NCBI GenBank assembly: GCA_944380355.1
Contig: CALWHJ010000001.1
Location: 62,001 to 126,000 of the forward strand
Direction of reading: 5' to 3'
From: an uncultured Christensenellaceae bacterium
Lineage (GTDB): Bacteria > Bacillota > Clostridia > Christensenellales > UBA3700
Length of the DNA stretch: 64,000 nucleotides
The notes below the pieces were generated by a model. It worked only from the letters and a program-made list of their open reading frames with translations. It was not told the origin of the DNA and ran no database searches. A program made the position numbers and the translations under genes. Shown here piece by piece: positions 1 to 64,000 of this stretch (positions within the stretch are counted from its first letter, which is position 1; each line of letters opens with the position of its first letter).

Positions 1-1093
1 GATGCTCGTATGCCGCCTTGATTATAGTATCGGGCATACGGTTGGCTTTCAAAATTTCCACGCCGTCCTTTACGTGTCCCGTAATTACGTTTACGCTAAC
101 CTCGGGTATAAGGTCGTCGTGAGGGTTTTTGCCGTCGGTCTGGTTTTCGACGAAGTACTCGGGATTGTTCATCTTGCCTATGTCGTGGAAGTATGCGCAA
201 GCTCTCGCCATATAAGGATTGAGGTCTATAGCGTTTGCACAGCTTTCGGCGAGGTTTGCTACGCTCGCAGAGTGATTGTAAGTACCGGGAGCCTTCTCCT
301 TAAGCTCTTTGAGAAGCGGCTGAGTAGGAGAACATACTTCTGCAAGCTTGAAGTTTGTCCATACGGAAAACAGCGTTTCGTAAAGAGGAAGGAATATGAG
401 GAATATTGCCACGGAAAGCATATTTCCTATCAAACTTCCGAACATTGCTCCGCCTACGCTTGCGGCAGTGCCGTTTTGCGCAAAATAGTTGTACAGTCCC
501 GCAAGAGGAGTCATCGCAAGTCCCAGCAAAATCGTACCCCACGTAAGACGCAGACGACTGTATTCTCTGCCTACGAGGATATTCATAAACATACTCGTAA
601 TCATCGAAACTATAAGACTTCCCACTATTGCGGTGCTGAATTCCTCAGGCTGAAGCACGTATGTACTCGACATAAATACCGCCATCATCGTGCCCATAGC
701 AATAAAAGTCGTTACGATACCCAGCTTTTTGTTGGAAAGCACGGTTACCATCATCGTTACGGACGACATAACTATTGCGTAAGGAGTAAAGAAACTGTAC
801 AATACCGACGATACGACTACCGCAATAAAGATTATCGAATAACATATAAGACATCTTTTGCCCACCGATATATATTCCTCGGCGTGCTTGTCGAATCTAA
901 CGATATAAATATACAGAGTAACCATCAGCAGATATACTATTACCGTCAGGGGCAGGTAAACCTTGTAAAAGGAAAATATACTGAAGTCCTTAGCGATACA
1001 GGCTACCGAAAAAACCATCATAAAGAAAGTGAGTACGAAAATACCCGCCAATCTTCCCGCGGTAGTAAGAACCTGCTTTTTGTCAATTTTCAT
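1..1093 (-). CDS. pgpH: PgpH/YqfF-type c-di-AMP phosphodiesterase (7TM-HD), 3' end cut by window edge
   Basis: Seen: an open frame from ATG at 1093 to the window edge, 364 residues without a stop. The first ~230 residues are several hydrophobic segments (the first at about 15-35), followed by an HD-hydrolase domain with HDIGK at 303-307 and a conserved downstream Asn/His region (PHDD, ITGH). Known: this family (YqfF in Bacillus, PgpH in Listeria) hydrolyses cyclic di-AMP at the membrane. Context: the start lies 1 nt after the phoH stop, the usual phoH-pgpH arrangement, so the two are translated together. Odd: the family normally has a large extracytoplasmic 7TMR-HDED domain between the first and second membrane segments. 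Here the next hydrophobic stretch follows almost at once, so the domain is missing. The end of the HD domain is outside the window. Confidence 0.88.
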   Translation of the reverse strand, partial: MKIDKKQVLTTAGRLAGIFVLTFFMMVFSVACIAKDFSIFSFYKVYLPLTVIVYLLMVTLYIYIVRFDKHAEEYISVGKRCLICYSIIFIAVVVSSVLYSFFTPYAIVMSSVTMMVTVLSNKKLGIVTTFIAMGTMMAVFMSSTYVLQPEEFSTAIVGSLIVSMITSMFMNILVGREYSRLRLTWGTILLGLAMTPLAGLYNYFAQNGTAASVGGAMFGSLIGNMLSVAIFLIFLPLYETLFSVWTNFKLAEVCSPTQPLLKELKEKAPGTYNHSASVANLAESCANAIDLNPYMARACAYFHDIGKMNNPEYFVENQTDGKNPHDDLIPEVSVNVITGHVKDGVEILKANRMPDTIIKAAYEH

Positions 1094-1094
1094 C

Positions 1095-2075
1095 TTAAAT
1101 TACCTTTTCCTCATTGTTTATACTCTTTTCGTACGCTTTGACGATTGCTTGTACCAAATCGTTACGTACGATATCTTTTGCCTTAAGATTAACTATTTCT
1201 ATCCCCTCGATATCCTTGAGAATAGCCGACGCGTGCAGAAGTCCCGAAGTCTTGTTGTCGGGCAAATCTATCTGAGTGGAATCTCCCGTAACCACTATAC
1301 GGCTACCCTCGCCCATTCTCGTCAAGAACATCTTCATCTGTTCTTTGGTAGTGTTCTGAGCTTCGTCCAGAATAATGAACGCGTTGGAAAGCGTGCGTCC
1401 GCGCATATAAGCGAGAGGAGCGATTTCGATAACACCTTTTTCAATAAGTCTGGAATAAACTTCAAGCCCGAACATCTCTTGCAGGGCATCGTAAAGCGGT
1501 CTGAGATAGGGGTCTACCTTTGCTCCCAAATCGCCGGGTAAAAAGCCGAGTTTTTCGCCCGCCTCGACGGCAGGTCGCGTAAGAATGATTTTATCTACGG
1601 CCTTATTTTTATACATCGTGACCGCTAGAGCTACGGCAAGATAAGTCTTTCCCGTACCTGCGGGTCCGATACCGAATACTATCGGATTGTTTCTGATTGC
1701 TTCGACATACTTGGCTTGTCCGTACGTCTTACACTTTACGGGTTTACCTTTGGCGGTAACGGCAATAACCTTGAAAAGTTCGTCAAACCTGTCCTCTTCG
1801 CCGTTTTCCGCTATCTCCGCACAAAACCTTATAAACGCTTTATTGACAGCGTTGGTTTTGGATTTTTCCAGCAACAGTTTTATCAAGGTGCAACATTTGT
1901 CGACCTTTTCGTCTTCGCCTTCGACTACAACCGCGCCGCCGAATAAATTGATATTTACCCCGAAACGCTTTCTAAGATAATTTGCGTTTTCGTCGTGATT
2001 GCCGAAAAGGGCAATAGCGTCTTGCAAATCCTTAACTTCGATTTCGACTTTGATAATAGTTACACTCCTTGACAA
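1095..2075 (-). CDS. phoH: PhoH-family ATPase
   Basis: Cytoplasmic PhoH-like P-loop ATPase, about 326 residues, the usual family length. A small KH-like N-terminal part (about 10-70) precedes the ATPase, with Walker A GPAGTGKT at 137-144 and Walker B IILDEAQN near 235. PhoH proteins are linked to RNA and ribosome metabolism; the precise role is unsettled. The gene overlaps the end of yqfD by 16 nt if it starts at TTG 2075. That TTG has no Shine-Dalgarno, while a clear AAGGAG at 2070-2065 is spaced 7 nt from an in-frame ATT at 2057, so initiation at the rare codon ATT is possible (320 residues). It is followed immediately by pgpH. Confidence 0.93.
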   Translation of the reverse strand: MSRSVTIIKVEIEVKDLQDAIALFGNHDENANYLRKRFGVNINLFGGAVVVEGEDEKVDKCCTLIKLLLEKSKTNAVNKAFIRFCAEIAENGEEDRFDELFKVIAVTAKGKPVKCKTYGQAKYVEAIRNNPIVFGIGPAGTGKTYLAVALAVTMYKNKAVDKIILTRPAVEAGEKLGFLPGDLGAKVDPYLRPLYDALQEMFGLEVYSRLIEKGVIEIAPLAYMRGRTLSNAFIILDEAQNTTKEQMKMFLTRMGEGSRIVVTGDSTQIDLPDNKTSGLLHASAILKDIEGIEIVNLKAKDIVRNDLVQAIVKAYEKSINNEEKVI

Positions 2076-3184
2076 ATAGCTTGTTCTACAATATAGTATA
2101 TATCTATTATATGCAAATTGTCTACCCTTTTGCGCAAAGTATAATTATTTAGAAGTTTTGCTTGTGGAGGCAATTCTTGCCAAAGTTGCATTTCGTACAC
2201 GGTAATTTGCTCGTCTATTTGCTCCTGAGAAAGCGTTGTTTCCCTCTCTTCCACTTCGTAGTACGTAGTAGTTACCGCCTTTATAGGAACAACCGAACCG
2301 AAAGTCTTGCTCTCGCTGACGCTTTCGTATGCGTCATACTTTGGCACGTGCGCTTTGCCTATAGGCTTTCCGAAAACGTATATCTGAGTATTCTTATACG
2401 AATTGCCGGTACGCACTCTTTCCAAAGCTTTTTCACTCAGCGTAACGCGTGCCGAATAAGCGCATTCGGCATATACTTCGCCTGCTGCCTCTACGGCTAT
2501 GCGCTCATTGTCCTCAGTGTCGGGATAGGTGTCTATGTATCCGTCGATAAGCACGTCTCCCGCCTTGACTACGTCACCCGCTTTTACGAGTGCAGTACCC
2601 GAATATACAAGCACGCGCGTAATAATTCCGTCGCAAGAAGCGACTATGCGGGAGTAACTCTCGGGAGTTTCGTCGCTATGTACGTTTTGCACCTCTATCT
2701 TAAGTATTCCGCCCTCAAAATAACAATTCGCAAATCCTATATCGTCCACTTCCGAAGTTATGGCGTAGGACAGAGCTTTGGTGTCGAGCGAAGTCTTACG
2801 TGAATATTTCTTATAGCCGAATTCGTCGAGAATCTGCATAATCTGTACTCTCTGAGTACCGTCGGCACACTCTATCTCAACACCTAAACACACTTTGGTA
2901 CCAAGACATATTCCTATGACGGCTATTAGAGCGCAAATAACCAAAGAAAGATATCTCAAAGCCGTCTTTTTCGCAAGATACGCTCCCCCTCTTTTCAATA
3001 CGCGGTATTCCATTCGCTGAGCGGAAAGCACTTGCGTTACGGTTTTGAGATTTTTATCGTCTATGCAAAAAGTAAGTTTCCCGTCCTTACTCTTAAGGTT
3101 TTTTATTCTTACTTTTTTGTCGAGAAAAGTATTTAGCAAACGCGAAGCGTTTCTCTCTTCGCACTCTATGCGGGTATATCTCAT
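2060..3184 (-). CDS. yqfD: Sporulation protein YqfD
   Basis: 374 residues. A soluble N-terminal domain (about 1-75) is followed by one membrane segment (about 78-98, ALRYLSLVICALIAVIG) and a large C-terminal part, as in the YqfD family of endospore formers. Within it, residues about 180-235 (VKAGDVVKAGDVLIDG) resemble a lipoyl/HlyD-like beta-hairpin region. In Bacillus yqfD is made in the mother cell under sigma-E and needed for efficient sporulation; its molecular function is unknown. The start overlaps the yqfC stop by 4 nt (ATGA), showing translational coupling. Family assignment rests on architecture, sequence feel and operon position. Confidence 0.88.
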   Translation of the reverse strand: MRYTRIECEERNASRLLNTFLDKKVRIKNLKSKDGKLTFCIDDKNLKTVTQVLSAQRMEYRVLKRGGAYLAKKTALRYLSLVICALIAVIGICLGTKVCLGVEIECADGTQRVQIMQILDEFGYKKYSRKTSLDTKALSYAITSEVDDIGFANCYFEGGILKIEVQNVHSDETPESYSRIVASCDGIITRVLVYSGTALVKAGDVVKAGDVLIDGYIDTYPDTEDNERIAVEAAGEVYAECAYSARVTLSEKALERVRTGNSYKNTQIYVFGKPIGKAHVPKYDAYESVSESKTFGSVVPIKAVTTTYYEVEERETTLSQEQIDEQITVYEMQLWQELPPQAKLLNNYTLRKRVDNLHIIDIYYIVEQAICQGV

Positions 3185-3453
3185 ATCTTTTCCTCCCCGA
3201 CAGTTACGCTGAGCACCTTACCTTTGATTATTATCTCCTCTTTCTGACTTGCGGCAATGCTCAATCCCTTTCCCTCGAGCGTAACGGCAGAGGACGATTT
3301 AAGTCTCAATACTATCTTGTCATTTGAAAAGTACAATACCCCCTTATGTCCTTCGACTACCGCATAATCCTTTGCCAACGTAACTTTATAAATATTGCTA
3401 AGTCCGTCCGCACCGCGTTTTAATTTTTTAAAAACCTCTTTATCGTAACTCAT
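3181..3453 (-). CDS. yqfC: YabP/YqfC-family sporulation protein
   Basis: 90 residues, the typical size of YqfC, with the all-beta pattern of the YabP/YqfC family (VTLAKDYAVVEGHKGVLYF, then ending in LSVTVGEEKI). Known family members are needed in sporulation and belong to the sigma-E regulon in Bacillus. The ATG at 3453 has AGGAG at a good distance. A sigma-E-like promoter lies just upstream (3472-3500). First gene of yqfC-yqfD-phoH-pgpH. Confidence 0.88.
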   Translation of the reverse strand: MSYDKEVFKKLKRGADGLSNIYKVTLAKDYAVVEGHKGVLYFSNDKIVLRLKSSSAVTLEGKGLSIAASQKEEIIIKGKVLSVTVGEEKI

Positions 3454-3471
3454 ACGTCTTCTCCTACGCTA

Positions 3472-3500
3472 AGTATATGCGGGCAGACTGTAAGATATGA
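3472..3500 (-). promoter_or_regulatory. Sigma-E-like promoter of yqfC
   Basis: On the minus strand TCATATC (3500-3494), a 14-nt spacer and CATATACT (3479-3472) match the mother-cell sigma-E pattern (about KMATATT, N13-15, CATACAnT) with one mismatch in each box. The predicted start near 3465 leaves a leader of about 12 nt that holds the Shine-Dalgarno. yqfC-yqfD are sigma-E genes in Bacillus, which fits. Confidence 0.55.
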
Positions 3501-3507
3501 AAAGCCG

Positions 3508-3532
3508 AAAGGACCGCGTATTGCAGTCCTTT
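3508..3532 (-). terminator. Weak hairpin downstream of dnaB
   Basis: Inverted repeat AAAGGAC / GTCCTTT with an 11-nt loop, about 70 nt past the dnaB stop. On the dnaB strand only a short U stretch (CGGCTTTT) follows, so it is a weak terminator if it is one. Confidence 0.35.
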
Positions 3533-3599
3533 GATTTATTTTTATTCGCTTAAGACAGCGTCTGCAAGTAGACGCGAGTCAAAAATATCATTGTCACTC

Positions 3600-5072
3600 T
3601 CAGCCCAATTCGCTCATATCCACGTAGCCGTCGGGAATTTCCTCGGGAGGAACGTCATAACCCGACATGGCTTCCGCAACGCTTTCCTGAGGAGCGTCGG
3701 CGTGCTGAGTGCTCTGAGGAATTATCCTGTTGGCAACCGTAGGTTTAAAGCGCATCTGGCTCTTGTCCCACTCAAAATACAATTCGCCTATCGAGCCGTT
3801 TCTGTGTTTTGCAATCATAAGCGTAATTGCCGTCTTTCCGTCGTCTACGGCAAACTCTCCGTCGGTAAGGAATGCTACTATATCCGCGTCCTGCTCGATA
3901 CTTCCCGACTCTCTCAAGTCGCTCAGCTTAGGAGTCTTGTCGTCACGGTTGTCGATATTACGCGACATCTGCGAAAGAATGAGTACGGGCACTTTGAGTT
4001 CCTTTGCAAGCAATTTTATAAAACGTGATATCTCTCCGACTTGCTCGTTTTTGCTTCTGGAAGCGGTGTTCGAGCTGGGGGATATAAGCTGTAAATAGTC
4101 GATTACGACAAAATCCAGTCTGCCCTTCTGTGCCTTGAGTCTGCGGCACTTGGACATTATCTGCTCGCACGTAATCATTGCGGAGTCGTCTATGTATACG
4201 TTGGAATTTTTAAGCACGTCCTGAGCAAGCCATACCTTGTCCAGTCCTTCTTTGTTTTCCAGACCGTTCTGTATATCTCTCGAATCTATGCCCGCTACGT
4301 TGGACATCATTCTGAATACAAGTTCGACAGCAGACATTTCCAGGTCGAATACTGCGATTACTTCCTTGCTGTCCTTTCTCGACGCTATGTTCGTAACCAT
4401 ATTCATTGCGAACGAAGTTTTACCGCAACCGGGTCGCGCGGCAAGTACTATCATCTGACCGGGCATAAAGCCGTTGGTAGCTTCGTCAAGATTTTTAAAA
4501 CCTACTTTAAGTCCGCCCTGCGAGCCGCTTTCGCTGTAAGCTTTCTCTATTCTCTCCATTACCTCTACCGTTGCGTTGGAGATATGCGCAAGTTCTGACG
4601 ATTCGTTGTTTTCGGATATCTTGTATATCAAAGCTTCCGCTACGGCAAGCACCTTTTCTGCATCGTCCTCTTTGTATGCCGTATCTATTATGTCGCGGCA
4701 ATTGGTGATGACTTTTCTCAAAACAGAGTTTTTCTTGAGAATATTGACGTAATAGTCGATATTGGCAGTAGAAGGTATACTGTCGAGCAATTCGTCGAGC
4801 GTGGTTACGCCGCCCACTTCCTGAAGCACGCCCTCTCTCTCGAGACTGCTGGCAAGCATTACGAGGTCTACGGGCTTATTCTGATTGATGAGCTTCTTTA
4901 TCTGAGAGAATATCTTTTTGTATATGCTCGTATAAAAATCGTCTTCCTGTATGTTGCACGCAATGCGGTTGGCAACATCGTTGTCGCTTATTATCGCGCC
5001 GAGGACTGCCTGCTCCGCCTCAACCGAACAGGGATAATTTCTGATTGTCTTCTGATTTGCTTTTTCTGCCAT
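3600..5072 (-). CDS. dnaB: Replicative DNA helicase DnaB
   Basis: 490 residues. An N-terminal DnaB/DnaG-interaction domain (about 12-115) is followed by the RecA-like helicase core. Walker A is ARPGCGKTS at about 212-220, Walker B VVIDYLQL near 325, and the arginine-finger region SDLRESGSIEQDAD follows. It unwinds DNA ahead of the replication fork as a hexamer. There is no intein. ATG 5072 has AGGAG 6 nt upstream and a consensus promoter in front. It stands as a single-gene unit rather than next to rplI as in many Firmicutes. Confidence 0.97.
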   Translation of the reverse strand: MAEKANQKTIRNYPCSVEAEQAVLGAIISDNDVANRIACNIQEDDFYTSIYKKIFSQIKKLINQNKPVDLVMLASSLEREGVLQEVGGVTTLDELLDSIPSTANIDYYVNILKKNSVLRKVITNCRDIIDTAYKEDDAEKVLAVAEALIYKISENNESSELAHISNATVEVMERIEKAYSESGSQGGLKVGFKNLDEATNGFMPGQMIVLAARPGCGKTSFAMNMVTNIASRKDSKEVIAVFDLEMSAVELVFRMMSNVAGIDSRDIQNGLENKEGLDKVWLAQDVLKNSNVYIDDSAMITCEQIMSKCRRLKAQKGRLDFVVIDYLQLISPSSNTASRSKNEQVGEISRFIKLLAKELKVPVLILSQMSRNIDNRDDKTPKLSDLRESGSIEQDADIVAFLTDGEFAVDDGKTAITLMIAKHRNGSIGELYFEWDKSQMRFKPTVANRIIPQSTQHADAPQESVAEAMSGYDVPPEEIPDGYVDMSELG

Positions 5073-5089
5073 ATTAACTCCTACTCTCT

Positions 5090-5118
5090 ATATTAGTATA
5101 AAAGAGTTTTTTCGTCAA
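5090..5118 (-). promoter_or_regulatory. dnaB promoter
   Basis: TTGACG (5118-5113), 17-nt spacer, TAATAT (5095-5090) on the minus strand, about 18 nt before the dnaB ATG. Confidence 0.6.
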
Positions 5119-5152
5119 GGTATTTCATACATTTGAATCCGTCTCAAACCGC

Positions 5153-6937
5153 TCAGCCGAGTTTCTCAAGTTCACTCAAAGTGTCTTCGAATACTTTCAT
5201 TGCCTGCACGTAAGGCTTATCCGTCGTGAGGTCTACGCCTGCAAGTTTGAGAATTTCCACGGGAGGCATACTTCCGCCCGCCTTCAAAAACTTCTTGTAT
5301 TCCTCTACCGCGCTATCGCCCTTGTTGAGTATATCGTCGGCAATGCATATCGCGCTTATCATACCCGTAGAGTACTTGTATACGTAAAACGCATTGTAAA
5401 AATGAGGGATACGCGCCCACTCGTACTGTATGAGCTCATCGTCCGCTACGCCGTCGGTAAGATAGTATTTGTCATTGAGTTTTTTGTAGATTGCATTGAG
5501 TGTCTGTGCGTTGAGAGCCTCTCCTTTTTCGGCTAACGTATGCGCCTCGTACTCAAATTCTGCAAACTGCGTCTGACGGAATACGGTAGTCCTGAACATA
5601 TCCAAAAGATACGACAAGAGATATTTTTTCTCCTCTCCCTCGGCAGTTTTGAGGAGGTGTCTCAAAAGCAATACTTCGTTGACCGTAGAAGCCACTTCCG
5701 CTACGAAAATCTTATATTCCGCTTTGGCAAAAGGTTGAGTGGTATTTGAATAATAACTGTGCATCGCGTGTCCTAATTCGTGCGCAATCGTGAATACGTC
5801 GTGAGTGGTCTTCTGATAGTTGAGAAGCACGTAGGGATGAACGCCGTAACAGCCCCAGCTGTACGCACCGCTGCGCTTTCCCTTATTTTCGTACACGTCA
5901 ATCCAGCCTTCGCCAAACGCCTTGTCGAGAAGCTGAGCGTATTCTTGTCCCATAGGCTTTAATGCGTCTTTTACGAGTCGGCAAGCCTCGGGATACTCCA
6001 CCGCTTTTTCGCTTCCGCTGACGATAGGCACGTGCAAATCGTACATATGCAAAGTCTTGTAACCCAGCGCCTTTCTTCTGTAACTCATATATCTGTGAAG
6101 TCCCGAGAGTGCGCCGTCTATGCACTTGGTGAGCTTTTCGTAGACTGCTACGGGTACGTCTTCCGAGCTCGTAGCGCGGTCTAGACAACTCTGATACTTT
6201 CTCACCTGAGTATAGAATACGTTCTTTTTGACGTTGCCTATATACAACATAGAAACGGTATTAATCATATCCTTGTAGGCATTGAACATACTCTCGAAAG
6301 CTTTTTTTCTGTCCTCTCTCGAAGGGGATTGCATATACAGCGAGTACAAGCCGTGAGAGAGTTTTACTTCCTCTCCCTGAGAGTCCTTAAAGGGTTCGAA
6401 CTTTATATCGAGATTATCGAACATTCCGAAGGCGTCCTTGAATATTCCGCTGAAGAGTCCTGTTTTGGCAAGTATGGTTTCTTCCGCCGTGGAAAGAGAA
6501 TGTTCCTTTCGCTTAGCTATACATACTAAAGTGTAAGAGTAATCGGAAAACTCCTCTCTCTTTGACAAGTCCAGCAAAAACTCCTTATCGAGAGCGGACA
6601 ATTCGGGATTGACGAAAGCCGAAAGCGTAGACAGCTCCACGCAAAGGTTTTCCACCTTGTCGCTCATAGCGAGATACTTTTCTACCGAGCAATCCTCGTC
6701 CTTGCGCATTTTGGTATATACGTAAAGTCTTTCGAGTTTTTCGCTCAAAGAATCGTCCGCACGCAAGCACTCGAGAATGTTTTGCGCGTCCTTGAGTTTA
6801 CCTTGAAAACGCTCGATTGCCTTGCCCTCTTCGCGCACCTCGTCAAAAAGAGTCTGCCACTCTTTATCGTCGGCTATCATATCTTCGAGCCGCCATTTGT
6901 ATTTGTCGTCTATTTTATCTCTGCTCTTTACTTGCAT
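5153..6937 (-). CDS. pepF: Oligoendopeptidase F (M3 family)
   Basis: 594 residues, the normal PepF length. The zinc site HELGH is at 386-390, with the third ligand Glu in the following FVAEVAST segment (E414). Cytoplasmic metallopeptidase that trims short oligopeptides. ATG 6937 has CGGAGG upstream. It lies between dnaB and a permease gene and has its own start region: a terminator at 6985-7015 ends the upstream transcript and a TATAAT follows at about 6966-6971. There is no signal peptide. Confidence 0.95.
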   Translation of the reverse strand: MQVKSRDKIDDKYKWRLEDMIADDKEWQTLFDEVREEGKAIERFQGKLKDAQNILECLRADDSLSEKLERLYVYTKMRKDEDCSVEKYLAMSDKVENLCVELSTLSAFVNPELSALDKEFLLDLSKREEFSDYSYTLVCIAKRKEHSLSTAEETILAKTGLFSGIFKDAFGMFDNLDIKFEPFKDSQGEEVKLSHGLYSLYMQSPSREDRKKAFESMFNAYKDMINTVSMLYIGNVKKNVFYTQVRKYQSCLDRATSSEDVPVAVYEKLTKCIDGALSGLHRYMSYRRKALGYKTLHMYDLHVPIVSGSEKAVEYPEACRLVKDALKPMGQEYAQLLDKAFGEGWIDVYENKGKRSGAYSWGCYGVHPYVLLNYQKTTHDVFTIAHELGHAMHSYYSNTTQPFAKAEYKIFVAEVASTVNEVLLLRHLLKTAEGEEKKYLLSYLLDMFRTTVFRQTQFAEFEYEAHTLAEKGEALNAQTLNAIYKKLNDKYYLTDGVADDELIQYEWARIPHFYNAFYVYKYSTGMISAICIADDILNKGDSAVEEYKKFLKAGGSMPPVEILKLAGVDLTTDKPYVQAMKVFEDTLSELEKLG

Positions 6938-6984
6938 ATCTGCCTCCGAATTTAATTATGAATACATTATACTACAATAATACG

Positions 6985-7015
6985 AAAAAGGCACTTATAA
7001 TAAGCACCTTTTTTT
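6985..7015 (-). terminator. Terminator of the EIIC-like permease gene
   Basis: On the minus strand a GG-TGCTTA / TAAGTG-CC stem (with G-U pairs that form only on this strand) and a TTA loop are followed by TTTTTCG. It sits 80 nt past the permease stop and just before pepF. Confidence 0.7.
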
Positions 7016-7093
7016 GTTTTTGCCTTTATGTAAAGGACGTATCGGCTTAAAATTCATATTACGGAAGTTTTCCGCACAGCGGATTTTCTCTTA

Positions 7094-8374
7094 TCAATCA
7101 GGCAAAGTCAAATCGCCGTCCTTTATCCATTTTACCTTTCTGAACAAAAGACAGAACGCCCAGCTGAGTACTGCCGGCAGTACAAACATAAGCAGGATTA
7201 CTCCCAAAACCATTACCCATATTTTGCCGCCTTGCTGAGGTGTAGTCGTAATTATGTCTATCACGCCTACAAGTCCGCTGGTACCCATACCGCCGCCCGA
7301 CGCGCCGCACTTGAGCTTGAACAGACAAGTGGACAAAGGTCCGCATATCGCGCTGGCTATCGTAGGAGGCAAAAGTATGCGTGGATTGCGCATTACGTTG
7401 GGTATTTGAAGCATAGAAGTACCTATTCCCTGCGATACCAGACCGCCCCATTTATTTTCTCTGAACGACATTACCGCAAAGCCTACCATATGACAAGCGC
7501 AACCTACCGTAGCTGCACCGCCCGCTATATACATAGCGGATATCTGTACGGGGTCGCTGCCCGCAAGTATAGGCGTAGCGATTGCTACCCATATAGCCGC
7601 GCTCGACGTAGGCAACGTAAGCAAAATTCCCATTATTACGGCGATGACTATGCCCATAAAGAAAGGTGTGAAATTCGTAGCGAGCGCAATTCCCTTGCCG
7701 AGCATATTGATAAGCCATATAAAAGGATAGGATACATACGCGCCGACTATCGACACTACAAGACATACTATCGGTATGAGTATGATATCGAGTTTAGTCT
7801 TGCCCGCAACAAGCCCCGACAGCTCGCACGCCATAAGTGCCGTTACGTACGCGCCGATAGGATTACCGGGTTTTGTCACGCCGGCAGCCGACGACAATCC
7901 CGTTACGAGAGTGTATACAGCGTTTGACGTTGTGCCCGCAGTAATGACCACGTCCGCCCACGCACCTATAAAGCCCGCGACTATGGTCGCAAGCACTACA
8001 AGCGGCGGCATCTTGAGTCTGTAAGCTATACCCGCGCCGATACCCGCGCCCATAAGCAAGGACGCTATCCTGCCCACCATAACCAACAGTCTGCCTATTG
8101 CGTTGTTTTCCGTGAAAATGTATTGACCCAGCGTAGTAAAAATCGTACCTGCAATCAATGTGACGAAAAGGCCCTGCGACATCCCCGTAAAGGCGTCAAT
8201 GAACCATCTCTTTGAAAGTTTTTTGGTAATTTGCCAAAACTTGTTTTGCGCTTTGGGCGCGTCCGATACTTTGTCTTCTTTGTCGGCGTCTTGGCTTTGT
8301 GGGTTTGTAACTACTTCTTCCACTTGGGCTGTTTTCTGCTCTTCTTCGGCAGTAGAATGGAATTGCTCTTCCAT
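7094..8374 (-). CDS. PTS EIIC-like permease (PTS_EIIC_2 / PfoR type)
   Basis: 426 residues. A charged, Glu/Gln-rich N-terminal extension of about 45 residues comes before roughly ten membrane segments rich in Gly/Ala (GAGIGAGIAYRLKMPPLVV, TPFFMGIVIAVIMGI). The pattern fits the PF13303 group of EIIC-like proteins, usually ~350 residues, found without EIIA/EIIB partners. No EIIA, EIIB or sugar gene is adjacent, so the substrate cannot be inferred. ATG 8374 has GGGAGG and a perfect consensus promoter. It is a single-gene unit bounded by terminators at both ends. Confidence 0.8.
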   Translation of the reverse strand: MEEQFHSTAEEEQKTAQVEEVVTNPQSQDADKEDKVSDAPKAQNKFWQITKKLSKRWFIDAFTGMSQGLFVTLIAGTIFTTLGQYIFTENNAIGRLLVMVGRIASLLMGAGIGAGIAYRLKMPPLVVLATIVAGFIGAWADVVITAGTTSNAVYTLVTGLSSAAGVTKPGNPIGAYVTALMACELSGLVAGKTKLDIILIPIVCLVVSIVGAYVSYPFIWLINMLGKGIALATNFTPFFMGIVIAVIMGILLTLPTSSAAIWVAIATPILAGSDPVQISAMYIAGGAATVGCACHMVGFAVMSFRENKWGGLVSQGIGTSMLQIPNVMRNPRILLPPTIASAICGPLSTCLFKLKCGASGGGMGTSGLVGVIDIITTTPQQGGKIWVMVLGVILLMFVLPAVLSWAFCLLFRKVKWIKDGDLTLPD

Positions 8375-8404
8375 ACAAACCTCCCAAATACAGTGATTGC
8401 TACT

Positions 8405-8433
8405 ATTATATTGATAAATAAATTTTATGTCAA
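8405..8433 (-). promoter_or_regulatory. Consensus promoter of the EIIC-like gene
   Basis: TTGACA (8433-8428), 17-nt spacer, TATAAT (8410-8405) on the minus strand: a full match to the housekeeping consensus, suggesting strong constitutive expression unless repressed. Confidence 0.8.
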
Positions 8434-8443
8434 ACGAAAAGAG

Positions 8444-8474
8444 TAAAAAATAAGGCGCAAAATCAATTTGCGCC
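8444..8474 (-). terminator. Terminator of the 8486-10528 operon
   Basis: Perfect 8-bp stem GGCGCAAA / TTTGCGCC with a 5-nt loop, followed on the minus strand by TTATTTTTT. It starts 12 nt after the stop of the small membrane protein gene. Confidence 0.9.
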
Positions 8475-8485
8475 GTCTTTCGTTA

Positions 8486-8767
8486 TTATGCACTGCGTTT
8501 TGCGCTATTGGATTGGCTTTTCGATGCAGTATCGTAAAGCTCTTTGTCGATATCCTTCTTTGCCACTCTTATAATGCGGGGGTTTACGTAAACGTCCTTT
8601 TGACTTTTTATCTCTTCGCGCTTACGCATTTTAAACTTCTTTGTCTTTGAAAAAAGAAAAAACATTACAAAAAGCACTATTACCAGTACGCTGGCAATTA
8701 AATAAAATTTTACGTCTCCCACGTTGACGTTGGGATATGACGTCTGCACCGAAAGCAATCCGTACAT
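8486..8767 (-). CDS. Small single-pass membrane protein, unknown function
   Basis: 93 residues with one membrane segment at about 22-42 (FYLIASVLVIVLFVMFFLF), then a basic and Ser/Asp-rich cytoplasmic tail. Not recognised. ATG 8767 has GGAGGT inside the end of the regulator gene, and the two genes are 1 nt apart, so it is co-translated with the DtxR-type regulator. It may be a target or partner of that regulator, but nothing in the sequence shows it. Confidence 0.7.
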   Translation of the reverse strand: MYGLLSVQTSYPNVNVGDVKFYLIASVLVIVLFVMFFLFSKTKKFKMRKREEIKSQKDVYVNPRIIRVAKKDIDKELYDTASKSQSNSAKRSA

Positions 8768-8768
8768 T

Positions 8769-9146
8769 TTATACCTCCAGTTTGTTGAGATACTCTATAA
8801 GCTTTTTTGTAGTCTCTTCGCTGATGTCATGCTCGATTTTGCAGGCGTCTTTATCAGCGATTTCGGGAGCAACGCCCAGCACGTCTGTCAGAAGTCTCGT
8901 GAGCGCCTTGTGTTTGAGCGCAACCGTCTGTGCCTTTTTTCTTCCCTCGTCCGTTATCGTTACGTCGCCGTAATCGGGCTTATTGACGTATCCCATTTCC
9001 TGCAAAATACTCAACGCCTTGTTTACGCTGGGCTTGGATACGCCCAGATATTTTGCAATATCGACCGAACGCACTCTGCCTTTTTGCTGTTCGATAAACA
9101 GTACCGCCTCGAGATAATCTTCTCCGCTTTTGTACAAACTCGCCAT
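8769..9146 (-). CDS. DtxR/MntR-family metal-dependent repressor
   Basis: 125 residues: winged helix at about 5-70 (VRSVDIAKYLGVSKPSVNKA is the HTH), then the dimerisation/metal domain. No SH3-like third domain, as in MntR. Likely metal ligands are D10 and E13 (like MntR D8/E11), H79, and C102, E105, H106 (DtxR-like, where MntR has Glu for Cys). The metal could be Mn(II) or Fe(II); the site is a mix of both types. GAGGTG precedes ATG 9146. The second gene of a three-gene unit between two membrane proteins; no transporter for Mn or Fe is visible nearby. Confidence 0.87.
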   Translation of the reverse strand: MASLYKSGEDYLEAVLFIEQQKGRVRSVDIAKYLGVSKPSVNKALSILQEMGYVNKPDYGDVTITDEGRKKAQTVALKHKALTRLLTDVLGVAPEIADKDACKIEHDISEETTKKLIEYLNKLEV

Positions 9147-9154
9147 TTTTCACC

Positions 9155-10528
9155 TCAGTCAGCGTTTTTTATATTTTCTTCTGCCATACCGTCTTCGTCA
9201 GACGCGTCTTCGGACTGTTTTTGCTTAGACTGCTTGTTTTTGGCAGGTTTAATTTTTGACTTGACTTTTTTGTAAGCACTCTTTATGTTTTCGGTAAATT
9301 TGTTTCCCGCTTCGTCTACCTTATCTCCAAAGTCGCCCAGCTTTTTCTTTACGTCGTCCACGCTTTCTTTTCTCTTTTCCGCTTTGCGGCGTTTGTATCT
9401 CTCTACGTATTCTTCGTCCACCGATATGGATACGCTCTTATCGTCGGGTACGATTACGTCGCTTGCAGCCTGCTCGTCAGAGCTGTCGCGCGACGAATTG
9501 TCTGACGTGCTTTGACGGTTTTTCATATAGTCGCTTTCAAATCTTTCGGTATCGTCAAGATTCTCCGCCTTTGCGTTTTCCTCTTCTTCACTTGCTTTCA
9601 TAGCTTCGTCCGCTTCCTTGTCTGTCAGCGAAAGCGCGGCAAGAGTACGCAAAAATCTGCTCTTGATTTTCGCAAGCTTTTGCGCTATAGTCGATTTAGG
9701 CTTATTTTTGTTGTCCATATGCTCTGCTACTCCGCTTTGTTCTTCTGAGATTTGTTCCGAGTCGGAAATCACTTCTCCCGTGCTCTCTCCTCCGTCGGTA
9801 TGCCCGACCGTACCTATGGTTTCTCCGGCTCCTTCGACGGCTTTGACGGTCTGTCGGCGTCTTACGTTGGGAGCAATATATCTGCTAATTACGTAGCTGA
9901 CTCCGCTGACCTTTTCCTTATAATTCTTATACTTTCTTTTAATCTTTGCGCTAATCACCCACGTAGCTATCGACAAAGCTATCTGTATCAACGCAAAAAA
10001 CAGCGAGAATACCGATATCGCGAAAGTAAACTTATCTCCCCTGCCCGCAATATCGTTTGACGTAAGCTGTGCCGTATTTATCAAAACTACTATCGTCAGC
10101 GCGATATTGATTACTTTTAAAAACTTTCTTGCAAGAGAAAAACTCTTTTTGAAATATTTGAAAGTCTTTTTTCTCTTAGGAGAAAATCTCGCAAAAATTA
10201 TAAAAAAAACTATCGCGTATATCAGCAAAAATATCAACAGCGTAATCGTGTACCAGTCGAATACCGCACGCGCCGTTTCTCCCCACAGCGTAACGTCGAA
10301 AGCTATTTTGAAATACGAACCTATCGAATTTACGCCCTTCAGGCGGTAGTAATCCGCCGCCCGCGTGAATATCCTCACCGTACAGTTTATGTAGTATACG
10401 AAAAAGGATAGCAAAGAGAAATACTTATAAAACTTTGCCGACCACTTTGAATTGTAATCTTTTTTATTGTCTGATTTTTCTCCGCTATTCTCTTGCGCGA
10501 TAAAGTCGGGAGATTTTTGCGTTTCCAT
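9155..10528 (-). CDS. Membrane protein with long charged C-terminal tail, unknown function
   Basis: 457 residues from ATG 10528. Four hydrophobic segments lie in the first ~215 residues (YFSLLSFFVYYINC, WYTITLLIFLLIYAIVFFII, VINIALTIVVLINT, FAISVFSLFFALIQIALSI). A long hydrophilic, Glu/Asp/Lys-rich tail follows, with predicted coiled or disordered stretches. Not recognised. An upstream in-frame ATG (10564) would lie inside the -35 box of a consensus promoter whose predicted start falls on ATG 10528, and ATG 10528 has no Shine-Dalgarno. I therefore take 10528 as the start, likely on a leaderless message. It is first in an operon with the DtxR-type regulator and the small membrane protein. Confidence 0.72.
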   Translation of the reverse strand: METQKSPDFIAQENSGEKSDNKKDYNSKWSAKFYKYFSLLSFFVYYINCTVRIFTRAADYYRLKGVNSIGSYFKIAFDVTLWGETARAVFDWYTITLLIFLLIYAIVFFIIFARFSPKRKKTFKYFKKSFSLARKFLKVINIALTIVVLINTAQLTSNDIAGRGDKFTFAISVFSLFFALIQIALSIATWVISAKIKRKYKNYKEKVSGVSYVISRYIAPNVRRRQTVKAVEGAGETIGTVGHTDGGESTGEVISDSEQISEEQSGVAEHMDNKNKPKSTIAQKLAKIKSRFLRTLAALSLTDKEADEAMKASEEEENAKAENLDDTERFESDYMKNRQSTSDNSSRDSSDEQAASDVIVPDDKSVSISVDEEYVERYKRRKAEKRKESVDDVKKKLGDFGDKVDEAGNKFTENIKSAYKKVKSKIKPAKNKQSKQKQSEDASDEDGMAEENIKNAD

Positions 10529-10534
10529 AGCTAT

Positions 10535-10563
10535 ATTATATAACACAAAAGCTCCCTTGTCCA
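10535..10563 (-). promoter_or_regulatory. Promoter giving a probable leaderless transcript
   Basis: TGGACA (10563-10558), 17-nt spacer, TATAAT (10540-10535). The start codon A (10528) is 7 nt past the -10 box, where transcription should begin. Confidence 0.65.
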
Positions 10564-10693
10564 TAGATTTTGCAAAAAGTTATCTGATGACTAACTTTTG
10601 TAAAAACCGTGTAATTCATTTTTTATGAAAACGGCTGTATATACTTGAAGAATTTGAAAATAATTTTAGTACCAACATAAGGAGGTAGTACTG

Positions 10694-10840
10694 ATGAACG
10701 CAAAGTTTAGCACGGGTGAAAAGCCCGGCAAGGGTTGTTACACCTGCACCAACTGCGGTTTTGACCTCAGATTGGGCAGCGACGACAAGATGCCCCCTTG
10801 CCCCAACTGCAACAACACCACTTTTGTCAAGAACAACTAA
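10694..10840 (+). CDS. 48-aa zinc-ribbon protein
   Basis: Small plus-strand gene: ATG 10694 preceded by AAGGAGG, stop 10838-10840. It carries two CxxC knuckles, C18-x2-C21 and C36-x2-C39, in a rubredoxin/zinc-ribbon-like fold (YTCTNCGFDL ... PPCPNCNN). It resembles small zinc-ribbon proteins of anaerobic Firmicutes that bind one metal ion; whether zinc or iron cannot be told. It is isolated, with a strong terminator 14 nt after the stop. The function is unknown. Confidence 0.85.
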   Translation: MNAKFSTGEKPGKGCYTCTNCGFDLRLGSDDKMPPCPNCNNTTFVKNN

Positions 10841-10853
10841 TCATCAAAAAGCG

Positions 10854-10882
10854 AAGAGGAAGGCATAACCTTCCTCTTTGTC
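10854..10882 (+). terminator. Terminator of the zinc-ribbon gene
   Basis: Perfect 10-bp stem AAGAGGAAGG / CCTTCCTCTT with CATAA loop, followed by TGTCTTA. It may also work for hemW on the other strand, which ends at 10982. Confidence 0.85.
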
Positions 10883-10981
10883 TTATCGGATATTTATATT
10901 TTAAATTCAGACTGCAAGCGCAAAGTCTTTAATCGGATTTATTATGGCAACGTTTGAAATTCGCCTTTCCTTTTGTACGTT

Positions 10982-12118
10982 CTATTTTAGAAAATCCACT
11001 ATTATGCCGTTCATTACCGACAAATACTCGTCTTTTATCGCTACCCTCTTGTCGTTTATGTGCAGATATCGCGCGTCTTTAGTTAGCGCGTACTTGTATT
11101 CTTCTTTGAAATCTCCGCCGAAAAGCGTGTTGTATTTATCGACGTCTATGCCCTCTTTAAGCCTTAAAGCCAGCATTACAAACTCTTCTTTCTGTCCGTC
11201 CTCGTCGATAATATCCTCTGTCTTAGCAGGCAATACTCCCTCGTCGATACTGCTATAGTATTCTTCGAAAGTACTCGGATTGAAAGTCCTTATATTGCCG
11301 AGCAGCGAATGGGCGGATAGCCCCAGCCCCAGATAATCCTGTCTTCTCCAGTATCTGAGATTGTGAAGGCTGACTTTGCCGTCCTTTGCAAAATTGGATA
11401 TCTCATAACGCTCATATCCCTTTTCTTTAAGAGCCTTGCACGCGGTATCGTAAAGCTCTGCTACCTCGTCGTCGTTCTTTGGCGTAAGCATACCTTTTTC
11501 GATAAGACGGCTGAGCTCTGTACCGTCCTCTACGCTAAGCATATATACCGAAACGTGGTCGGTATGCAATGCCGCCGCTACCTCAGCAAACTCTTCTACG
11601 TCTTCTTTTCTTTGCTCTGGAAGTCCCGTCATACAGTCCGCACTGACCTCGAAAGGATATTCCTTTGCTAGTTTTATTACACCAACGGCACATTCTCTGT
11701 CGTGCGCTCTTCCCAGCATTTTCAGAAGTTTGTCGTCAAAAGACTGTACTCCTATGCTTACTCGCGTTACGCCCGCTTTTTGAAAAGCCTCGAATTTTTC
11801 CCGCGTTGCGGTACATGGATTCACTTCTACGGAAAACTCTTTTAATTTGCAATCGAAGTTATCCTTCACGCACTTTGCTATATCGCAAAAGCTCTCTTTA
11901 TTGAGCAAAGACGGAGTGCCGCCGCCCAAATAAAGCGTATCTACCGTATAATCCTTTGAGTATTTTTGCGCGGCAAGACATATCTCTTTTTTCAGATAAT
12001 CGCAGTACTTTACCCTTGCCATTTCGTCACCCACGCAAGAAGTAAAGTCGCAGTATATGCACCTCGACCTGCAAAAAGGTATGTGTATATAAATTCCCAG
12101 ACTTTTTCTGTCGTCCAT
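10982..12118 (-). CDS. hemW: HemW-type radical SAM protein (heme chaperone)
   Basis: 378 residues. Radical-SAM cluster motif C16-x3-C20-x2-C23 (FCRSRCIYCDF), then the GGGTPS motif near 67-72 and the C-terminal HemN/HemW domain. HemW proteins bind heme and an Fe-S cluster and are often mis-called coproporphyrinogen oxidase; the missing HemN-specific second-SAM site and the lepA neighbourhood favour HemW. It follows lepA, as in Bacillus, but a hairpin terminator lies between the two genes. Start ATG 12118 has AAGGCGG upstream. Confidence 0.9.
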   Translation of the reverse strand: MDDRKSLGIYIHIPFCRSRCIYCDFTSCVGDEMARVKYCDYLKKEICLAAQKYSKDYTVDTLYLGGGTPSLLNKESFCDIAKCVKDNFDCKLKEFSVEVNPCTATREKFEAFQKAGVTRVSIGVQSFDDKLLKMLGRAHDRECAVGVIKLAKEYPFEVSADCMTGLPEQRKEDVEEFAEVAAALHTDHVSVYMLSVEDGTELSRLIEKGMLTPKNDDEVAELYDTACKALKEKGYERYEISNFAKDGKVSLHNLRYWRRQDYLGLGLSAHSLLGNIRTFNPSTFEEYYSSIDEGVLPAKTEDIIDEDGQKEEFVMLALRLKEGIDVDKYNTLFGGDFKEEYKYALTKDARYLHINDKRVAIKDEYLSVMNGIIVDFLK

Positions 12119-12190
12119 ATCGCGCCGCCTTAAATTATTCTATTATCCTCTTGAATAAATTTTGTAGCCTTGATTGTTTGGTATTTTCAA

Positions 12191-12220
12191 GACAAAAAGG
12201 GACTATGTCCCTTTATTTTG
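12191..12220 (-). terminator. Terminator after lepA
   Basis: Stem AAAGGGAC / GTCCCTTT with 3-nt loop, extended by GACAAAA / TTTTGTC, directly after the lepA stop. On the minus strand it is followed by TTGTC. It may let part of transcription through to hemW. Confidence 0.65.
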
Positions 12221-14023
12221 TCAGTTGTCTATTTTGAGAATAGTCATAAACGCTTCACTGGGCACTTCTACCGAGCCTACCTGACGCATTCTCTTCTTGC
12301 CTTCTTTTTGCTTCTCGAGCAACTTTTTCTTACGCGTGATATCACCGCCGTAACATTTCGCAAGCACGTCTTTTCTCATAGCTTTGACTGTCTCTCTGGC
12401 AATGACCTTGCCGCCGACTGCCGCCTGTATAGGTATCTCGAAAAGCTGTCTGGGGATAACGTCCTTGAGTTTTTCGGCAATGCCTCTTCCTCTTGCATAA
12501 GCCTTGTCCTTGTGTACGATAAGGCTCAGTGCGTCGCAAATCTCGCCGTTGAGAAGTATATCCAGTTTGACGAGGTCGCTTTTCTTGTAACCCGATATCT
12601 CGTAGTCAAGGCTGGCATAACCTCTCGTACGCGATTTGAGCGAATCGAAAAAGTCGTATATGATTTCGTTGAGAGGCATTACGTAATCTATGCGCACTCT
12701 CGTAGTTTCGAGATACGTGAGATTGATAAACTCTCCTCTCTTATCCTGACACAGCTCCATAATCGAGCCTACGTATTCGGGGGGCGTGTATATAAACGCG
12801 TTGACGACAGGCTCTTCCATATGGTCTATCTCTCCCGCGGGAGGAAGATTGGAAGGATTGGAAACCACGTCAACCTCTCCCGAAGTCTTTACAACCTTGT
12901 AAGAAACGCTAGGTGCGGTAGTAACCAAGTCGAGGTCGAATTCTCTCTCCAGCCTCTCCTGTATGATTTCCATATGCAAAAGTCCCAGAAAACCGCATCT
13001 GAAACCGAATCCGAGTGCAGTAGAAACCTCAGGCTCGTACATAAGCGAAGCGTCGTTGAGTTTGAGTTTTTCAAGCGCGTCTTTCAAGTCGTTGTACTTC
13101 GAGCCGTCGGCGGGATAAATACCCGAAAAGACCATAGGAGAAGCTTCTTTGTAACCCTCCAAAGGCTTTGTAATTCTGTCATCTGCCATAAGTATGGTAT
13201 CGCCTACTTTGGTATCGCTGACATTTTTTATGCTTGCGCAAAGATAACCTACTTCGCCTGCCGACAAGCTGTCCTTAGACTGCATCTTAGGCACGAAAAT
13301 ACCCACTTCGGTAACTTCGAATTCCTTACCTGTTACGCACATTCTTATTCTGTCGCCCTGCTTTACCTCTCCGTCAAAAACTCTTATAAAAGATATCGCG
13401 CCCTTGTAGCTGTCATAATACGAATCGAATATAAGTGCCTTGAAAGGCTTATGAAAATCTCCTTTAGGCGGAGGCAAAAGCTCGATAACCTGCGTCAGAA
13501 GCTCTTCTATGCCGATACATTCTTTTGCAGATATAAGCGGTGCATTCTCTGCGTCGAGACCTATGACGTCTTCTATCTCTTTTTTCACTTCGTCGGGACG
13601 GGCTGAGGGAAGGTCGATTTTGTTGATTACGGGCAAAATCTCCAGGTCATTGTCAAGCGCGAGATACACGTTTGTGAGCGTCTGTGCCTCAATACCCTGC
13701 GACGCGTCTACTATGAGTATCGCGCCTTCGCACGCCTTGAGCGAGCGCGAAACTTCGTACGTGAAGTCCACGTGTCCGGGCGTATCTATAAGATTAAAAG
13801 TATATTCTTTGCCCTTATAATTATATTTCATAGTCACGGGAGTAAGCTTTATGGTAATGCCGCGCTCCCTCTCTATGTCCATACTGTCGAGAAGCTGCTC
13901 TTTGGCGTCGCGCTTGGCTACGGTATGAGTAACGTCCATAATACAGTCCGCCAGAGTGCTCTTGCCGTGGTCAATATGAGCAACTATGCAAAAATTTCTT
14001 ATATTTTCCTGATTTTCGGGCAT
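12221..14023 (-). CDS. lepA: Elongation factor 4 (LepA)
   Basis: 600 residues from ATG 14023. A GAGG sits 6 nt before this ATG; a TTG 12 nt upstream in frame (14035) has no ribosome site and overlaps the Shine-Dalgarno. G-domain motifs [17 protein letters not shown] and NKIDLPSA are present, as is the LepA-specific C-terminal domain. It is a ribosome-bound GTPase that acts on stalled or back-translocating ribosomes. The gene has its own strong promoter (14053-14081). Confidence 0.97.
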
Positions 14024-14052
14024 AACTTTCCTCAAAAACTCTTTTTTGTTTT

Positions 14053-14081
14053 ATTATATAAAAAAATATAGATTTTAGCAA
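14053..14081 (-). promoter_or_regulatory. lepA promoter
   Basis: TTGCTA (14081-14076), 17-nt spacer, TATAAT (14058-14053) on the minus strand. Confidence 0.7.
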
Positions 14082-14091
14082 ATATATTTAG

Positions 14092-14119
14092 TATAATATT
14101 TATATACAGACTCGGAGGT
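14092..14119 (+). promoter_or_regulatory. -10 box and RBS of the LUD gene
   Basis: TATAAT at 14092-14097 and CGGAGG at 14113-14118 precede ATG 14125. A good -35 is not obvious, and the region overlaps the divergent lepA promoter. Confidence 0.45.
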
Positions 14120-14124
14120 ATCTT

Positions 14125-14733
14125 ATGGATATTCAAAAAGTAATCGGCAATCTCAAAAGAAGAGGCTTTTTGCCCGCATACTTCGACAACTCGCAAGACG
14201 CTTGCAAATACATACTAGACCTTATTCCCGCTTCGCAAAGCGTAGGCATAGGCGGAAGCATGACGGTAAGCGGGCTTTCTCTCGACAAAAAACTGCAAGA
14301 CAAAGGCGTGACTGTATACAGCCACTCGCTCGTAGCACCCGAGCTTAAAGACAAGGTATATCAACTTGCAGGGTCCGCAGATTGGTATATGTCCTCAACC
14401 AACGCATTGACCGAAGACGGAGATTTCGTCAATATCGACGGCTCGGCAAACAGAATATCCGCCCTTTGCTTCGGCGTAAAGAAAGTAGTTTACGTGCTGG
14501 GAGTCAACAAAATTACACCGGACCTTGAAAGCGCGATAGCGAGAGTGCGCAACGTAGCCGCTCCTCTCAATACCAAAAGACTTGGCAGAAACACGCCTTG
14601 CGCTACGTCGGGAGAGTGTTGCTATTGCGACAGTCCCGACTGCATCTGCAACGCAACTCTTATCTCGCACCACCCTACCAAATTCCAACAACAAGTTCAC
14701 GTCGTAATAATCAATGAAAATCTAGGATATTGA
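14125..14733 (+). CDS. LUD-domain (LutC/YkgG-like) protein
   Basis: 202 residues with the LUD fold: GIGGSMTVSG near 42-51 and the NALTEDGDFVNIDG segment near 93-106. A Cys-rich C-terminal stretch (C-x4-GECCYCDSPDCIC) follows, typical of the single-domain clostridial group. LUD proteins take part in lactate utilisation complexes (LutABC) in Bacillus, but no lutA or lutB lies here and stand-alone members have no firm role. The Cys cluster could bind metal. Divergent from lepA and followed by a phosphodiesterase gene 36 nt downstream on the same strand. Confidence 0.85.
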   Translation: MDIQKVIGNLKRRGFLPAYFDNSQDACKYILDLIPASQSVGIGGSMTVSGLSLDKKLQDKGVTVYSHSLVAPELKDKVYQLAGSADWYMSSTNALTEDGDFVNIDGSANRISALCFGVKKVVYVLGVNKITPDLESAIARVRNVAAPLNTKRLGRNTPCATSGECCYCDSPDCICNATLISHHPTKFQQQVHVVIINENLGY

Positions 14734-14769
14734 GCATAATTAAGACGTGCTATTACAGGAGAAACGATT

Positions 14770-15543
14770 ATGAACAAAGATACTTTGTGGCTTACGCAAA
14801 AGGTTATTACTCACAGAGGTTTGCACGACAACAAAATTTACCCCGAAAACAGCCTGGGCGCATTCGAGCAGGCAATTGAACACGGATACGGAATAGAATT
14901 TGACGTATATCTCACAAAAGACGACGAACTAATCGTGCACCACGATTTGTTTATCAAACGCACTTGCGGCAAAAAAGGTACCGTACGCAAAGTAGACACT
15001 TCGCGCCTGGACGAATACAAGCTCTACGGTACTGACTACTCCATACCTCGTTTTAAAGAGGTGCTTACGCTCGTAGACGGCAAAGTCAATCTCGTCATAG
15101 AGATAAAGCGTACTCACAAAGTAAACGCTACCTGCCAAAAAGTATGGGAAGCACTCAAGGATTACAAGGGAAAATTCTGTATCGAATCCTTTGACTTCAA
15201 CGTCGTAAGATGGTGGCACAAGCATCACCCCGAGATAATTCTGGGTCAGCTTTGCGACGTATATATTCTCAACAAACTGGCGGTAAGATTGTTCAGACAT
15301 TACAAATTCGTAGATTTTTATGCCGTCGGCATAGACAATCTTCCCTCGAAGTATTATCGCAAACTCTGCACTCTCAATAAGAATTTAAAAATCATAGCTT
15401 GGACGGTAAGAACTCCCGAATCTTTGAAAATCGCGTCTCAAAACGCGGATAATTTCATCTTCGAAACCAACGCCAAAAATCCCGAATACATTGCTCCCCC
15501 GTCAATAGAAAACACTTACTGCCATCCCGATTTCAGAAAGTAA
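14770..15543 (+). CDS. Glycerophosphodiester phosphodiesterase family protein
   Basis: 257 residues. GDPD signature HRGLHDNKIYPENS near 16-29, then EFDVYLTKDDELIVHHD: the conserved Glu-x-Asp and catalytic His pair. TIM-barrel enzyme that cleaves glycerophosphodiesters to glycerol-3-phosphate and an alcohol. No signal peptide or membrane segment, so it should act in the cytoplasm. ACAGGAGA precedes ATG 14770. Probably co-transcribed with the LUD gene. Confidence 0.92.
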   Translation: MNKDTLWLTQKVITHRGLHDNKIYPENSLGAFEQAIEHGYGIEFDVYLTKDDELIVHHDLFIKRTCGKKGTVRKVDTSRLDEYKLYGTDYSIPRFKEVLTLVDGKVNLVIEIKRTHKVNATCQKVWEALKDYKGKFCIESFDFNVVRWWHKHHPEIILGQLCDVYILNKLAVRLFRHYKFVDFYAVGIDNLPSKYYRKLCTLNKNLKIIAWTVRTPESLKIASQNADNFIFETNAKNPEYIAPPSIENTYCHPDFRK

Positions 15544-15570
15544 AATTCAATCGCGATTTAAAAAATCAAT

Positions 15571-15607
15571 AAAAAATATGCCGTCTTGAACGGCATATTT
15601 TTATTTT
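15571..15607. terminator. Bidirectional terminator
   Basis: AAATATGCCGT / ACGGCATATTT stem with a short loop, A-rich on the left and T-rich on the right. It serves the GDPD gene (+) and the isc operon (-), whose last gene ends at 15610. Confidence 0.92.
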
Positions 15608-15609
15608 TG

Positions 15610-15747
15610 TCAGTCGAGAATTTTGATTATCTTGTCCTTGAGCATTTTTCTACCTCTGTCAAGAACACTGTGTTTCATTCTGACACCGGCAAGCACGGCG
15701 GTCATTACGCCCGCGCCGAAACCTACCATAAGAGCGAGTTTTTTCAT
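15610..15747 (-). CDS. 45-aa protein at the end of the isc operon
   Basis: Short gene: ATG 15747 has a textbook AGGAGGTGA 5 nt upstream and the stop is at 15610. The N-terminal half is hydrophobic and Gly-rich (LALMVGFGAGVMTAVLAGV, about 4-22), the C-terminal half is basic and amphipathic. It looks like a small single-pass membrane or YtxH-like peptide. Not recognised. It lies 83 nt after iscU, in front of the shared terminator, so it is probably part of the iscRSU unit, though it could have its own promoter. Confidence 0.72.
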   Translation of the reverse strand: MKKLALMVGFGAGVMTAVLAGVRMKHSVLDRGRKMLKDKIIKILD

Positions 15748-15830
15748 ACTGTCACCTCCTGTGAATAGTATGTGCCCGCCTTAATTTTTAAGTTCAGGAT
15801 ACAAACACTTTGCGCGTGGTAATTTTTACC

Positions 15831-16199
15831 TTATTTCTTTTTGTTTCTGTAATCGTTGATTGCTTCTTTGATAGCCTCTTCTGCAAGTACGCTGCAATGT
15901 ATTTTTTGAGGAGGAAGTCCTTCGAGTTCTTTAACTACCTGCGAGTTGGTGAGTTTCAAAGCCTCATCTATTGTCATGCCCTTTACCATTTCGGTAGCGG
16001 TAGAACTGGTTGCGATAGCCGCAGCGCAGCCGAACGTCCTGAATTTGGCGTCTACGATTACGTCGTTCTTAATCTTCAAAGATATTTCCATTATATCTCC
16101 GCAGGTAGCGTTGCCTACTTTACCTACGCCGTCTGCGTCTTCTATAAATCCTACGTTCTTGGGATGAGCGAACGCTTCTCTTACTTTTTCGTTATACAT
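15831..16199 (-). CDS. iscU: Fe-S cluster scaffold IscU/NifU-type
   Basis: 122 residues. The three cluster ligands C33, C58 and C102 with D35 are present, as is an LPPQK motif (95-99), the IscU-type chaperone-binding site, followed by H101. It assembles [2Fe-2S] clusters from sulfur delivered by IscS. The LPPxK motif and lack of the SufU insertion make it IscU/NifU-like rather than SufU. It overlaps the iscS stop by 8 nt. No hscA/hscB, iscA or fdx in the window. Confidence 0.94.
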   Translation of the reverse strand: MYNEKVREAFAHPKNVGFIEDADGVGKVGNATCGDIMEISLKIKNDVIVDAKFRTFGCAAAIATSSTATEMVKGMTIDEALKLTNSQVVKELEGLPPQKIHCSVLAEEAIKEAINDYRNKKK

Positions 16200-17382
16200 A
16201 CTTCTTATCTCCTTTTATTTCTTTGAAAAGCGGCGACATTTCTCTCAATCTGTCTACCGTCTCCACGAGTTTGTCAACAGTGTATTTTGCCTCTTCGAGA
16301 GTATTGTTTTTGCCGAAAGAAAATCTTATCGAACCGTGTGCGACTTCTATAGGTACGCCTATGGAAAGCAGTACGTAAGACGGCTCGAGCGAACCCGACG
16401 AACAAGCCGACCCGCTCGATACGGCTATTCCCGCCATATCCAGTAGCATCAGAATGGATTCTCCCTCGATGTACTCAAAACTGAAGTTTGCGTTGGAAGG
16501 AAGTCTTTTGGACATATCCTTAGGTCCGTTGAAGTAAATATCCTTTATCTTGGACTGCACTTCTTTTACGAAGTAATCTCTCACTTCGGCTACGTGCTTG
16601 TTGTTTTTGTCCATATTGTTTACGGCGTTTTCGATAGCTTTACCGAGACCTACGATTGCGGGAGTGTTTATCGTGGAAGCACGCATATTTCTTTCCTGCT
16701 CTCCGCCGTCCATAAATCTGCCTATTCTCAAGCCGTTGCGTTTGTAAAGTACGCCTACGCCCTTTGGACCGTAAAACTTATGTCCGCTCATACTCAGCAA
16801 GTCGATATTGTCTTTTACTACGTCGATAGGCACGTTGCCGATAGCCTGTACCGCGTCGGTATGGAATAATACGCCGTGTTTATGTGCGATTTCACCTATT
16901 TTGCGGATAGGCTCGATTGTACCGACCTCGTTGTTTGCCGTCATAACGCTTATGAGGATTGTATCCTCTCTTATGCTCTTTTCAAGCTCGTCTAACGATA
17001 TAAGTCCCTCGTTGTCCACGTCGAGATACGTAACTTCAAAACCTTGCTTTTCGAGAGCCTGACACGTCTTGATTACCGCGGGGTGTTCTATTCGCGACGT
17101 AATAATGTGCTTGCCCTTTTTCTGATGAGCGAGGGCTATGCCCTTGATTGCCCAGTTGTCGCTCTCTGTACCGCCCGAAGTAAAATATACTTCGTTGGGA
17201 TTACAGCCAATGGCTTTTGCTACTTGCCCTCTGGCTTTGTCTACGGCTTTCAATGCTTCTCTTCCGAAAGAATGCTGAGAAGATGCGTTGCCGAATACCT
17301 CCGTAAAGTAAGGCAGCATTTCCTGCAATACTTCGGGGTCGGTATAAGTCGTAGCCGAATTGTCTAAATATATGCTTTTCAT
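16192..17382 (-). CDS. iscS: Cysteine desulfurase IscS/NifS
   Basis: 396 residues, group I desulfurase. PLP lysine in SGHKFYGPKG near 204, and the mobile active-site loop SSGSACSSGSLEPS near 322-335 with the catalytic Cys. It takes sulfur from cysteine and passes it to IscU and to tRNA thiolation enzymes. It lies 9 nt after iscR and overlaps iscU, forming iscR-iscS-iscU. Confidence 0.96.
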   Translation of the reverse strand: MKSIYLDNSATTYTDPEVLQEMLPYFTEVFGNASSQHSFGREALKAVDKARGQVAKAIGCNPNEVYFTSGGTESDNWAIKGIALAHQKKGKHIITSRIEHPAVIKTCQALEKQGFEVTYLDVDNEGLISLDELEKSIREDTILISVMTANNEVGTIEPIRKIGEIAHKHGVLFHTDAVQAIGNVPIDVVKDNIDLLSMSGHKFYGPKGVGVLYKRNGLRIGRFMDGGEQERNMRASTINTPAIVGLGKAIENAVNNMDKNNKHVAEVRDYFVKEVQSKIKDIYFNGPKDMSKRLPSNANFSFEYIEGESILMLLDMAGIAVSSGSACSSGSLEPSYVLLSIGVPIEVAHGSIRFSFGKNNTLEEAKYTVDKLVETVDRLREMSPLFKEIKGDKKYV

Positions 17383-17391
17383 ATTGACCTC

Positions 17392-17784
17392 TTATTTTAT
17401 CAGGCTGTCGAGACTCATTTCGTCAAGACAGGAATTGATGGCTTTGTAAAGTTTGTTCCACACGTTGTAGGTACTGCACATACACTTGTCGGCGCAATCG
17501 CCCGATATGCAGTCAATGATTACCAGTCCGTCCTCAAGTTCTCTCAAAATCTCTCCTACGTTGATTTCCTCGGGACTTCTCGCAAGACAGTACCCACCGC
17601 TCGCTCCTCTCGTAGCCTCTACCAGCCCGGCCTTTCGCAAAGTCGCGATAAGCTGTTCGAGATATTTTTCGCTGATACCGGTACTCTGTGCCATAGTAGG
17701 AAGACTGACTACGCCGTTGCCGTAGTTTTCTGCCATATAGCACATTGCTTTGAGTCCGTACCTTGCTTTAGAAGACAGTTTCAT
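17392..17784 (-). CDS. iscR: Rrf2-family regulator, IscR-like
   Basis: 130 residues. Winged helix (about 1-70: MKLSSKARYGLKAMCYMA), then a Cys cluster C92, C97, C101, C103 that could hold an Fe-S cluster as in IscR (three Cys plus a fourth ligand). It heads iscR-iscS-iscU and has a palindromic operator right after its -10 box, so it very likely represses its own operon. CymR-type cysteine regulators belong to the same family but lack this Cys set. Confidence 0.9.
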   Translation of the reverse strand: MKLSSKARYGLKAMCYMAENYGNGVVSLPTMAQSTGISEKYLEQLIATLRKAGLVEATRGASGGYCLARSPEEINVGEILRELEDGLVIIDCISGDCADKCMCSTYNVWNKLYKAINSCLDEMSLDSLIK

Positions 17785-17791
17785 TTCCTTG

Positions 17792-17816
17792 AATACCTAC
17801 TAATTTACTAGGTATT
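17792..17816. promoter_or_regulatory. Putative IscR operator
   Basis: Inverted repeat AATACCTA - 9 nt - TAGGTATT, located at the predicted iscR transcription start. The ATACC...GGTAT layout resembles Rrf2/IscR type 1 boxes. Confidence 0.75.
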
Positions 17817-17845
17817 ATTTTATACCATAGTTATTTGCTTGTCAA
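17817..17845 (-). promoter_or_regulatory. iscR operon promoter
   Basis: TTGACA (17845-17840), 17-nt spacer, TAAAAT (17822-17817) on the minus strand, immediately upstream of the operator. Confidence 0.8.
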
Positions 17846-17957
17846 TAGATTTTATACATATTTTAAAAGGATAAAAAAGTAAGTAAAAATATCGAATAGA
17901 TAAATAGCTGAAAATCAGTAAAAAGGCTGAATTATATACTTAAAACCGCCCTATAGG

Positions 17958-17977
17958 ACAGCAAAACGAATTGCTGT
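17958..17977 (-). terminator. Weak hairpin after the XRE gene
   Basis: ACAGCAA / TTGCTGT stem with 6-nt loop, 26 nt beyond the XRE stop. There is no real U-tract, so terminator function is doubtful. Confidence 0.3.
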
Positions 17978-18002
17978 ATTGACAGGACTTATTCCCTTCG
18001 TG

Positions 18003-18209
18003 TTAAATTTCTGAAAGCCCTAAAATATAGTCTGCGGAAACGTCGAAAATTTTGCAGAGTTTAATCAGGGATTCAACGTCGGGCAAAGCCTTATCAAGCT
18101 CCCATATAGATACGGTATCCTGAGAAGTTGACAGCATATCCGCTAGCTGTGTCTGCGTATATTTTGCATCTTTGCGCAATTGACGTATTTTATTTCCTAT
18201 GCTTTTCAT
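18003..18209 (-). CDS. Small XRE-family (Cro/C1-type) repressor
   Basis: 68 residues, essentially one HTH_3 domain: helices TQTQLADMLSTSQDTVSIWE at about 19-38 and the common ending SADYILGLSE. No metal or ligand domain. Upstream are two copies of a 17-bp palindrome (18220-18236 and 18249-18265), the likely binding sites, so it should control itself and the opposite promoter at 18243-18271. There is no Shine-Dalgarno before ATG 18209. Not linked to any phage genes or toxin gene here. Confidence 0.88.
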   Translation of the reverse strand: MKSIGNKIRQLRKDAKYTQTQLADMLSTSQDTVSIWELDKALPDVESLIKLCKIFDVSADYILGLSEI

Positions 18210-18219
18210 AATTGTATTT

Positions 18220-18236
18220 TACGAAAAATTTCCGTA
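18220..18236. promoter_or_regulatory. XRE operator 1
   Basis: TACGAAAAATTTCCGTA: palindrome around a central A with one mismatched pair, 11 nt before the XRE start codon. It would block the minus-strand promoter of the XRE gene. Confidence 0.7.
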
Positions 18237-18242
18237 TTTATG

Positions 18243-18271
18243 TTGACATACGAAAAATTTTCGTATATTAT
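18243..18271 (+). promoter_or_regulatory. Strong plus-strand promoter with embedded operator
   Basis: TTGACA (18243-18248), spacer of exactly 17 nt that is operator 2, TATTAT (18266-18271). A repressor bound to operator 2 would fully shut this promoter. Confidence 0.7.
18249..18265. promoter_or_regulatory. XRE operator 2
   Basis: TACGAAAAATTTTCGTA: perfect odd palindrome (19 bp with the flanking A/T), 29 bp centre-to-centre from operator 1. Confidence 0.75.
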
Positions 18272-18277
18272 GAATAT

Positions 18278-18606
18278 AGGATTTTTCTTTTGCAAAAACA
18301 TAACTACCCTATATTCGCAATATCTCTTTAAGGCAAAAAATGTTCGCTTAGCGCACTTTGCCTACGATATTTATAAGATTATTACTTTATAAGTAAACTG
18401 TAATTATATATACAAAAATACAATTAAAAAAATATAATTTATTTTAGGCTTTTAATGACTACACAATTCTTAAAGAATACAGACATAATTTTATAATTAT
18501 TGACACTCTCTAACCTATAAACTTGAAAAGAATCTGATATTTAATTCACGCTTTTCAGACGTCTTTTCAATCAAAAAGGACAAGCCTACCGACTTGTCCT
18601 TTTCTT
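18278..18606 (+). other. Gene-free region with possible XRE-controlled RNA
   Basis: Between the plus-strand promoter and the terminator at 18574-18606 I find no convincing protein gene: the only short frame starting near 18270 begins inside the -10 box. About 18331-18361 can fold as AGGCAAA / TTTGCCT around a CGC-TTA-GCG core. The rest is very AT-rich. A ~325-nt regulatory RNA is possible, but it is inference from the promoter and terminator only. Confidence 0.3.
18574..18606. terminator. Terminator of glyA (bidirectional)
   Basis: 11-bp stem AAAAGGACAAG / CTTGTCCTTTT, with T-runs on both strands. It ends glyA on the minus strand and any plus-strand transcript from 18278. Confidence 0.9.
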
Positions 18607-18622
18607 AGTTTACCGTTTTGCG

Positions 18623-19879
18623 TTATCTTATAATATCGTTGGCATAAAGAGGATACTTCTTGCAAAGCTCTGCAACTTTCTTGCTGCAACGCTCTACTGC
18701 TTCTTCTCTGTTGTCTACAAGGTCTGCAATACAATCTGCGATTACGAGCATATCTTCCTCTTTCATACCTCTAGAGGTAACTGCGGGGGTACCTATTCTG
18801 ACACCAGACGTAACGAAAGGCTTCTGAGTATCGAAAGGAATAGCGTTCTTATTTGCGGTAATATGCGCACTGTCGAGAAGTGCTTCAAGCTCCTTACCCG
18901 TCATACCCTTGGAAGTGAGGTCGATAAGCATAAGGTGATTGTCGGTACCGCCTGAAACAAGATTGATGCCCTTTTCGAGAAGTGCCTTAGCGAGTACCTG
19001 AGCATTCTTGACGATTTGCTGTTGGTAAGCCTTAAACTCAGGACTCATTGCTTCTTTGAGCGCAACAGCCTTTGCAGCGATTACGTGCATCAAAGGACCG
19101 CCCTGCGTGCCGGGGAAAATAGCCTTGTTAATCTTGGTAGCAATCTCTTCGTCGTTGGTGAGGATAAGTCCGCCTCTGGGTCCTCTCAAAGTCTTGTGCG
19201 TAGTCGTGGTAACTACGTGTGCGTAAGGCACGGGACTTTCGTGACAGCCTGCTGCTACAAGACCTGCGATATGCGCCATATCGACCATAAGATATGCACC
19301 TACGCTGTCAGCGATTTGTCTGAATCTCTTGAAGTCGAGAGCACGGGGATATGCGCTTGCGCCTGCAAGAATGAGTTTAGGCTTGCATTCCTTAGCAAGA
19401 GCCTCTACCTTGTCGTAGTCGAGAGTGCAAGTAGACTCCTCTACACCGTAAGGTACGATGTTGAAATATTTACCGGAAATGTTTACGGGAGAACCGTGAG
19501 AGAGGTGTCCGCCGTGAGCAAGACTCATACTGAGTACGGTATCGCCGGGTTGGAGCAAAGCGAAGAAAGTAGCGAGGTTTGCGTTTGCACCGCTGTGCGC
19601 CTGTACGTTGGCAAACTTTGCACCGAAGAGTTCGCACGCTCTTTCGATAGCGAGTTTCTCTACTATATCGACGTATTCGCAACCGCCGTAATATCTCTTT
19701 GCGGGATAGCCTTCAGCGTACTTGTTGGTAAGGTGAGAGCCTGCGGCAGCCATTACTGCGGGGCTGACGATGTTTTCGCTTGCGATAAGCTCGATATTAC
19801 CCTGCTGACGCGCAAGTTCCTGTTCGAGTGCCTGACACACTTCGGGGTCGGTATCGTTGATAACCTTAAAATCTATCAT
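18623..19879 (-). CDS. glyA: Serine hydroxymethyltransferase
   Basis: 418 residues from ATG 19879, chosen because AGGAG lies 7 nt upstream; the longer frame to 19948 runs through the promoter. PLP-lysine motif [14 protein letters not shown] near 220-233; the N-terminal motif [12 protein letters not shown] is typical. It interconverts serine and glycine while charging tetrahydrofolate, the main one-carbon source. Single-gene unit. Confidence 0.97.
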
Positions 19880-19916
19880 ATGTATCTCCTGTAATGTTGA
19901 TATGTTAACCTCTATA

Positions 19917-19945
19917 ATTTTAGCATAGCAAAGCTGTTTTATCAA
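19917..19945 (-). promoter_or_regulatory. glyA promoter
   Basis: TTGATA (19945-19940), 17-nt spacer, TAAAAT (19922-19917). The leader is about 30 nt, too short for a glycine riboswitch. Confidence 0.7.
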
Positions 19946-19998
19946 CAAATTTTATTATATATTAATATTTTAATTATTAATCAATATTATTGCTAATA

Positions 19999-20667
19999 TT
20001 ATTGCGAAAGCAGTCTGTCGATTACAAAGCCCGCTGTTTTTATACCGCACTCAGCGACAACGTAGCTTACACTGCCTACACCTTGCGAGACGCTCAATAC
20101 AGGCTCTTTTGTATAGCACACGTCGAGTTTTGTTATGCCCTTTTCCCTGAGAGTTTTTCTCAGTTTCTTTGCCAGCGCATCGTAACTCGTCTTGTATATA
20201 TCCGTAATCTCGAAAGTACAAGGCTTGATTCTGTTGCCCGCGCCCATCGCACTTACGATATTAAGACCTTTTTCCTTGGCAAGACAAATAAGCGCAACTT
20301 TTTCCTCGAAACTGTCTATTGCGTCTACAACGTAGTCCCAACCGCCGTCCAGCACCGCGGCGCTGTCCGCATTGAAACGGGAGTTGATTGCTACTACTTC
20401 GCAATCGGGATTTATGTCGAGAATACGCGCCTTCATAACGTCCGTCTTACACTCGCCTATGTTGGAATTGAGAGCTATAATCTGACGGTTGATATTGCTT
20501 ATATCTACCACGTCAAAATCCATTATGCCTACTCTTCCTATGCCGCACCTCGCCAGCATCTCCGCGACGTATCCTCCTACGCCGCCTATGCCGACGATAA
20601 GCACGCTTTTTCCGACGAGTTTTTCAAGTCCGTCTTGTCCTATCAGTCTCGTAATTCTCGACCACAT
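19999..20667 (-). CDS. tcdA: tRNA t6A37 cyclase TcdA (ThiF/E1-like)
   Basis: 222 residues. ATP-binding GIGGVGGYVAE near 27-37, the NRQ motif (SNINRQI), and DAIDSFEEKVAL in the place of the E1-like adenylation core. TcdA (CsdL) adenylates t6A37 in tRNA to form the cyclic hydantoin/ct6A. The family is ThiF/MoeB-like, but the absence of CxxC zinc pairs and of sulfur-carrier genes favours TcdA. It starts 1 nt after the aspS stop and closes a hisS-aspS-tcdA unit. Confidence 0.9.
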   Translation of the reverse strand: MWSRITRLIGQDGLEKLVGKSVLIVGIGGVGGYVAEMLARCGIGRVGIMDFDVVDISNINRQIIALNSNIGECKTDVMKARILDINPDCEVVAINSRFNADSAAVLDGGWDYVVDAIDSFEEKVALICLAKEKGLNIVSAMGAGNRIKPCTFEITDIYKTSYDALAKKLRKTLREKGITKLDVCYTKEPVLSVSQGVGSVSYVVAECGIKTAGFVIDRLLSQ

Positions 20668-20668
20668 A

Positions 20669-22459
20669 TTATTCCTTTATATCGAATTTGATAGCAAGCT
20701 CTTTAAGCTGTTTGTCCTCTACCTGAGCGGGTGCGCCCGTCATAAGACAGGAAGCGTTTTGCACCTTGGGGAAAGCTATTACGTCCTTTATGTTGTCCGT
20801 ACCCGTAACAAGCATAGTCAGTCTGTCAAGACCGAATGCAAGACCGCCGTGAGGGGGTGCGCCGTATTTGAATGCGTCAACGAAGAAACCGAATCTTTCC
20901 TCTATATCCTTTTGAGAGAAGCCCAAAAGTCCGAATATCTTCTCCTGCATGTGCCAGTCGTGTATTCTTATGCTTCCGCCGCCGGCTTCTTGTCCGTTGA
21001 TGACCATATCGTAAGCGTTGCTTCTTACTTTCAGAGGGTCGGTATCGAGAAGAGGTATGTCTTCGACGATTGCACTCGTGAAAGGATGGTGTACGGCAAC
21101 GTATCTCTTTTCTTCCTCGTCATACTCGAGAAGAGGGAAATCAACTACCCACAAGAAGTCGAATTTACTCTTGTCATAGAGGTTGTATTTGTCTGCAAGA
21201 TAGCATCTCAATGCACCCAAACTGTCGTATACGACCTTGTTCTTGTCTGCGACGAAAAATACTATATCGCCCTTTTCGGCATTCATCTCTTTGATTACGG
21301 CTTGTTTTTCCTTTTCGCTCAGGAATTTGAATACCGACGAGGTGACCGAGCCGTCCTCTCTGAACATAGCGTAGGCAAGACCCTTTGCACCGTAACTCTT
21401 GACGAATTCTCCGCAAGCGTCTACTTCCTTTCTCGTCATCTTGTCGCAAAGACCTTTGCCGTTGATTGCTCTGACGCTGCCGCCGCCTGAGATTGCACCC
21501 GCGAATACCGAGAAAGCACAGTCCTTGAGAATAGCCGACAAATCGTGAAGCTGCAAGTCAAAACGCGTATCGGGCTTATCGCTACCCCATTTGTTCATAG
21601 CTTCCGAATAAGGTATGCGTCTAAACTTTTCTTCAAGCTCCATTCCCAGACTCTCTTTGAAAACTTCCTTGATAAGTCCCTCTGCGATTTCCATAACCTG
21701 CTCGTTGTCCTCAACGTAGCTCATTTCCATATCTATCTGCGAAAATTCGGGCTGACGGTTGGCTCTTAAGTCCTCGTCGCGGAAACATCTCGCTACCTGA
21801 TAGTATCTGTCCATACCCGCAATCATCAAAAGCTGTTTGTAAAGCTGAGGTGACTGAGGCAATGCGTAGAATTCGCCGTTATGTACTCTCGAAGGTACAA
21901 GATAGTCGCGCGCGCCCTCAGGAGTAGACTTGCCTAGAAAAGGCGTCTCTATCTCCAAAAATCCGTTGTCAGCGAGATAGTTTCTAACTACTCTCGTGAT
22001 TTTGTCTCTCATGATAAGTTTTTGCTGAAGATAACTTCTTCTTAAATCGAGGTATCTGTATTTGAGTCTTAACTGCTCGCCTACTTTCATATCCTCGGTG
22101 ATTACGAAAGGCGTAACTTCTGCCTCGGAAAGTATCTTCAAATCGCTCGCGAGTATCTCTATCTCGCCCGTAGGCATATTCTTGTTTATATTGCTGCCGC
22201 GGCTTCTCACTACGCCCGTAACGGCTATTACGTACTCGTTACGCACGGTGTCCGCCTTGTCGAATACTGCCTTGTCTACTTGGTCGTCGAATGCTATCTG
22301 CACTACGCCCGCGATGTCTCTAAGGTCGATGAAAAGGAGGTTGCCGAGATTGCGGTATTTAGCTACGAAACCCATTACGGTAACCGTCTTGCCTATATCG
22401 CTCGCTCTCAATTCTCCGCATTTGCAAGTTCTCTTTGCGCCATTAAGATAATCTACCAT
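20669..22459 (-). CDS. aspS: Aspartyl-tRNA synthetase
   Basis: 596 residues, bacterial-type AspRS with the GAD insertion. N-terminal OB-fold anticodon domain (about 1-110, [23 protein letters not shown]), class II motif 2 ([18 protein letters not shown] near 217-234), and motif 3 GLAFGLDRL near 540. Charges tRNA-Asp, possibly tRNA-Asn too. GAGGT precedes ATG 22459. Downstream of hisS, the common Firmicutes pairing. Confidence 0.97.
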
Positions 22460-22528
22460 ATTTACCTCTTTCCGTAATTTATGTACGGATAAAATTATTA
22501 CTGTTTTAAATATTTATTTTATTTGCGT

Positions 22529-22551
22529 GCGCTTTCGCGCGACGCGTCTTA
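22529..22551 (-). other. GC-rich hairpin between hisS and aspS
   Basis: On the minus strand GCGT-C-GCGC-GAAA-GCGC-ACGC forms a compact stem with a GNRA loop in an AT-rich spacer. There is no U-tract, so it is more likely an RNA processing or stability signal than a terminator. Confidence 0.45.
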
Positions 22552-22584
22552 TATTATCAATTATCGGTATTGCAAATATAGGTA

Positions 22585-23847
22585 TTACAAACCGTACTTG
22601 TCCGAAAAATATTTTTCAAGTTCGCTCAAAGCTACTTCCACCTGTTCGCCGCTCTGCATATCCTTGACAGACGCGGTACCTTTTGCTATTTCGTCCTCAC
22701 CGAGAATTACGAGATACTTGACGCCCGTCTTGTTGGCGTACTTGAGCTGAGGCTTGAAACCTCTGTCCATAATATCGTAATCCACGCTCAAACCCTTGAC
22801 TCTCAACTTAAGAGCAAGCGCGGGAGTAATATCTCTCGCCTTGTCGCATACGGGAGCAAAGTATACGTCGGGAACGTATTTTTCGCCTACGCTAAGTCCC
22901 AGACTTTCCAGCACGAGCAAGAGTCTCTCAATGCCCATACCGAAGCCGACCGCGGGACAGGGCTTGCCGCCGACCTGCTCGACGAGGTTATTGTATCTGC
23001 CGCCCGCGCACACAGTACCTTGCGCGCCTATGTTGGAGGAGATAAACTCGAATACCGTACGCGTATAGTAATCTAAGCCTCTGACTATGCGGGGATTTAC
23101 CACATAGTTTACGCCGAGCGCGTCAAGCTGACGGCATACGCTTTCGTGGTGCGCTCTGCAATCGTCGCACAGATAATCTATTACGCTGGGAGCGTCCTTT
23201 GTAATAGCCTTGCACCCTTCTTCCTTGCAGTCGAGTATTCTCAAAGGATTCTTGTCAAATCTCTCTCTGCACGTAGGACACATATCGTCAAGACGCGCGC
23301 CGAGATAACTCTTGAGCGCGGCATTGTACTTCTTGCGACATTCGGGACAGCCGATAGAATTGATATTGAGTACGAGATTGCCTACTCCGAATTTATCGAA
23401 AATAGTCTTGGCCAGCATCATTACCTCTACGTCCGCCGCGGGAGAAAACGCGCCGTAATACTCTATGCCGAATTGGTGATGCTCTCTGAGTCTGCCCGCC
23501 TGAGGTTTTTCATAACGGAAAACAGGCGTTATATAATACATTTTCGTAGGCTGAGCGTTGCCGTAGAGAGAGTTTTCGATAAAAGCTCTCGCTACTCCCG
23601 CCGTACCTTCGGGCTTCAAGGTAATACTTCTTCCGCCCTTGTCCTCGAAGGTATACATTTCCTTGTTGACTATATCCGTGGTATCGCCCACGCCTCTCAA
23701 AAACAGTTCGGTGTGTTCAAAAGACGGCGTGCGGATTTCGTTGACGCAAAAAGCGCGCGCGACTTCTCTCACGGTTTTTTCTACGTAATGCCACTTGTAA
23801 CTCTCTTCGGGCAAAACGTCCTTTGTACCTTTAGGTATGTTTATCAT
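22585..23847 (-). CDS. hisS: Histidyl-tRNA synthetase
   Basis: 420 residues. Class II core with FRYEKPQAGRLREHHQFG (motif 2, about 111-128), the histidine-specific GLDYYTRTVFE near 260, and the C-terminal anticodon-binding domain. A Cys-rich insert (CPECRKK ... CPTCRERFDKNPLRILDCKEEGCK) is typical of bacterial HisRS. AAGGAG precedes ATG 23847. It heads the hisS-aspS-tcdA group. Confidence 0.97.
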   Translation of the reverse strand: MINIPKGTKDVLPEESYKWHYVEKTVREVARAFCVNEIRTPSFEHTELFLRGVGDTTDIVNKEMYTFEDKGGRSITLKPEGTAGVARAFIENSLYGNAQPTKMYYITPVFRYEKPQAGRLREHHQFGIEYYGAFSPAADVEVMMLAKTIFDKFGVGNLVLNINSIGCPECRKKYNAALKSYLGARLDDMCPTCRERFDKNPLRILDCKEEGCKAITKDAPSVIDYLCDDCRAHHESVCRQLDALGVNYVVNPRIVRGLDYYTRTVFEFISSNIGAQGTVCAGGRYNNLVEQVGGKPCPAVGFGMGIERLLLVLESLGLSVGEKYVPDVYFAPVCDKARDITPALALKLRVKGLSVDYDIMDRGFKPQLKYANKTGVKYLVILGEDEIAKGTASVKDMQSGEQVEVALSELEKYFSDKYGL

Positions 23848-23892
23848 TGTTTTCTCCTTGATATATGTTGCTTACCGCAAATGCGGTAAAGA

Positions 23893-24648
23893 TTATTGCA
23901 AACCTCTCGATTTCAACCATTCGTAGCTTGTCTTCAAACACTCGAATGGATTTTTTCCGTAACAGTAATCCTGTTCGACAAGCAAATATTCGCTGTCCGC
24001 TTTTTGCGCACTCGACAGAATTCTGTCAAAATCCATATTACCTTTTCCTACCGGTGCCATTTTACGGAAAAATAGTTTTTTTGCCATATCTTTGAGATGC
24101 AGACAAGGCACTCTGCCTTTCAGTCTTTCAATCCACTCGCAGGCATCGTATCCCGCATAATTTATCCAGTAAGTATCGAGCGTAAAGCCCATTTCGTCAT
24201 CGGCAAATTCCTCAGCAAGTCTTTCGATATAAAGCTTACCTTCGTGCTTTTTGAATTCTTTGCCGTGGTTGTGATAGCAAAACAGCTTGCCTGCGTTTTT
24301 TATCTTCTTAGAAGCGTCCTTATAATTTCTGACAAAATTCTCCAGACTGTTTTCGTTTACACCGCCCGGCATACTGCCTATGCCTATATACTTACAGCCG
24401 AATAAGTCGTGTTCGGCAATGACCGATTGGGTATCGTCGGCAATACGCTTGCCGTCATAATGAGTAAGCGCGCACGTGAGAGAATTGGCTTTAAGTTGTC
24501 CGTCAAGCCATTCGGGGGCATACTTGCAAGTTCCCGATACCTGCACGGTCGTATAACCGATATCGGCTACTCTTTTCAACGTTTCTGCAAAACCGTCAAG
24601 CGTCTTGCAGTATTCTCTCAACGTGTACAGCTGTGCTCCGATTTTCAT
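23893..24648 (-). CDS. Sugar-phosphate isomerase/epimerase family protein (AP endonuclease 2-like TIM barrel)
   Basis: 251 residues of the xylose-isomerase-like TIM barrel. Typical segments are GAQLYTLREYCKT at the start, CYHNHGKEF near 131-139, a metal-binding FTLDTYWINYAG region, and LLVEQDYCYG near the end, supplying the His/Glu/Asp metal ligands. The substrate cannot be told; no sugar or inositol genes are adjacent. It sits between hslU and hisS. ATG 24648 has only a weak ribosome site. Confidence 0.83.
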   Translation of the reverse strand: MKIGAQLYTLREYCKTLDGFAETLKRVADIGYTTVQVSGTCKYAPEWLDGQLKANSLTCALTHYDGKRIADDTQSVIAEHDLFGCKYIGIGSMPGGVNENSLENFVRNYKDASKKIKNAGKLFCYHNHGKEFKKHEGKLYIERLAEEFADDEMGFTLDTYWINYAGYDACEWIERLKGRVPCLHLKDMAKKLFFRKMAPVGKGNMDFDRILSSAQKADSEYLLVEQDYCYGKNPFECLKTSYEWLKSRGLQ

Positions 24649-24671
24649 ATTAACTCACGTATAAGCGGTAA

Positions 24672-25994
24672 TCAAAGTATATATTTGTTGAGATTCATTT
24701 TCTTTATTACGCTGTCGAAGTGTTTGTCCACAAACTTTTTGTCGATTACCACGTCCACGGCCTCGCTGGTATTTCCCGCGTCAAACGATATCTGCTCGAG
24801 CAGGCTTTCCATCATAGTGTGAAGTCTTCTCGCGCCTATATCTTCGTTGTTCTCGTTTTCTACCGCGCAAATTTTAGCAATCTGCTTTATCGCTTCATCG
24901 GTGAATTTAAGATTTACTTTGTCCACTCCCAAAAGCGCGGTGTACTGCATAAGAATTGCGTTGTCGGGCTTGGTAAGGATTTCTTCAAAATCCTTTTCGC
25001 TCAGACTGTCAAGCTTTACGCTTATAGGGAAACGTCCTTGAAGCTCGGGAATAAGGTCGCTTACGCTCGAGATATGGAACGCGCCCGCCGCGATAAAGAG
25101 AATGTGGTCGGTGTTGATTTGTCCGTACTTGGTATTGACGGTACAGCCCTCTACGATAGGCAAAATATCTCTCTGTACGCCCTCTCTCGAAACGTCGTGT
25201 CCCTGAGTGCCGTTGCCCTTATTGGCAATCTTGTCGATTTCGTCGATGAATATTATACCCTCGTTTTCAGCTCTCGAGATAGCCTCTTGATTTACGTTGT
25301 CGGGGTCAATGAGTTTTTCTTCTTCCATTTCGAGAAGATATTTCGTTGCCTCTTTGACGGTCAGTGTCTTTTGCTTTACCTTACCGTTGTTGCCGCCTAC
25401 CATCGAGCCGAAAATCTCGTTGATATTGATTTCCATATTGCCCTGTCCGATAGTCTGCTGCTTAGGCTTTACGGGCAATGCTATGTCGATAACCAAATCG
25501 TCGAGTTTGCCTTCTCTGAGTTCCTGAAGAATATATCCTCTCATCTGTCCGTCGGACATATCGGGATAAGCTTCTTTTCTCTTCTTAGCGATAGCGGGTA
25601 TGAGCTTTTCCTCTACCATTTCGCGTGCACGCAACTCGACTTCCTGCGACTTCTCCTCCTTGACCATTCTTATAGAAGCCTCTACAAGGTCTCTTACCAT
25701 AGACTCAACGTCTCTTCCTACATAACCTACTTCCGTAAATTTCGTAGCTTCTACTTTGACGAAAGGAGCCTTTACGAGTTTTGCAAGACGTCTTGCGATT
25801 TCCGTTTTACCTACGCCCGTAGGTCCTTGCATAATAATGTTCTTGGGAGTAATTTCCTCTCTGAGTGCCTGAGGAAGTTTGCTTCTTCTGTATCTGTTGC
25901 GAAGAGCGACCGCAACCGCTCTTTTCGCGCTGTGCTGACCGATAATGTATCTGTTAAGTTCCTGTACGATTTGTGCGGGAGTAAAATTGTTCAT
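24672..25994 (-). CDS. hslU: HslU/ClpY ATPase of the HslUV protease
   Basis: 440 residues. N-domain, Walker A GPTGVGKTE near 55-63, the VGYVGRD pore loop near 88-94, the I-domain (about 110-230), Walker B EGIIFIDEIDKIA near 245, and a C-terminal tail ending NKYIL that would insert into HslV. Unfolds substrates for HslV. GAGGAGG sits in the end of hslV; the genes are 1 nt apart. Confidence 0.97.
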   Translation of the reverse strand: MNNFTPAQIVQELNRYIIGQHSAKRAVAVALRNRYRRSKLPQALREEITPKNIIMQGPTGVGKTEIARRLAKLVKAPFVKVEATKFTEVGYVGRDVESMVRDLVEASIRMVKEEKSQEVELRAREMVEEKLIPAIAKKRKEAYPDMSDGQMRGYILQELREGKLDDLVIDIALPVKPKQQTIGQGNMEININEIFGSMVGGNNGKVKQKTLTVKEATKYLLEMEEEKLIDPDNVNQEAISRAENEGIIFIDEIDKIANKGNGTQGHDVSREGVQRDILPIVEGCTVNTKYGQINTDHILFIAAGAFHISSVSDLIPELQGRFPISVKLDSLSEKDFEEILTKPDNAILMQYTALLGVDKVNLKFTDEAIKQIAKICAVENENNEDIGARRLHTMMESLLEQISFDAGNTSEAVDVVIDKKFVDKHFDSVIKKMNLNKYIL

Positions 25995-25995
25995 A

Positions 25996-26529
25996 TCACA
26001 CCTCCTCTACGATAATGTTGTTGTTGGTGAATACGCAAAGTTCGCTTGCGATTTCAAGAGCCTTGCGCGCAATTTCGTTTGCCTCGAGAGTAGTTTCTTT
26101 AAGCATAGCTCTAGCCGCTGCAAGTGCGTAATTGCCGCCCGAACCGATAGCGCAACAATCACCGTCGGGGTCGATTACTTCACCGCTTCCCGATACGATG
26201 AGAAGATTGTTTTTGTCCGCAACAATCATCATAGCTTCCAGCTTTCTGGGAAGCTTGTCGTCCCTCCAGAGTTCTGCGAGTTCGACCGCGCTTCTCATAA
26301 GATTTCCGCTGTATTTCTGCAACATTTTTTCAAATTTTTCGCTCAGGGATATTGCGTCGGAAACGCTGCCCGCAAAACCGATAACTACCTTATCGTCGTA
26401 AATTCTCTTTACCTTTTTTGCAGTACCTTTGAGTATGACGCTCTGTCCCATAGTAATCTGTCCGTCACCGGCAACAGCTATTTTTCCGTTGCGTCTGACG
26501 GCGCATATAGTAGTACCCATCATTTCCAT
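25996..26529 (-). CDS. hslV: HslV/ClpQ peptidase
   Basis: 177 residues, N-terminal nucleophile peptidase. Catalytic region [19 protein letters not shown]; the nucleophile Thr is residue 6 or 7, so a short MEMMG extension must be removed, as with the extended ClpQ of Bacillus. ATG 26529 has AAGGAG 8 nt upstream; an inner ATG (26520) would leave MGTT. Forms the protease core with HslU. Starts 2 nt after the trmFO stop; the xerC/codV gene usually between these two in Bacillus is absent. Confidence 0.96.
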
Positions 26530-26531
26530 AA

Positions 26532-27833
26532 TCAGTTCTCCTTGTCTTTGAGATATCTCTCCGTATCGCCTACGGCGCGCGAAGAGTATTTGAATTTTCT
26601 GGCTTTTTTATCTCTCGGCGGTCTGTCCAGTACGGGCAAAACGCCGAAGTTGGCATTCATAGGTTGATAGTCGTCGACTATCGTAGATACATGTCTTTGC
26701 AAAGCTCCCGTAACAGTGGTAGAAGGCATTATCAAATCTTCTTTCCCCTCGAGTCTTCTCGCAAGATTTATTCCCGCGATAAGTCCGCTGAGCGTGCTTT
26801 CCATATAGCCCTCTACTCCGGTCATCTGTCCCGCAAAAAATACGAGAGGATATTTTTTTGTTGCAAAGCTTGCGTCGAGTACGCGGGGCGCGTTGATAAA
26901 CGTATTTCTGTGCATTACGCCATACCTTGCAAATTCCGCGTTTTCAAGTCCGGGGATAAGTCTGAATACTCTCTTTTGCTCCCCGAATTTGAGGTTGGTC
27001 TGAAAACCTACTATGTTGTACGCACTGCCCTCTTTGTTTTCCTTTCTTAGTTGTACTACGGCATAAGGTCTTTCGTCGCTGTGCGGGTTGCGGATTCCGA
27101 CGGGCCTTAAAGGACCGTAACGCATGGTATCTTCGCCTCTTCCCGCCATTATCTCTATCGGCATACATCTCTCGAATACGTTGATTTCAAAATCTTTGAG
27201 CTGTGCACGCTCTGCACTGACGAGTTGATTTCTGAATTCGATATACTGCTCCTTATTCATAGCGCAGTTGAGATAGTCCGCGTCTCCTTTGCCGTATCTT
27301 GCGGCAAAAAAAGCCTTGTCGTAATCTATACTGTCCGCCTCGACGATAGGTGCGACCGCGTCGAAAAAGTGGAGATAATCCCCGCCCAAAAGTTTGGCAA
27401 TACACTCGCTCATAGCGTCCGACGTCAAAGGTCCCGTGGCTATCACGACAGGCTGGCTCGAGTCAATCTCTTTTACCTCTTCGCGTATAAGTCTGAAGCC
27501 CCCGAATTCTCTGAGTCTGCTCTCTATGAGAGCAGAAAACTTGTCTCTGTCCACCGCAAGCGCGCCGCCCGCAGGCACGTCGCTCGCATAAGCACACTTT
27601 AGAATAAGACTGTCAAGACGCGCCAGTTCGTACTTTAAAAGTCCCGACGCATTGTCCATACTCTGCGCTTTCAACGAATTGGAACATACAAGTTCTGCAA
27701 GCTTGTCCGTAGAATGGCAAGGAGTGTTTTTAACTCCTCTCATCTCGTACAAATCCACGTCGTATCCGCGCTTTAAAAGCTGATACGCACATTCCGAGCC
27801 GGCAAGACCTCCGCCTATAACTTTAACTCTCAT
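26532..27833 (-). CDS. trmFO: Folate/FAD-dependent tRNA (uracil-54-C5)-methyltransferase TrmFO
   Basis: 433 residues. FAD-binding GGGLAGSE at about 7-14, the [18 protein letters not shown] segment near 50-67, and the C-terminal GMEGY-like [14 protein letters not shown] near 320-333. It makes m5U54 in tRNA using methylene-tetrahydrofolate. The start overlaps the end of topA by 11 nt, so it is translated together with it. Confidence 0.96.
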
Positions 27834-29910
27834 TTTTAGTCTCTATTATCTCGGTATGTCTGCACGACTTGTTTGTGCATACGTACTTTGTCGAGTCTTT
27901 GCTTTTGACTATTTTCATAGTACTCTTGCACTCGGGGCAAAAGTAGGGCGCGGGCAAATCCCACGATATGAATTTACAGTCGGGATAGTTCATACACGAG
28001 TAGTATTCAGTCCCTTTCTTGGAAAATTTTTTGGCGACTCCACCGCCACATTGCGGACATTTGGCAACAGCCTCGCCGTAGGGCTTGGTATTGCGGCACT
28101 TGGGGAAGTTGGGGCAAGCAAGGAATTTTCCGAATTTGGAATCCTTGACAACCATACGCGCCCCGCATTTCTCGCAAATTACGTCCGTTTCCTCGCTCTT
28201 GGGCTTGACCTTGCCTTGGTACTTGACTTCGAGTACCTTGTTGTGGAAGTCGGTATAGAAGTCGGCAATAACGTCATACCATTTGATATTGCCCTCTTCT
28301 ATCTTATCGAGATTGTTTTCCATATCGGCGGTAAACTTGGTGTTCATAATCTCGGGGAAGTTCTTTTCGAGCTGTTCGCAGACGAGTTCTCCGAGTTCGG
28401 TAGGTTTCATATTTTTACCGTCTTTTTCGATATACGTACGCTTATAGAGTACGGTAATTGTCTTTTCGAAAGTGGAAGGACGACCTATGCCGTTTTCTTC
28501 CATGGCCTTGATAAAAGAGCCGTCGGTATATCTTTGAGGAGGCTTGGTAAATTTCTGTTCGCCCGATATATCCTTGAGATAGAGCGTTTCGCCCGTATTG
28601 AGATTGGGTAACTCTTTAGAGTTATCCTTGTCGGGATTACTCTGGTATGCCGAGGTATATCCGGGGAAAGTACATACCTTTCCTTTAAGGGTATAGCCGT
28701 ATCTTCTGTCGCTTTCGGACACTATATGAACGGTAAGAGTATCGTATACCGCGGGTGCCATCTGGCTGGCTACAAACCTGTCATAGATAAGTTTGTAAAG
28801 CTTGTAGTCGTTGCGGCTGATTTTGTCCTTTATAGACTCGGGAGTACGCTCGAGCGTAATAGGACGTATTGCTTCGTGCGCGTCCTGCGCTCCCGCTCCG
28901 GTAGCATACACATTGGGTTTTACTGGACAATAATTCTTGCCGTAATTAGTCTGAATAAACTGCAAAGCTTCTCTTTGGGCATCATCCGAAACTCTCACGC
29001 TGTCGGTACGGATGTAAGTAACGAGCGCGATTTGACCTTCGCCTTCGACCTCTACGCCTTCGTAGAGTTTCTGAGCCGTCTGCGTAACCATCGACGCGCT
29101 GAAGCCCAGCTTGGATATAGCGTCTTGTTGCATAGTCGAAGTGGTAAAAGGAGGAGCGGGTTTTGATATGGACTGCGACCTCTTGACGTCGTCTACCTTC
29201 CACGCGCCTTTTTTGCTTCCTTCGATTATTCTGTCGGCAACTTCTTTTGTTTCGACCTTTACTTTTTTATTGTCTACGTCAACGAATTCACACTTGAAAG
29301 ACGTTGCGTTTTCACTCAAATCCTTGACAAGCTGAGCGGTAATCGTCCAGTATTCCTGAGGTACGAAACTTCTTATTTCCCTCTCTCTGTCGACTACCAT
29401 TTTGAGCGCGACGGACTGCACTCTGCCTGCAGAAAGTCCGCTCTTTATCTGATGCGATATGATAGGAGAAAGCTCATATCCCATAAGTCTGTCAAGCACT
29501 CTTCTTGCTTGTTGAGCGTCTACGAGTCCCATATTGATTTCTCTGGGATTTTCAAGAGCATGCTGTACTGCTTTTTTGGAGATTTCGTTGAAAACTATTC
29601 TTACCTTTTTATCCTTTATGCCGCATACGTTGGCAAGGTGCCACGATATAGCCTCTCCCTCACGGTCGGGGTCGGCAGCGAGATAAACGGTATCGCACTT
29701 GGCAATATCTTTCTTTATCATCTCTATAACGGACTTTTTGTCCTCGGATATGACGTACTCGGGCTTGAAGTTGTTCTTAACGTCGATACCCAGACTCTTC
29801 TGAGGAAGGTCGCTTACGTGACCTTTTGACGCCACTACCCTGTAGCCGCTACCCAGATATTTGGAGATGGTCTTTGCCTTATGAGGCGACTCTACAATTA
29901 TAAGTTTCAT
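27823..29910 (-). CDS. topA: DNA topoisomerase I
   Basis: 695 residues. Toprim domain at the start (IVESPHKAKTISKYLG), catalytic Tyr in TYIRTDS near 293-299, then three C-terminal zinc-ribbon fingers (CEKCGARM..., CPQCGGGV..., CPECKSTM...), the third with CTNKSCRH. Relaxes negative supercoils. AAGGAG precedes ATG 29910. Follows dprA, as in Bacillus. Confidence 0.97.
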   Translation of the reverse strand: MKLIIVESPHKAKTISKYLGSGYRVVASKGHVSDLPQKSLGIDVKNNFKPEYVISEDKKSVIEMIKKDIAKCDTVYLAADPDREGEAISWHLANVCGIKDKKVRIVFNEISKKAVQHALENPREINMGLVDAQQARRVLDRLMGYELSPIISHQIKSGLSAGRVQSVALKMVVDREREIRSFVPQEYWTITAQLVKDLSENATSFKCEFVDVDNKKVKVETKEVADRIIEGSKKGAWKVDDVKRSQSISKPAPPFTTSTMQQDAISKLGFSASMVTQTAQKLYEGVEVEGEGQIALVTYIRTDSVRVSDDAQREALQFIQTNYGKNYCPVKPNVYATGAGAQDAHEAIRPITLERTPESIKDKISRNDYKLYKLIYDRFVASQMAPAVYDTLTVHIVSESDRRYGYTLKGKVCTFPGYTSAYQSNPDKDNSKELPNLNTGETLYLKDISGEQKFTKPPQRYTDGSFIKAMEENGIGRPSTFEKTITVLYKRTYIEKDGKNMKPTELGELVCEQLEKNFPEIMNTKFTADMENNLDKIEEGNIKWYDVIADFYTDFHNKVLEVKYQGKVKPKSEETDVICEKCGARMVVKDSKFGKFLACPNFPKCRNTKPYGEAVAKCPQCGGGVAKKFSKKGTEYYSCMNYPDCKFISWDLPAPYFCPECKSTMKIVKSKDSTKYVCTNKSCRHTEIIETKNES

Positions 29911-29918
29911 ATTTCTCC

Positions 29919-30944
29919 TTAAAGCGTAGGCACAATTTCATAAAAATTGCCCTGTATTTTTCTGATTAATCCCATTATCTCAAGCTCCGTCAATATGGAC
30001 GAAAGCTGTCCCGTAGACATTCCCGCACCGACGATTAAGTCGTAGAAGTGCTTGCTGCCGTCTTTGAGCAACTCCATTACGGATTGCTGTTCCAAGTTGA
30101 GTTGCACGTACCTCGCGGGCGAATCTTGCGAGTACACTCCGAGCGCGTCCGTAACGTCTTCGGGAGTGAGTACGCAAGTTGCCTGAAGTTCGCGTATTTT
30201 AGCGTTGCAACCTTTGCTTGCCGTTGAAAATATACTTCCCGGCACGACAAAAAGTTCTCTCCCCTGCTCGAGCGCGTAGTCCGCGGTAATGAGCGAACCG
30301 CTCTTCTCGCCCGCCTCGGGTATAAACACTCCGTCCGACAGCGCGCTTATTATTCTGTTGCGCTCGGGAAAGTGATATTGCAATGATTTAGAGCCTAGCG
30401 GGTATTCGCTTATCACAAGTCCTCTCGATACAATCTCTTCTTCGAGAGAAAGATTTTCGGGCGGATAACATATATCCAATCCGTTTGCTACCACCGCTAT
30501 CGTATCTCCGCCGAGGTCGAGACACAGCCTGTGCCCTACACTGTCCACGCCTCTTGCCAGTCCGCTGACTATTACAAGTCCGCTCTCTACAAACTTGGGG
30601 ATAAAGTTTGCAAGTATGTTCTTGCCGTATACCGTCATCTTTCTCGTACCGACGACGGCTATTTTTCGAGGACGGTTGATTAAAGACAAGTTGCCTTTGA
30701 AATAAATCACGTACGGCGGGTCGTATATATTTGCGAGTTTCTCGGGATACTCCTTGTCGAGAATCGTCAGAATACCTATTCCGCGTTTTTCGCACTCTTT
30801 GATTATTTTATCCGCATCGGCATAGTCTTTATACAGCTTCGACGGTTTGTCCGTGCTTTCGTACGCCTTTTTGCGGGCGTTGTAACTCTGCAAACACGAG
30901 AGCATTATAAGTGCTTTTGCGTCGTTGTCGTACTCTCTAAGCAT
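29919..30944 (-). CDS. dprA: DNA processing protein DprA (Smf)
   Basis: 341 residues. Rossmann-like DprA core with VVGTRKMTVYG near 97-107, SGLARGVDSVGHR near 125-137 and the C-terminal winged-helix domain (about 275-341). Loads RecA onto incoming single-stranded DNA in transformation. GAGGA upstream of ATG 30944. Its presence beside comM suggests DNA uptake or repair roles but does not prove competence. Confidence 0.95.
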   Translation of the reverse strand: MLREYDNDAKALIMLSCLQSYNARKKAYESTDKPSKLYKDYADADKIIKECEKRGIGILTILDKEYPEKLANIYDPPYVIYFKGNLSLINRPRKIAVVGTRKMTVYGKNILANFIPKFVESGLVIVSGLARGVDSVGHRLCLDLGGDTIAVVANGLDICYPPENLSLEEEIVSRGLVISEYPLGSKSLQYHFPERNRIISALSDGVFIPEAGEKSGSLITADYALEQGRELFVVPGSIFSTASKGCNAKIRELQATCVLTPEDVTDALGVYSQDSPARYVQLNLEQQSVMELLKDGSKHFYDLIVGAGMSTGQLSSILTELEIMGLIRKIQGNFYEIVPTL

Positions 30945-30956
30945 ATTCCTCTACCG

Positions 30957-32489
30957 TCAGTCCCAGTATTTTCTGTCGAGAGAACGGTATTGCACCGCCT
31001 CTGCCACGTGTTTTGCCAGAATCTTTTCGTCCCCTTCCAAATCGGCTATGGTACGCGCTACTTTGAGCACCCTGCTCGTTGCTCGCGCCGTAAGGTTAAG
31101 ACGCGTAAAAGCGTTTTTTAGAAGTTTTTCTCCCTCGGCATCGAGTGCGCAATACTTCTTGAGCTGAGCGTTGGTCATCTCGTCATTTGTCTTTGTCTTG
31201 GTACCTTTATATCTCTCGCGCTGAATTGCCCTAGCCTTTTCGACGCGCGCTTTTATAGTCGCGCTGTCCTCGTCGGGTATTGTGCTTCTGAAGTCCTCGT
31301 AAGACACTGCGTCGACTTCTATCTGCAAATCTATTCTGTCAAGAAGCGGTCCCGACAATTTTGATATGTATCTGTGTATCTCTCCCGGCGTACACTTGCA
31401 TTGTTGTGTAGACGAGCCGAGATTTCCGCAAGGACAGGGATTCATACTTGCCACAAGCATAAATCTCGCGGGATATTCGAGCGTCTGTTTTGCTCTCGAC
31501 ACCACTGCCATCCCGTCCTCGAGAGGCTGTCTTAAGGTTTCGAGAGTACGTCTTTGGTACTCGGGCATTTCGTCGAGAAAAAGTACGCCGTTGTGCGCAA
31601 GACTTATCTCTCCCGGACGCGCGTTACTGCCTCCGCCCATAAGCGCGGGTACGGTCGCGGTATGATGAGGAGTGCGGAAAGGTCTTGTAGCGACTATTCC
31701 CACGCTGTTATCCAAAATACCCGCGACGGAATGTATCTTGGTGACCTCAATGGCTTCCTCGAAAGTCATATCTGGCATTATTGTAGGCACGCATTTTGCC
31801 ATCATAGTCTTGCCCGCTCCGGGAGGTCCTATCATAAGTACGTTGTGTCCGCCCGCGACAGCTATCTCTAGTGCGCGCTTGGCAACGTACTGCCCTTTTA
31901 CTTCTTTGAAGTCCACACCGTATTTATTTTCGGCTTTGGCTCCCGAAAACTCGCTGGTCTTCAAAGGCTCAACCTGAGATTTTCCCGACAGAAAATCTAC
32001 AACCTGATTGAGCTTATCGAAAGCGTAAACCTCTATACCCGATATAAAGCTCGCTTCTTTTGCGTTAGCCGACGGGATTATAAACTTCTTGTGTCCGTCC
32101 TGAAGAGCCGCTATTATGAGAGGCATAACTCCCTTGACGTGATTTATCGAGCCGTCGAGCGAAAGCTCTCCGAGTACGATATAGTCCTTATAATCTTTGC
32201 ACTCTGCCGCTTCGCTCGCTATAAGTATTCCCAGTGCTATCGCGAGGTCGAATTGCGAGCCTTCTTTTTTTACGTCAGCAGGTGCGAGATTGATAGTTAT
32301 CTTGCGGACAGGATAGGGATAAAGACTGTTTTTTATTGCCGAGCGCACGCGCTCTTTGGATTCTTTTACGGCTGTATCCGCCAGTCCTACGGTATCGTAG
32401 GAAGGCAGTCCGGAATTGAGGTCTACCTCTATCAGCACTTCGTAGCCGTCTATTCCGCTTAAAGCGTAACTCCTCGTCTTTGCAAGCAT
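30957..32489 (-). CDS. comM: ComM/YifB-type AAA+ ATPase (Mg-chelatase-like)
   Basis: 510 residues. N-terminal Lon-protease-like domain (about 20-150), AAA+ core with GPPGAGKTMMA near 221-231 and FLDEMPE near 304-310, and a Cys-rich MNPCPCGNLG segment near 352. A replicative-type branch-migration helicase that helps integrate DNA in transformation (shown in other bacteria). GAGGGG-like AAGGGG before ATG 32489. First gene before dprA. Confidence 0.94.
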   Translation of the reverse strand: MLAKTRSYALSGIDGYEVLIEVDLNSGLPSYDTVGLADTAVKESKERVRSAIKNSLYPYPVRKITINLAPADVKKEGSQFDLAIALGILIASEAAECKDYKDYIVLGELSLDGSINHVKGVMPLIIAALQDGHKKFIIPSANAKEASFISGIEVYAFDKLNQVVDFLSGKSQVEPLKTSEFSGAKAENKYGVDFKEVKGQYVAKRALEIAVAGGHNVLMIGPPGAGKTMMAKCVPTIMPDMTFEEAIEVTKIHSVAGILDNSVGIVATRPFRTPHHTATVPALMGGGSNARPGEISLAHNGVLFLDEMPEYQRRTLETLRQPLEDGMAVVSRAKQTLEYPARFMLVASMNPCPCGNLGSSTQQCKCTPGEIHRYISKLSGPLLDRIDLQIEVDAVSYEDFRSTIPDEDSATIKARVEKARAIQRERYKGTKTKTNDEMTNAQLKKYCALDAEGEKLLKNAFTRLNLTARATSRVLKVARTIADLEGDEKILAKHVAEAVQYRSLDRKYWD

Positions 32490-32571
32490 CTTTTTCCCCT
32501 TTCGTTATCTGTTTCTTAAATTGCTTCTATATGGCACACAAACTCTTTTGAGTATTTGCAATAGATATTCA

Positions 32572-32634
32572 GCTGAGTGTAAAAAGCTTTTCCCTTTACG
32601 ACTTAACTCAGCCCGTACGCGTATACAAGCTGAG
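32572..32634 (-). other. Overlapping alternative hairpins upstream of comM
   Basis: The ACTCAGC block (plus strand, 32606-32612) can pair either with GCTGAGT at 32572-32578 (7 bp, plus an inner GTAAA/TTTAC stem) or, by its core, with GCTGAG at 32629-32634. The two pairings exclude each other. This lies after the stop of the upstream membrane protein and 80 nt before comM. No U-tract follows either. Confidence 0.35.
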
Positions 32635-32645
32635 CTATGAATAAT

Positions 32646-34766
32646 TTATTTTGTAGCTTTCTTTGCTTTAGGATTGTTTTTCTGCTTGGGCTTTTCTACG
32701 GGTTTATCTGCCGTAGCTTCGCCTGTCTGTTCCTCAAGCTCGTTTACGTTGCCCGTAGCGATAGGCTTTACGTAAGAATTGAACAATACGTCCACCATTA
32801 CGTATAGCATATAGAATACCACGCCTACCGTAATGATACTGAAGATAATCATAAACGCGCTCTTAGGCTCGAATGACAGCCAACCCGCATTGTCCACACC
32901 GGAGATAAATCCGCTTTGAGAGATGTACTGCGCAATGTTGAGGAAGGACAACGTAGCTAGTGCCGACATTCCTATATACAGTCTTACGTCGGGCGTAAGG
33001 ACGATATACAATATCAAAAGCATAAGACCCATAGGCATAGTTACGAGCGTAGCCTGAGTGCCCAGTGCGGAATATGCTATGAAAGTCATTGCCGAGAGAA
33101 GCACGAGGTCAAGTCTGTTGGCAGTACGGATATAGTGGAAAATCGCGAGCGCGCTCATAGCTATTACGAGCAACCAACCTCCCATTTGGAAGAATACGCT
33201 CGAACTTCTTGCCTTGTCAGCCGAAGCGAATATTCCGTAGAGATTAAAGGTATTGTCAGAGAGCAAAGGATTTGCCGCGTTGAAGAAACCGTACGTTTTC
33301 TTGAATACGAAGAGTACGTTGCCGCCGGCTACTTCTGCCCAGCACAGAGGCAAAGACAAGAGATAGAAGCCTACGAAACAGCATACCATCGTAACCACAG
33401 TCTTTGCAATCGACGTCTTGTCTGTGCACATTGCGTAAATCTGATAGAGAAGTACTATAGGCAAGAGCAAGAGAGCGTAGTTGCTGAAGAAGAGCGCGAG
33501 CGTATAATAGACGCCTGTCTGAATATATTTCTTTTCGAGCATCGATACAGCGGTAAGTAAGAGGAATGCCATAGCTACGTTTTCCATTGTGCCGTAAAGC
33601 GTGCCGAGTATAAAGAATACGGGCAATACGGCATATACGAAACCGTAAGCCGTAGCCATACGTTCTTTTTGATATTTTGCCGTAACGTTATACAACGTAT
33701 AGCAAATTGCTATGTCCGCGATAATAGCGGGAACTCTGACCAAGATAGCATAACCTACTTCCTGAAGATTGAGCGCCTTGCCTATATAACCTATAAGACC
33801 GAGTACCCAGAGAATACCCTGCGCCTCGTAAGTCGAATTGGAGTAATAAGATACGTAACCGTTGGTTGCGATACCCTTTGCAAGAGCAACCCAGCTTGCG
33901 ATGAGGTCGTTACCCTCTGCGGTAGCAAGCACGATAATAAATCTTATGGCAAAAGCGGCAAGCAAGACGTAGACGAAGTTTGCCGTATTGCTGGTCATCG
34001 TATTGAGGAACTTGTCCGCTTTAGTGGTGCCGTTGTTGGGAGCAAGGGGCTTGTTTTTGATAATAGAGCGGATAAGGAAGTACATACCTGTCAAAAAGCC
34101 TGCGCTAATAAGCGTAAACAAAACTACGAAAGTAATAGAGCCGCCGTCAGACAGCGTATAACCCTCTTTCATCTTGAGGATAGTTATATCGGTATCTTCG
34201 CTTACGCCGTCGACTTTCTGCAAAGAGATATTGTCAAAATATACAAGACCTGTAGCCGACTTGTCGGGAGTACCTACTGCCGCAACGATTACCACTTCGC
34301 CGCTTACGGTGGAAGTAAAATACATTTCTTTTTCTTCCCAACCCGTAGTCGTACCTGTCAATACGATACCCGTAGTTTCTGTCGCGCCGTCGATATACAC
34401 GCCTGCCGTACCCGATATCGAAGATACGTTTACGTATGCCGAAAGTTTGTAAGTAGCATTCTTTTCAAGTCTTACCGTCTGATAAACGTACTGGTAAGCC
34501 GAAGTGGAATTGTTGAGATAAAGATAATACTTACCGAGTGAAGAATTGTACTCGTTGGAGCCGTCGTTGACGTTTCTTCCCCAGTTAGCGGTAGTGCCCG
34601 CCTGTACTGTCCAGTCGGAAGCTTTAGTGGATTCGGCGTCGAATTTCTCGAAGTCGCCGTTGGCAATAATTTCCGTATCGTAATCCACCCTGTTGGAGCT
34701 GCAAGCAACAAGCAGGAGAGAAACGATAGTCACGATTAATAAAATTATTACTGTTTTTTTCTTCAT
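32646..34766 (-). CDS. Lipobox + CBM-like domain + polytopic membrane protein (GT-C-like)
   Basis: 706 residues from ATG 34766, chosen because AAGGGG precedes it and the longer frame runs through the promoter. The N-terminus is a signal peptide with lipobox LLLVACSS (Cys about 22). Next is a beta-sandwich domain, about 30-180 (IIANGDFEKFD, YQTVRLEKNATYKLSAYVNV, GLVYFDNISLQ), like a CBM_4_9 carbohydrate-binding module. One membrane segment follows near 210 and about ten more, with an ExND motif (AEGNDLIASW) in the first outside loop, as in GT-C glycosyltransferases using lipid-linked sugars. A basic Lys-rich tail ends it. No function can be stated; glycan transfer at the cell surface is the best guess. 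Single-gene unit. Confidence 0.7.
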   Translation of the reverse strand: MKKKTVIILLIVTIVSLLLVACSSNRVDYDTEIIANGDFEKFDAESTKASDWTVQAGTTANWGRNVNDGSNEYNSSLGKYYLYLNNSTSAYQYVYQTVRLEKNATYKLSAYVNVSSISGTAGVYIDGATETTGIVLTGTTTGWEEKEMYFTSTVSGEVVIVAAVGTPDKSATGLVYFDNISLQKVDGVSEDTDITILKMKEGYTLSDGGSITFVVLFTLISAGFLTGMYFLIRSIIKNKPLAPNNGTTKADKFLNTMTSNTANFVYVLLAAFAIRFIIVLATAEGNDLIASWVALAKGIATNGYVSYYSNSTYEAQGILWVLGLIGYIGKALNLQEVGYAILVRVPAIIADIAICYTLYNVTAKYQKERMATAYGFVYAVLPVFFILGTLYGTMENVAMAFLLLTAVSMLEKKYIQTGVYYTLALFFSNYALLLLPIVLLYQIYAMCTDKTSIAKTVVTMVCCFVGFYLLSLPLCWAEVAGGNVLFVFKKTYGFFNAANPLLSDNTFNLYGIFASADKARSSSVFFQMGGWLLVIAMSALAIFHYIRTANRLDLVLLSAMTFIAYSALGTQATLVTMPMGLMLLILYIVLTPDVRLYIGMSALATLSFLNIAQYISQSGFISGVDNAGWLSFEPKSAFMIIFSIITVGVVFYMLYVMVDVLFNSYVKPIATGNVNELEEQTGEATADKPVEKPKQKNNPKAKKATK

Positions 34767-34799
34767 TGTTATCCCCTTGCAAGATATTCTTTTATATTT

Positions 34800-34828
34800 A
34801 TAATAAATGATTATCGGCAATTTGACAA
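34800..34828 (-). promoter_or_regulatory. Promoter of the lipobox membrane protein gene
   Basis: TTGTCA (34828-34823), 17-nt spacer, TATTAT (34805-34800). Confidence 0.65.
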
Positions 34829-35035
34829 GTACTTATTTAATATTTTATTAAAAATATAAGTAAATTATATAATTAAATAAAAATAAACTAAAACGCAGCC
34901 GCTCGCACGCCTTATTATCCCCTGCGCCCGACCGCACACCAGCCGATTTTAAGACTTACAAGAATACACTGGAATAAAAATATTTCTGTTCACAAAACGC
35001 GAAGATAAATTAGTTCTGAACGCATAGGAACGAAT

Positions 35036-35060
35036 TAATACTTGCCGTATTACGATGACG
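35036..35060. repeat. Palindromic element fragment (apex)
   Basis: TTAATACTTGCCGTATTACG and the following bases match the apex of the typA leader element (about 62000-62024) almost exactly; the core TAATAC-TTGCC-GTATTA is a hairpin. Confidence 0.75.
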
Positions 35061-35104
35061 CAGAATTGAAAAGCGGAAACGCAGAATTGACATATATATA
35101 AACT

Positions 35105-35124
35105 CAGTACCGCCGAGAAGGGGG
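35105..35124. repeat. Palindromic element fragment (terminal arm)
   Basis: AGTACCGCCGAGAAGGGGG repeats the outer arm of the typA leader element; the similarity stops after the G-run. Confidence 0.65.
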
Positions 35125-35233
35125 AAGCACTTGCCTTTGCATAGCAAATGTGCTGCGCAATTCAAAATGCATTGATTAAGGGAGTTACAAGGCAAAGCGC
35201 AAAAACCACAAAAGCATAATTGACAATAAAAAT

Positions 35234-35262
35234 ATCCGCTTACCTTTGCAGGTAAGTCGGAT
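35234..35262 (-). terminator. rplS terminator
   Basis: On the minus strand ATCCG-A-CTTACC / GGTAAG-CGGAT with a 6-nt loop, followed by ATTTTTATTG. About 70 nt past the rplS stop, with a repeat fragment in between. Confidence 0.85.
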
Positions 35263-35282
35263 AGAATAATTAGCCAAAAATC

Positions 35283-35331
35283 AGTACCGCCGAGAAGGGG
35301 TGCAAGCTAGGCTGTAAACAGTGGATTTTGC
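35283..35331. repeat. Palindromic element left half next to rplS
   Basis: 49 nt starting AGTACCGCCGAGAAGGGGTG and ending GTGGATTTTGC match 61925-61973 with few changes. It stops 3 nt before the rplS stop codon (minus strand), so half an element is inserted or left in the rplS 3' region. Confidence 0.75.
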
Positions 35332-35334
35332 TTA

Positions 35335-35691
35335 TTACTTGGTTGCAGCTTTGGTGATTTCTCTGAGTCTTGCAGCTTTACCGAACTTATTTCTTAGATA
35401 ATAAAGCTTAGCTCTTCTTACACGACCGCGACGTACTACTACGATGCTGTCAATCTTAGGAGAGTGCAAGGGGAAAGTTCTTTCTACGCCTACGCCGAAA
35501 GACACTCTTCTAACCGTAAAAGTCTCTCTGATGCTGCCGTTTTTAAAGGAAATGATAACGCCTTCGTAAGCCTGAATTCTTTCCTTGTCGCCTTCCTTGA
35601 TTTTTACGTTAACTCTTACGGTGTAACCTACTTTGAGTTCGGGAAGGTCGGTACGCATACCCTCTTTTTCTACTACATCAACTATGTTCAT
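35335..35691 (-). CDS. rplS: 50S ribosomal protein bL19
   Basis: 118 residues from ATG 35691, where GGAGG is 8 nt upstream; the longer frame (35769) adds non-L19 residues. Conserved blocks are present: [40 protein letters not shown]. Sits at the 30S-50S interface. It has its own promoter and terminator, so it is transcribed apart from trmD here. The ~85-nt leader could hold an L19 autoregulatory structure, but I did not identify one. Confidence 0.97.
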
Positions 35692-35781
35692 TTGACTTAC
35701 CTCCATATTTACGCAAGATATTCGTGTTCGTTTTGGGATTTTGTACGACAGAGGAATATCCGAAGTCATTGTTGCTAAAAT

Positions 35782-35810
35782 ATTCTATCACCAAAAATAT
35801 ATTAAATCAA
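35782..35810 (-). promoter_or_regulatory. rplS promoter
   Basis: TTGATT (35810-35805), 17-nt spacer ending TGA (extended -10), TAGAAT (35787-35782). Confidence 0.65.
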
Positions 35811-35892
35811 GCGTTTTACAAGCTTTTTTTATAAAATTTTGCCATTTTGAGTGAGTTTTTCATAAAAAACAGTTGCTTGGAGCGTCGTTTTT

Positions 35893-35921
35893 ATAAAAAT
35901 TGCCTTTTGTAAAAGCAATTT
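35893..35921 (-). terminator. Terminator of the long rimM...yraN run
   Basis: AAATTGC-TTTT / AAAG-GCAATTT stem with short loop, followed on the minus strand by TTTTTATAAAA. The stem begins at the yraN stop codon. Confidence 0.82.
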
Positions 35922-36264
35922 ACACTCTGAAAGCGTCCTCTATATGGTTTACTTCTCCCCTCAGCACTTCGACTACGTCGAAACGGCAAGGACAATTCAA
36001 CCGACCGTTTTTTACGATATACGCTTGTGCCGTCCTCACGATACTTCGTATTTTCGACGGCGTTACTGCCTCTGCGGGAGTACCGAATAACGTATTTTCT
36101 CTTGACTTTACTTCTACGAATACCAGTGTGCCTTTTTTCTCGCACACGATATCTATTTCACCTGTTTTGCAAGCAAAATTCCTCTCTAAAATATTGTACC
36201 CGTGTCGCTTAAGATAGTGCGCCGCGATATTTTCGCCCTCTATGCCAAATCTTCTGTTATTCAT
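35920..36264 (-). CDS. yraN: YraN-family (UPF0102) nuclease-fold protein
   Basis: 114 residues from ATG 36264 (a TTG two codons upstream is less likely). Holliday-junction-resolvase-like fold with G-x-GE near 6-9, then TGEIDIVCEKKGTLVFVEVKSR, the D-ExK nuclease motif. In-vivo role unclear; linked to DNA processing. Overlaps the rnhB end by 8 nt, a conserved pairing. Confidence 0.92.
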   Translation of the reverse strand: MNNRRFGIEGENIAAHYLKRHGYNILERNFACKTGEIDIVCEKKGTLVFVEVKSRENTLFGTPAEAVTPSKIRSIVRTAQAYIVKNGRLNCPCRFDVVEVLRGEVNHIEDAFRV

Positions 36265-36886
36265 TGACAAAATGTTTGATAAAACTCTTTCTGTGTATCG
36301 GGCAAGGTCCTACGGTTTTGAGTGCCTCGATATGTTTTGCCGAGCCGTAACCTTTGTTGTCCTTAAAACCGTACTCGGGATATTTCTCGTCAATCTCGCG
36401 CATATATCTGTCTCTTGCAACCTTTGCAAGAATCGAAGCGCAAGCAATCGAGTAACTCTTAGCATCGCCCTTTATTATTGCTTCTACGTGATATTTGCAA
36501 TCGGGATTTACCGCGTCGATAAGTACTATATCAGGCGCTACGTCGAGAGAATTTATAGCATTTGTCATACAGCGTTTTGTAGCTTGCAAAATGTTGATTT
36601 CGTCTATAATTTTTTCGTCCGCCCACTCGATTCTGTAAGCTATCGCTTTTTCTTTTATTTTGTCGAAAAGAACTTCTCTGTTTTTCTCCGAAACTTTCTT
36701 CGAATCGTTGACGCCCTGAATGATATCCTCGTCATTCAAAGGCATTATTACGCTTGCGACAACCACGGGACCCGCAAGCGGTCCTCTTCCCACTTCATCG
36801 ACACCCGCAATATATTTTGCACCGTCCGCAATATGTTTTTTCTCGTATTCGAGCATTGTGAAAGTATCGTGTTTTGACCTTGCCAC
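36257..36886 (-). CDS. rnhB: Ribonuclease HII
   Basis: 209 residues. DEVGRGPLAGPVV near 29-41 supplies the first two acidic residues; the others are in VLIDAVNPDC and ASILAKVARD. Removes RNA from RNA-DNA hybrids and ribonucleotides from DNA. It abuts rbgA with no gap (rbgA stop at 36887). Confidence 0.96.
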   Translation of the reverse strand: MARSKHDTFTMLEYEKKHIADGAKYIAGVDEVGRGPLAGPVVVASVIMPLNDEDIIQGVNDSKKVSEKNREVLFDKIKEKAIAYRIEWADEKIIDEINILQATKRCMTNAINSLDVAPDIVLIDAVNPDCKYHVEAIIKGDAKSYSIACASILAKVARDRYMREIDEKYPEYGFKDNKGYGSAKHIEALKTVGPCPIHRKSFIKHFVNE

Positions 36887-37747
36887 TTACAGTATCTCCT
36901 TTTCTTCTTCGGGAAAATCTAACATAATTTTTCCGAGTTTTTGTCCTCTGAATTCGCTTATGAGAGCCTTTGCCGTACGCTCGTAGTCATAGCCTCTTTT
37001 ACCCAAAAGATAACCCCTGTTTTGTGCTATTTTATCAAAGGCTTCTACATTGTCTTCGGGTATACTTTCGAGCTTGTATCTGTCCAGAAAATCCTGAGTT
37101 TTGTTTTGACGGAAATAATTGATAATCTCTATCGCAAGCTCGTCGTAAGGCACGATATCGTCTTTGATTGAGCCTATAAACGCTAAGTGCAAAGCCTTTT
37201 GCTGGTCCTCGAAAGCGGGAGGCACCGCGCCGGGGGTATCCAAAAGCTCTACTCCCTCGGCAAGACTGACCCACTGCTTGCCGCGCGTTACTCCGGGACG
37301 GTTGCCCGTAATAGTCTTTTTGCTGGCGCAAAGGCTGTTGATAAGCGTGGATTTGCCTGTATTAGGCACACCCACAACCATAGCCCTTATACTCTTCTTC
37401 GCGCCCTTTTGTGCGTATTTTTCTATTACTTCGGCGTTGATTTTTTTGAGTTTGTCGATTATAAGCCCGCGCTGTTTTCCCGACACGTTGTCCGCGGCAA
37501 TAAAGTTTTTACCTTGCTGTGAAAAAGCTTTCGTCCACTTCTTGATATCCTCTTGTTCGACAAGGTCGCTCTTGCCGATAATATAGAGTACGGGCTTGTT
37601 TTTGATTAGCTCGTCAAACTTGGGATTGATACACGAAGATATGGCGCGCGCATCCAATACGTATATAATGCAATCGACTTGTTTTACCGCTTCTTGCATC
37701 ATACGCATAGCCTTTGTCATATGTCCCGGGTACCACTGTATATGCAT
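36887..37747 (-). CDS. rbgA: Ribosome biogenesis GTPase RbgA (YlqF)
   Basis: 286 residues from ATG 37747, overlapping the DUF1292 stop by 1 nt (TGATG). Circularly permuted GTPase: N-terminal WYPGHM, then the G4 position (58-61), G1 GVPNTGKST near 123-131, G3 DTPG near 170. It assembles the 50S subunit. Odd: G4 reads GKSD instead of NKxD (Asn replaced by Gly), which should weaken guanine binding. The rest is canonical. Confidence 0.94.
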   Translation of the reverse strand: MHIQWYPGHMTKAMRMMQEAVKQVDCIIYVLDARAISSCINPKFDELIKNKPVLYIIGKSDLVEQEDIKKWTKAFSQQGKNFIAADNVSGKQRGLIIDKLKKINAEVIEKYAQKGAKKSIRAMVVGVPNTGKSTLINSLCASKKTITGNRPGVTRGKQWVSLAEGVELLDTPGAVPPAFEDQQKALHLAFIGSIKDDIVPYDELAIEIINYFRQNKTQDFLDRYKLESIPEDNVEAFDKIAQNRGYLLGKRGYDYERTAKALISEFRGQKLGKIMLDFPEEEKEIL

Positions 37748-38049
37748 CAATTCTGCCCCTCTTCAAACATTCTGTCGTATATATCGAATACCTCGTAAAT
37801 TACGTTGTCGTCCTCTACGATGGTTACTTTCTGCTTCTTTTCGTCTATTTTGAAGACCATACCGCCGTTGTCAAAGTTGCCTGCTTCAAAGTCTTCCTTG
37901 CGCATCAGTATCGCATAAAGCGAATTGTCGAAAGGTACGAGAGCCATTTGTTCGAAAGCCTCTATTTCTCCCGTTTCGTCGCTTTTAAGATATACTGTTT
38001 CGCTGTTTTCTTCGTCGAGCAGTTGCTCAATGGCGTTTTTGTATTCCAT
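37747..38049 (-). CDS. DUF1292-family small acidic protein
   Basis: 100 residues, acidic, with the DUF1292 pattern (ETVYLKSDETGEIEAFEQMALVPFDNSLYAIL ... is split by the family motif FDNSLYAILM). Function unknown; such proteins often sit with ribosome or tRNA genes in Firmicutes. AAGGAG precedes ATG 38049. It lies 2 nt after trmD and overlaps rbgA by 1 nt. Confidence 0.82.
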   Translation of the reverse strand: MEYKNAIEQLLDEENSETVYLKSDETGEIEAFEQMALVPFDNSLYAILMRKEDFEAGNFDNGGMVFKIDEKKQKVTIVEDDNVIYEVFDIYDRMFEEGQN

Positions 38050-38051
38050 AA

Positions 38052-38801
38052 TTACTCCTTGCCGTCCTTTTTCGCGCTTTTGTTTTTCCCTTTTTTCTTA
38101 TTCTCCGTCAAAGGGTCGCTGTCTGGGAAAAGCGCGTAATACAAATCAGGACGTCTTTCTTTGGTAATTTCGAGCTGTTTTCTGTATCTCCACTCTTTGA
38201 TATCCTTGTGATTGCCGCTCAAAAGCACGTCAGGGACATCTAGTCCGCAAAAACTCTTAGGGCGCGTATACTGAGGATATTCCAACAGTCCGTCCGAAAA
38301 GCTCTCCTCGCTCGTCGATTCGCTGGAGCCAAGCACTCCTTCGACGTATCTCGACACGGCATTGATAAGCACCATTGCGGGCAATTCTCCGCCTGTCAAT
38401 ACGTAATCTCCTATGGATACTTCCTCGTCTATATCGAGCTCTATAATTCTCTCGTCTATACCCTCGTAACTTCCGCATACGAGCAAAAGGCTTTGCTCTT
38501 TGGCAAGTCTTTCGACCATAGACTGATTGAGCGTCTTGCCCTTAGGGGACATATAAATTCTACGCACTTTATGCTCGGGGTCGAGAGCGTTTATCGTATC
38601 GTGCAAGGGCTGAGGAGTCATAACCATTCCTGCGCCTCCGCCAAAAGGGGTATCGTCCGTTTTGTGGTGCTTGTCAGTGGTATAATCACGGATATTAACG
38701 GCATTGACTTCGATAAGACCCTTTTGTTGCGCCTTGCCGAGTATACCTATATCCAGTCCCGAAAACATCTCGGGAAAAATTGTAGCCACCTGAATTTTCA
38801 T
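38052..38801 (-). CDS. trmD: tRNA (guanine-37-N1)-methyltransferase TrmD
   Basis: 249 residues; the usual ~240 plus a Lys-rich tail. SPOUT knot with DTPFGGGAGMVM near 49-60, CGSYEGIDERI near 109-119 and YVLTGGELPAMVLI near 132-145. Makes m1G37, preventing frameshifts. Odd: no Shine-Dalgarno in front of ATG 38801, and a GC-rich terminator ends a few nt upstream, so its expression must depend on read-through, coupling or another initiation mode. Confidence 0.97.
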   Translation of the reverse strand: MKIQVATIFPEMFSGLDIGILGKAQQKGLIEVNAVNIRDYTTDKHHKTDDTPFGGGAGMVMTPQPLHDTINALDPEHKVRRIYMSPKGKTLNQSMVERLAKEQSLLLVCGSYEGIDERIIELDIDEEVSIGDYVLTGGELPAMVLINAVSRYVEGVLGSSESTSEESFSDGLLEYPQYTRPKSFCGLDVPDVLLSGNHKDIKEWRYRKQLEITKERRPDLYYALFPDSDPLTENKKKGKNKSAKKDGKE

Positions 38802-38805
38802 ATCT

Positions 38806-38831
38806 TAAAAAATAAGGGAGCATACGCTCCC
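38806..38831 (-). terminator. Intrinsic terminator between rimM and trmD
   Basis: GGGAGC-GTAT-GCTCCC followed by TTATTTTTT on the minus strand. It ends 5 nt before the trmD ATG and starts right after the rimM stop. Confidence 0.8.
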
Positions 38832-38838
38832 GTTTTGT

Positions 38839-39342
38839 CTACTCCTCATAAACCGCGAGGTCGTCGAAAGCCTCTGTATCGAGTACGATTTTTTTGTCCG
38901 CAACACTCACCTCTTTGAGTATTCTGTCGATTGCGGGCACCATTGCGTTTCCCTTTGCCGTAGATATTACGTACACGTCCGCCGCGCCGTATTGCAATAC
39001 GTCGGTAAGTCTGCCTATACGCACGTCGTCAGTATAGACATCGCAGCCGACTACGTCCACGATAAAATATCTGTCTTTGGGCAATTTTACCGCGTCCTCT
39101 CTGTCGACCTCTATATCCTTGCCCCTCAAAAGCTCCGCAGAATTTCTATCGTCGACTCCCTTGAGTTTGACGAATACGCCGTTGGGCAAAACTTTTGCCG
39201 ACTGTACGTCATATTCTTTTTTATCGACAAAGACTTTTTTAAGACGCGTAAAACGCGCCGCATCGTCTGTAAGAGGGCTTACTTTCACTTCCCCTCTTAC
39301 GCCTTGCGGTTTGGCTATATTGCCTATTACCAGCCTATCCAT
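38839..39342 (-). CDS. rimM: Ribosome maturation factor RimM
   Basis: 167 residues: RimM N-domain (IGNIAKPQGVRGEVKV near 6-21) and PRC-barrel C-domain (DRYFIVDVVGCDVYTD near 95). Helps assemble the 30S head. The start overlaps the khpA stop by 1 nt (TAATG), so it is translationally coupled to it. Confidence 0.95.
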   Translation of the reverse strand: MDRLVIGNIAKPQGVRGEVKVSPLTDDAARFTRLKKVFVDKKEYDVQSAKVLPNGVFVKLKGVDDRNSAELLRGKDIEVDREDAVKLPKDRYFIVDVVGCDVYTDDVRIGRLTDVLQYGAADVYVISTAKGNAMVPAIDRILKEVSVADKKIVLDTEAFDDLAVYEE

Positions 39343-39575
39343 TATCTTTCGATTATCTCTACGGATACTTTCTTGCTGTCCTTTCCGCTTCCTGCCTTGA
39401 CAATCGTGCGGATAGCCTTGGCAATTCTGCCTTGCTTGCCGATGATCTTGCCTATTTCGTCCTTGTCAGCATAGATATTGATTACGTTGATACCGTCCTC
39501 TACCTGCGACGAAACTTCGAAAGCGTCCTTATTGTCGACGAGCTCGCCGACGATAAATCTTACCAATTCTTCCAT
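39342..39575 (-). CDS. khpA: KH-domain RNA-binding protein KhpA
   Basis: 77 residues, a single KH domain with the GxxG loop in GKIIGKQGRIAKAIRT near 50-65. Small RNA-binding protein that pairs with KhpB in Firmicutes. GAGAGG precedes ATG 39575. The gene lies between rpsP and rimM, its conserved position. Confidence 0.94.
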   Translation of the reverse strand: MEELVRFIVGELVDNKDAFEVSSQVEDGINVINIYADKDEIGKIIGKQGRIAKAIRTIVKAGSGKDSKKVSVEIIER

Positions 39576-39587
39576 AAATCCTCTCGA

Positions 39588-39833
39588 TTACTTGATGATT
39601 TCCTGCTTCTTGAGAAGACTTCTGACGGTATCGGTGGGTTGTGCGCCTACGCCGAGCCAGTAGTTTGCCTTTTCGCTGTCGATTTTTACTTCAGCGGGTT
39701 GCTTGGTAGCGTCGTAGTAACCTATGTTGTCAAGATATTGTCCGTCTCTTGCCTTTCTGCTGTCGATAGCAACGATACGGTAAAAAGGTGCCTTCTTTGC
39801 GCCCATTCTGGTAAGTCTGAGTTTTACTGCCAT
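39588..39833 (-). CDS. rpsP: 30S ribosomal protein bS16
   Basis: 81 residues. The N-terminal [20 protein letters not shown] and [10 protein letters not shown]-like stretch are diagnostic. AAGGAG sits 9 nt before ATG 39833. The 150 nt between it and ffh are AT-rich with a TATAAT near 39882, so it may have a separate promoter. Confidence 0.97.
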
Positions 39834-39985
39834 AATATTTTTCTCCTTTGCTCCCTTGCGGGTAAATTTTATTTCGTTATTATTATATATTGATTAATAT
39901 TTTAATCTTTAAATCGGATATATTTGCTTTTATATTGAGTTGTTGCGCCGCGCATTGCGTCTTTTTATACCGCTTATTTTATGAT

Positions 39986-41314
39986 TTAAAAAGGAAATCT
40001 CATTCCTCTCATACCGCCCCTCTTTGTCATCTTCTGCATCATCTCCTGCGTCTGGGAGAATTGCTTGAGAAGAGAGTTGATATCCTGAACGGTAGTGCCG
40101 CTTCCTGCGGCAATCCTCTTTTTCTGCGACGACTTGATTATGTCGGGGTTTTGTCTTTCCTTGGGCGTCATCGACTGAATAATAGCCTTCGACTTGGCAA
40201 TTTTCGTTTCATCGACTTCCATATTCTTGCCGTTCAGCTTGCCCGCAAGTCCGGGTATCATAGAAAGCATCTGCGACATATCGCCCATATTCTTCATCTT
40301 GTCCATCTGCACGAGATAATCTTCGAGAGTAAAAGAATTGTTTTTCATCTTCTTTTGCATCTCGAGAGCTTCCTCTTCGCTGAAAGCCGCCTGCGCCTTT
40401 TCGATAAGCGTGAGCACGTCTCCCATACCGAGTATTCTCGATGCCATTCTGTCGGGATAGAATATCTCTATATCGCTGAGCTTTTCGCCTACGCCGCAAA
40501 ACTTGATTGGCTTGCCCGTAACCGCTCTGATAGAGAGTGCCGCACCGCCTCTGGTGTCGCCGTCGAGCTTGGTAAGCACCACGCCCGTAACGTCCATTAC
40601 CTCGTTGAATTTGCTTGCTACGTTTACGGCGTCCTGACCCGTCATTGCGTCTACGACGAGCAATATTTCAGAGGGATTGAAAGACTTTTTGAGCCCCTTG
40701 ATTTCGTCCATAAGCTCTTCGTCGATATGCAGTCTTCCCGCGGTATCCACGATGAGGACGTCGTTGCCGTTGTGCTCCGCCTCTTTGAGAGCTTCTTTGA
40801 CTATTTTCTGAGGATTGATTTGTCCCTTTTCGAATACGGGTACGTTGGCGTTTTTACCTACTACCTGCAACTGTTTGATAGCCGCAGGACGATATATGTC
40901 ACACGCTACGAGCAAAGGATTTTTGCCCTGCTTTCTGAGCATAACAGCCAGCTTGCCGCACATAGTAGTCTTACCGCTTCCCTGAAGTCCGCACATAAGG
41001 ATTATCGTAGGGGGCTTGTCGGCAATATTGATTTTGCTGTGCGTGCCGCCCATAATTCTTATAAGCTCTTCGTTGACGACTTTGATAACCTGCTGAGTAG
41101 GATTGAGTCCTTTGAGTATATCGTCGCCTACGGCTTTTTGACTTACGTTGTTGATAAATTCTTTGACAACGGTGAGATTTACGTCCGCCTCGAGAAGGGC
41201 TATACGTACTTCGCGCATCGCCTGCTTGACTTCAAGTTCGGTCAGCTTACCTTTGTTTTTCAACTTGGAAAAGATATGATTGAGTTTTTCGCTGAGTCCG
41301 CTGAAAGCTCCCAT
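39986..41314 (-). CDS. ffh: Signal recognition particle protein Ffh
   Basis: 442 residues: N domain, GTPase domain with GLQGSGKTT near 106-114 and DTAGR near 189, and the Met-rich M domain (about 300-442) ending in MRGMRFPF. Binds signal sequences and 4.5S/SRP RNA, which is not seen in this window. GAGGAGG precedes ATG 41314. 12 nt after ylxM. Confidence 0.97.
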   Translation of the reverse strand: MGAFSGLSEKLNHIFSKLKNKGKLTELEVKQAMREVRIALLEADVNLTVVKEFINNVSQKAVGDDILKGLNPTQQVIKVVNEELIRIMGGTHSKINIADKPPTIILMCGLQGSGKTTMCGKLAVMLRKQGKNPLLVACDIYRPAAIKQLQVVGKNANVPVFEKGQINPQKIVKEALKEAEHNGNDVLIVDTAGRLHIDEELMDEIKGLKKSFNPSEILLVVDAMTGQDAVNVASKFNEVMDVTGVVLTKLDGDTRGGAALSIRAVTGKPIKFCGVGEKLSDIEIFYPDRMASRILGMGDVLTLIEKAQAAFSEEEALEMQKKMKNNSFTLEDYLVQMDKMKNMGDMSQMLSMIPGLAGKLNGKNMEVDETKIAKSKAIIQSMTPKERQNPDIIKSSQKKRIAAGSGTTVQDINSLLKQFSQTQEMMQKMTKRGGMRGMRFPF

Positions 41315-41326
41315 TTTTCCTCCTCG

Positions 41327-41650
41327 CTATTCGACAAGCACGTCGATAGCCTCTTTTAGTTTTTGTCTTTGTGCGGGCGCGCTGTCTTCGATAACTTCTT
41401 CGATTAGAGCTTTTACCTTTTGCGTCTTTTTGACGAGAGAGAGTTTTTCTTCGTAAAACTGAAGCTGTTTTTCCGCTCTTTTCAATGCGTCTCTAACTCC
41501 TTGCGGGGATATGTTGTGTTCTTCCGCGAGTTCGCTCAAAGACATATCGAGATTGTAATACCCGTCTATAAGTTCCCTCTGATAATCCGTCAGAAGGCTA
41601 CCGTAATAATCGTTGTACAGGCTTATAAACAGTTTTTCTCTCTTTTCCAT
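41327..41650 (-). CDS. ylxM: YlxM (UPF0122) sigma-factor-like HTH protein
   Basis: 107 residues: sigma70 region-4-like HTH (LSELAEEHNISPQGVRDALKRAE near 36-58). Known to sit with ffh and to modulate SRP function in streptococci. No Shine-Dalgarno is visible before ATG 41650; the promoter lies 43 nt upstream. Confidence 0.93.
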   Translation of the reverse strand: MEKREKLFISLYNDYYGSLLTDYQRELIDGYYNLDMSLSELAEEHNISPQGVRDALKRAEKQLQFYEEKLSLVKKTQKVKALIEEVIEDSAPAQRQKLKEAIDVLVE

Positions 41651-41692
41651 AGCTATAAAGTATTTCTACTTGTTAAAGTATTTTGCCTTTAC

Positions 41693-41721
41693 ATACTAGC
41701 ACGAAAGATTTTGCCTGTCAA
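41693..41721 (-). promoter_or_regulatory. ylxM-ffh promoter
   Basis: TTGACA (41721-41716), 17-nt spacer, TAGTAT (41698-41693) on the minus strand. Confidence 0.7.
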
Positions 41722-41759
41722 CGGTTTTTGCATCATAAATTATTTTTATCGCTCTTGAA

Positions 41760-41823
41760 TTTACCGCGAATGTCCGAACACTTACGCAACGAAACTCGAT
41801 ACCGTCAAGGACATTCGAGTAAA
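41760..41823. repeat. Inverted repeat after ftsY
   Basis: TTTAC-cg-CGAATGTCC (41760-41775) pairs with GGACATTCG-ag-GTAAA (41809-41823) across a ~33-nt loop. There is no U-tract, so it is not a standard terminator. Confidence 0.6.
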
Positions 41824-41843
41824 TGCGCAGGTATGCTGTTTAA

Positions 41844-42737
41844 TCAAAAGAGTTCTTCGATAAAGAATTTTGCGTCGAATTCGAGCAAATCGTCGATACC
41901 CTCGCCCACACCGATAAAGCATACGGGCAACTCTTTTTCTACCGAAATTGCAAATACTACTCCGCCCTTTGCCGTACCGTCGAGCTTGTTGAGAATAATA
42001 CCGTCCATATCTATTATCTCGTCAAAAGCTTCTACCTGAGAAAGCGCGTTTTGTCCCGTCGTCGCGTCGATTACGATATATGTGCGATAATCGCATTCGG
42101 GGAATTCTCTGCCTACTACCTTATTGATTTTACCCAGCTCGTTCATAAGGTTTTTCTTATTCTGAAGTCTGCCCGCAGTATCTATGAGAAGTACGTCCGT
42201 ACCCTTTGCTTTGACTGACTTGATAGCATCGAAAACAACCGCTGCGGGGTCGCTGCCCTCTTCGTGTTTGATAATACGCACCTTTGCGCGCTCCGCCCAT
42301 ACTTCGAGCTGTTCGCTTGCCGCCGCTCTGAACGTGTCTGCCGCCGCAACTACTACGCTCTTGCCCTTGTTGACGAAGTACTTTGCGAGTTTGCCTACGG
42401 CTGTGGTTTTTCCTACGCCGTTGACGCCGGCTACGAGAATTACGAGAGGATAGGAATACTCCTGTATGTCGTAATTGATAGCGTCAATCATTATGTTTTT
42501 GAGGAGCTGCTTTGCGTCCTCGGGCTTTTTGATTTTTCTCTTGTAACATTCGTCCTTGAATTCTTCGAGAATCTGTTCGGTAGCCTCTACGCCGAGGTCG
42601 GACGAGATAAGAGTGTTTTCAAGGTCTTCGTAAAATTCGTCATCGAGTTCTCTTCCCGTAAAGAGTTGATACATCTTTTTGGAAAAAGCCTCTTTCGTAC
42701 GCTTAAGTCCTGCGATTAGTTTTTCTAAAAATCCCAT
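41844..42737 (-). CDS. ftsY: SRP receptor FtsY
   Basis: 297 residues from ATG 42737, where AAGGAG lies 6 nt upstream. A short NG-only receptor without the acidic A domain, common in Firmicutes. GVNGVGKTT near 103-111, DTAGR near 183 and TKLDG-like NKLDGTAKGG near 255. Docks Ffh at the membrane. Confidence 0.96.
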   Translation of the reverse strand: MGFLEKLIAGLKRTKEAFSKKMYQLFTGRELDDEFYEDLENTLISSDLGVEATEQILEEFKDECYKRKIKKPEDAKQLLKNIMIDAINYDIQEYSYPLVILVAGVNGVGKTTAVGKLAKYFVNKGKSVVVAAADTFRAAASEQLEVWAERAKVRIIKHEEGSDPAAVVFDAIKSVKAKGTDVLLIDTAGRLQNKKNLMNELGKINKVVGREFPECDYRTYIVIDATTGQNALSQVEAFDEIIDMDGIILNKLDGTAKGGVVFAISVEKELPVCFIGVGEGIDDLLEFDAKFFIEELF

Positions 42738-42864
42738 AAATTCTCCTTCGGATTTAACCTTTAAGGCTTGCCGTATCGACGGCAATTATTGTTTAGATTG
42801 TCATAGGCACTTACTTATTATAGACGCATAGGCAAAGTGCTAACCTCACGCGTCAAACGGCGCG

Positions 42865-45800
42865 TCAATCGTTTTTAGAGTGTTTGACTGCGTCGGCAAG
42901 GTTGACGGCAACTACCTTCGATACACCTTTTTCCTGCATGGTTACGCCGTACAGTCTGTCCGCAAGTTCCATCGTAGGTTTACGGTGAGTGATGACGATA
43001 AACTGAGTTTCGTTGCTGAATCTCTTGAGATACTGCGCAAACAGACCTACGTTGGCATCGTCGAGTGCCGCCTCTATTTCATCGAGTACGCAGAAAGGCA
43101 TAGCTTTGAGTTTGAGTATAGCGAAGAGAATTGCTATTGCCGTAAGAGCCTTTTCTCCACCGCTCATCAGCGTAATGGACTGAAGCTTTTTGCCGGGCGG
43201 CTCCGCCATTATCTCTATACCTGCATCGAGTTCGGATTGTCCTTCTTCGGGAGGAAGAATTTCAAGTCTACCCGTACCGCCGCCGAAGAGTTCCTTGAAT
43301 ATGATTTCAAAGTTCTTATTGATTTTCTCAAACTCCGTGGTAAACTGTTCGAGCATTTGTTTGGACAGCTGTTCGATAAGCTTTCTCAAATCGTCGGAAG
43401 TCTTTTCCAAATCCTCTATCTGCCCCGAATATTCCTGATACATACCGTCGACTTCGCGGAAGTTTTCGATTGCGCTGATGTTGACGTTGCCCATCTCCTT
43501 TTGCTCTCTCTGCAACTTCCTTATTTCCTGCTTGCACTCCTGATAATCGAAGTCTTCCATTCTCAAAGCGAGCGCGCCTTCGTAATCGAGGTCGTACTCC
43601 TCTTTGATTTTGTTTTGCAAAGCAAGCATATTTTCTTCGACTTTTTCAAGCTCGTTTTCACACTTGACTTTGTTTTCGTTGATATAAATCAACGCCGAGC
43701 TTATGCTGTCTTTCTTTTCGACAAGCTCTTTGATTTTTTCACTGAGCTTGATCTTGTATTCGTCGGCTTCGTCGATTTGTTTGGTAATCTCGTCAAGCTG
43801 CTTCTGATACTTTTCGGGAAGTTCTACGCTCTTATCGTTGGTGAGTTTGTAAATAATCTCCTCGAGGTTTCTGAGATTGTTTTTATGGTCAGTCTTCTCC
43901 TCTTCGAGCGTGTTGACATCGCTTTGCAATCTGTCTATGTTTTCCTTGAGATTTTCGAGATTCTGTTCGAGCGTGCTGCACTGTACTCGCAAATTAGAGA
44001 GTTCCTCTCCCAGCTTGTCCTTCAATTGACTCTTGAGGTCGAATTCCTCTTTGGTCTTGCTGGCTATGCTGTCTACGTTTTCTTTGAGAGCGTTGACGTC
44101 CTTGCCCTGTTCGCCCAAAATATTGAGCGCATTTTCTATTGCGTCAAGCTGATTTTCATACTCGCTCTTACCCTTTTGTCTCTCTTGCATAGAGTTAAGG
44201 TTTTCCTGTATGCTCGCAAGCACTTTGTCGAGTTTTCCGTTTTCGGTGGCAATCTGTACCTGACTGTTGCGGATATCCTCGTCGTATCCCTCGAGTTGCT
44301 CCTGATAATCGGCAAGGTCTTCTTCTGCCGTCGAGAGAAGCTTTTCTATCTTCTGCTTTTCTACAGCGTAATCTTTAAGACGCTGTTCGTCCTCTGCGAT
44401 AAGTCTTTCATACGAAAGCACTCTCGCGCTCGAAGCCTTCTGCGAACCGCCGCTAATCGAACCTGTAGTACTCAGCACGTCGCCTTTCAATGTAACTATA
44501 CGCACGGCATATCTGTACTTTCTGGCTATCGAAGTAGCGTTGTCGATATTGTCTACTATAAGAGTACGCCCGAGCAATGAGGAAAATACGTTGTCGTATT
44601 TTGAGTCGTATTTTATGAGTTTGCTTGCGACGCCCAAACATCCGTGCTCCCTGAGGATAGAGGAAAATTCTCTCTCGAGTTCTCTGGGCTTTACGCTGGT
44701 AAGCGGCAGGAAGGTAAGTCGTCCGTACTGTCTTTCTCTCAGATATGCGATTACGTACTTTGCGTCCTCTTCGTTGGAAACTACTACGTTCTGAAGCGAC
44801 GCACCCAAAGCCGTCTCTATCGCCGTCTCGTAATCCTTAGGTACGTTGACGAGGTCGGATACAACGCCGAGTATTCTCGATTTGAGTTCGCGGTTGAGTT
44901 CGGCGTCTCCCATAAGCGACCTTAGAGTAAAGTTGCCGTACTCGCGTCTTAAGCTCTTGTTTGTTTCAAGACGCTGTCTTGCGACAGACATATCCGCATT
45001 GAGTTCGCTCGCGCGGCTTCTCGCTCTGTCCTGTTCTTCCTGAAGCTGGCGGACTTCGCTCATAACTTCGTTACGGCTTATGACAAGTCTGTTGAGGTCG
45101 TTTTTCATATTGACGAGATTTTTCTCGTGCTCGCGCTTTGTCTCCTCATAAGTCTTTATCGCCTTGTCATAACTGTCTATCTCGGAGTTAAGTTCGGCAA
45201 TACGCGTGAGAATAAATTCTCTCTGTGTGGTAAACTTACTTATATCGACCTTTGTTTCGCCCTCTTTCTGAAGCGCGTTGAGCAAGTCCTGATTAGCACT
45301 CTTTATCTTCTGGTCTCTGTCGACTATTTCGTTGACGAGCGCTATGTAATTATTGTTGCACTCCGCGTATTTCTTGTCGGACGCCTTTTTGTCCTCGGCA
45401 GTCATATTGTACTGCTCTTTGAGCGTTTTGAGCTCTCTGTTTTTTTCTTCGAGATTTTTCTCGCTCTGCGTAAGCCTTTGCAGGCACTGGGATTTCTGCT
45501 CTTGCAGGTTGTTTACTCTCTCCTGCATAGTCAGTCCCTGACCTCTTATGTTTTCGGCTTTTACGGCTATATCGGTACGCTTGTCCCTCAGCTTGGTGAG
45601 CATAACGTCGATATTGTTTAGCTCCATATTCTTGAGGTCGTATTCTCTGTTGTTGTTGTCAGCCTCAATGCTCTTTGCCTCCAGCTCTTGCGTAAAGCCT
45701 TCGAGTCTTGTCCTGATTTTTACTTTGACGCTCTCGTGGTTTTCAAACTGATATACGTATTCGTTTGCTTCGAGCACCTTGAGTCGGTCTCTCGTCTCGA

Positions 45801-46446
45801 GATATTTACGCGCGTCTCTACTCTGCCTTTCGAGCAAATTGCGCTGTCCTTCGAGCGAGTCTTTGGCAATACGTATTTTTTCTATATTGTCATCGGTAGA
45901 AGCGAGTTTTTTCTCCGCTTCGATTTTGTTCTTTTTATAGGTTAATATACCTGCCGCATCCTCGAAAATATTACGTCTGTTTTCGGGCTTTGCATTGATA
46001 ATTTCGTCGATACGACCCTGTCCTACTATGCTGTAACCGTCTCTGCCCAGACCCGTATCTCTTATGAGCGCCTGTATGTCTTTCAGACGGCAAGGCGTGT
46101 TGTTGATGAGATAATTGCTTTCGCCCGAGCGGTAAAGCTTTCTTGTGATAACGACTTCGTCGAGGTCGATATCGAATATGCGGGTAGTATTGTCAAAGGT
46201 GAGCGAAACCTCGCAGAAAGAGAGCTGTTTTCTGATAGACGTACCGTTGAAGATAACGTCCTGCATACTCTTACCTCTGAGGTTTTTCGCGCTTTGCTCG
46301 CCGAGTACCCAGCGTATAGCGTCGGATACGTTGCTCTTTCCGCAGCCGTTAGGGCCGACGATAGCCGTAATACCCTCGTTGAGGGGCACCTCTATTTTGT
46401 CCGCAAAGGATTTGAAGCCAAAGGCTTCCATCTTTTTAAACTTCAT
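42865..46446 (-). CDS. smc: Chromosome segregation ATPase SMC
   Basis: 1193 residues. N-terminal Walker A GPNGCGKS at 31-38, long coiled coil (about 170-500), hinge (about 515-640), second coiled coil (about 670-1000), and C-terminal signature SGGEKALTA with Walker B VLDEIEAALDD. Condenses and separates chromosomes with ScpA/ScpB, which are not in the window. Promoter at 46492-46520. Followed by ftsY, as in Bacillus. Confidence 0.98.
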   Translation of the reverse strand: MKFKKMEAFGFKSFADKIEVPLNEGITAIVGPNGCGKSNVSDAIRWVLGEQSAKNLRGKSMQDVIFNGTSIRKQLSFCEVSLTFDNTTRIFDIDLDEVVITRKLYRSGESNYLINNTPCRLKDIQALIRDTGLGRDGYSIVGQGRIDEIINAKPENRRNIFEDAAGILTYKKNKIEAEKKLASTDDNIEKIRIAKDSLEGQRNLLERQSRDARKYLETRDRLKVLEANEYVYQFENHESVKVKIRTRLEGFTQELEAKSIEADNNNREYDLKNMELNNIDVMLTKLRDKRTDIAVKAENIRGQGLTMQERVNNLQEQKSQCLQRLTQSEKNLEEKNRELKTLKEQYNMTAEDKKASDKKYAECNNNYIALVNEIVDRDQKIKSANQDLLNALQKEGETKVDISKFTTQREFILTRIAELNSEIDSYDKAIKTYEETKREHEKNLVNMKNDLNRLVISRNEVMSEVRQLQEEQDRARSRASELNADMSVARQRLETNKSLRREYGNFTLRSLMGDAELNRELKSRILGVVSDLVNVPKDYETAIETALGASLQNVVVSNEEDAKYVIAYLRERQYGRLTFLPLTSVKPRELEREFSSILREHGCLGVASKLIKYDSKYDNVFSSLLGRTLIVDNIDNATSIARKYRYAVRIVTLKGDVLSTTGSISGGSQKASSARVLSYERLIAEDEQRLKDYAVEKQKIEKLLSTAEEDLADYQEQLEGYDEDIRNSQVQIATENGKLDKVLASIQENLNSMQERQKGKSEYENQLDAIENALNILGEQGKDVNALKENVDSIASKTKEEFDLKSQLKDKLGEELSNLRVQCSTLEQNLENLKENIDRLQSDVNTLEEEKTDHKNNLRNLEEIIYKLTNDKSVELPEKYQKQLDEITKQIDEADEYKIKLSEKIKELVEKKDSISSALIYINENKVKCENELEKVEENMLALQNKIKEEYDLDYEGALALRMEDFDYQECKQEIRKLQREQKEMGNVNISAIENFREVDGMYQEYSGQIEDLEKTSDDLRKLIEQLSKQMLEQFTTEFEKINKNFEIIFKELFGGGTGRLEILPPEEGQSELDAGIEIMAEPPGKKLQSITLMSGGEKALTAIAILFAILKLKAMPFCVLDEIEAALDDANVGLFAQYLKRFSNETQFIVITHRKPTMELADRLYGVTMQEKGVSKVVAVNLADAVKHSKND

Positions 46447-46491
46447 AATTCCTCACTTAAAAAGCATAGAAAAATGTGATTTTACTAATAA

Positions 46492-46520
46492 ATTATACCA
46501 TAAAGCAAGGGCTTTTGCAA
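46492..46520 (-). promoter_or_regulatory. smc promoter
   Basis: TTGCAA (46520-46515), 17-nt spacer ending TGG (extended -10), TATAAT (46497-46492). Confidence 0.72.
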
Positions 46521-46812
46521 TAGTTATTTATAATATTATAATAATTATTAAAACTGCTTAATTTTATCCGAATAAGCGGTTATGACTAATCGGTTTTGAC
46601 TAATTCCCGCATACGGCAAATTAATCCTCAAACTTCATTCCGATACGTATATCCGCATCGAATAAAGCTCCTGCGTATTAGCAAGAGAAGTTCATTTTCG
46701 CAGGTCAAAAAACTTATTTTGTGATATATAGAATTTTTTTGAGCATTATCGCTTAAAATCGCAATATTTTTTGTGAAATATATGTAATATTCTGTCTTTT
46801 GGACATATTGTA
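46521..46812. other. Gene-free AT-rich interval
   Basis: About 290 nt between the divergent smc and Lys/Ala-rich genes. I see no gene, terminator or strong repeat; GACTAAT occurs twice near 46590. Confidence 0.5.
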
Positions 46813-46841
46813 TTGACAATATTTATACTTTAGTATAAACT
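46813..46841 (+). promoter_or_regulatory. Promoter with palindromic operator
   Basis: TTGACA (46813-46818), 17-nt spacer, TAAACT (46836-46841). A near-perfect palindrome TTTATACTTTAGTATAAA (46822-46839, arms 8 bp) fills the spacer and -10 and is probably a repressor site. Confidence 0.6.
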
Positions 46842-46869
46842 GTAGTTGAAAATATTTGGAGGTGTGACT

Positions 46870-47403
46870 ATGATAAGCAAAAAACAACAAGAACTCGACT
46901 TGAGAAAATGGTATGACAGCGAAGCTGCAGGTCATGACAAGTGCGGTTCTTACGATTATTGCGCTTACTGTAACAACGAAATAGAAAACCCTTGCGACAT
47001 AGCCTATGAGGCAATGATAGCAAGTCAAAAAGCAATAGCTGCCGCTGAGGTAGCCCAAGAAGTAAAGGAAGAAGCTAAGCCTGTCGCAAAGAAGGCTCCT
47101 GCTAAAAAGACTTCGTCTACCACGGCTAAAAAACCCGCCGCTAAGAAAACCGCTACAAAAAAAGCTCCCGCTAAGAAAGAAGAGGAAACTTTGAAAGCCA
47201 CCGCGGTAGTAGTACCCGAAAGCGTAGAGAAAAAGACCGCAGCAAAGAAGACTGCGACTAAGAAAACCGCTTCTACCACTAAAAAGACTGCCGACGGCGC
47301 AGAGAAAAAGCCCGCTGCTAAAAAGACTGCAGGCACGACTAAAAAAGCTACTTCCTCAACAACAAAAAAGACTACCGCTAAAAAGAGCGAAAAAGCTGAA
47401 TAA
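46870..47403 (+). CDS. Lys/Ala-rich, histone-H1-like tail protein with N-terminal Cys motif
   Basis: 177 residues from ATG 46870 (GGAGGTG 6 nt upstream; the frame could extend 24 nt up to a TTG without support). The N-terminal ~50 residues hold C25-x5-C31-x2-C34-x7-C42, a possible zinc-binding motif. Residues about 70-177 are low-complexity repeats of KKTA, AKK and STTKK, strongly basic like bacterial H1-like proteins. Such tails usually bind DNA or RNA. Not recognised as a named family. Likely regulated through the palindrome at its promoter. Sits alone on the plus strand between smc and rnc. Confidence 0.78.
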   Translation: MISKKQQELDLRKWYDSEAAGHDKCGSYDYCAYCNNEIENPCDIAYEAMIASQKAIAAAEVAQEVKEEAKPVAKKAPAKKTSSTTAKKPAAKKTATKKAPAKKEEETLKATAVVVPESVEKKTAAKKTATKKTASTTKKTADGAEKKPAAKKTAGTTKKATSSTTKKTTAKKSEKAE

Positions 47404-47433
47404 TATTTTACAAAAAACAATTATTGCAAAACT

Positions 47434-47462
47434 AAAAAAGACAGCCTAGACTGTCTTTTTTA
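47434..47462 (+). terminator. Terminator of the Lys/Ala-rich gene
   Basis: AAAAAAGACAG / CTGTCTTTTTT stem with a 6-nt loop and T-run. It may also serve rnc on the minus strand. Confidence 0.9.
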
Positions 47463-47553
47463 ATACATTTCATATACGAGAATAACGGTAATACGTTTTT
47501 TCGTAGCTCTCAAATCTTAAACTCTCAAATTTCAAAAACTTTCAGTTACCCCT

Positions 47554-48195
47554 TTATTTGAGTTTTTTGTTGTCGAGAGCTATTTTCGCACACTTTTGCT
47601 CGGCGTGCTTTTTACTGTCGCCCTTTGCCTTTGCGACAAAGTTTCCGTCTATATACAATCCCATCTCGAAAGTCGGCGCGTGCTCCGGCCCCGTCTTTGA
47701 CAGCTCCTCAAACCTTACTCTGTCCGAGAATTTCTCCAGCAATTTGGATTTGTAATCCATATTGTAATTTTTATGAGCGTTGTCCAAAAGGTTTGCCAGA
47801 TGGCTTACTACGTATTTTCTTGCACACTCCATACCGCCGTCCAGATATATAGCACCGCAAAGCGATTCGAATACGTCCGAATAAGTCTTTTGACTTACTG
47901 TGCCGTAGCCTACGCGAAGATATCCGACATATCCTCTTTCTTTTACAATCTCCCCCAAAGGCTGAGACGATACTATCGCGCCGCGCATCTTTGTAAGCAC
48001 TCCTTCGTCGGCGTGCGGATAGCGGGAATACAATTCGTCGGCAACTACAAAATCGACTATACTGTCCCCTAAATACTCCAGACGCTGATAATCCTCTTCC
48101 CCGTATTTATGCGAATACGAAGAATGCGTAAGCGCCATTTCCAAAATACTCTTGTCTTTAAAACGGTAGCCTATCAATTCCTGTATATCTTTCAT
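47554..48195 (-). CDS. rnc: Ribonuclease III
   Basis: 213 residues: catalytic domain with RLEYLGDSI at 38-46 and the second acidic site in ESLCGAIYLDGG near 110-121, then a dsRNA-binding domain (about 145-213) ending LDNKKLK. Processes rRNA and dsRNA. The start overlaps the plsX stop by 4 nt. The acpP gene often found between them is missing. Confidence 0.96.
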   Translation of the reverse strand: MKDIQELIGYRFKDKSILEMALTHSSYSHKYGEEDYQRLEYLGDSIVDFVVADELYSRYPHADEGVLTKMRGAIVSSQPLGEIVKERGYVGYLRVGYGTVSQKTYSDVFESLCGAIYLDGGMECARKYVVSHLANLLDNAHKNYNMDYKSKLLEKFSDRVRFEELSKTGPEHAPTFEMGLYIDGNFVAKAKGDSKKHAEQKCAKIALDNKKLK

Positions 48196-49214
48196 ATCGT
48201 TTCTTTACTTACCGCTTCGCTAGCGAGTGCGCCTGCTATCTTAGAAGGCAAATCAGCCTTTGACATTTCGTAAGCGCGTATAAGCGCGTTTTTAAATGCG
48301 AGCGCGTTGCTTGCGCCGTGCGCTTTGACTACTACTTTTTTGACGCCTAAAAATACTCCGCCGCCCACGCTGTCCGAAGACATTATCTTTTTGAGCTTTC
48401 TCAAAGAAGGCTTGAGCATAAGATATCCCAGCTTTGCCCTCAGACCGCCTTTCATAATAAATTCTTTCAAAAGAGTGAATACGGCTTTTCCCATACCCTC
48501 TGCTGTCTTAAGACACATATTGCCGTCAAAACCGTCCGCTACGATAACGTCGGCTACGCCGAAAAGCAAATCTCTGGCTTCGATATTTCCTATAAAATTA
48601 ACGTCGGTTTGTTTTAAAAGCGCGTGCGCTTCTTTTGTAAGCGCGTTACCTTTTTCTTCTTCCGCTCCGTTGTTGAGAAGTGCGACTTTAGGATTTTGCA
48701 CTCCCTTGACGGCACTCATATACGCGCTGCCCATTATGGCAAATTCCTTGAGCATACTTGCCTTACAATCGACGTTTGCGCCGCCGTCTACGAGTATGGT
48801 ATTTTTATCGTCGTATATCGTGGGAAGCAAAGGAGATAACGAAGCGCGTTGAACCCCGTCTATAAGTTTAACCAAAAGCGTCGCTCCCACGAGAAGCGCA
48901 CCCGTATTACCCGACGAAACCATACCGTCAAAATCCCCGTTGGCAAGAGCCTTGAGCGCGACTACCATAGACGAATCCTTCTTCCTTCTGATAGCCGTTA
49001 CGGGAGCGTCGTCGTTTGTAATGACTTCGCTTGCATTAAGCAAAGCGATTTTGTTTTTATCGTAAACTTTGTCTTTGAGTATTTGCGCGATAACGTTTTC
49101 GTCGCCGCAAAGCGTAACTTTTAAATCTTCGATTTCGCCTACTGCCTGAATTGCGCCTTCAACCGCGCTATCGGGACAGAGGTCCCCGCCGAAACAATCC
49201 AAAACTATATTCAT
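48192..49214 (-). CDS. plsX: Phosphate acyltransferase PlsX
   Basis: 340 residues from ATG 49214 (AGGAG 8 nt upstream; the longer frame lacks support). Starts MNIVLDCFGGDLCPDSAV, and GNTGALLVGA near 97-106 is typical. Makes acyl-phosphate from acyl-ACP for phospholipid synthesis. Promoter at 49240-49267. Confidence 0.95.
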   Translation of the reverse strand: MNIVLDCFGGDLCPDSAVEGAIQAVGEIEDLKVTLCGDENVIAQILKDKVYDKNKIALLNASEVITNDDAPVTAIRRKKDSSMVVALKALANGDFDGMVSSGNTGALLVGATLLVKLIDGVQRASLSPLLPTIYDDKNTILVDGGANVDCKASMLKEFAIMGSAYMSAVKGVQNPKVALLNNGAEEEKGNALTKEAHALLKQTDVNFIGNIEARDLLFGVADVIVADGFDGNMCLKTAEGMGKAVFTLLKEFIMKGGLRAKLGYLMLKPSLRKLKKIMSSDSVGGGVFLGVKKVVVKAHGASNALAFKNALIRAYEMSKADLPSKIAGALASEAVSKETI

Positions 49215-49239
49215 AATATCTCTCCTATCGTTTAAATAC

Positions 49240-49267
49240 ATTATACCACACAAAAAAACAAAATCAA
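49240..49267 (-). promoter_or_regulatory. plsX-rnc promoter
   Basis: TTGATT (49267-49262), 16-nt spacer ending TGG (extended -10), TATAAT (49245-49240). I see no FapR-like inverted repeat around it. Confidence 0.68.
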
Positions 49268-49363
49268 CATTTGATTTGTTAAATTATACGAGAATTTAAA
49301 TAAAGCTTATATCAAAACTCACTTACTAAGCGTCAAACGCGTCTGAGCATCGAGCGTTAAAAT

Positions 49364-49399
49364 AAAAAAGTACCGCCGAAGAAAATATCTTCAGCGGTA
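49364..49399 (-). terminator. rpmF terminator
   Basis: TACCGC-t-GAAGAT / ATCTTC-g-GCGGTA-like stem, followed by CTTTTTTATTTT on the minus strand. Confidence 0.85.
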
Positions 49400-49434
49400 A
49401 ATTAATTCTTTTTTCAGATGAATCAGCCACTCAA

Positions 49435-49623
49435 TCAGTTGGACTTTTTCTCTTTCTTTTCTACAACGAGTTCACCATCATAGTAACCGCAGTTAGGACA
49501 AGCCTTGTGGTTAGCCTTGAGCTCGTGGCACTGAGGACATTCAGAAAGATTAGGAGTGGTCAACTTCCAATTAGCTGAACGCGTATGCTTTCTTTGTTTC
49601 GAAGTTTTCGCCTTAGGTACTGC
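49435..49623 (-). CDS. rpmF: 50S ribosomal protein bL32 (zinc-binding form)
   Basis: 62 residues from ATG 49623 (GGAGGTG upstream; the six residues before are not L32). MAVPKAKTSKQRKHTRSANW is the classic start. CPQCHELK ... CPNCGYY gives a Cys4 zinc ribbon, the C+ form. Lies near the ylbJ/tmcAL cluster, as in Bacillus. Confidence 0.97.
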   Translation of the reverse strand, partial: AVPKAKTSKQRKHTRSANWKLTTPNLSECPQCHELKANHKACPNCGYYDGELVVEKKEKKSN

Positions 49624-49729
49624 CATTTCCAACACCTCCATTAAGTGTACTAAAATTAATTGCTATTGCATTATAGATGATTTTTTCACCTTTGTCAAAC
49701 AAAATTCGATTATTTTGCTATTTTTATAA

Positions 49730-49744
49730 CAGCCTTTAAGGCTG
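49730..49744 (-). terminator. Weak hairpin after ackA
   Basis: CAGCC / GGCTG palindrome 8 nt after the ackA stop, followed on the minus strand by TTATAAAAATAGC. A weak candidate terminator. Confidence 0.45.
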
Positions 49745-49751
49745 CCGGTCT

Positions 49752-50954
49752 TTAAAGGGATTTTACAACCTCTTCGGTCTCTCTCGCAATGACGAGTTCC
49801 TCATTGGTGGGAATAACCAAAATCTTCACTTTGGAATTCTTTGCGCTTACGTCAACGAGTTCGCCTCTGGGAGCCTTTTTGTTGTACTCCTTGTCAATTT
49901 CGATACCCATAAATCCGAGATTGTCGCATACGGCTTCTCTGATTACGGGACCGTTTTCGCCTATACCGCCCGTGAATACGATACAGTCGAGACCTTCCAT
50001 AGCTACCGAGTAGCTTCCGATGTACTTGCGGATTTGATATGCGAACATATCGAAAGCGAGTTTTGCTCTCTCATTACCCTCTTCGATAGCCTTACAAAGT
50101 GCTCTGAAGTCCGAGCTTACTCCGCTTACGCCGAGGAAACCGCATTTCTTGTTGAGATAGTTGGTCATCTCCTTGGTAGACATATTCTTGAATTCGGCAA
50201 GCATTTCTACTGCCGCTGCGTCGATACAACCGCAACGCGTACCCATAATAAGTCCGTCGAGAGGTGTCATACCCATAGAAGTGTCTACGCACTTGCCGTC
50301 CTTGACAGCCGTAATAGAAGAGCCGTTGCCGAGATGGCAGGTGATAATATTCGAATAAGGAAGGTTTTTACTCTTAAGGTACTTGATAGCTTCCTGCGAT
50401 ACAAACTTATGAGAAGTACCGTGGAAACCGTACTTTCTGATTTGCGTAGCCTCGTAATCCTCGTAAGGTATAGCGTACAATTTAGCTTTCTTGGGCATGG
50501 TGCTGTGGAAAGCGGTATCGAATACGCATACGTTGGGGCAGTCTACGATAGACTTGCAGGACTTAAGACAAGCAAGGCTCGCGGGATTGTGCAAAGGAGC
50601 GAGATGCGCAATACTCTCGAGGTCCTTCATTGCCTTGTCGTCGATATATGCCGCGGTCGTGAAAGCCTCGCCCGAGTGCACTACTCTGTGACCGATAGCA
50701 GAGATTTCTTCAGGAGAAGATATGCTGCCGTATTCTTTGTTCGTAAGGCACTCCATAACGAGGTTGAAAGCGTCGGTATGATTTGCGAGGGGCTTTTCGA
50801 TAACGTACTCTTTGCCGTTGACTTTGTGAGAGATTTTAGAGCCTTCGATGCCTATGCACTCTACACCGCCCTTGCAAATAACTTCTTCGTTGTCCATCTC
50901 GATAAGCTGGTATTTAAGAGAGGAACTGCCTGCGTTTACGACCAAAATTTTCAT
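49752..50954 (-). CDS. ackA: Acetate kinase
   Basis: 400 residues. NAGSSSLKYQLI near 6-17, HRVVHSGEAF near 120-129 and FTGGIGENGP near 325-334 are ASKHA kinase signatures. Converts acetyl-phosphate and ADP to acetate and ATP, the usual ATP-yielding end of fermentation. AAGGAG precedes ATG 50954. 37 nt after pta. Confidence 0.98.
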   Translation of the reverse strand: MKILVVNAGSSSLKYQLIEMDNEEVICKGGVECIGIEGSKISHKVNGKEYVIEKPLANHTDAFNLVMECLTNKEYGSISSPEEISAIGHRVVHSGEAFTTAAYIDDKAMKDLESIAHLAPLHNPASLACLKSCKSIVDCPNVCVFDTAFHSTMPKKAKLYAIPYEDYEATQIRKYGFHGTSHKFVSQEAIKYLKSKNLPYSNIITCHLGNGSSITAVKDGKCVDTSMGMTPLDGLIMGTRCGCIDAAAVEMLAEFKNMSTKEMTNYLNKKCGFLGVSGVSSDFRALCKAIEEGNERAKLAFDMFAYQIRKYIGSYSVAMEGLDCIVFTGGIGENGPVIREAVCDNLGFMGIEIDKEYNKKAPRGELVDVSAKNSKVKILVIPTNEELVIARETEEVVKSL

Positions 50955-50991
50955 AAAAATTCTCCTTTATTCTCTAATTGCTTTATATGTA

Positions 50992-51987
50992 TCAGTTTTG
51001 ACTAGCCTGTACGGAAGTGATAGCGACTACGGCTACGATATCGTCGCTCGTGCAACCTCTGGAAAGGTCGTTGATAGGTTTTGCAAAGCCTTGGCAGATA
51101 GGTCCGATAGCCGTTGCTCCGCTGAATCTCTGAGTGAGCTTGTAACCTATATTACCCGATTGCAGGTCGGGGAAAATGAATACGTTTGCCTTGCCTGCAA
51201 CGTCGCTGTTGGGAGCCTTAAGTCTTCCGACTGAAGGAACGATTGCAGCGTCTACCTGCAACTCGCCGTCAACGTCTATTTCGGGAGCTTTCTCCTTTAC
51301 GAGAGCGGTAGCTTCTACTACCTTGTCTACGAATTCGTGTTTTGCACTTCCCTTGGTGGAGAAGGAAAGCATAGCTACCTTAGGCTCGGCAATACCGGCA
51401 AGGTCTTTTGCGGTAGCTACGGAAGAAATAGCTATATCCGAAAGTTGTTCTGCGGTAGGATTGATATTTACCGCGCAGTCACCGAATACCATAATATCTC
51501 TGTCCTTGTAGGGAGTTCCCTCGAATGCCATAAGGAAGCAGCTGGAAACCGTCTTGATACCGGGCTTAGTCTTGACTATGGTAAGTCCTGCTCTGAGTAC
51601 GTTGCCCGTAGAGTTGATAGCGCCCGCTACCATACCGTCTGCGTCGCCTTTCTTTATCATCATTGCGCCGTAGTTAAGATACTTTCTGATTTCTTTGCGT
51701 GCGTCTTCGGGGGTCATACCTTTTGCCTTTCTGAGCTCGTAAAGAGTGTTTGCATAGTCCTCAATATCCGCAGTCAAAGGATTGACGATTTTGATATTGT
51801 CAAAGTTGGCATAGGGATACATAGTCTTGAGTTTTTCCTCGTCACCCAAAAGAATAACATTGGCAATCTTATTCTTAACGATAGTCTGAGCGGCTTCGAC
51901 CGTTCTGGGTTCCTCGCCTTCAGCCAAAACTATAGTTTTGTTGAGGGTCTTTGCTTTGTCGATTATGCTGTCGATAATTTTGCTCAT
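50992..51987 (-). CDS. pta: Phosphate acetyltransferase
   Basis: 331 residues, the short single-domain Pta, without the N-terminal DRTGG part. Starts with a VLAEGEEPRTVEAA segment and has DGMVAGAINSTGNVLRA near 118-134. Swaps acetyl-CoA and phosphate to acetyl-phosphate. With ackA it forms the acetate pathway. CGGAGGA precedes ATG 51987. Confidence 0.96.
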   Translation of the reverse strand: MSKIIDSIIDKAKTLNKTIVLAEGEEPRTVEAAQTIVKNKIANVILLGDEEKLKTMYPYANFDNIKIVNPLTADIEDYANTLYELRKAKGMTPEDARKEIRKYLNYGAMMIKKGDADGMVAGAINSTGNVLRAGLTIVKTKPGIKTVSSCFLMAFEGTPYKDRDIMVFGDCAVNINPTAEQLSDIAISSVATAKDLAGIAEPKVAMLSFSTKGSAKHEFVDKVVEATALVKEKAPEIDVDGELQVDAAIVPSVGRLKAPNSDVAGKANVFIFPDLQSGNIGYKLTQRFSGATAIGPICQGFAKPINDLSRGCTSDDIVAVVAITSVQASQN

Positions 51988-52089
51988 TGCACTTCCTCCG
52001 AAACGCTTTATTTTTTGCGTATTTTAACTTATAATAATCTTATGTAAACGTCGGAAACGACACTTTAAGCCGTATGCCCGAACAAATAA

Positions 52090-52118
52090 ATTATACTCTT
52101 ATATAAAATAATTGTAAA
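52090..52118 (-). promoter_or_regulatory. pta-ackA promoter
   Basis: TTTACA (52118-52113), 17-nt spacer, TATAAT (52095-52090), giving a leader of ~95 nt with a small GTCG-TTTC-CGAC hairpin. Confidence 0.6.
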
Positions 52119-52137
52119 GAGTTTTGAGGTGCAAAAT

Positions 52138-53283
52138 ATGGAAATCGCCGTCATAATTTGCGAATACAATCCCCTTCAAAAGGGACACGTCTACCACATA
52201 CGCAAAACCGTAGAGGATTGCGCGTGCGACAAAGTCGTGTGCATTATGAGCGGCAACTTTGTACAGCGCGGAGAGGCGGCGATTGCCGACAAATACACAC
52301 GTGCAGAATGGGCGGTAAAAAACGGCGCGGATTTGGTCGTTGAATTGCCCCCTCAATACGCTTTGACTACGGCAAAATATTTCGCACTCGGCGCAATCAA
52401 GATTGCAAACGCTCTTGATTGCGAAAAGGTACTCTCTTTCGGAAGCGAAGAGGGGAATATGGAAAAACTCAAAAAAGCCGTAGAGTTCGAGGAAAGCAAA
52501 GAGTTTAAAACCTTATTCGAAAAGTTTATTTCCGAAGGCAACGGATATGCCACGAGCTACTCGCTCGCCCTTAAATCTTTTGACGGAGAGCTTGCCCTTT
52601 TGCTCTCTTCTCCCAACAACACTTTGGCGGTGGAATACTTAAGAGCAATCAGACAAACAGGCAGCGACCTCATCCCCTATACAATAAAACGCATAGGAGC
52701 GTATGACAGCGAAGACCTCAACGGACAATTTGCGTCGGCAAGCGCGATACGCCGCGCCGTAGCGGACGGAAAAACCGACTGCGTAAAGGATTACGTGCCG
52801 GACGACGTCTTTTCTTTTCTCTCCGCTCTTACCCGCGACATTACCGAATTAACACAGGACAGACTGCTTGCAATATTAAAATACACTCTATCCTTAGACG
52901 GCGCATCCAAAGCACACGGCGTAAAGGAAGGCATTGAAAACAGGATTTGCCAACATATAAAAAATGCAAAAACTTTTTCTTCCCTCGTGTCGGACATAGA
53001 GACAAAAAGATATACCCGCTCGTACGTAAGACGCACGCTTTTGAATATCGCACTTTTCAACTCTCATACTGCCGACGATTTAATCTCGCAAGAGGTAGAT
53101 TTTGTCAACGCGCTTGCCGTAGCCGAAGATTCGCGAGAATTGCTATCTCTGTTTAAATGCCCCGTTATCACCAAAGCGTCCCGTCTTTCGCCCGACAGCC
53201 TTATCGCAAAGAGCGACAGTCTTTATGCGAGTTTAGCGGGAGATTTCGGCAAGATAATGAAAGTAGTAAAAAAACTCCGCTAA
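52138..53283 (+). CDS. tmcAL: tRNA(Met) cytidine acetate ligase TmcAL (YlbM)
   Basis: 381 residues from ATG 52138 (GAGG 8 nt upstream; a GTG three codons earlier is the alternative). The nucleotidyltransferase-like core CEYNPLQKGHVYHI near 8-21 and SGNFVQRGE near 38-46 match the YlbM/TmcAL family, which uses acetate and ATP to acetylate C34 of elongator tRNA-Met. Notably it sits next to pta-ackA, whose product is acetate. Divergent from pta. Confidence 0.95.
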   Translation: MEIAVIICEYNPLQKGHVYHIRKTVEDCACDKVVCIMSGNFVQRGEAAIADKYTRAEWAVKNGADLVVELPPQYALTTAKYFALGAIKIANALDCEKVLSFGSEEGNMEKLKKAVEFEESKEFKTLFEKFISEGNGYATSYSLALKSFDGELALLLSSPNNTLAVEYLRAIRQTGSDLIPYTIKRIGAYDSEDLNGQFASASAIRRAVADGKTDCVKDYVPDDVFSFLSALTRDITELTQDRLLAILKYTLSLDGASKAHGVKEGIENRICQHIKNAKTFSSLVSDIETKRYTRSYVRRTLLNIALFNSHTADDLISQEVDFVNALAVAEDSRELLSLFKCPVITKASRLSPDSLIAKSDSLYASLAGDFGKIMKVVKKLR

Positions 53284-53300
53284 GCGGAGTTTTGCTTTTA
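53271..53300 (+). terminator. Terminator overlapping the tmcAL stop codon
   Basis: AAAACTCCGC / GCGGAGTTTT, with the stop codon TAA as the loop. A T-rich tail (GCTTTTA) follows. The last codons of tmcAL form half of the stem. Confidence 0.88.
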
Positions 53301-53454
53301 TACGGCTTAACATCGTAAATAAAGAATCGCAAAAAGCGAAATTATATTGATTATTAAAATTCCGTACGCTTTATTCAGCGCTTTATTCAAATTCGAATTT
53401 TTTCAACCGCTTTGCTCAATAATCGCGCTGACAACACACGAGCGCTCGCATACC

Positions 53455-53483
53455 GCATAATGCGCGTTTTCAAAGCATATATT
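53455..53483 (+). promoter_or_regulatory. Sigma-E-like promoter of ylbJ
   Basis: GCATAAT (53455-53461), 14-nt spacer, CATATATT (53476-53483), close to the sigma-E pattern. The start codon at 53489 is only 6 nt on, so the message would have almost no leader. ylbJ is a sigma-E gene in Bacillus. Confidence 0.5.
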
Positions 53484-53488
53484 TTGGT

Positions 53489-54478
53489 ATGCTCACGCTC
53501 TCAAAAAACGCAAGAAAAGTACTCCCTTTATCATTGATAATATGCTTTTTCGTATGCTGTCTGGTGCTTAATCCTCAAAAATATATCGAAAGCGTATTCA
53601 ACGGTATGTTGCTTTTTGCAAAAAACGTCGCCCCCGCACTCTTTCCCTTTTTCTTTTTTACCAAACTTCTTACGGGACTGGGTACGGCAAACACGCTCGG
53701 CAAAATTCTCAAACGCCCCGTATCCCGACTTTACAACGCACCTTACGAAAGCGGATACATAATGATAATGAGCCTAATATCGGGTTACCCGGTAGGCGCA
53801 AAACTCATAAGCGATTTTTATTCGGAAAGGATTTTTACTCTGAAGGACTGCAAAAAAGTTTCGTCATTCACTTCGACCTCGGGACCGCTTTTCGTTGTGG
53901 GCACCGTAGGCACTCTTATGCTGTCTTCCCCCAAAGCGGGTTATGTTCTGTTTGTATGTCACGCACTGGGAGCTATGCTCAACGGACTTCTCTACCGAGG
54001 CAAGAGTGCGCCTGTTGCGGTTAGCGCGCCTCTTACTCCTCAACGCGACGATAATTTTCTCAACACTTCCATTACTTCTTCCATACTTTCCGTACTGGTA
54101 GTCGGCGGCTATATTGCCATATTCAGTATGGTAATCGACGTTGCGCTCGACTTGAAAATAGTGGACTTCTTTGCGCGTATAATTTCACCTTTGCTAACGC
54201 TTGCGGGCATACCCGCTCAGACTGCTAAGCCCGTGATAATATCTCTTATAGAGATAACGCGCGGCTGTCAGAGTTTTGCAGATAGCGGTGTCGGCATAAA
54301 AATAATCCTGCCTTTTATAGCAGGATTGTTATCTTTCGGCGGTTTGTCGATAACATTTCAGTCGCTGACTTTTTTGAAACAATGCAAAATCAGCGTACCC
54401 TTTTATTTTATCACGAAAACCACTCAGGCAATATTCAGTTTTATCATTGCGCTCATCGCGTGCGCTATCTTGTATTGA
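53489..54478 (+). CDS. ylbJ: Sporulation integral membrane protein YlbJ
   Basis: 329 residues, hydrophobic throughout (about 8 membrane segments), with two nucleoside-recognition (Gate) type repeats: NVAPALFPFFFFTKLLTGLG near 46-65 and SGYPVGAKLISDFY near 99-112. Known YlbJ is needed for heat-resistant spores. The ATG has no Shine-Dalgarno. Position between tmcAL and rsmD-coaD matches the ylb cluster of Bacillus. Confidence 0.9.
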   Translation: MLTLSKNARKVLPLSLIICFFVCCLVLNPQKYIESVFNGMLLFAKNVAPALFPFFFFTKLLTGLGTANTLGKILKRPVSRLYNAPYESGYIMIMSLISGYPVGAKLISDFYSERIFTLKDCKKVSSFTSTSGPLFVVGTVGTLMLSSPKAGYVLFVCHALGAMLNGLLYRGKSAPVAVSAPLTPQRDDNFLNTSITSSILSVLVVGGYIAIFSMVIDVALDLKIVDFFARIISPLLTLAGIPAQTAKPVIISLIEITRGCQSFADSGVGIKIILPFIAGLLSFGGLSITFQSLTFLKQCKISVPFYFITKTTQAIFSFIIALIACAILY

Positions 54479-54482
54479 AGTT

Positions 54483-54992
54483 TTATCTGTTCTGAAGATT
54501 GTTATGCGACATATCCTGAGGCATATCTCCCTGCGTATCGTCCGCAACAAAAAGACTGTCTCTGCTCTCCATAACCTGCGCGAGCATATTTCTCATTACG
54601 TTTTCCACTTCGAGGTACATATTGTTGACCTGATTGTAGCTCTGCTCTACGAGTCCGTCCGCATACGCGCCCGCTTTCTTGACAAGCTCTTCAGCCTGTC
54701 TTTCGCTCTCCTGACGGATAGCGTTTTCGTCAACGAGTACGCGCGCCTGCTCCTGCGCCGCCGCAATAATTCCGTTGGCTTCGATTGCGGCCTCCTCCTT
54801 GAGTTTGTCGCAGTTGCGCAAAATCACCTTTGCCTCCGCTAAATCCTGAGGCATTTCGGCTTTTATCTGCTGAATAATCGCAAGACATTTGTTGACGTCT
54901 ATGAGATACATATTGGAAAACATCTGTTTTTTTCCGCTCAAAAGCGTCGTTTCGAGCTTTTCGAGCAATCTGTCTACGCTGGTACCGTTCAT
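54483..54992 (-). CDS. Coiled-coil protein of unknown function
   Basis: 169 residues. Mostly helical: a first part to ~45, then a long Glu/Ala-rich coiled coil (about 55-140, EEAAIEANGIIAAAQEQARV), like ATP-synthase b-type or DivIVA-like stalks. No membrane segment. The ATG overlaps the coaD stop (ATGA) with AAGGAG just before, so it is co-translated with rsmD-coaD; similar small proteins sit next to coaD in other Clostridia. Ends 4 nt from ylbJ, convergent. Confidence 0.72.
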   Translation of the reverse strand: MNGTSVDRLLEKLETTLLSGKKQMFSNMYLIDVNKCLAIIQQIKAEMPQDLAEAKVILRNCDKLKEEAAIEANGIIAAAQEQARVLVDENAIRQESERQAEELVKKAGAYADGLVEQSYNQVNNMYLEVENVMRNMLAQVMESRDSLFVADDTQGDMPQDMSHNNLQNR

Positions 54993-55993
54993 AACTTCTC
55001 CTTGTACGCCTTCAAAACAGCCTTAACGCAATTCTCGGGCAAGTATTTTTTTATATCTTCGCCTTTTAAAAGTTTCTCTCTTATCAGAGATGAGGATACT
55101 GCTCTTTCACCCTCGACAAGTACGGTCTTGAGTCCGTGTTCCTCGTTGAATTTTGCCATATCTTTCTCGTAAGCATAATCCTTTTCGTCTCGGTAGCCGC
55201 GATATACGGTATCTATTCCGTGCGCCTTGCAGTATTCGTACACGAATCCCTCGCAGACGTCTACCTTGACGTTGAGATAATCCTCTGTGGCCAGACGGCA
55301 AAATTCTTTCCTCTCTTCGAGCGAGAAAAGGTATTCTTTGTCTTCGTTTTTCGCAAGCAACACCGTTACTTCGTCATACTCCTCGAGCGCGGCGTCCACT
55401 ATGTCGAGGTGTCCTTTTGTTATCGGGTCGTAACTCCCCGCGATAGCAGTCTTTCCTCTAGAGAAAGCAATGTAATCCACAACAACTATGCCGAACTTCT
55501 TGCGCTTAGCTATGCACATACCGCCAGGCAAAACGTAATCGTTTTTACTGTCATCGTGCTCGTATATCACGTATCCGTCCTTATCGAGAATATCTCTTTC
55601 TTTGACTATACGGCATATATCTTCGATATAATCCGTCTTGTAAGGCGGGTCGACGAATATAAAATCCTGCTTGCCGCTCAAAGTGAAAAGCACGTCTCTG
55701 TAATCGCGCCCCAGCACCTTGTAATCGCCGTCGATACCCTTGAGATTAGAGTTGATAAGGCGTATCGCTTCTCTGTCGCAGTCGCAGAAAACAACGCTCT
55801 TCGCGCCTCTGCTCAACGCCTCTATACCCATACCGCCGCTACCTGCGAAAAGGTCTACGAAAGCGCATCCCGCAACGTCAAACTGTATGACGTTGAATAT
55901 ACTTTCCTTTACCTTGTCCGCGGTAGGTCGTACCGCATCGTTGATAGGAGAATTGAGTTTTCTTCCTCTGTATTTTCCGCTGATTACTCTCAT
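54989..55993 (-). CDS. rsmD-coaD: Fusion of 16S rRNA m2G966 methyltransferase RsmD and phosphopantetheine adenylyltransferase CoaD
   Basis: 334 residues, one uninterrupted frame from ATG 55993. Residues 1-~178 are RsmD: RPTADKVKESIFN near 22-34, FVDLFAGSGGMGIEALSRGA 45-64, DPPY 115-118. Residues ~182-334 are CoaD: GSYDPITKGH 186-195, RGYR 265-268, SSSLIRE 300-306. Both have all expected core motifs and near-normal lengths, so both may be active. RsmD methylates 16S rRNA; CoaD makes dephospho-CoA. In Bacillus they are two adjacent genes. The start overlaps the cyclo-ligase stop by 4 nt. Confidence 0.92.
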   Translation of the reverse strand: MRVISGKYRGRKLNSPINDAVRPTADKVKESIFNVIQFDVAGCAFVDLFAGSGGMGIEALSRGAKSVVFCDCDREAIRLINSNLKGIDGDYKVLGRDYRDVLFTLSGKQDFIFVDPPYKTDYIEDICRIVKERDILDKDGYVIYEHDDSKNDYVLPGGMCIAKRKKFGIVVVDYIAFSRGKTAIAGSYDPITKGHLDIVDAALEEYDEVTVLLAKNEDKEYLFSLEERKEFCRLATEDYLNVKVDVCEGFVYEYCKAHGIDTVYRGYRDEKDYAYEKDMAKFNEEHGLKTVLVEGERAVSSSLIREKLLKGEDIKKYLPENCVKAVLKAYKEKL

Positions 55994-56532
55994 TTTTTTA
56001 TTATCCTGTCGGGAAGCACAAGCATATCCAGCTGTTTGTCCCAAATATCGCAAGGCACTTCTTTGACGAGTTGCTCTCTGAAAGCTATACCGATTTTATA
56101 AGTATTTACTTTTTGGAAGTACCTGTCGTAAAATCCCTTGCCCTTGCCTAAACGCATAAGACTTTCGTCCGCTCCCAAAAGAGGCGTTACGGTAAGTGCG
56201 GGATTTACCTCTTCGGGTTTCAACCTCTCGCCTATCGGCTCGGATATATTCCACGCACCCTTTTCGTATTCGGTATCCGCGTCTATTCTGACGAGCATTA
56301 TGTCATCTCCCTCTACGACGGGAAGATATACCTGCCTGTCTTCAAGAAAATATTCTATAATGCCGTCCGTATTCACTTCGCTCGGCAACGCTTTATATAC
56401 GCATACCGCCCCTTCAGGCAATTTACACTCTTTGATAAGAGCAAGCACGCTCGCGCTCTGCTCTCTTTTTTCATCTGGAGTGAGCGAAGCAATTTTTTCT
56501 CTTAGCGATTTTCTGAGCTGACCTTTGTCCAT
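55990..56532 (-). CDS. 5-formyltetrahydrofolate cyclo-ligase
   Basis: 180 residues. N-terminal KSLREKIASLTPDEK and the ATP/folate motif GKGKGFYDRYF near 139-149 are typical of the MTHFS/YgfA family. Converts 5-formyl-THF to methenyl-THF, clearing an inhibitor of GlyA. The ATG overlaps the hydratase stop by 1 nt. Confidence 0.95.
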   Translation of the reverse strand: MDKGQLRKSLREKIASLTPDEKREQSASVLALIKECKLPEGAVCVYKALPSEVNTDGIIEYFLEDRQVYLPVVEGDDIMLVRIDADTEYEKGAWNISEPIGERLKPEEVNPALTVTPLLGADESLMRLGKGKGFYDRYFQKVNTYKIGIAFREQLVKEVPCDIWDKQLDMLVLPDRIIKK

Positions 56533-58781
56533 TATCTCGTCTTGTAGTAGTTGATAAGACAGCCTCTGGAGATAATTTCTCTCTCGTCTGCCGTCAAAGG
56601 GTCTACCCTCAACACTCTGTCTATAACTTCGTCACCTCTTACTACCTTGGCTTTGAATTCGCAGCCGCCCTCGTCTATCGTCTTCTTGACGTCGCACACG
56701 ATTACGATATCTCCGAGCTTGAATTCTTCGTCGGAGAGGAAAGGCAACATACCCCAGTTGATGAGGTTGGAGCGGTATCTCTTCGTCGCATACTCTTTTG
56801 CGATATTGCATACGCCGCCGAGTACTCTCTGACAGCTTGCCGCCTGTTCTCTCGCGCTGCCGTCTCCCGGTTTAACCGCATATACGCCGCTTCCTATGGA
56901 GATACTGCCCTTTACGCCGCCCGCTTTCTTGACAGCGTTTGCGTACTCCTCGGGCAAGCCATTGTCTCTTCTCGCAAGCTCATCTGCATAGATGTTCTTT
57001 GCTCTTCCCACGTATTCAGGTACTTTTCTGGAAAGCGCGAATTCAGCGAGTTTCAAAGGATTCGAACGGTAACTCGAAGTTTCTCCCGAAGGTATCAGCT
57101 CGTCGGTCGTAGTAACGGGGTCGTTGATTACCGCCGCAAGTTTAACAGCGATATTGTCGGTAAGTTCGATTACCTCGGGCCAGTCGCAGATATTAGGTCC
57201 GTACTGCAAAGGCGCGTCTTTCTGCGCTTTGCCCCAGCCGTTGTAAACTCTCTTTTCGTATATGCTCTTGTCGTATTCGAATTGAGGTATAGAGTTGTCG
57301 TAGTCGAGTCCGAGCGCACTCGTCAGCACGCCGCCGTTGGCAGCCGTAGCCGCGATAGAACGTGCGTCCATAAGCGCAACGGAAGCAATCTGATTGTTAG
57401 CGGGTTTGCTGCCCTCACGCGACTCGAAGTTTCTCGTCGTGTGTCTTATGGACAAAGCATTGTTTGCAGGTACGTCGCCCGCACCGAAACAAGGTCCGCA
57501 GAAACAGCTCTTGATATTCGCGCCGCTCTTGACGAGGTCTGAAATTGCGCCCTTTGCCAAAAGGTCGAAATAGATAGGCGTTGAGGAAGGATATACGCTC
57601 AAAGTAAACTTGTCGTCGCCTACGCTTCTGTCTTTGAGAATACGGCTTGCCTCGATAATATTGTCATAAGTACCGCCCGCGCAACCTGCAATGATACCTT
57701 GCTCTACGCACACTTTACCGTCCTTGATTTTGTCGGTAAGTTTGAAATCTATATTCTTGTTGTTGAGAAGTCTGTTGCACTCTTTCTCGACAGCCGAAAG
57801 TATGTCGCCGGGGTTGTCGATAACGTCCTGAAGATTGTAGACGTTGGAAGGGTGGAAAGGAAGAGCTATCTGAGGCACTACCTTGGACAAATCGACCTCT
57901 ACCACGCCGTCATAGTAAGCAATCTCGGCGGGCTTGATTGCCTTGTAGTCGTCGAGTCTGCCTCTCACGCCGTAATAGTTTTTGACTTCCTCGTCGTCCG
58001 TAGTCCATATAGACGAAAGACAGGTCGTCTCGGTAGTCATTACGTCGATGCCGTTGCGGTATTCGATAGGCAGATTCTTAATGCCGTCGCCCACAAACTC
58101 CATAACTTTGTTCTTGACGAAACCGCACTTGAAGACCGCGCCGATAATAGCAAGCGCGACGTCCTGAGGTCCTACGCCCTTTTGAGGCTTACCTGTAAGG
58201 TTGATTGCGATAACGTCGGGATATTTTATATCGTAAGTGCGCTTCAAAAGCTGTTTTACGAGTTCTGGACCGCCCTCGCCCATTGCCATAGTACCGAGCG
58301 CGCCGTATCTCGTGTGCGAGTCAGAGCCGAGCAACATTTTGCCGCAACCCGACATGCACTCTCTCATATACGTATGTATTACCGCCTGATGAGGGGGTAC
58401 GAAAATTCCGCCGTACTTCTTAGCCGCGGACAAACCGAATACGTGGTCGTCCTCGTTGATAGTACCGCCTACCGCGCAAAGTGAGTTATGGCAGTTGGTG
58501 AGTACGTAAGGGATAGGAAACTCTTGAAGTCCGCTTGCCTTAGCTGTCTGAATTATACCTACGTAGGTAATATCGTGCGACGCAAGAGCGTCGAATTTGA
58601 TTTTGAGAGGCTCGCCTTTAGCCGTTACGCCCGTAGTATTGTGCGCGGCAAGTATGGAATATGCCATAGTGCCCTTATATGCGTCCTTGAGATTTTCGGG
58701 AGCTACGCCCTTAGCTTTGATTTCCTCTTCCGAAAGGAATTTTCCGTCGTAGAGGTATGCGCCTTGTTTAAGTTGAATCAT
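56532..58781 (-). CDS. Aconitase-superfamily hydratase (putative aconitate hydratase)
   Basis: 749 residues from ATG 58781 (CGGAG 6 nt upstream; the longer frame to 58937 runs through the promoter region). GSDSHTRYG near 153-161, GCAGGTYD and [12 protein letters not shown] near 425 supply the [4Fe-4S] Cys, and the C-terminal swivel domain follows. Family: the Aquifex-type putative aconitase of anaerobes. No citrate synthase or isocitrate dehydrogenase is adjacent, so the substrate is not proven. Confidence 0.9.
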
Positions 58782-58878
58782 ATATATCTCCGTTGTTAAA
58801 AAATTTTCAGATAAAAAAGTTTGCGCCGACTTGTACGTTTTGAATAGCGTATTATAAGCCATACGTCCGGCAGCTTTA

Positions 58879-58907
58879 ATTATATAATAATTACGCGCAT
58901 TTTGCAA
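58879..58907 (-). promoter_or_regulatory. Hydratase operon promoter
   Basis: TTGCAA (58907-58902), 17-nt spacer, TATAAT (58884-58879). A second TATAAT (about 58851-58856) with TTAAAG 17 nt upstream gives a possible tandem promoter. Confidence 0.62.
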
Positions 58908-58946
58908 GTCTATACGACCTACAAATATCTTTGGCACGTTTAAGCG

Positions 58947-59900
58947 TCATTGTTCTTTTTTACTCTCGACCACGTTTTTTCTGGCAAAAGCCGCAGGATA
59001 ATAGGATTGCTTGGACTTTCTCAACCCCTCAAGTCCCATATCTTCCTGACGGTTGATAAATCTTACGTCCTTGAAGTGCTTTTGCGCTACGCGCTGATTG
59101 ATAAAAGGATATACTCCCTCGTAATTTATATCGCCCTTTTCGAAATGCACTATCCCCACGTTGGACGGCGTAATTTCGCCAAAGCAAAAAGCTATGATTT
59201 TGTCGCCGTATTCGATTACGTCCGCAAAGCATCTGTCGCAACCGCCGAATATCATTTTCAAACCAAGCTCTATAACTTTGAACTCGTCGTTTTTCATCTC
59301 GTCGTAGGAGTCCTCGTTGAATTCTTTTTTCTCGTCCCAGCCCGCGATAAGAGCCATTACCTTTTTGTAGTCGCGCTCTTCGTAACTTCTGAAACGGCAT
59401 TCGCTGCCCTCTTCGTCGGGCGCATAGAGTTTTATGAAGTTGTTGATATGATTGCGCTTGCCGTGATATTTCTTGCCCGTAAGAGTAATGAGATTTTCGG
59501 GCAGATAGAGATACTCGTCGTAGTCGTCGTTGTGCTTGTATACGTATTTATCGCCTAATATCTCAACGTATTCGTCGGGCGTAGACATAACGTACATAAG
59601 GTCGTTATCAGCCTTGCTCTGCTCCTCTATCTTTGCATAAGCGTCCTTTATTTTGTCGAGCGTGCAAAGAGGCGGAAGAAAAATATACTTGGTTGTATCG
59701 AATTCTTCCTTGTACTTGTCGTGAGGAATAAATCTAATATAAATTACTCCGTCTTCAAAAGCTATCTCCATCTCGGGGTAATTGAAAAATTCCCAGCCTT
59801 TGAGATAGAGTGCGGAATACTCGCTGCCGTTGTAGAGTGTCTTGCTCTGCATCTCGGCTATAATATTGAAATCTTCGTCTTTTATTTTTCTGAATTGCAT
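58947..59900 (-). CDS. DUF2156-family (lysyl-phosphatidylglycerol synthase C-terminal-like) protein
   Basis: 317 residues, no membrane part. Double GNAT-like fold typical of stand-alone DUF2156 proteins: LTGKKYHGKRNHINNFIK near 139-156 and GIVHFEKGDINYEGVYPFINQ near 247-267. Relatives transfer aminoacyl groups from tRNA to lipids or peptides, but the cytosolic form's substrate is unknown. CAGGGAA precedes ATG 59900; divergent from the next gene. Confidence 0.87.
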   Translation of the reverse strand: MQFRKIKDEDFNIIAEMQSKTLYNGSEYSALYLKGWEFFNYPEMEIAFEDGVIYIRFIPHDKYKEEFDTTKYIFLPPLCTLDKIKDAYAKIEEQSKADNDLMYVMSTPDEYVEILGDKYVYKHNDDYDEYLYLPENLITLTGKKYHGKRNHINNFIKLYAPDEEGSECRFRSYEERDYKKVMALIAGWDEKKEFNEDSYDEMKNDEFKVIELGLKMIFGGCDRCFADVIEYGDKIIAFCFGEITPSNVGIVHFEKGDINYEGVYPFINQRVAQKHFKDVRFINRQEDMGLEGLRKSKQSYYPAAFARKNVVESKKEQ

Positions 59901-59917
59901 AAATTCCCTGTTTTTTG

Positions 59918-59946
59918 TTGTGTACCTTTAACGATTTGTGTATAAT
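59918..59946 (+). promoter_or_regulatory. Promoter giving a probable leaderless transcript
   Basis: TTGTGT (59918-59923), 17-nt spacer, TATAAT (59941-59946). The ATG at 59954 starts 8 nt past the -10 box, where transcription should begin; no Shine-Dalgarno. Confidence 0.65.
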
Positions 59947-59953
59947 ATTAAGT

Positions 59954-60466
59954 ATGAAAAAATTTTATCCTTTCAAACAAAAACGCTGGATATTAATCCT
60001 TTCGATACTAACAATAATTATATTGTTTGTTTGTATTCTTGTCAATATTTTAAGAGTATGTGAAGTGGGAAATTTGGTATCCTACTATCATACTCAGGAC
60101 ATACTCGCAAGCGTAATTATGGGCTTCGTAATAGTCGTACTTGCACTGACGATTTTTCTCAACGGATTACTTGTCAAAGACACTTATATGCTTTATCTTT
60201 TGGGCTTTTTGGTATCCAAAGTCAAATACGAAGATATAATCGTAATACGACAGGACACGGACAACAAATTCCTTTTGATATATTACAAGGCAAAGGGAAA
60301 AGGTATGGTGCAGGACAAAAAAACGGGCATCTCGGCGGACGTACTGCAAATCAACTGCAACGGCAAATACTTTGACGCAATACTCGACAAAATAAAACAA
60401 GCCAACCCCTCTGCCCTCATTGAATTCGTAACCTATCAACCACCTAAAAAGAACAAGGAAAAATAA
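59954..60466 (+). CDS. Two-TM membrane protein, unknown function
   Basis: 170 residues from ATG 59954 (the frame could extend upstream, but through the promoter). Two membrane segments at about 11-34 and 52-77, then a ~90-residue cytoplasmic domain (YEDIIVIRQDTDNKFLLIYY, LQINCNGKYFDAILDKIKQ) of PH/YcxB-like pattern. Not recognised. Next gene rdgB starts 1 nt after its stop. Confidence 0.75.
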   Translation: MKKFYPFKQKRWILILSILTIIILFVCILVNILRVCEVGNLVSYYHTQDILASVIMGFVIVVLALTIFLNGLLVKDTYMLYLLGFLVSKVKYEDIIVIRQDTDNKFLLIYYKAKGKGMVQDKKTGISADVLQINCNGKYFDAILDKIKQANPSALIEFVTYQPPKKNKEK

Positions 60467-60467
60467 T

Positions 60468-61073
60468 ATGAAAGCAGTCTTAGCCAGCAACAACAAGCAC
60501 AAACTCATCGAGATAAAAACAATGCTCAAAGACAAGTTTGAGGAAATCTATACCCTCAAAGATATGGGCATAGAAATAGAGATTGAAGAAAACGGTACAA
60601 CGTTTGAACAAAACGCCTGCATAAAAGCCAGCACTATAGCCAAGCTGACGGGACTTCCCGCAATCGGTGACGACAGCGGAATCTGCGTAGAAGCTTTAAA
60701 CGGCGAGCCGAATATCTATTCTGCGCGCTATGCGGGCGAGCCTTGCAACGATGCTAACAACAATAAAAAACTTCTCGACAAGCTCCATTCTCTCGAGGCA
60801 AAAACAGGCGTCGTCAACAGAAAGGCTTACTTCCAAAGCGTGGTGGTACTGTGCTATCCCGACGGAAGTTATCTAAGCGGAAGCGGAAGGACTTACGGAC
60901 AGATTATTGACGAATACAGAGGCACCAACGGTTTCGGCTACGACCCTATATTTTTGAGCGACGAACTCAAAAAAACTTTCGGCGAAGCTGTAATGGAAGA
61001 AAAAAACACTATATCGCACAGAAGCCGCGCGCTCAAAGACTTACTTCAAAAACTCAATTCTGAAAAAGCCTGA
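60468..61073 (+). CDS. rdgB: RdgB/HAM1 XTP/dITP pyrophosphatase
   Basis: 201 residues. ASNNKHKLIEI near 4-14, GDDSGICVEALNG near 67-79 and GFGYDPIF near 151-158 are the family signature. Removes ITP/XTP and deaminated dNTPs from the pool. AAGGA precedes ATG 60468. Followed by a strong terminator. Confidence 0.96.
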   Translation: MKAVLASNNKHKLIEIKTMLKDKFEEIYTLKDMGIEIEIEENGTTFEQNACIKASTIAKLTGLPAIGDDSGICVEALNGEPNIYSARYAGEPCNDANNNKKLLDKLHSLEAKTGVVNRKAYFQSVVVLCYPDGSYLSGSGRTYGQIIDEYRGTNGFGYDPIFLSDELKKTFGEAVMEEKNTISHRSRALKDLLQKLNSEKA

Positions 61074-61109
61074 CGGTATAACCCTATCGAAAGACTACCG
61101 ACTGAATTC

Positions 61110-61135
61110 CCCGTCCTTATAGGACGGGTTTTTTA
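61110..61135 (+). terminator. rdgB terminator
   Basis: CCCGTCC / GGACGGG stem with TTATA loop and TTTTTT tail. A second hairpin without T-run (GGATATTT / AAATATCC) follows at 61147-61167. Confidence 0.92.
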
Positions 61136-61186
61136 GTATTTTGCACGGATATTTGATAAAAATATCCCGCGCCCCTAGCTAAATAT

Positions 61187-61213
61187 TTGACATATTTTCT
61201 CAAATGGTATAAT
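61187..61213 (+). promoter_or_regulatory. yfcE promoter
   Basis: TTGACA (61187-61192), 15-nt spacer ending TGG (extended -10), TATAAT (61208-61213). The ATG is 14 nt past the -10 box, so the leader is only about 6 nt and has no Shine-Dalgarno. Confidence 0.68.
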
Positions 61214-61226
61214 TTTATATAGACTT

Positions 61227-61697
61227 ATGAAAAATATTATAATCATATCGGACACGCACGGGCGCCTTCCTAAAGACTATGCCTTTTGGGAAATTCTTAA
61301 CGACGCCGACCTTATAATTCACCTGGGTGACGGCTACAAGGATATACAAACTCTAAAAGAGGCTTTTAAGGATAAATTCGTGTTTGTATACGGCAACTGC
61401 GACTTCGTATCCTCTCCCAAAGAACAGCTTTTGGAGATAGAAGACGCAAAGATTTTTATCACGCACGGTCACGAATACAAAGTCAAGTCGCAGCTTATGG
61501 ATTTGCAGATGCGAGGTCTGGAACTCGGTGCAGACTGCTGTCTTTACGGACATACCCACAGAGCCGACATAAGCGACTTCGGCAATATCAAACTCATCAA
61601 TCCCGGCTCTTTAGGCGCAGGCAGAACGTATTGCTATATGACCATCATAGGCAAAAAGATACTTGCAAAAATAGTAGACTTGCGCTCCGCCGAATAA
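61227..61697 (+). CDS. yfcE: YfcE/MJ0936-type metallophosphodiesterase
   Basis: 156 residues. Metal motifs SDTHGRLP near 8-15, HLGDGYKD near 32-39, YGNCD near 54-58, THGHEYK near 78-84 and GHTH near 110-113 match the calcineurin-like phosphodiesterase family of two-metal phosphodiesterases. Substrate unknown. Downstream lies a palindrome-rich gap before typA. Confidence 0.92.
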   Translation: MKNIIIISDTHGRLPKDYAFWEILNDADLIIHLGDGYKDIQTLKEAFKDKFVFVYGNCDFVSSPKEQLLEIEDAKIFITHGHEYKVKSQLMDLQMRGLELGADCCLYGHTHRADISDFGNIKLINPGSLGAGRTYCYMTIIGKKILAKIVDLRSAE

Positions 61698-61731
61698 TAT
61701 CAGCCCGGTGCACGTTGAATACAGACAGAGT

Positions 61732-61834
61732 TTGAGCACGTATATTACGGCATTTATTTCGTTGAGGCTTTCGACAATACGTCAAGTATTGTCTTCATAC
61801 CCCGCCTCATAACTGCCGTAATCTCCGCACTCAA
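61732..61834. repeat. Long nested hairpin (palindromic element)
   Basis: Nested perfect arms: TTGAG (61732) / CTCAA (61830); ATTACGGCA (61744-61752) / TGCCGTAAT (61814-61822); TGAGGC (61763-61768) / GCCTCA (61804-61809); GACAATAC (61773-61780) / GTATTGTC (61786-61793) around GTCAA. About 103 nt, one hairpin. No U-tract. Could be a structured RNA or a palindromic DNA element. Confidence 0.7.
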
Positions 61835-61875
61835 TATGCTGATTGAACAATACGATAACAATGCGCTTGTCTTTG

Positions 61876-61903
61876 TTGACAAGTCGGTAATCATAATTAA
61901 TCT
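61876..61903 (+). promoter_or_regulatory. Possible typA promoter
   Basis: TTGACA (61876-61881), 16-nt spacer, TAATCT (61898-61903). This gives a ~190-nt leader that contains the whole palindromic element. Confidence 0.5.
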
Positions 61904-61925
61904 AAATATAACTAAATATAACATA

Positions 61926-62087
61926 GTACCGCTGAGAAGGGGTGCGGGCTAAGCTGTAAGCCGTGGATTTTGCGATGATTTTTGTCGAGGAGGAAGAAGT
62001 AATACTTGCCGTATTACGATGACGACGAAACGAAAAGGGCGCAAAAGACACTCTTACAGACAGCCCGCATCCCCTTCGAGGCGGTAC
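61926..62087. repeat. Palindromic (MITE-like) element forming the typA leader
   Basis: 162 bp that fold back on themselves: outer arms GTACCGC...GAAGGGG...GCGGGCT (61926-61950) and AGCCCGC...CCCCTTC...GGCGGTAC (62062-62087), then CTGTAAG (61954-61960) / CTTACAG (62053-62059), TTTTGCG (61968-61974) / CGCAAAA (62040-62046), TTTGTCG / CGACGAAA with a one-base bulge, and the apex GTAATACTTGCCGTATTAC (61999-62017). Fragments recur at 35036-35331. No clear target-site duplication. Confidence 0.8.
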
Positions 62088-62103
62088 AGAAAGAAAGGAC
62101 CAA

Positions 62104-63927
62104 ATGAAAAGACAAGACGTAAGAAACATAGCTATTATCGCACACGTTGACCACGGCAAAACTACCCTCGTAGACCAACTTCTCCGCCAAAACGGAATTT
62201 TCAGAACAAACGAAGCGGTAGTTGACAGAGTTATGGACAACGGCGATATCGAAAGAGAAAGAGGCATTACCATACTTGCAAAAAATACCGCAGTGCACTA
62301 CAAAGGCACTAAAATCAATATTATCGACACCCCCGGACACGCGGACTTCGGCGGCGAGGTAGAACGTATTCTTTCGATGGTCGACGGCGTACTTCTGCTT
62401 GTTGACGCGGTAGAAGGCTGTATGCCTCAGACGAGATACGTGCTCAAAAAGGCTTTGGGGCTCAACAAAAAAGCCGTAGTCGTAATCAACAAGGTAGACA
62501 GAGGCGGCGACCCTAATCAGGTAATTGACCAGCTTATAGATTTGTTTATCGAGCTCGGCGCAAACGATGACCAGCTGGATTTCGTAACCGTTATGGCAAG
62601 CGCAAAACAAGGTTGGGCAAGTCTTAAGGTGGGAGAAGTCGGCAAGGATATGACTCCCCTTCTCGACACCATACTCGAACAAATTCCCTGTCCCGAGGGC
62701 GACCCCGACGACGGATTGCAAGCAATAATGTGCAATATCGACTATGACGAATATATCGGCAGAATAGGTATAGGAAGAATTGTCAGAGGAACTATTCGAA
62801 GCGGTCAGCAAGCTATAATCTGCCATACCGACGGAAAAACGGAACAAGCCAAGATAACAAAACTCTATCAATTCGAAGGTCTTAAGCGCGTAGAGTGCGA
62901 GCAAGGAAGTATCGGCGACATAGTAGCTATAAGCGGCGTAGACGACCTCAACATAGGCGAAACGATTTGCGACCTCAACAAAGTCGAGGCTTTGCCTTTC
63001 GTCAAGATAGACGAGCCTACCCTCTCGATGCTCTTTATGGTCAATGACTCTCCTTTTGCCGGAAAGGAAGGCAAATACGTTACGTCCAGACACCTAAGAG
63101 CAAGACTCTTCAAAGAAGTACAGACCAACGTATCAATGAGAGTGGAAGAAACGGATTCTGCGGACTGCTTCAAGGTCTACGGAAGAGGCGAATTGCATCT
63201 TTCCATTCTTATCGAAACAATGAGAAGAGAGGGCTACGAATTTCAGGTATCCCGTCCTAAGGTTATCTTCAAGACGATAGACGGCGTAAAGTGCGAGCCT
63301 GTCGAAGAACTCGTAGTTGACGTACCCGAAGATTACGTAGGCGTAGTAATGAACAAGATAGGCGCAAGAAAAGGCGACCTCAAAAATATGACTCCCGACG
63401 GAAGAGGCGGAACAAAACTCGAATTCGATATTCCCGCCAGATGCCTTATAGGTTACAGAAGCGAGATGCTCACCGACACGAGAGGTTTCGGCGTAATGAC
63501 TCACGTATTCAAAGGCTACGAGCCTTACAAGGGCGATATCCAGGAGCGCAACCGCGGCTCGCTGGTCGCGTGGGAAGACGGCACAACGACTTCTTACGGA
63601 CTATTCAACGCACAGGAACGTGCTACCCTCTTTGTGGGCGCAGGCGTCAACGTATACCAAGGTATGATTGTCGGCGTAAACTCGCGTGAAGACGACCTCG
63701 TAGTCAACGTGTGCAAGAAAAAGCAGCTCACCAACAACCGTGCAAGCGGCAGCGAAGACGCTCTCAAACTCATACCGCCCACAATACTTTCTCTCGAACA
63801 ATGCCTCGAGTTTATCGCCGACGACGAACTTGTCGAAGTAACGCCCAAGAGTATAAGACTGAGAAAAACAATCCTTTCCAAAGAACAGCGTGCAAAACTC
63901 GCCGCTAAGGAAAAGAAAAATTCATAA
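62104..63927 (+). CDS. typA: GTP-binding protein TypA/BipA
   Basis: 607 residues. G1 AHVDHGKTT near 13-21, [11 protein letters not shown] near 74-84, NKVDRGG near 130, then EF-G-like domains III and V and the TypA-specific C-terminal domain. Ribosome-associated GTPase involved in 50S assembly and stress growth. AAAGGA precedes ATG 62104. Its leader contains the palindromic element. Confidence 0.97.
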
Positions 63928-63943
63928 CTAAAAAATAAAATAT

Positions 63944-63977
63944 AAAGAGACCGTCCTTAAGAGCGGTCTCTTGTTTA
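63944..63977 (+). terminator. typA terminator
   Basis: AGAGACCG / CGGTCTCT stem with a 10-nt loop and TGTTT tail, about 19 nt after the stop. Confidence 0.85.
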
Positions 63978-64000
63978 TTGATTTGATTGATTACTTCTTT

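Follow-up and report, generated by a model that had tools for sequence, protein, structure and literature searches.

The pgpH (yqfF) gene at the left edge of the window analysed here, a stretch of 64,000 nucleotides (C1:62001-126000), encodes a PgpH protein that has no extracytoplasmic 7TMR-HDED domain (hereafter HDED), and this short form is the inherited state of a large clade rather than a peculiarity of the window gene. Taken as a whole, the evidence makes it probable that the protein is a PgpH/YqfF orthologue whose HDED was lost in the ancestor of the clade, whose membrane core and HD domain stayed intact, and which serves as the sole dedicated c-di-AMP phosphodiesterase of its genome, free of control through an outside domain.

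Results

The pgpH reading frame occupies positions 2-1093 of the window on the minus strand and is open at the left edge, so that the window holds the 5' 364 codons of 481 and the remainder of the gene lies outside it. The complete gene (C1:61648-63093, minus strand, corresponding to L002:4648-6093) encodes 481 amino acids (AA), in a genome of 1.6 Mb that is 96.9% complete. It belongs to a single-strand cluster with the order yqfC-yqfD-phoH-pgpH-ybeY, with era and recO beyond, which is the usual order for pgpH and contains the phoH-pgpH-ybeY arrangement expected of a PgpH gene. The upstream genes, all on the minus strand, are phoH directly upstream (1095..2075; best NCBIfam match PhoH PRK10536, 218.6 bits, below the curated cut-off of 380), yqfD (2060..3184; TIGR02876, 194.8 bits, below the curated cut-off of 256.7) and yqfC (3181..3453; TIGR02856, 38.7 bits, below the curated cut-off of 77.8). 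The pgpH ATG stands one base after the phoH stop, an in-frame stop is present two codons above the ATG, and a ribosome-site-like run, GAGGAAAAGG, lies directly before it; together these leave no space 5' of pgpH for a missing piece. No Rfam RNA, such as a c-di-AMP riboswitch, scored over its gathering score near pgpH, in the window or in L002. A 379-codon frame is open antisense to pgpH (2-1141, plus strand); long antisense frames recur along the window and look like an effect of codon bias. Elsewhere in the window, a 469-AA reading frame (9155-10564, minus strand) has no Pfam match at 1e-5.

In the complete protein, Pfam recognizes a 7TM-7TMR_HD membrane core at AA 45-246 (356..961 of the window, minus strand; 42.3 bits for a cut-off of 29.4) and an HD phosphohydrolase domain at AA 271-414 (59 bits; 1..283, minus strand, running past the window). 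There is no Pfam match to HDED even with an E limit of 10, the N-terminus being left without any assignment, and a six-frame search of the genome, at 96.9% completeness, found no HDED elsewhere at E 0.001. A first-pass annotation had read the gene as a PgpH lacking HDED, with an HDIGK motif at residue 303 and hydrophobic segments that begin near residue 15 and continue directly. This reading is confirmed by the Pfam results, by the match of the HD domain to Listeria PgpH, by the alignment of long and short forms and by the structure match: HDIGK is at AA 303-307 of 481 (173..187, minus strand), the first transmembrane helix (TM1) spans about AA 15-33 and the second (TM2) about AA 47-65. The same annotation allowed that an HDED might yet be found at the N-terminus of the complete gene, where the profile search detects none. 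The outside domain is indeed gone, but the N-terminus as such is not, since TM1, which precedes HDED in long forms, is kept (model helix AA 5-34; 992..1081, minus strand; AlphaFold2 model of a 98%-identical protein and alignment with long forms); the missing part is therefore the domain between TM1 and TM2. In its place, alignment, hydropathy and the model give a linker of four residues (AA 35-38; 980..991, minus strand) where long forms have an HDED of about 250 residues.

When seven short and 12 long relatives of the same order were aligned, a single block differed, the roughly 250 residues between TM1 and TM2 that short forms lack, and TM1, the seven further helices and the HD domain aligned throughout. 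In hydropathy profiles, 73 of 74 short rows have 12-32 residues (median 16) in the larger of their first two loops, and the last row has 70; for the largest loop of the 45 long rows the median is 250 (range 23-307). Hydropathy peaks number eight in 59 of the 74 short rows, seven in 14 and nine in one; the window protein has seven at the threshold used for the alignment of short and long forms. The AlphaFold2 model, which is that of the 98%-identical relative L118 computed with 65 further short forms, has eight membrane helices and a first linker of four residues (mean pLDDT 92.9, pTM 0.88). The window protein accordingly has the 7TM-7TMR_HD core preceded by an extra TM1 that is expected of a PgpH (by the Pfam score above and the eight model helices), and it lacks the HDED expected between TM1 and TM2. 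Named relatives chosen as short match HDED in 0/66, the 7TM core in 58/66 and HD in 66/66 at E 0.01. Across 22 short forms, almost every invariant column is located after residue 235, and the membrane core is much more divergent than the HD domain.

The HD domain is that of a PgpH. Listeria PgpH (Lmo1466) provides the sole PDB sequence match to the window protein at E 0.001 (E 4e-58), and its HD domain accounts for the top four Foldseek hits (TMt 0.94-0.95, 0.95 for 4s1c_A; 43-44% identity; 1.6 A rmsd). Residues H274, H303, D304, K307, H340, H364, H365 and D409 are invariant in 22/22 and in 66/66 short forms, as is G306 of the HDIGK motif in short forms. We take H274, H303, D304, H340, H364 and H365 to be the metal ligands, so that the cytosolic C-terminal HD domain with intact ligands and HDxGK motif typical of PgpH is present. 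K307 and D409 align with Lys547 and Asp648 of Listeria PgpH, which are named in an excerpt of PMC12072042. Features of other phosphodiesterases were looked for in the same protein: Pfam finds no DHH/DHHA1 catalytic domain of the GdpP type, and the sequence contains no GYP, as an HD-GYP c-di-GMP phosphodiesterase would; in the structural search, the HD-GYP structure 4mcw is matched at E 0.016 versus 1e-15 for PgpH. The short PgpH is predicted, very probably, to act in the cytosol and to break down c-di-AMP, most likely to pApA.

Other components of c-di-AMP signalling were sought in this genome. It encodes one DAC protein, CdaA-like and of 274 AA, and the gene that comes after cdaA is not cdaR but a DUF1015 gene (L110:2754-3578, on C2), which breaks the usual cdaA-cdaR-glmM order; no YbbR domain (CdaR) was found in the genome. 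Two of its proteins match DHH, namely RecJ and a short DHH/DHHA1 protein, here called NrnA-like, and no GdpP was found. The short PgpH therefore seems to be the one dedicated c-di-AMP phosphodiesterase of the genome, with the proviso that at 96.9% completeness a gene located elsewhere could be missed. Of 200 genomes drawn evenly from the order, 180 have a detected DAC, among them 96 of the 98 with a short form and 61 of the 64 with a long form, and 75 have a detected YbbR. The two short-form genomes with no detected DAC are 79% (G134) and 99% (G179) complete. Three genomes that are 92-98% complete (G046, G059 and G113) have a full-length PgpH with neither DAC nor YbbR detected. In family f28, all 12 genomes sampled (0.8-1.3 Mb, 98-100% complete) have neither DAC nor PgpH core, which suggests that this family has lost c-di-AMP signalling.

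The short gene is present in 16 of 17 genomes of the genus and in 45 of 46 of the family, where its frames measure 476-551 AA. In G025, counted among the 45, a stop interrupts the match; the sole family genome with no match is 70% complete. HDED exceeds its cut-off in none of the 46 family genomes. A sub-threshold HDED match in one of them (G010:C35; 23.7 bits, cut-off 27.6) was judged by eye to be an unrelated, coiled-coil-like reading frame of 596 AA. In the order sample, the 7TM core (PF07698) is found in 162 of 200 genomes at E 0.001, the set used here, and in 147 over the curated cut-off. HDED is over its cut-off in 65 of the 200, together with the core in 64, and 98 of the 162 have the core with no HDED over the cut-off, a number that may include genes cut by a contig end, such as those of G124 (frame 322) and G064 (frame 417). 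These 98 genomes span 16 families, one of which, f10, is mixed, and the median genome size (from rounded table sizes) is 1.7 Mb for short forms and 2.35 Mb for long ones. The HDED frames listed for the order sample are long PgpH proteins of 598-939 AA, save pieces in G086 and in the fragmented G140, where a second piece was found. The G086 piece, a 351-AA frame with HDED and no core match, was rejected as a separate gene, the contig ending just after HDED. Weak HDED matches below the cut-off occur in G074, G201 and G220.

Short forms among named relatives come from MAGs labelled Christensenella, Clostridia, Borkfalkia, Gallimonas, Fimimonas and others, and also from two Endomicrobiaceae and one Nitrospirota MAG. 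Under an approximate rule based on frame and start, the best 80 named loci, which were drawn with a short-form query and do not measure a frequency, divide into 68 short, 10 labelled long and two cut by a contig end inside the gene (L129 and L132). The 10 include the doubtful L186, whose 680-residue frame is labelled long and has its HD motif 311 residues after the first ATG, and which we count neither way. The alignment holds 66 of the 68 short loci, L134 and L174 falling outside the start rule.

Beyond the order, a draw of 398 genomes of the phylum was searched with a short-form profile; all 398 match something, many of them weakly and perhaps through other HD proteins, and what follows covers about the best 150 matches. 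Frames of less than 600 AA among the matches listed are the window gene itself, G429 (family f38), six genomes of genus g241 (f125) and G434. G429 and the six g241 genomes have a short PgpH in sequence, with PhoH-like frames just upstream where these were inspected by eye, and the g241 short forms include single-contig genomes. The 410-AA frame of G434 was rejected as a short form, being part of a long PgpH whose HDED is in another frame: at L203 (G434:C32:50100-55000), a PgpH of full-length type extends over two frames, with HDED in one and the core and HD domain in the other, a split that may be a sequencing error or a real break. Such a broken long form shows that frame length alone can mislead; the six-frame search excludes a break of this kind for the window gene.

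The tree comprises 90 rows of PgpH core, with family f1 thinned to 8 of 33 rows. Eight of the 80 named loci were included, as were three of the eight loci fetched from the phylum draw; G046 is in it twice (L056 and L109). As it is built on the PgpH core itself, long-branch effects on that gene are possible. The short forms of the window clade make one group of 34 with a support of 100; the five short forms from f10 are placed among long forms, and f38 and f125 form a separate short group. The short or long label changes at least four times on the tree, at least three of them on starred branches, and a tree constrained to unite all 45 short rows is rejected (p-AU 1.7e-09), in a test that long branches may influence. 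These sequence comparisons indicate that the short form arose separately in other lineages. Three short PgpH genes come from MAGs labelled as two other phyla, Elusimicrobiota (L174 and L181, Endomicrobiaceae) and Nitrospirota (L196). Short forms with these labels group together, next to the window clade at a weak fork (support 86), and may reflect transfer, separate loss or mislabelled bins.

Change counts on a tree give no direction, whether gain or loss, and a midpoint root puts 37 short rows on one side. We nevertheless read the changes as losses of HDED, because HDED is present in the B. subtilis, Synechococcus and Bacteroides controls and because one short form in f10 (L093, G155:C28, genus g81) keeps both HDED edges matching L097, a full-length PgpH of the same genus, around a loop of 70 residues at about AA 45-115. 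L093 is an apparent intermediate of domain loss, and loss is the simpler reading within f10. The Thermotoga maritima control matches 7TM-7TMR_HD and not HDED, which hints at a short form there too. In conclusion, HDED was most likely lost in an ancestor from which a large clade of Clostridia with small genomes descends, a direction that we infer.

Loss of HDED goes with absence of YbbR in the order sample: among the 162 core genomes, 61 long forms have YbbR and three do not, and five short forms have it and 93 do not (Fisher p 1.2e-34, a test that ignores relatedness). The three long-form genomes without YbbR are the three without DAC. A functional link between the loss of HDED and that of CdaR was considered and is not claimed, as independent pairs on the tree give it no support and separate short-form lineages keep CdaR. 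Only three such pairs differ in HDED, and over 200 random pairings YbbR differed the same way in 0.0 of the 3, the opposite way in 0.1 and not at all in 2.9. All five f10 short-form genomes keep YbbR, as do all seven genomes outside the order in which a short form was seen (G429 and the six of g241). G436, also of g241, keeps YbbR, its PgpH not being among the matches listed; among long-form phylum genomes, 42 of 45 keep YbbR.

Discussion

The analyses above are consistent with a model in which an ancestor shared by a large clade of Clostridia with small genomes would have lost HDED with the eight-helix core and catalytic HD domain staying intact. The resulting short PgpH would counter the single cyclase CdaA by hydrolysing c-di-AMP to pApA in the cytosol, and would be the only dedicated c-di-AMP phosphodiesterase of the genome studied here; both its substrate and its activity are predicted. 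Its control would come from the cytosol, the membrane helices or expression, and not through an outside domain. The first-pass annotation suggested that a PgpH without HDED may be unregulated or respond to another input. An excerpt of a 2023 review (PMC10243994) states that (p)ppGpp inhibits PgpH, and cytosolic control of this sort could remain in the short form, whose HD domain keeps its metal-site residues.

Signals from outside or from the envelope might still be received through the eight-helix bundle, for instance as membrane tension or lipid state, or through a partner that docks on TM1 and replaces HDED. Both the window protein and those short rows that were aligned or modelled keep TM1, and sequence divergence is far greater in the membrane core than in the HD domain. 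TM1 may however be kept merely for eight-helix topology, and no partner gene was found among the neighbours of pgpH, which are ordinary conserved genes, so that we consider continued reception of an outside signal rather unlikely, if still the strongest competitor of cytosolic control. A displaced HDED acting in trans from a separate gene is a far weaker candidate, one that we hold very improbable and for which no supporting evidence was found: the genome gives no HDED match at E 0.001, none of the 46 family genomes has one over the cut-off, and the HDED frames listed in the order sample belong to long PgpH proteins, bar the G086 and G140 pieces. An assembly error, a frameshift or a wrong start can make a normal PgpH look short, as the 410-AA frame of G434 proves. 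For the window gene this reading is ruled out by the phoH stop one base upstream, by the lack of HDED in six frames of the genome and by the recurrence of the same architecture in 45 of 46 family genomes, with single-contig g241 genomes showing it as well; the upstream exon-like start or frameshift that the first-pass annotation had envisaged as restoring HDED is excluded on the same grounds of phoH spacing and six-frame search.

The short form could be the older state in part of the tree, with HDED inserted between TM1 and TM2 in other lineages; change counts are silent on direction, and the midpoint root keeps the 34-row window clade with the Elusimicrobiota- and Nitrospirota-labelled short forms, through the weak fork of support 86. 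Insertion has to contend, though, with HDED in the B. subtilis, Synechococcus and Bacteroides controls and with L093, which keeps both domain edges in a genus that has a full-length member, and we judge it improbable beside ancestral loss. HD domains differ in substrate, and the protein might have ceased to be a c-di-AMP phosphodiesterase, its HD domain now acting on another nucleotide. An excerpt of PMC9259658 reports a Porphyromonas gingivalis protein of PgpH type with conserved motifs that raised, and did not lower, c-di-AMP, so that conserved motifs do not prove hydrolysis in vivo. Yet the match to the HD domain of Listeria PgpH (44% identity, 1.6 A rmsd), the invariant ligand set and the absence of both DAC and PgpH core from the sampled f28 genomes all favour c-di-AMP, and a change of substrate has in our opinion only a small chance of being right. 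Loss of HDED from a c-di-AMP phosphodiesterase remains our preferred explanation.

Excerpts of PMC12072042 and PMC10243994 describe PgpH with its outside domain, the latter presenting the role of this domain as open and calling for work on it, and text searches of open-licence PMC papers returned, among the matches listed, no paper on an HDED-less PgpH. The short PgpH is a natural experiment on that role. Several lineages dispense with HDED cleanly between two membrane helices, which indicates that the catalytic core can be retained in the long term without it, and the natural TM1-TM2 junctions can be used to design a domain-deletion test in a laboratory strain. The window clade, being also without detectable CdaR, offers a c-di-AMP system with neither outside domain. 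No link between the two losses is claimed, in view of the tree pairs and of the short-form lineages that have YbbR. We raise tentatively, as an idea somewhat more doubtful than probable, that a large gut-type clade of Clostridia runs its c-di-AMP cycle with no outside sensor on either side, its cyclase having no CdaR and its one phosphodiesterase no HDED. If this were true, the c-di-AMP pool would be set purely from the cytosol or the membrane helices, and the outside domains would be dispensable add-ons to an essential signal.

Compared with known systems, the window protein shares with GdpP/YybT (PAS-GGDEF-DHH/DHHA1) the same proposed reaction, c-di-AMP to pApA, as given in an excerpt of PMC12072042, but its catalytic domain is unrelated and GdpP was not found in the genome. 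The CdaA-CdaR-GlmM complex is the opposing half of the signal cycle; a CdaA-like DAC is present here, whereas CdaR, the outside YbbR regulator, is undetected and a DUF1015 gene follows cdaA. The P. gingivalis protein PDEpg is likewise of PgpH/HD type with conserved motifs, and differs in being reported to raise c-di-AMP (excerpt of PMC9259658). The closest likeness is to PgpH/YqfF itself (Listeria monocytogenes Lmo1466, B. subtilis YqfF), with which the window protein shares a gene located after phoH, eight transmembrane helices, a cytosolic HD fold and the metal ligands, and from which it departs by having no HDED and only 481 AA, its HDIGK motif being 302 residues after the start, whereas nine named long relatives have theirs 507-547 residues past the first ATG.

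Follow-up and report, generated by a model that had tools for sequence, protein, structure and literature searches.

A repressor switch in a Christensenellaceae genome that has probably lost its protein cargo

Analysis of a 64,000-nt stretch of DNA from an uncultured Christensenellaceae bacterium (hereafter, the window) indicates that a small XRE-type repressor and the promoter divergent to it probably form an autoregulated switch whose protein cargo was lost. This reading builds on the cargo present at orthologous loci of relatives, on sequence drift downstream of the promoter and on the conservation of the repressor together with its operator/promoter block. The original prediction had placed a silenced RNA regulator or a very small peptide behind this promoter; because the gene that the promoter would drive in relatives is missing here, there is probably no hidden RNA at the locus. 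The whole arrangement, given below in window coordinates, is common to the window genome (G000) and the nearest relative compared (G016).

17392–17784, minus strand: Rrf2-family gene, iscR-like, adjoining the repressor gene on one side
18003–18209, minus strand: gene for a 68-aa repressor of the XRE/Cro-CI type (Pfam HTH_3 and orthologues)
18216–18221, minus strand: TAAAAT, −10 box of the repressor's own promoter, 6 nt ahead of the start codon
18220–18236, no strand: operator 1, TACGAAAAATTTCCGTA, an imperfect palindrome with one arm mismatch
18243–18248, plus strand: TTGACA, −35 box of the target promoter (promoter scan)
18249–18265, no strand: operator 2, TACGAAAAATTTTCGTA, a palindrome perfect about its central base (repeat analysis)
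18266–18271, plus strand: TATTAT, −10 box of the target promoter (promoter scan)
18272–18513, plus strand: stretch without cargo that contains an AGGCAAA/TTTGCCT stem (divergence; no CFI similarity)
18523–18570, no strand: hairpin adjoining the terminator, within a run identical in G000 and G016
18574–18603, no strand: terminator-like stem flanked by an A-run and a T-run (sequence; plus-strand terminator scan)
18623–19879, minus strand: glyA, past the terminator

Operator 1 overlaps the promoter of the repressor gene itself, and operator 2 makes up the whole 17-nt spacer of the plus-strand promoter, which agrees with the consensus at 11 of 12 positions and would start its RNA at about position 18278. 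The operator 2 palindrome can be lengthened to 19 bp. The expectation of an XRE repressor with two operators, the second a perfect 17-bp palindrome filling the TTGACA/TATTAT spacer, is thus borne out in protein family and coordinates alike, and with operator 2 as the promoter spacer we accept that the repressor could shut the plus promoter fully. The terminator-like stem is common to glyA and to any plus-strand transcript. A scan of the window genome found exact operators at this locus only, and a search allowing two mismatches added a single site, on another contig and inside an ORF. Across the order, the two-operator pattern with TTGAC, two mismatches allowed, was found in 27 of 396 genomes, compared with one match for a reversed control pattern. 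Given this ratio and the uniqueness of the exact operators, the pattern is not a product of chance.

The repressor consists for the most part of an HTH_3 domain (PF01381, residues 8–62; 51.1 bits against a Pfam cutoff of 23, 1.4e-13), placing it in the XRE/HTH_3 family. Its orthologues are 97% (G016), 94% (G008), 84% (G039) and 62% (G009) identical; the repressor of G028 is 57% identical. Between G000 and G016 the gene differs by two nonsynonymous and five synonymous changes (dN/dS 0.106), and none of the 62 bases of the operator/promoter block (18210–18271) is substituted; judging from these comparisons, repressor and block are under constraint. We infer that the protein binds the adjacent palindromes and represses. 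No partner ORF that could be the adjacent toxin of a type II toxin–antitoxin system lies at the locus, and NCBIfam antitoxin models scored the repressor under their cutoffs.

The same geometry recurs among related gut bacteria. Scanning species genomes for exact matches to operator 1 and operator 2 at a spacing of 12, with TTGAC, gave 35 stretches; with the results of the order-wide scan added and duplicates merged, we count about 50 distinct loci of this geometry, mostly in Clostridia and with mostly unrelated cargos. A divergent repressor could be read at 48 loci. In 42 of them it starts 9–12 bp from operator 1, lacks a Shine–Dalgarno sequence and is preceded, at six bases from the start codon, by a box that is TAWAAT or nearly so. 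The scan pattern specified TTGAC and the spacing of the operators, but neither the start distance nor the TAWAAT-like box. The short start spacing without a Shine–Dalgarno sequence suggests that the repressor mRNA is probably leaderless. The window locus shows every geometric feature of a two-operator XRE switch: spacing, spacer, start distance, TAWAAT-like box and lack of a Shine–Dalgarno sequence.

Two relatives carry a protein gene behind this promoter. G008 has both operators and a TTGACA-17-TATACT promoter, and between promoter and glyA sits a 162-aa ORF with an AGGAG site that matches CFI_box_CTERM (NCBIfam NF041770; 46.4 bits against a cutoff of 40). In G039, which belongs to another genus and carries the switch with unchanged geometry elsewhere in its genome, the ORF behind the promoter is 75% identical to that of G008 and, judged by this homology, is a CFI-box-CTERM protein as well. 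Identity to the glyA of the window is 98% in G008, 95% in G009 and 82% in G039; the repressor of G039 is thus closer to that of the window than is the repressor of G009 from the same genus, which suggests that the repressor may have been exchanged between genera. A search of the window genome gave no CFI match, and the gene is likewise absent from G016. As originally stated, there is no convincing ORF up to the glyA terminator: none with a usable start and ribosome-binding site (RBS) was found between promoter and terminator. Local alignment against shuffles and a permissive tblastn detected no remnant of the CFI gene beyond chance in 18272–18513, so its loss is deduced from the similarity of the repressors.

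In the lost-cargo switch that we favour, the XRE protein, probably as a dimer, would bind both operator 1, overlapping the promoter of its own probably leaderless mRNA, and operator 2 in the spacer of the divergent promoter. Occupying both, it would limit its own synthesis and block the plus promoter. In close relatives the product of that promoter would be a CFI-box-CTERM protein, rich in cysteine and about 160 aa long. The gene was most likely lost from the window lineage before this diverged from G016; what remains is a promoter whose transcript could only be untranslated and would run to the terminator shared with glyA. Counting against a lost cargo, the repressor is still under selection after the supposed loss, and the 3′ end (18515–18587) is unexpectedly conserved. 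Our guesses are that the repressor was kept to prevent a strong promoter from firing opposite glyA, or because the conserved 3′ end of the RNA has a use.

Alternatively, a cargo may never have been present, the repressor being solely self-regulating and the plus promoter incidental. G009, with its repressor at the same site as in the window, and G028, with its repressor elsewhere, also lack cargo, so that the ancestral state may have been cargo-less. At least five loci of this geometry are without cargo: no ORF that fits was found behind the promoter in the window, G016, L105, G009 or G028. In L121 the only frame is one of 14 codons, and L138 lacks a long ORF in the vicinity; L124 and L145, the latter with a short Cys-rich frame, are cut off by the end of the sequence stretch. 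One further candidate, L097, was dropped because an ORF of about 118–129 aa is present. Against a switch that never had a cargo, the CFI gene accompanies both of the closest repressors, those of G008 and G039, and most of the roughly 50 loci have an RBS-bearing ORF a short distance past the promoter. We therefore regard this alternative as unlikely.

The site itself varies. Elsewhere in the genus, the gap between iscR and glyA (L075, 2888–3316; L042, 1012–1437; L043, 1091–1450; L077, 2508–4712) is occupied by varied small genes, which suggests that genes can insert there. A near-perfect inverted repeat (17792–17816) stands in the promoter of the Rrf2-family gene, in a stretch similar across the genus, and is probably that gene's own operator.

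A broader and rather doubtful proposal is that a repressor of about 70 aa, probably leaderless, and its operator-spacer promoter form a portable cassette that takes up unrelated genes and whose empty copies are retained for their RNA or transcription.

Pairs of loci shared a cargo in 3 of 3 cases at a repressor identity of at least 80%, in 1 of 6 at 70–80% and in 6 of 69 at 60–70%, with the cargo gene picked by RBS score, so that some assignments may be wrong. Of eight loci with CFI homologues examined elsewhere, six combine a divergent HTH ORF with a promoter of the TTGAC type. In five of these six the spacer consists of palindromes of TACC or another type, and L159 is arranged differently. 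Of the remaining loci, L164 has similar palindromes with ATGAC in place of TTGAC, and L163 has none. In L160, L161, L162 and L080, CFI-box homologues also stand behind this layout, with operators of the form TACC...GGTA and a repressor of another subtype; divergent repressors in one layout would thus control CFI homologues through other operator arms, which, like the roughly 50 loci of fixed geometry, speaks for the lost-cargo switch. A looser pattern matched 23 of 297 genomes (control, 0), several with other arms.

As another alternative, the plus promoter could give rise to a regulatory RNA (18278–18604, about 327 nt) kept silent by the repressor. The intact promoter and terminator would fit this, and other cargo-less loci also keep their promoters intact. 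Compared with shuffles, the whole downstream stretch has a more stable fold (z = −4.2, or −2.5 with the terminator removed). However, 18272–18572 differs from G016 by 30 substitutions at 297 sites (10.1%), all of them before 18515, giving a divergence of about 12% in 18272–18513, whereas the pooled synonymous divergence of five nearby genes is 76/853 (8.9%). The 242 nt that follow the promoter, diverging no more slowly than synonymous sites, are apparently drifting neutrally, as judged from this one pair of genomes. Of the 93 pairs in the fold predicted for the window sequence, 14 are changed in G016; 12 of these are broken and none is compensatory. The AGGCAAA/TTTGCCT stem of the original prediction does exist (18331–18337 and 18357–18363), but its G18332–C18362 pair is lost in G016 with no compensatory change, and the 5′ part of the G016 stretch folds no better than shuffles. 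Neither conserved sequence nor conserved structure was thus found in 18272–18513. Similarity to the G009 stretch was not significant, an Rfam scan of 17700–20100 gave no match, plasmid and phage records searched with 18267–18606 held no similar DNA, and a search of the window genome for copies of 18500–18606 gave none that was convincing.

What is conserved downstream is 18515–18604 alone, that is, hairpin and terminator. A 73-nt run (18515–18587), noticed post hoc in this single genome pair, is identical in G000 and G016, next to 242 nt that drift, and none of 500 mononucleotide shuffles was as stable as its hairpin (−12.3 kcal/mol). This run speaks for an RNA. With a protein gene in relatives and drift over most of its length, we nonetheless hold a silenced RNA regulator to be improbable. 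Conservation in relatives had been set as the test of the region and its operators: the operators are present in G016, G008 and G039, and 18272–18513 failed it against G016. A very small peptide is highly implausible, as the 40–41-codon frame from 18270 in the window and G016 has an ATG that runs into the −10 box, ahead of the expected RNA start, no visible RBS and strongly different products with indels, and no small downstream ORF with a usable start is retained between the two genomes.

The predicted lost-cargo switch resembles those of lambda CI/Cro, P22 C2 and ICEBs1 ImmR in its small HTH protein of the same fold class, in its palindromic operators between divergent promoters and in its predicted autoregulation; structure-database matches include the ICEBs1 Xre regulator (PDB 7t8i, 2.4e-10) and P22 C2 (about 1.5e-6). 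Unlike in these phage and ICE switches, no second repressor and no mobile-element genes were noticed in the flanks here, and the switch usually has a single partner gene, which varies by genome and in many cases resembles a membrane protein or lipoprotein. In a survey of XRE regulators (PMC12565409), autoregulation and dimeric binding to palindromic motifs are reported to be common; the TACGA arms of the present operators are absent from the main text of that survey. In the literature searched (titles, abstracts and one paper, covering the CFI-box, DUF6809, leaderless XRE and Christensenellales XRE operators), we found no description of this layout, its fixed two-operator geometry, the operator as spacer or the probable leaderless repressor mRNA. 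What was suspected to be a hidden RNA thereby becomes an example, open to experiment, of a regulatory switch retained although its target is gone, and the fixed geometry provides a search pattern that ties poorly annotated small Clostridia repressors to the single gene that each probably controls. It also raises the question of which signal releases repressors without a ligand domain.

Two pairs of cassettes each lie within one genome: L117 and L128 are identical around the operators, and L174 and L181 share an identical operator sequence. Duplication or an assembly effect is possible in both cases.
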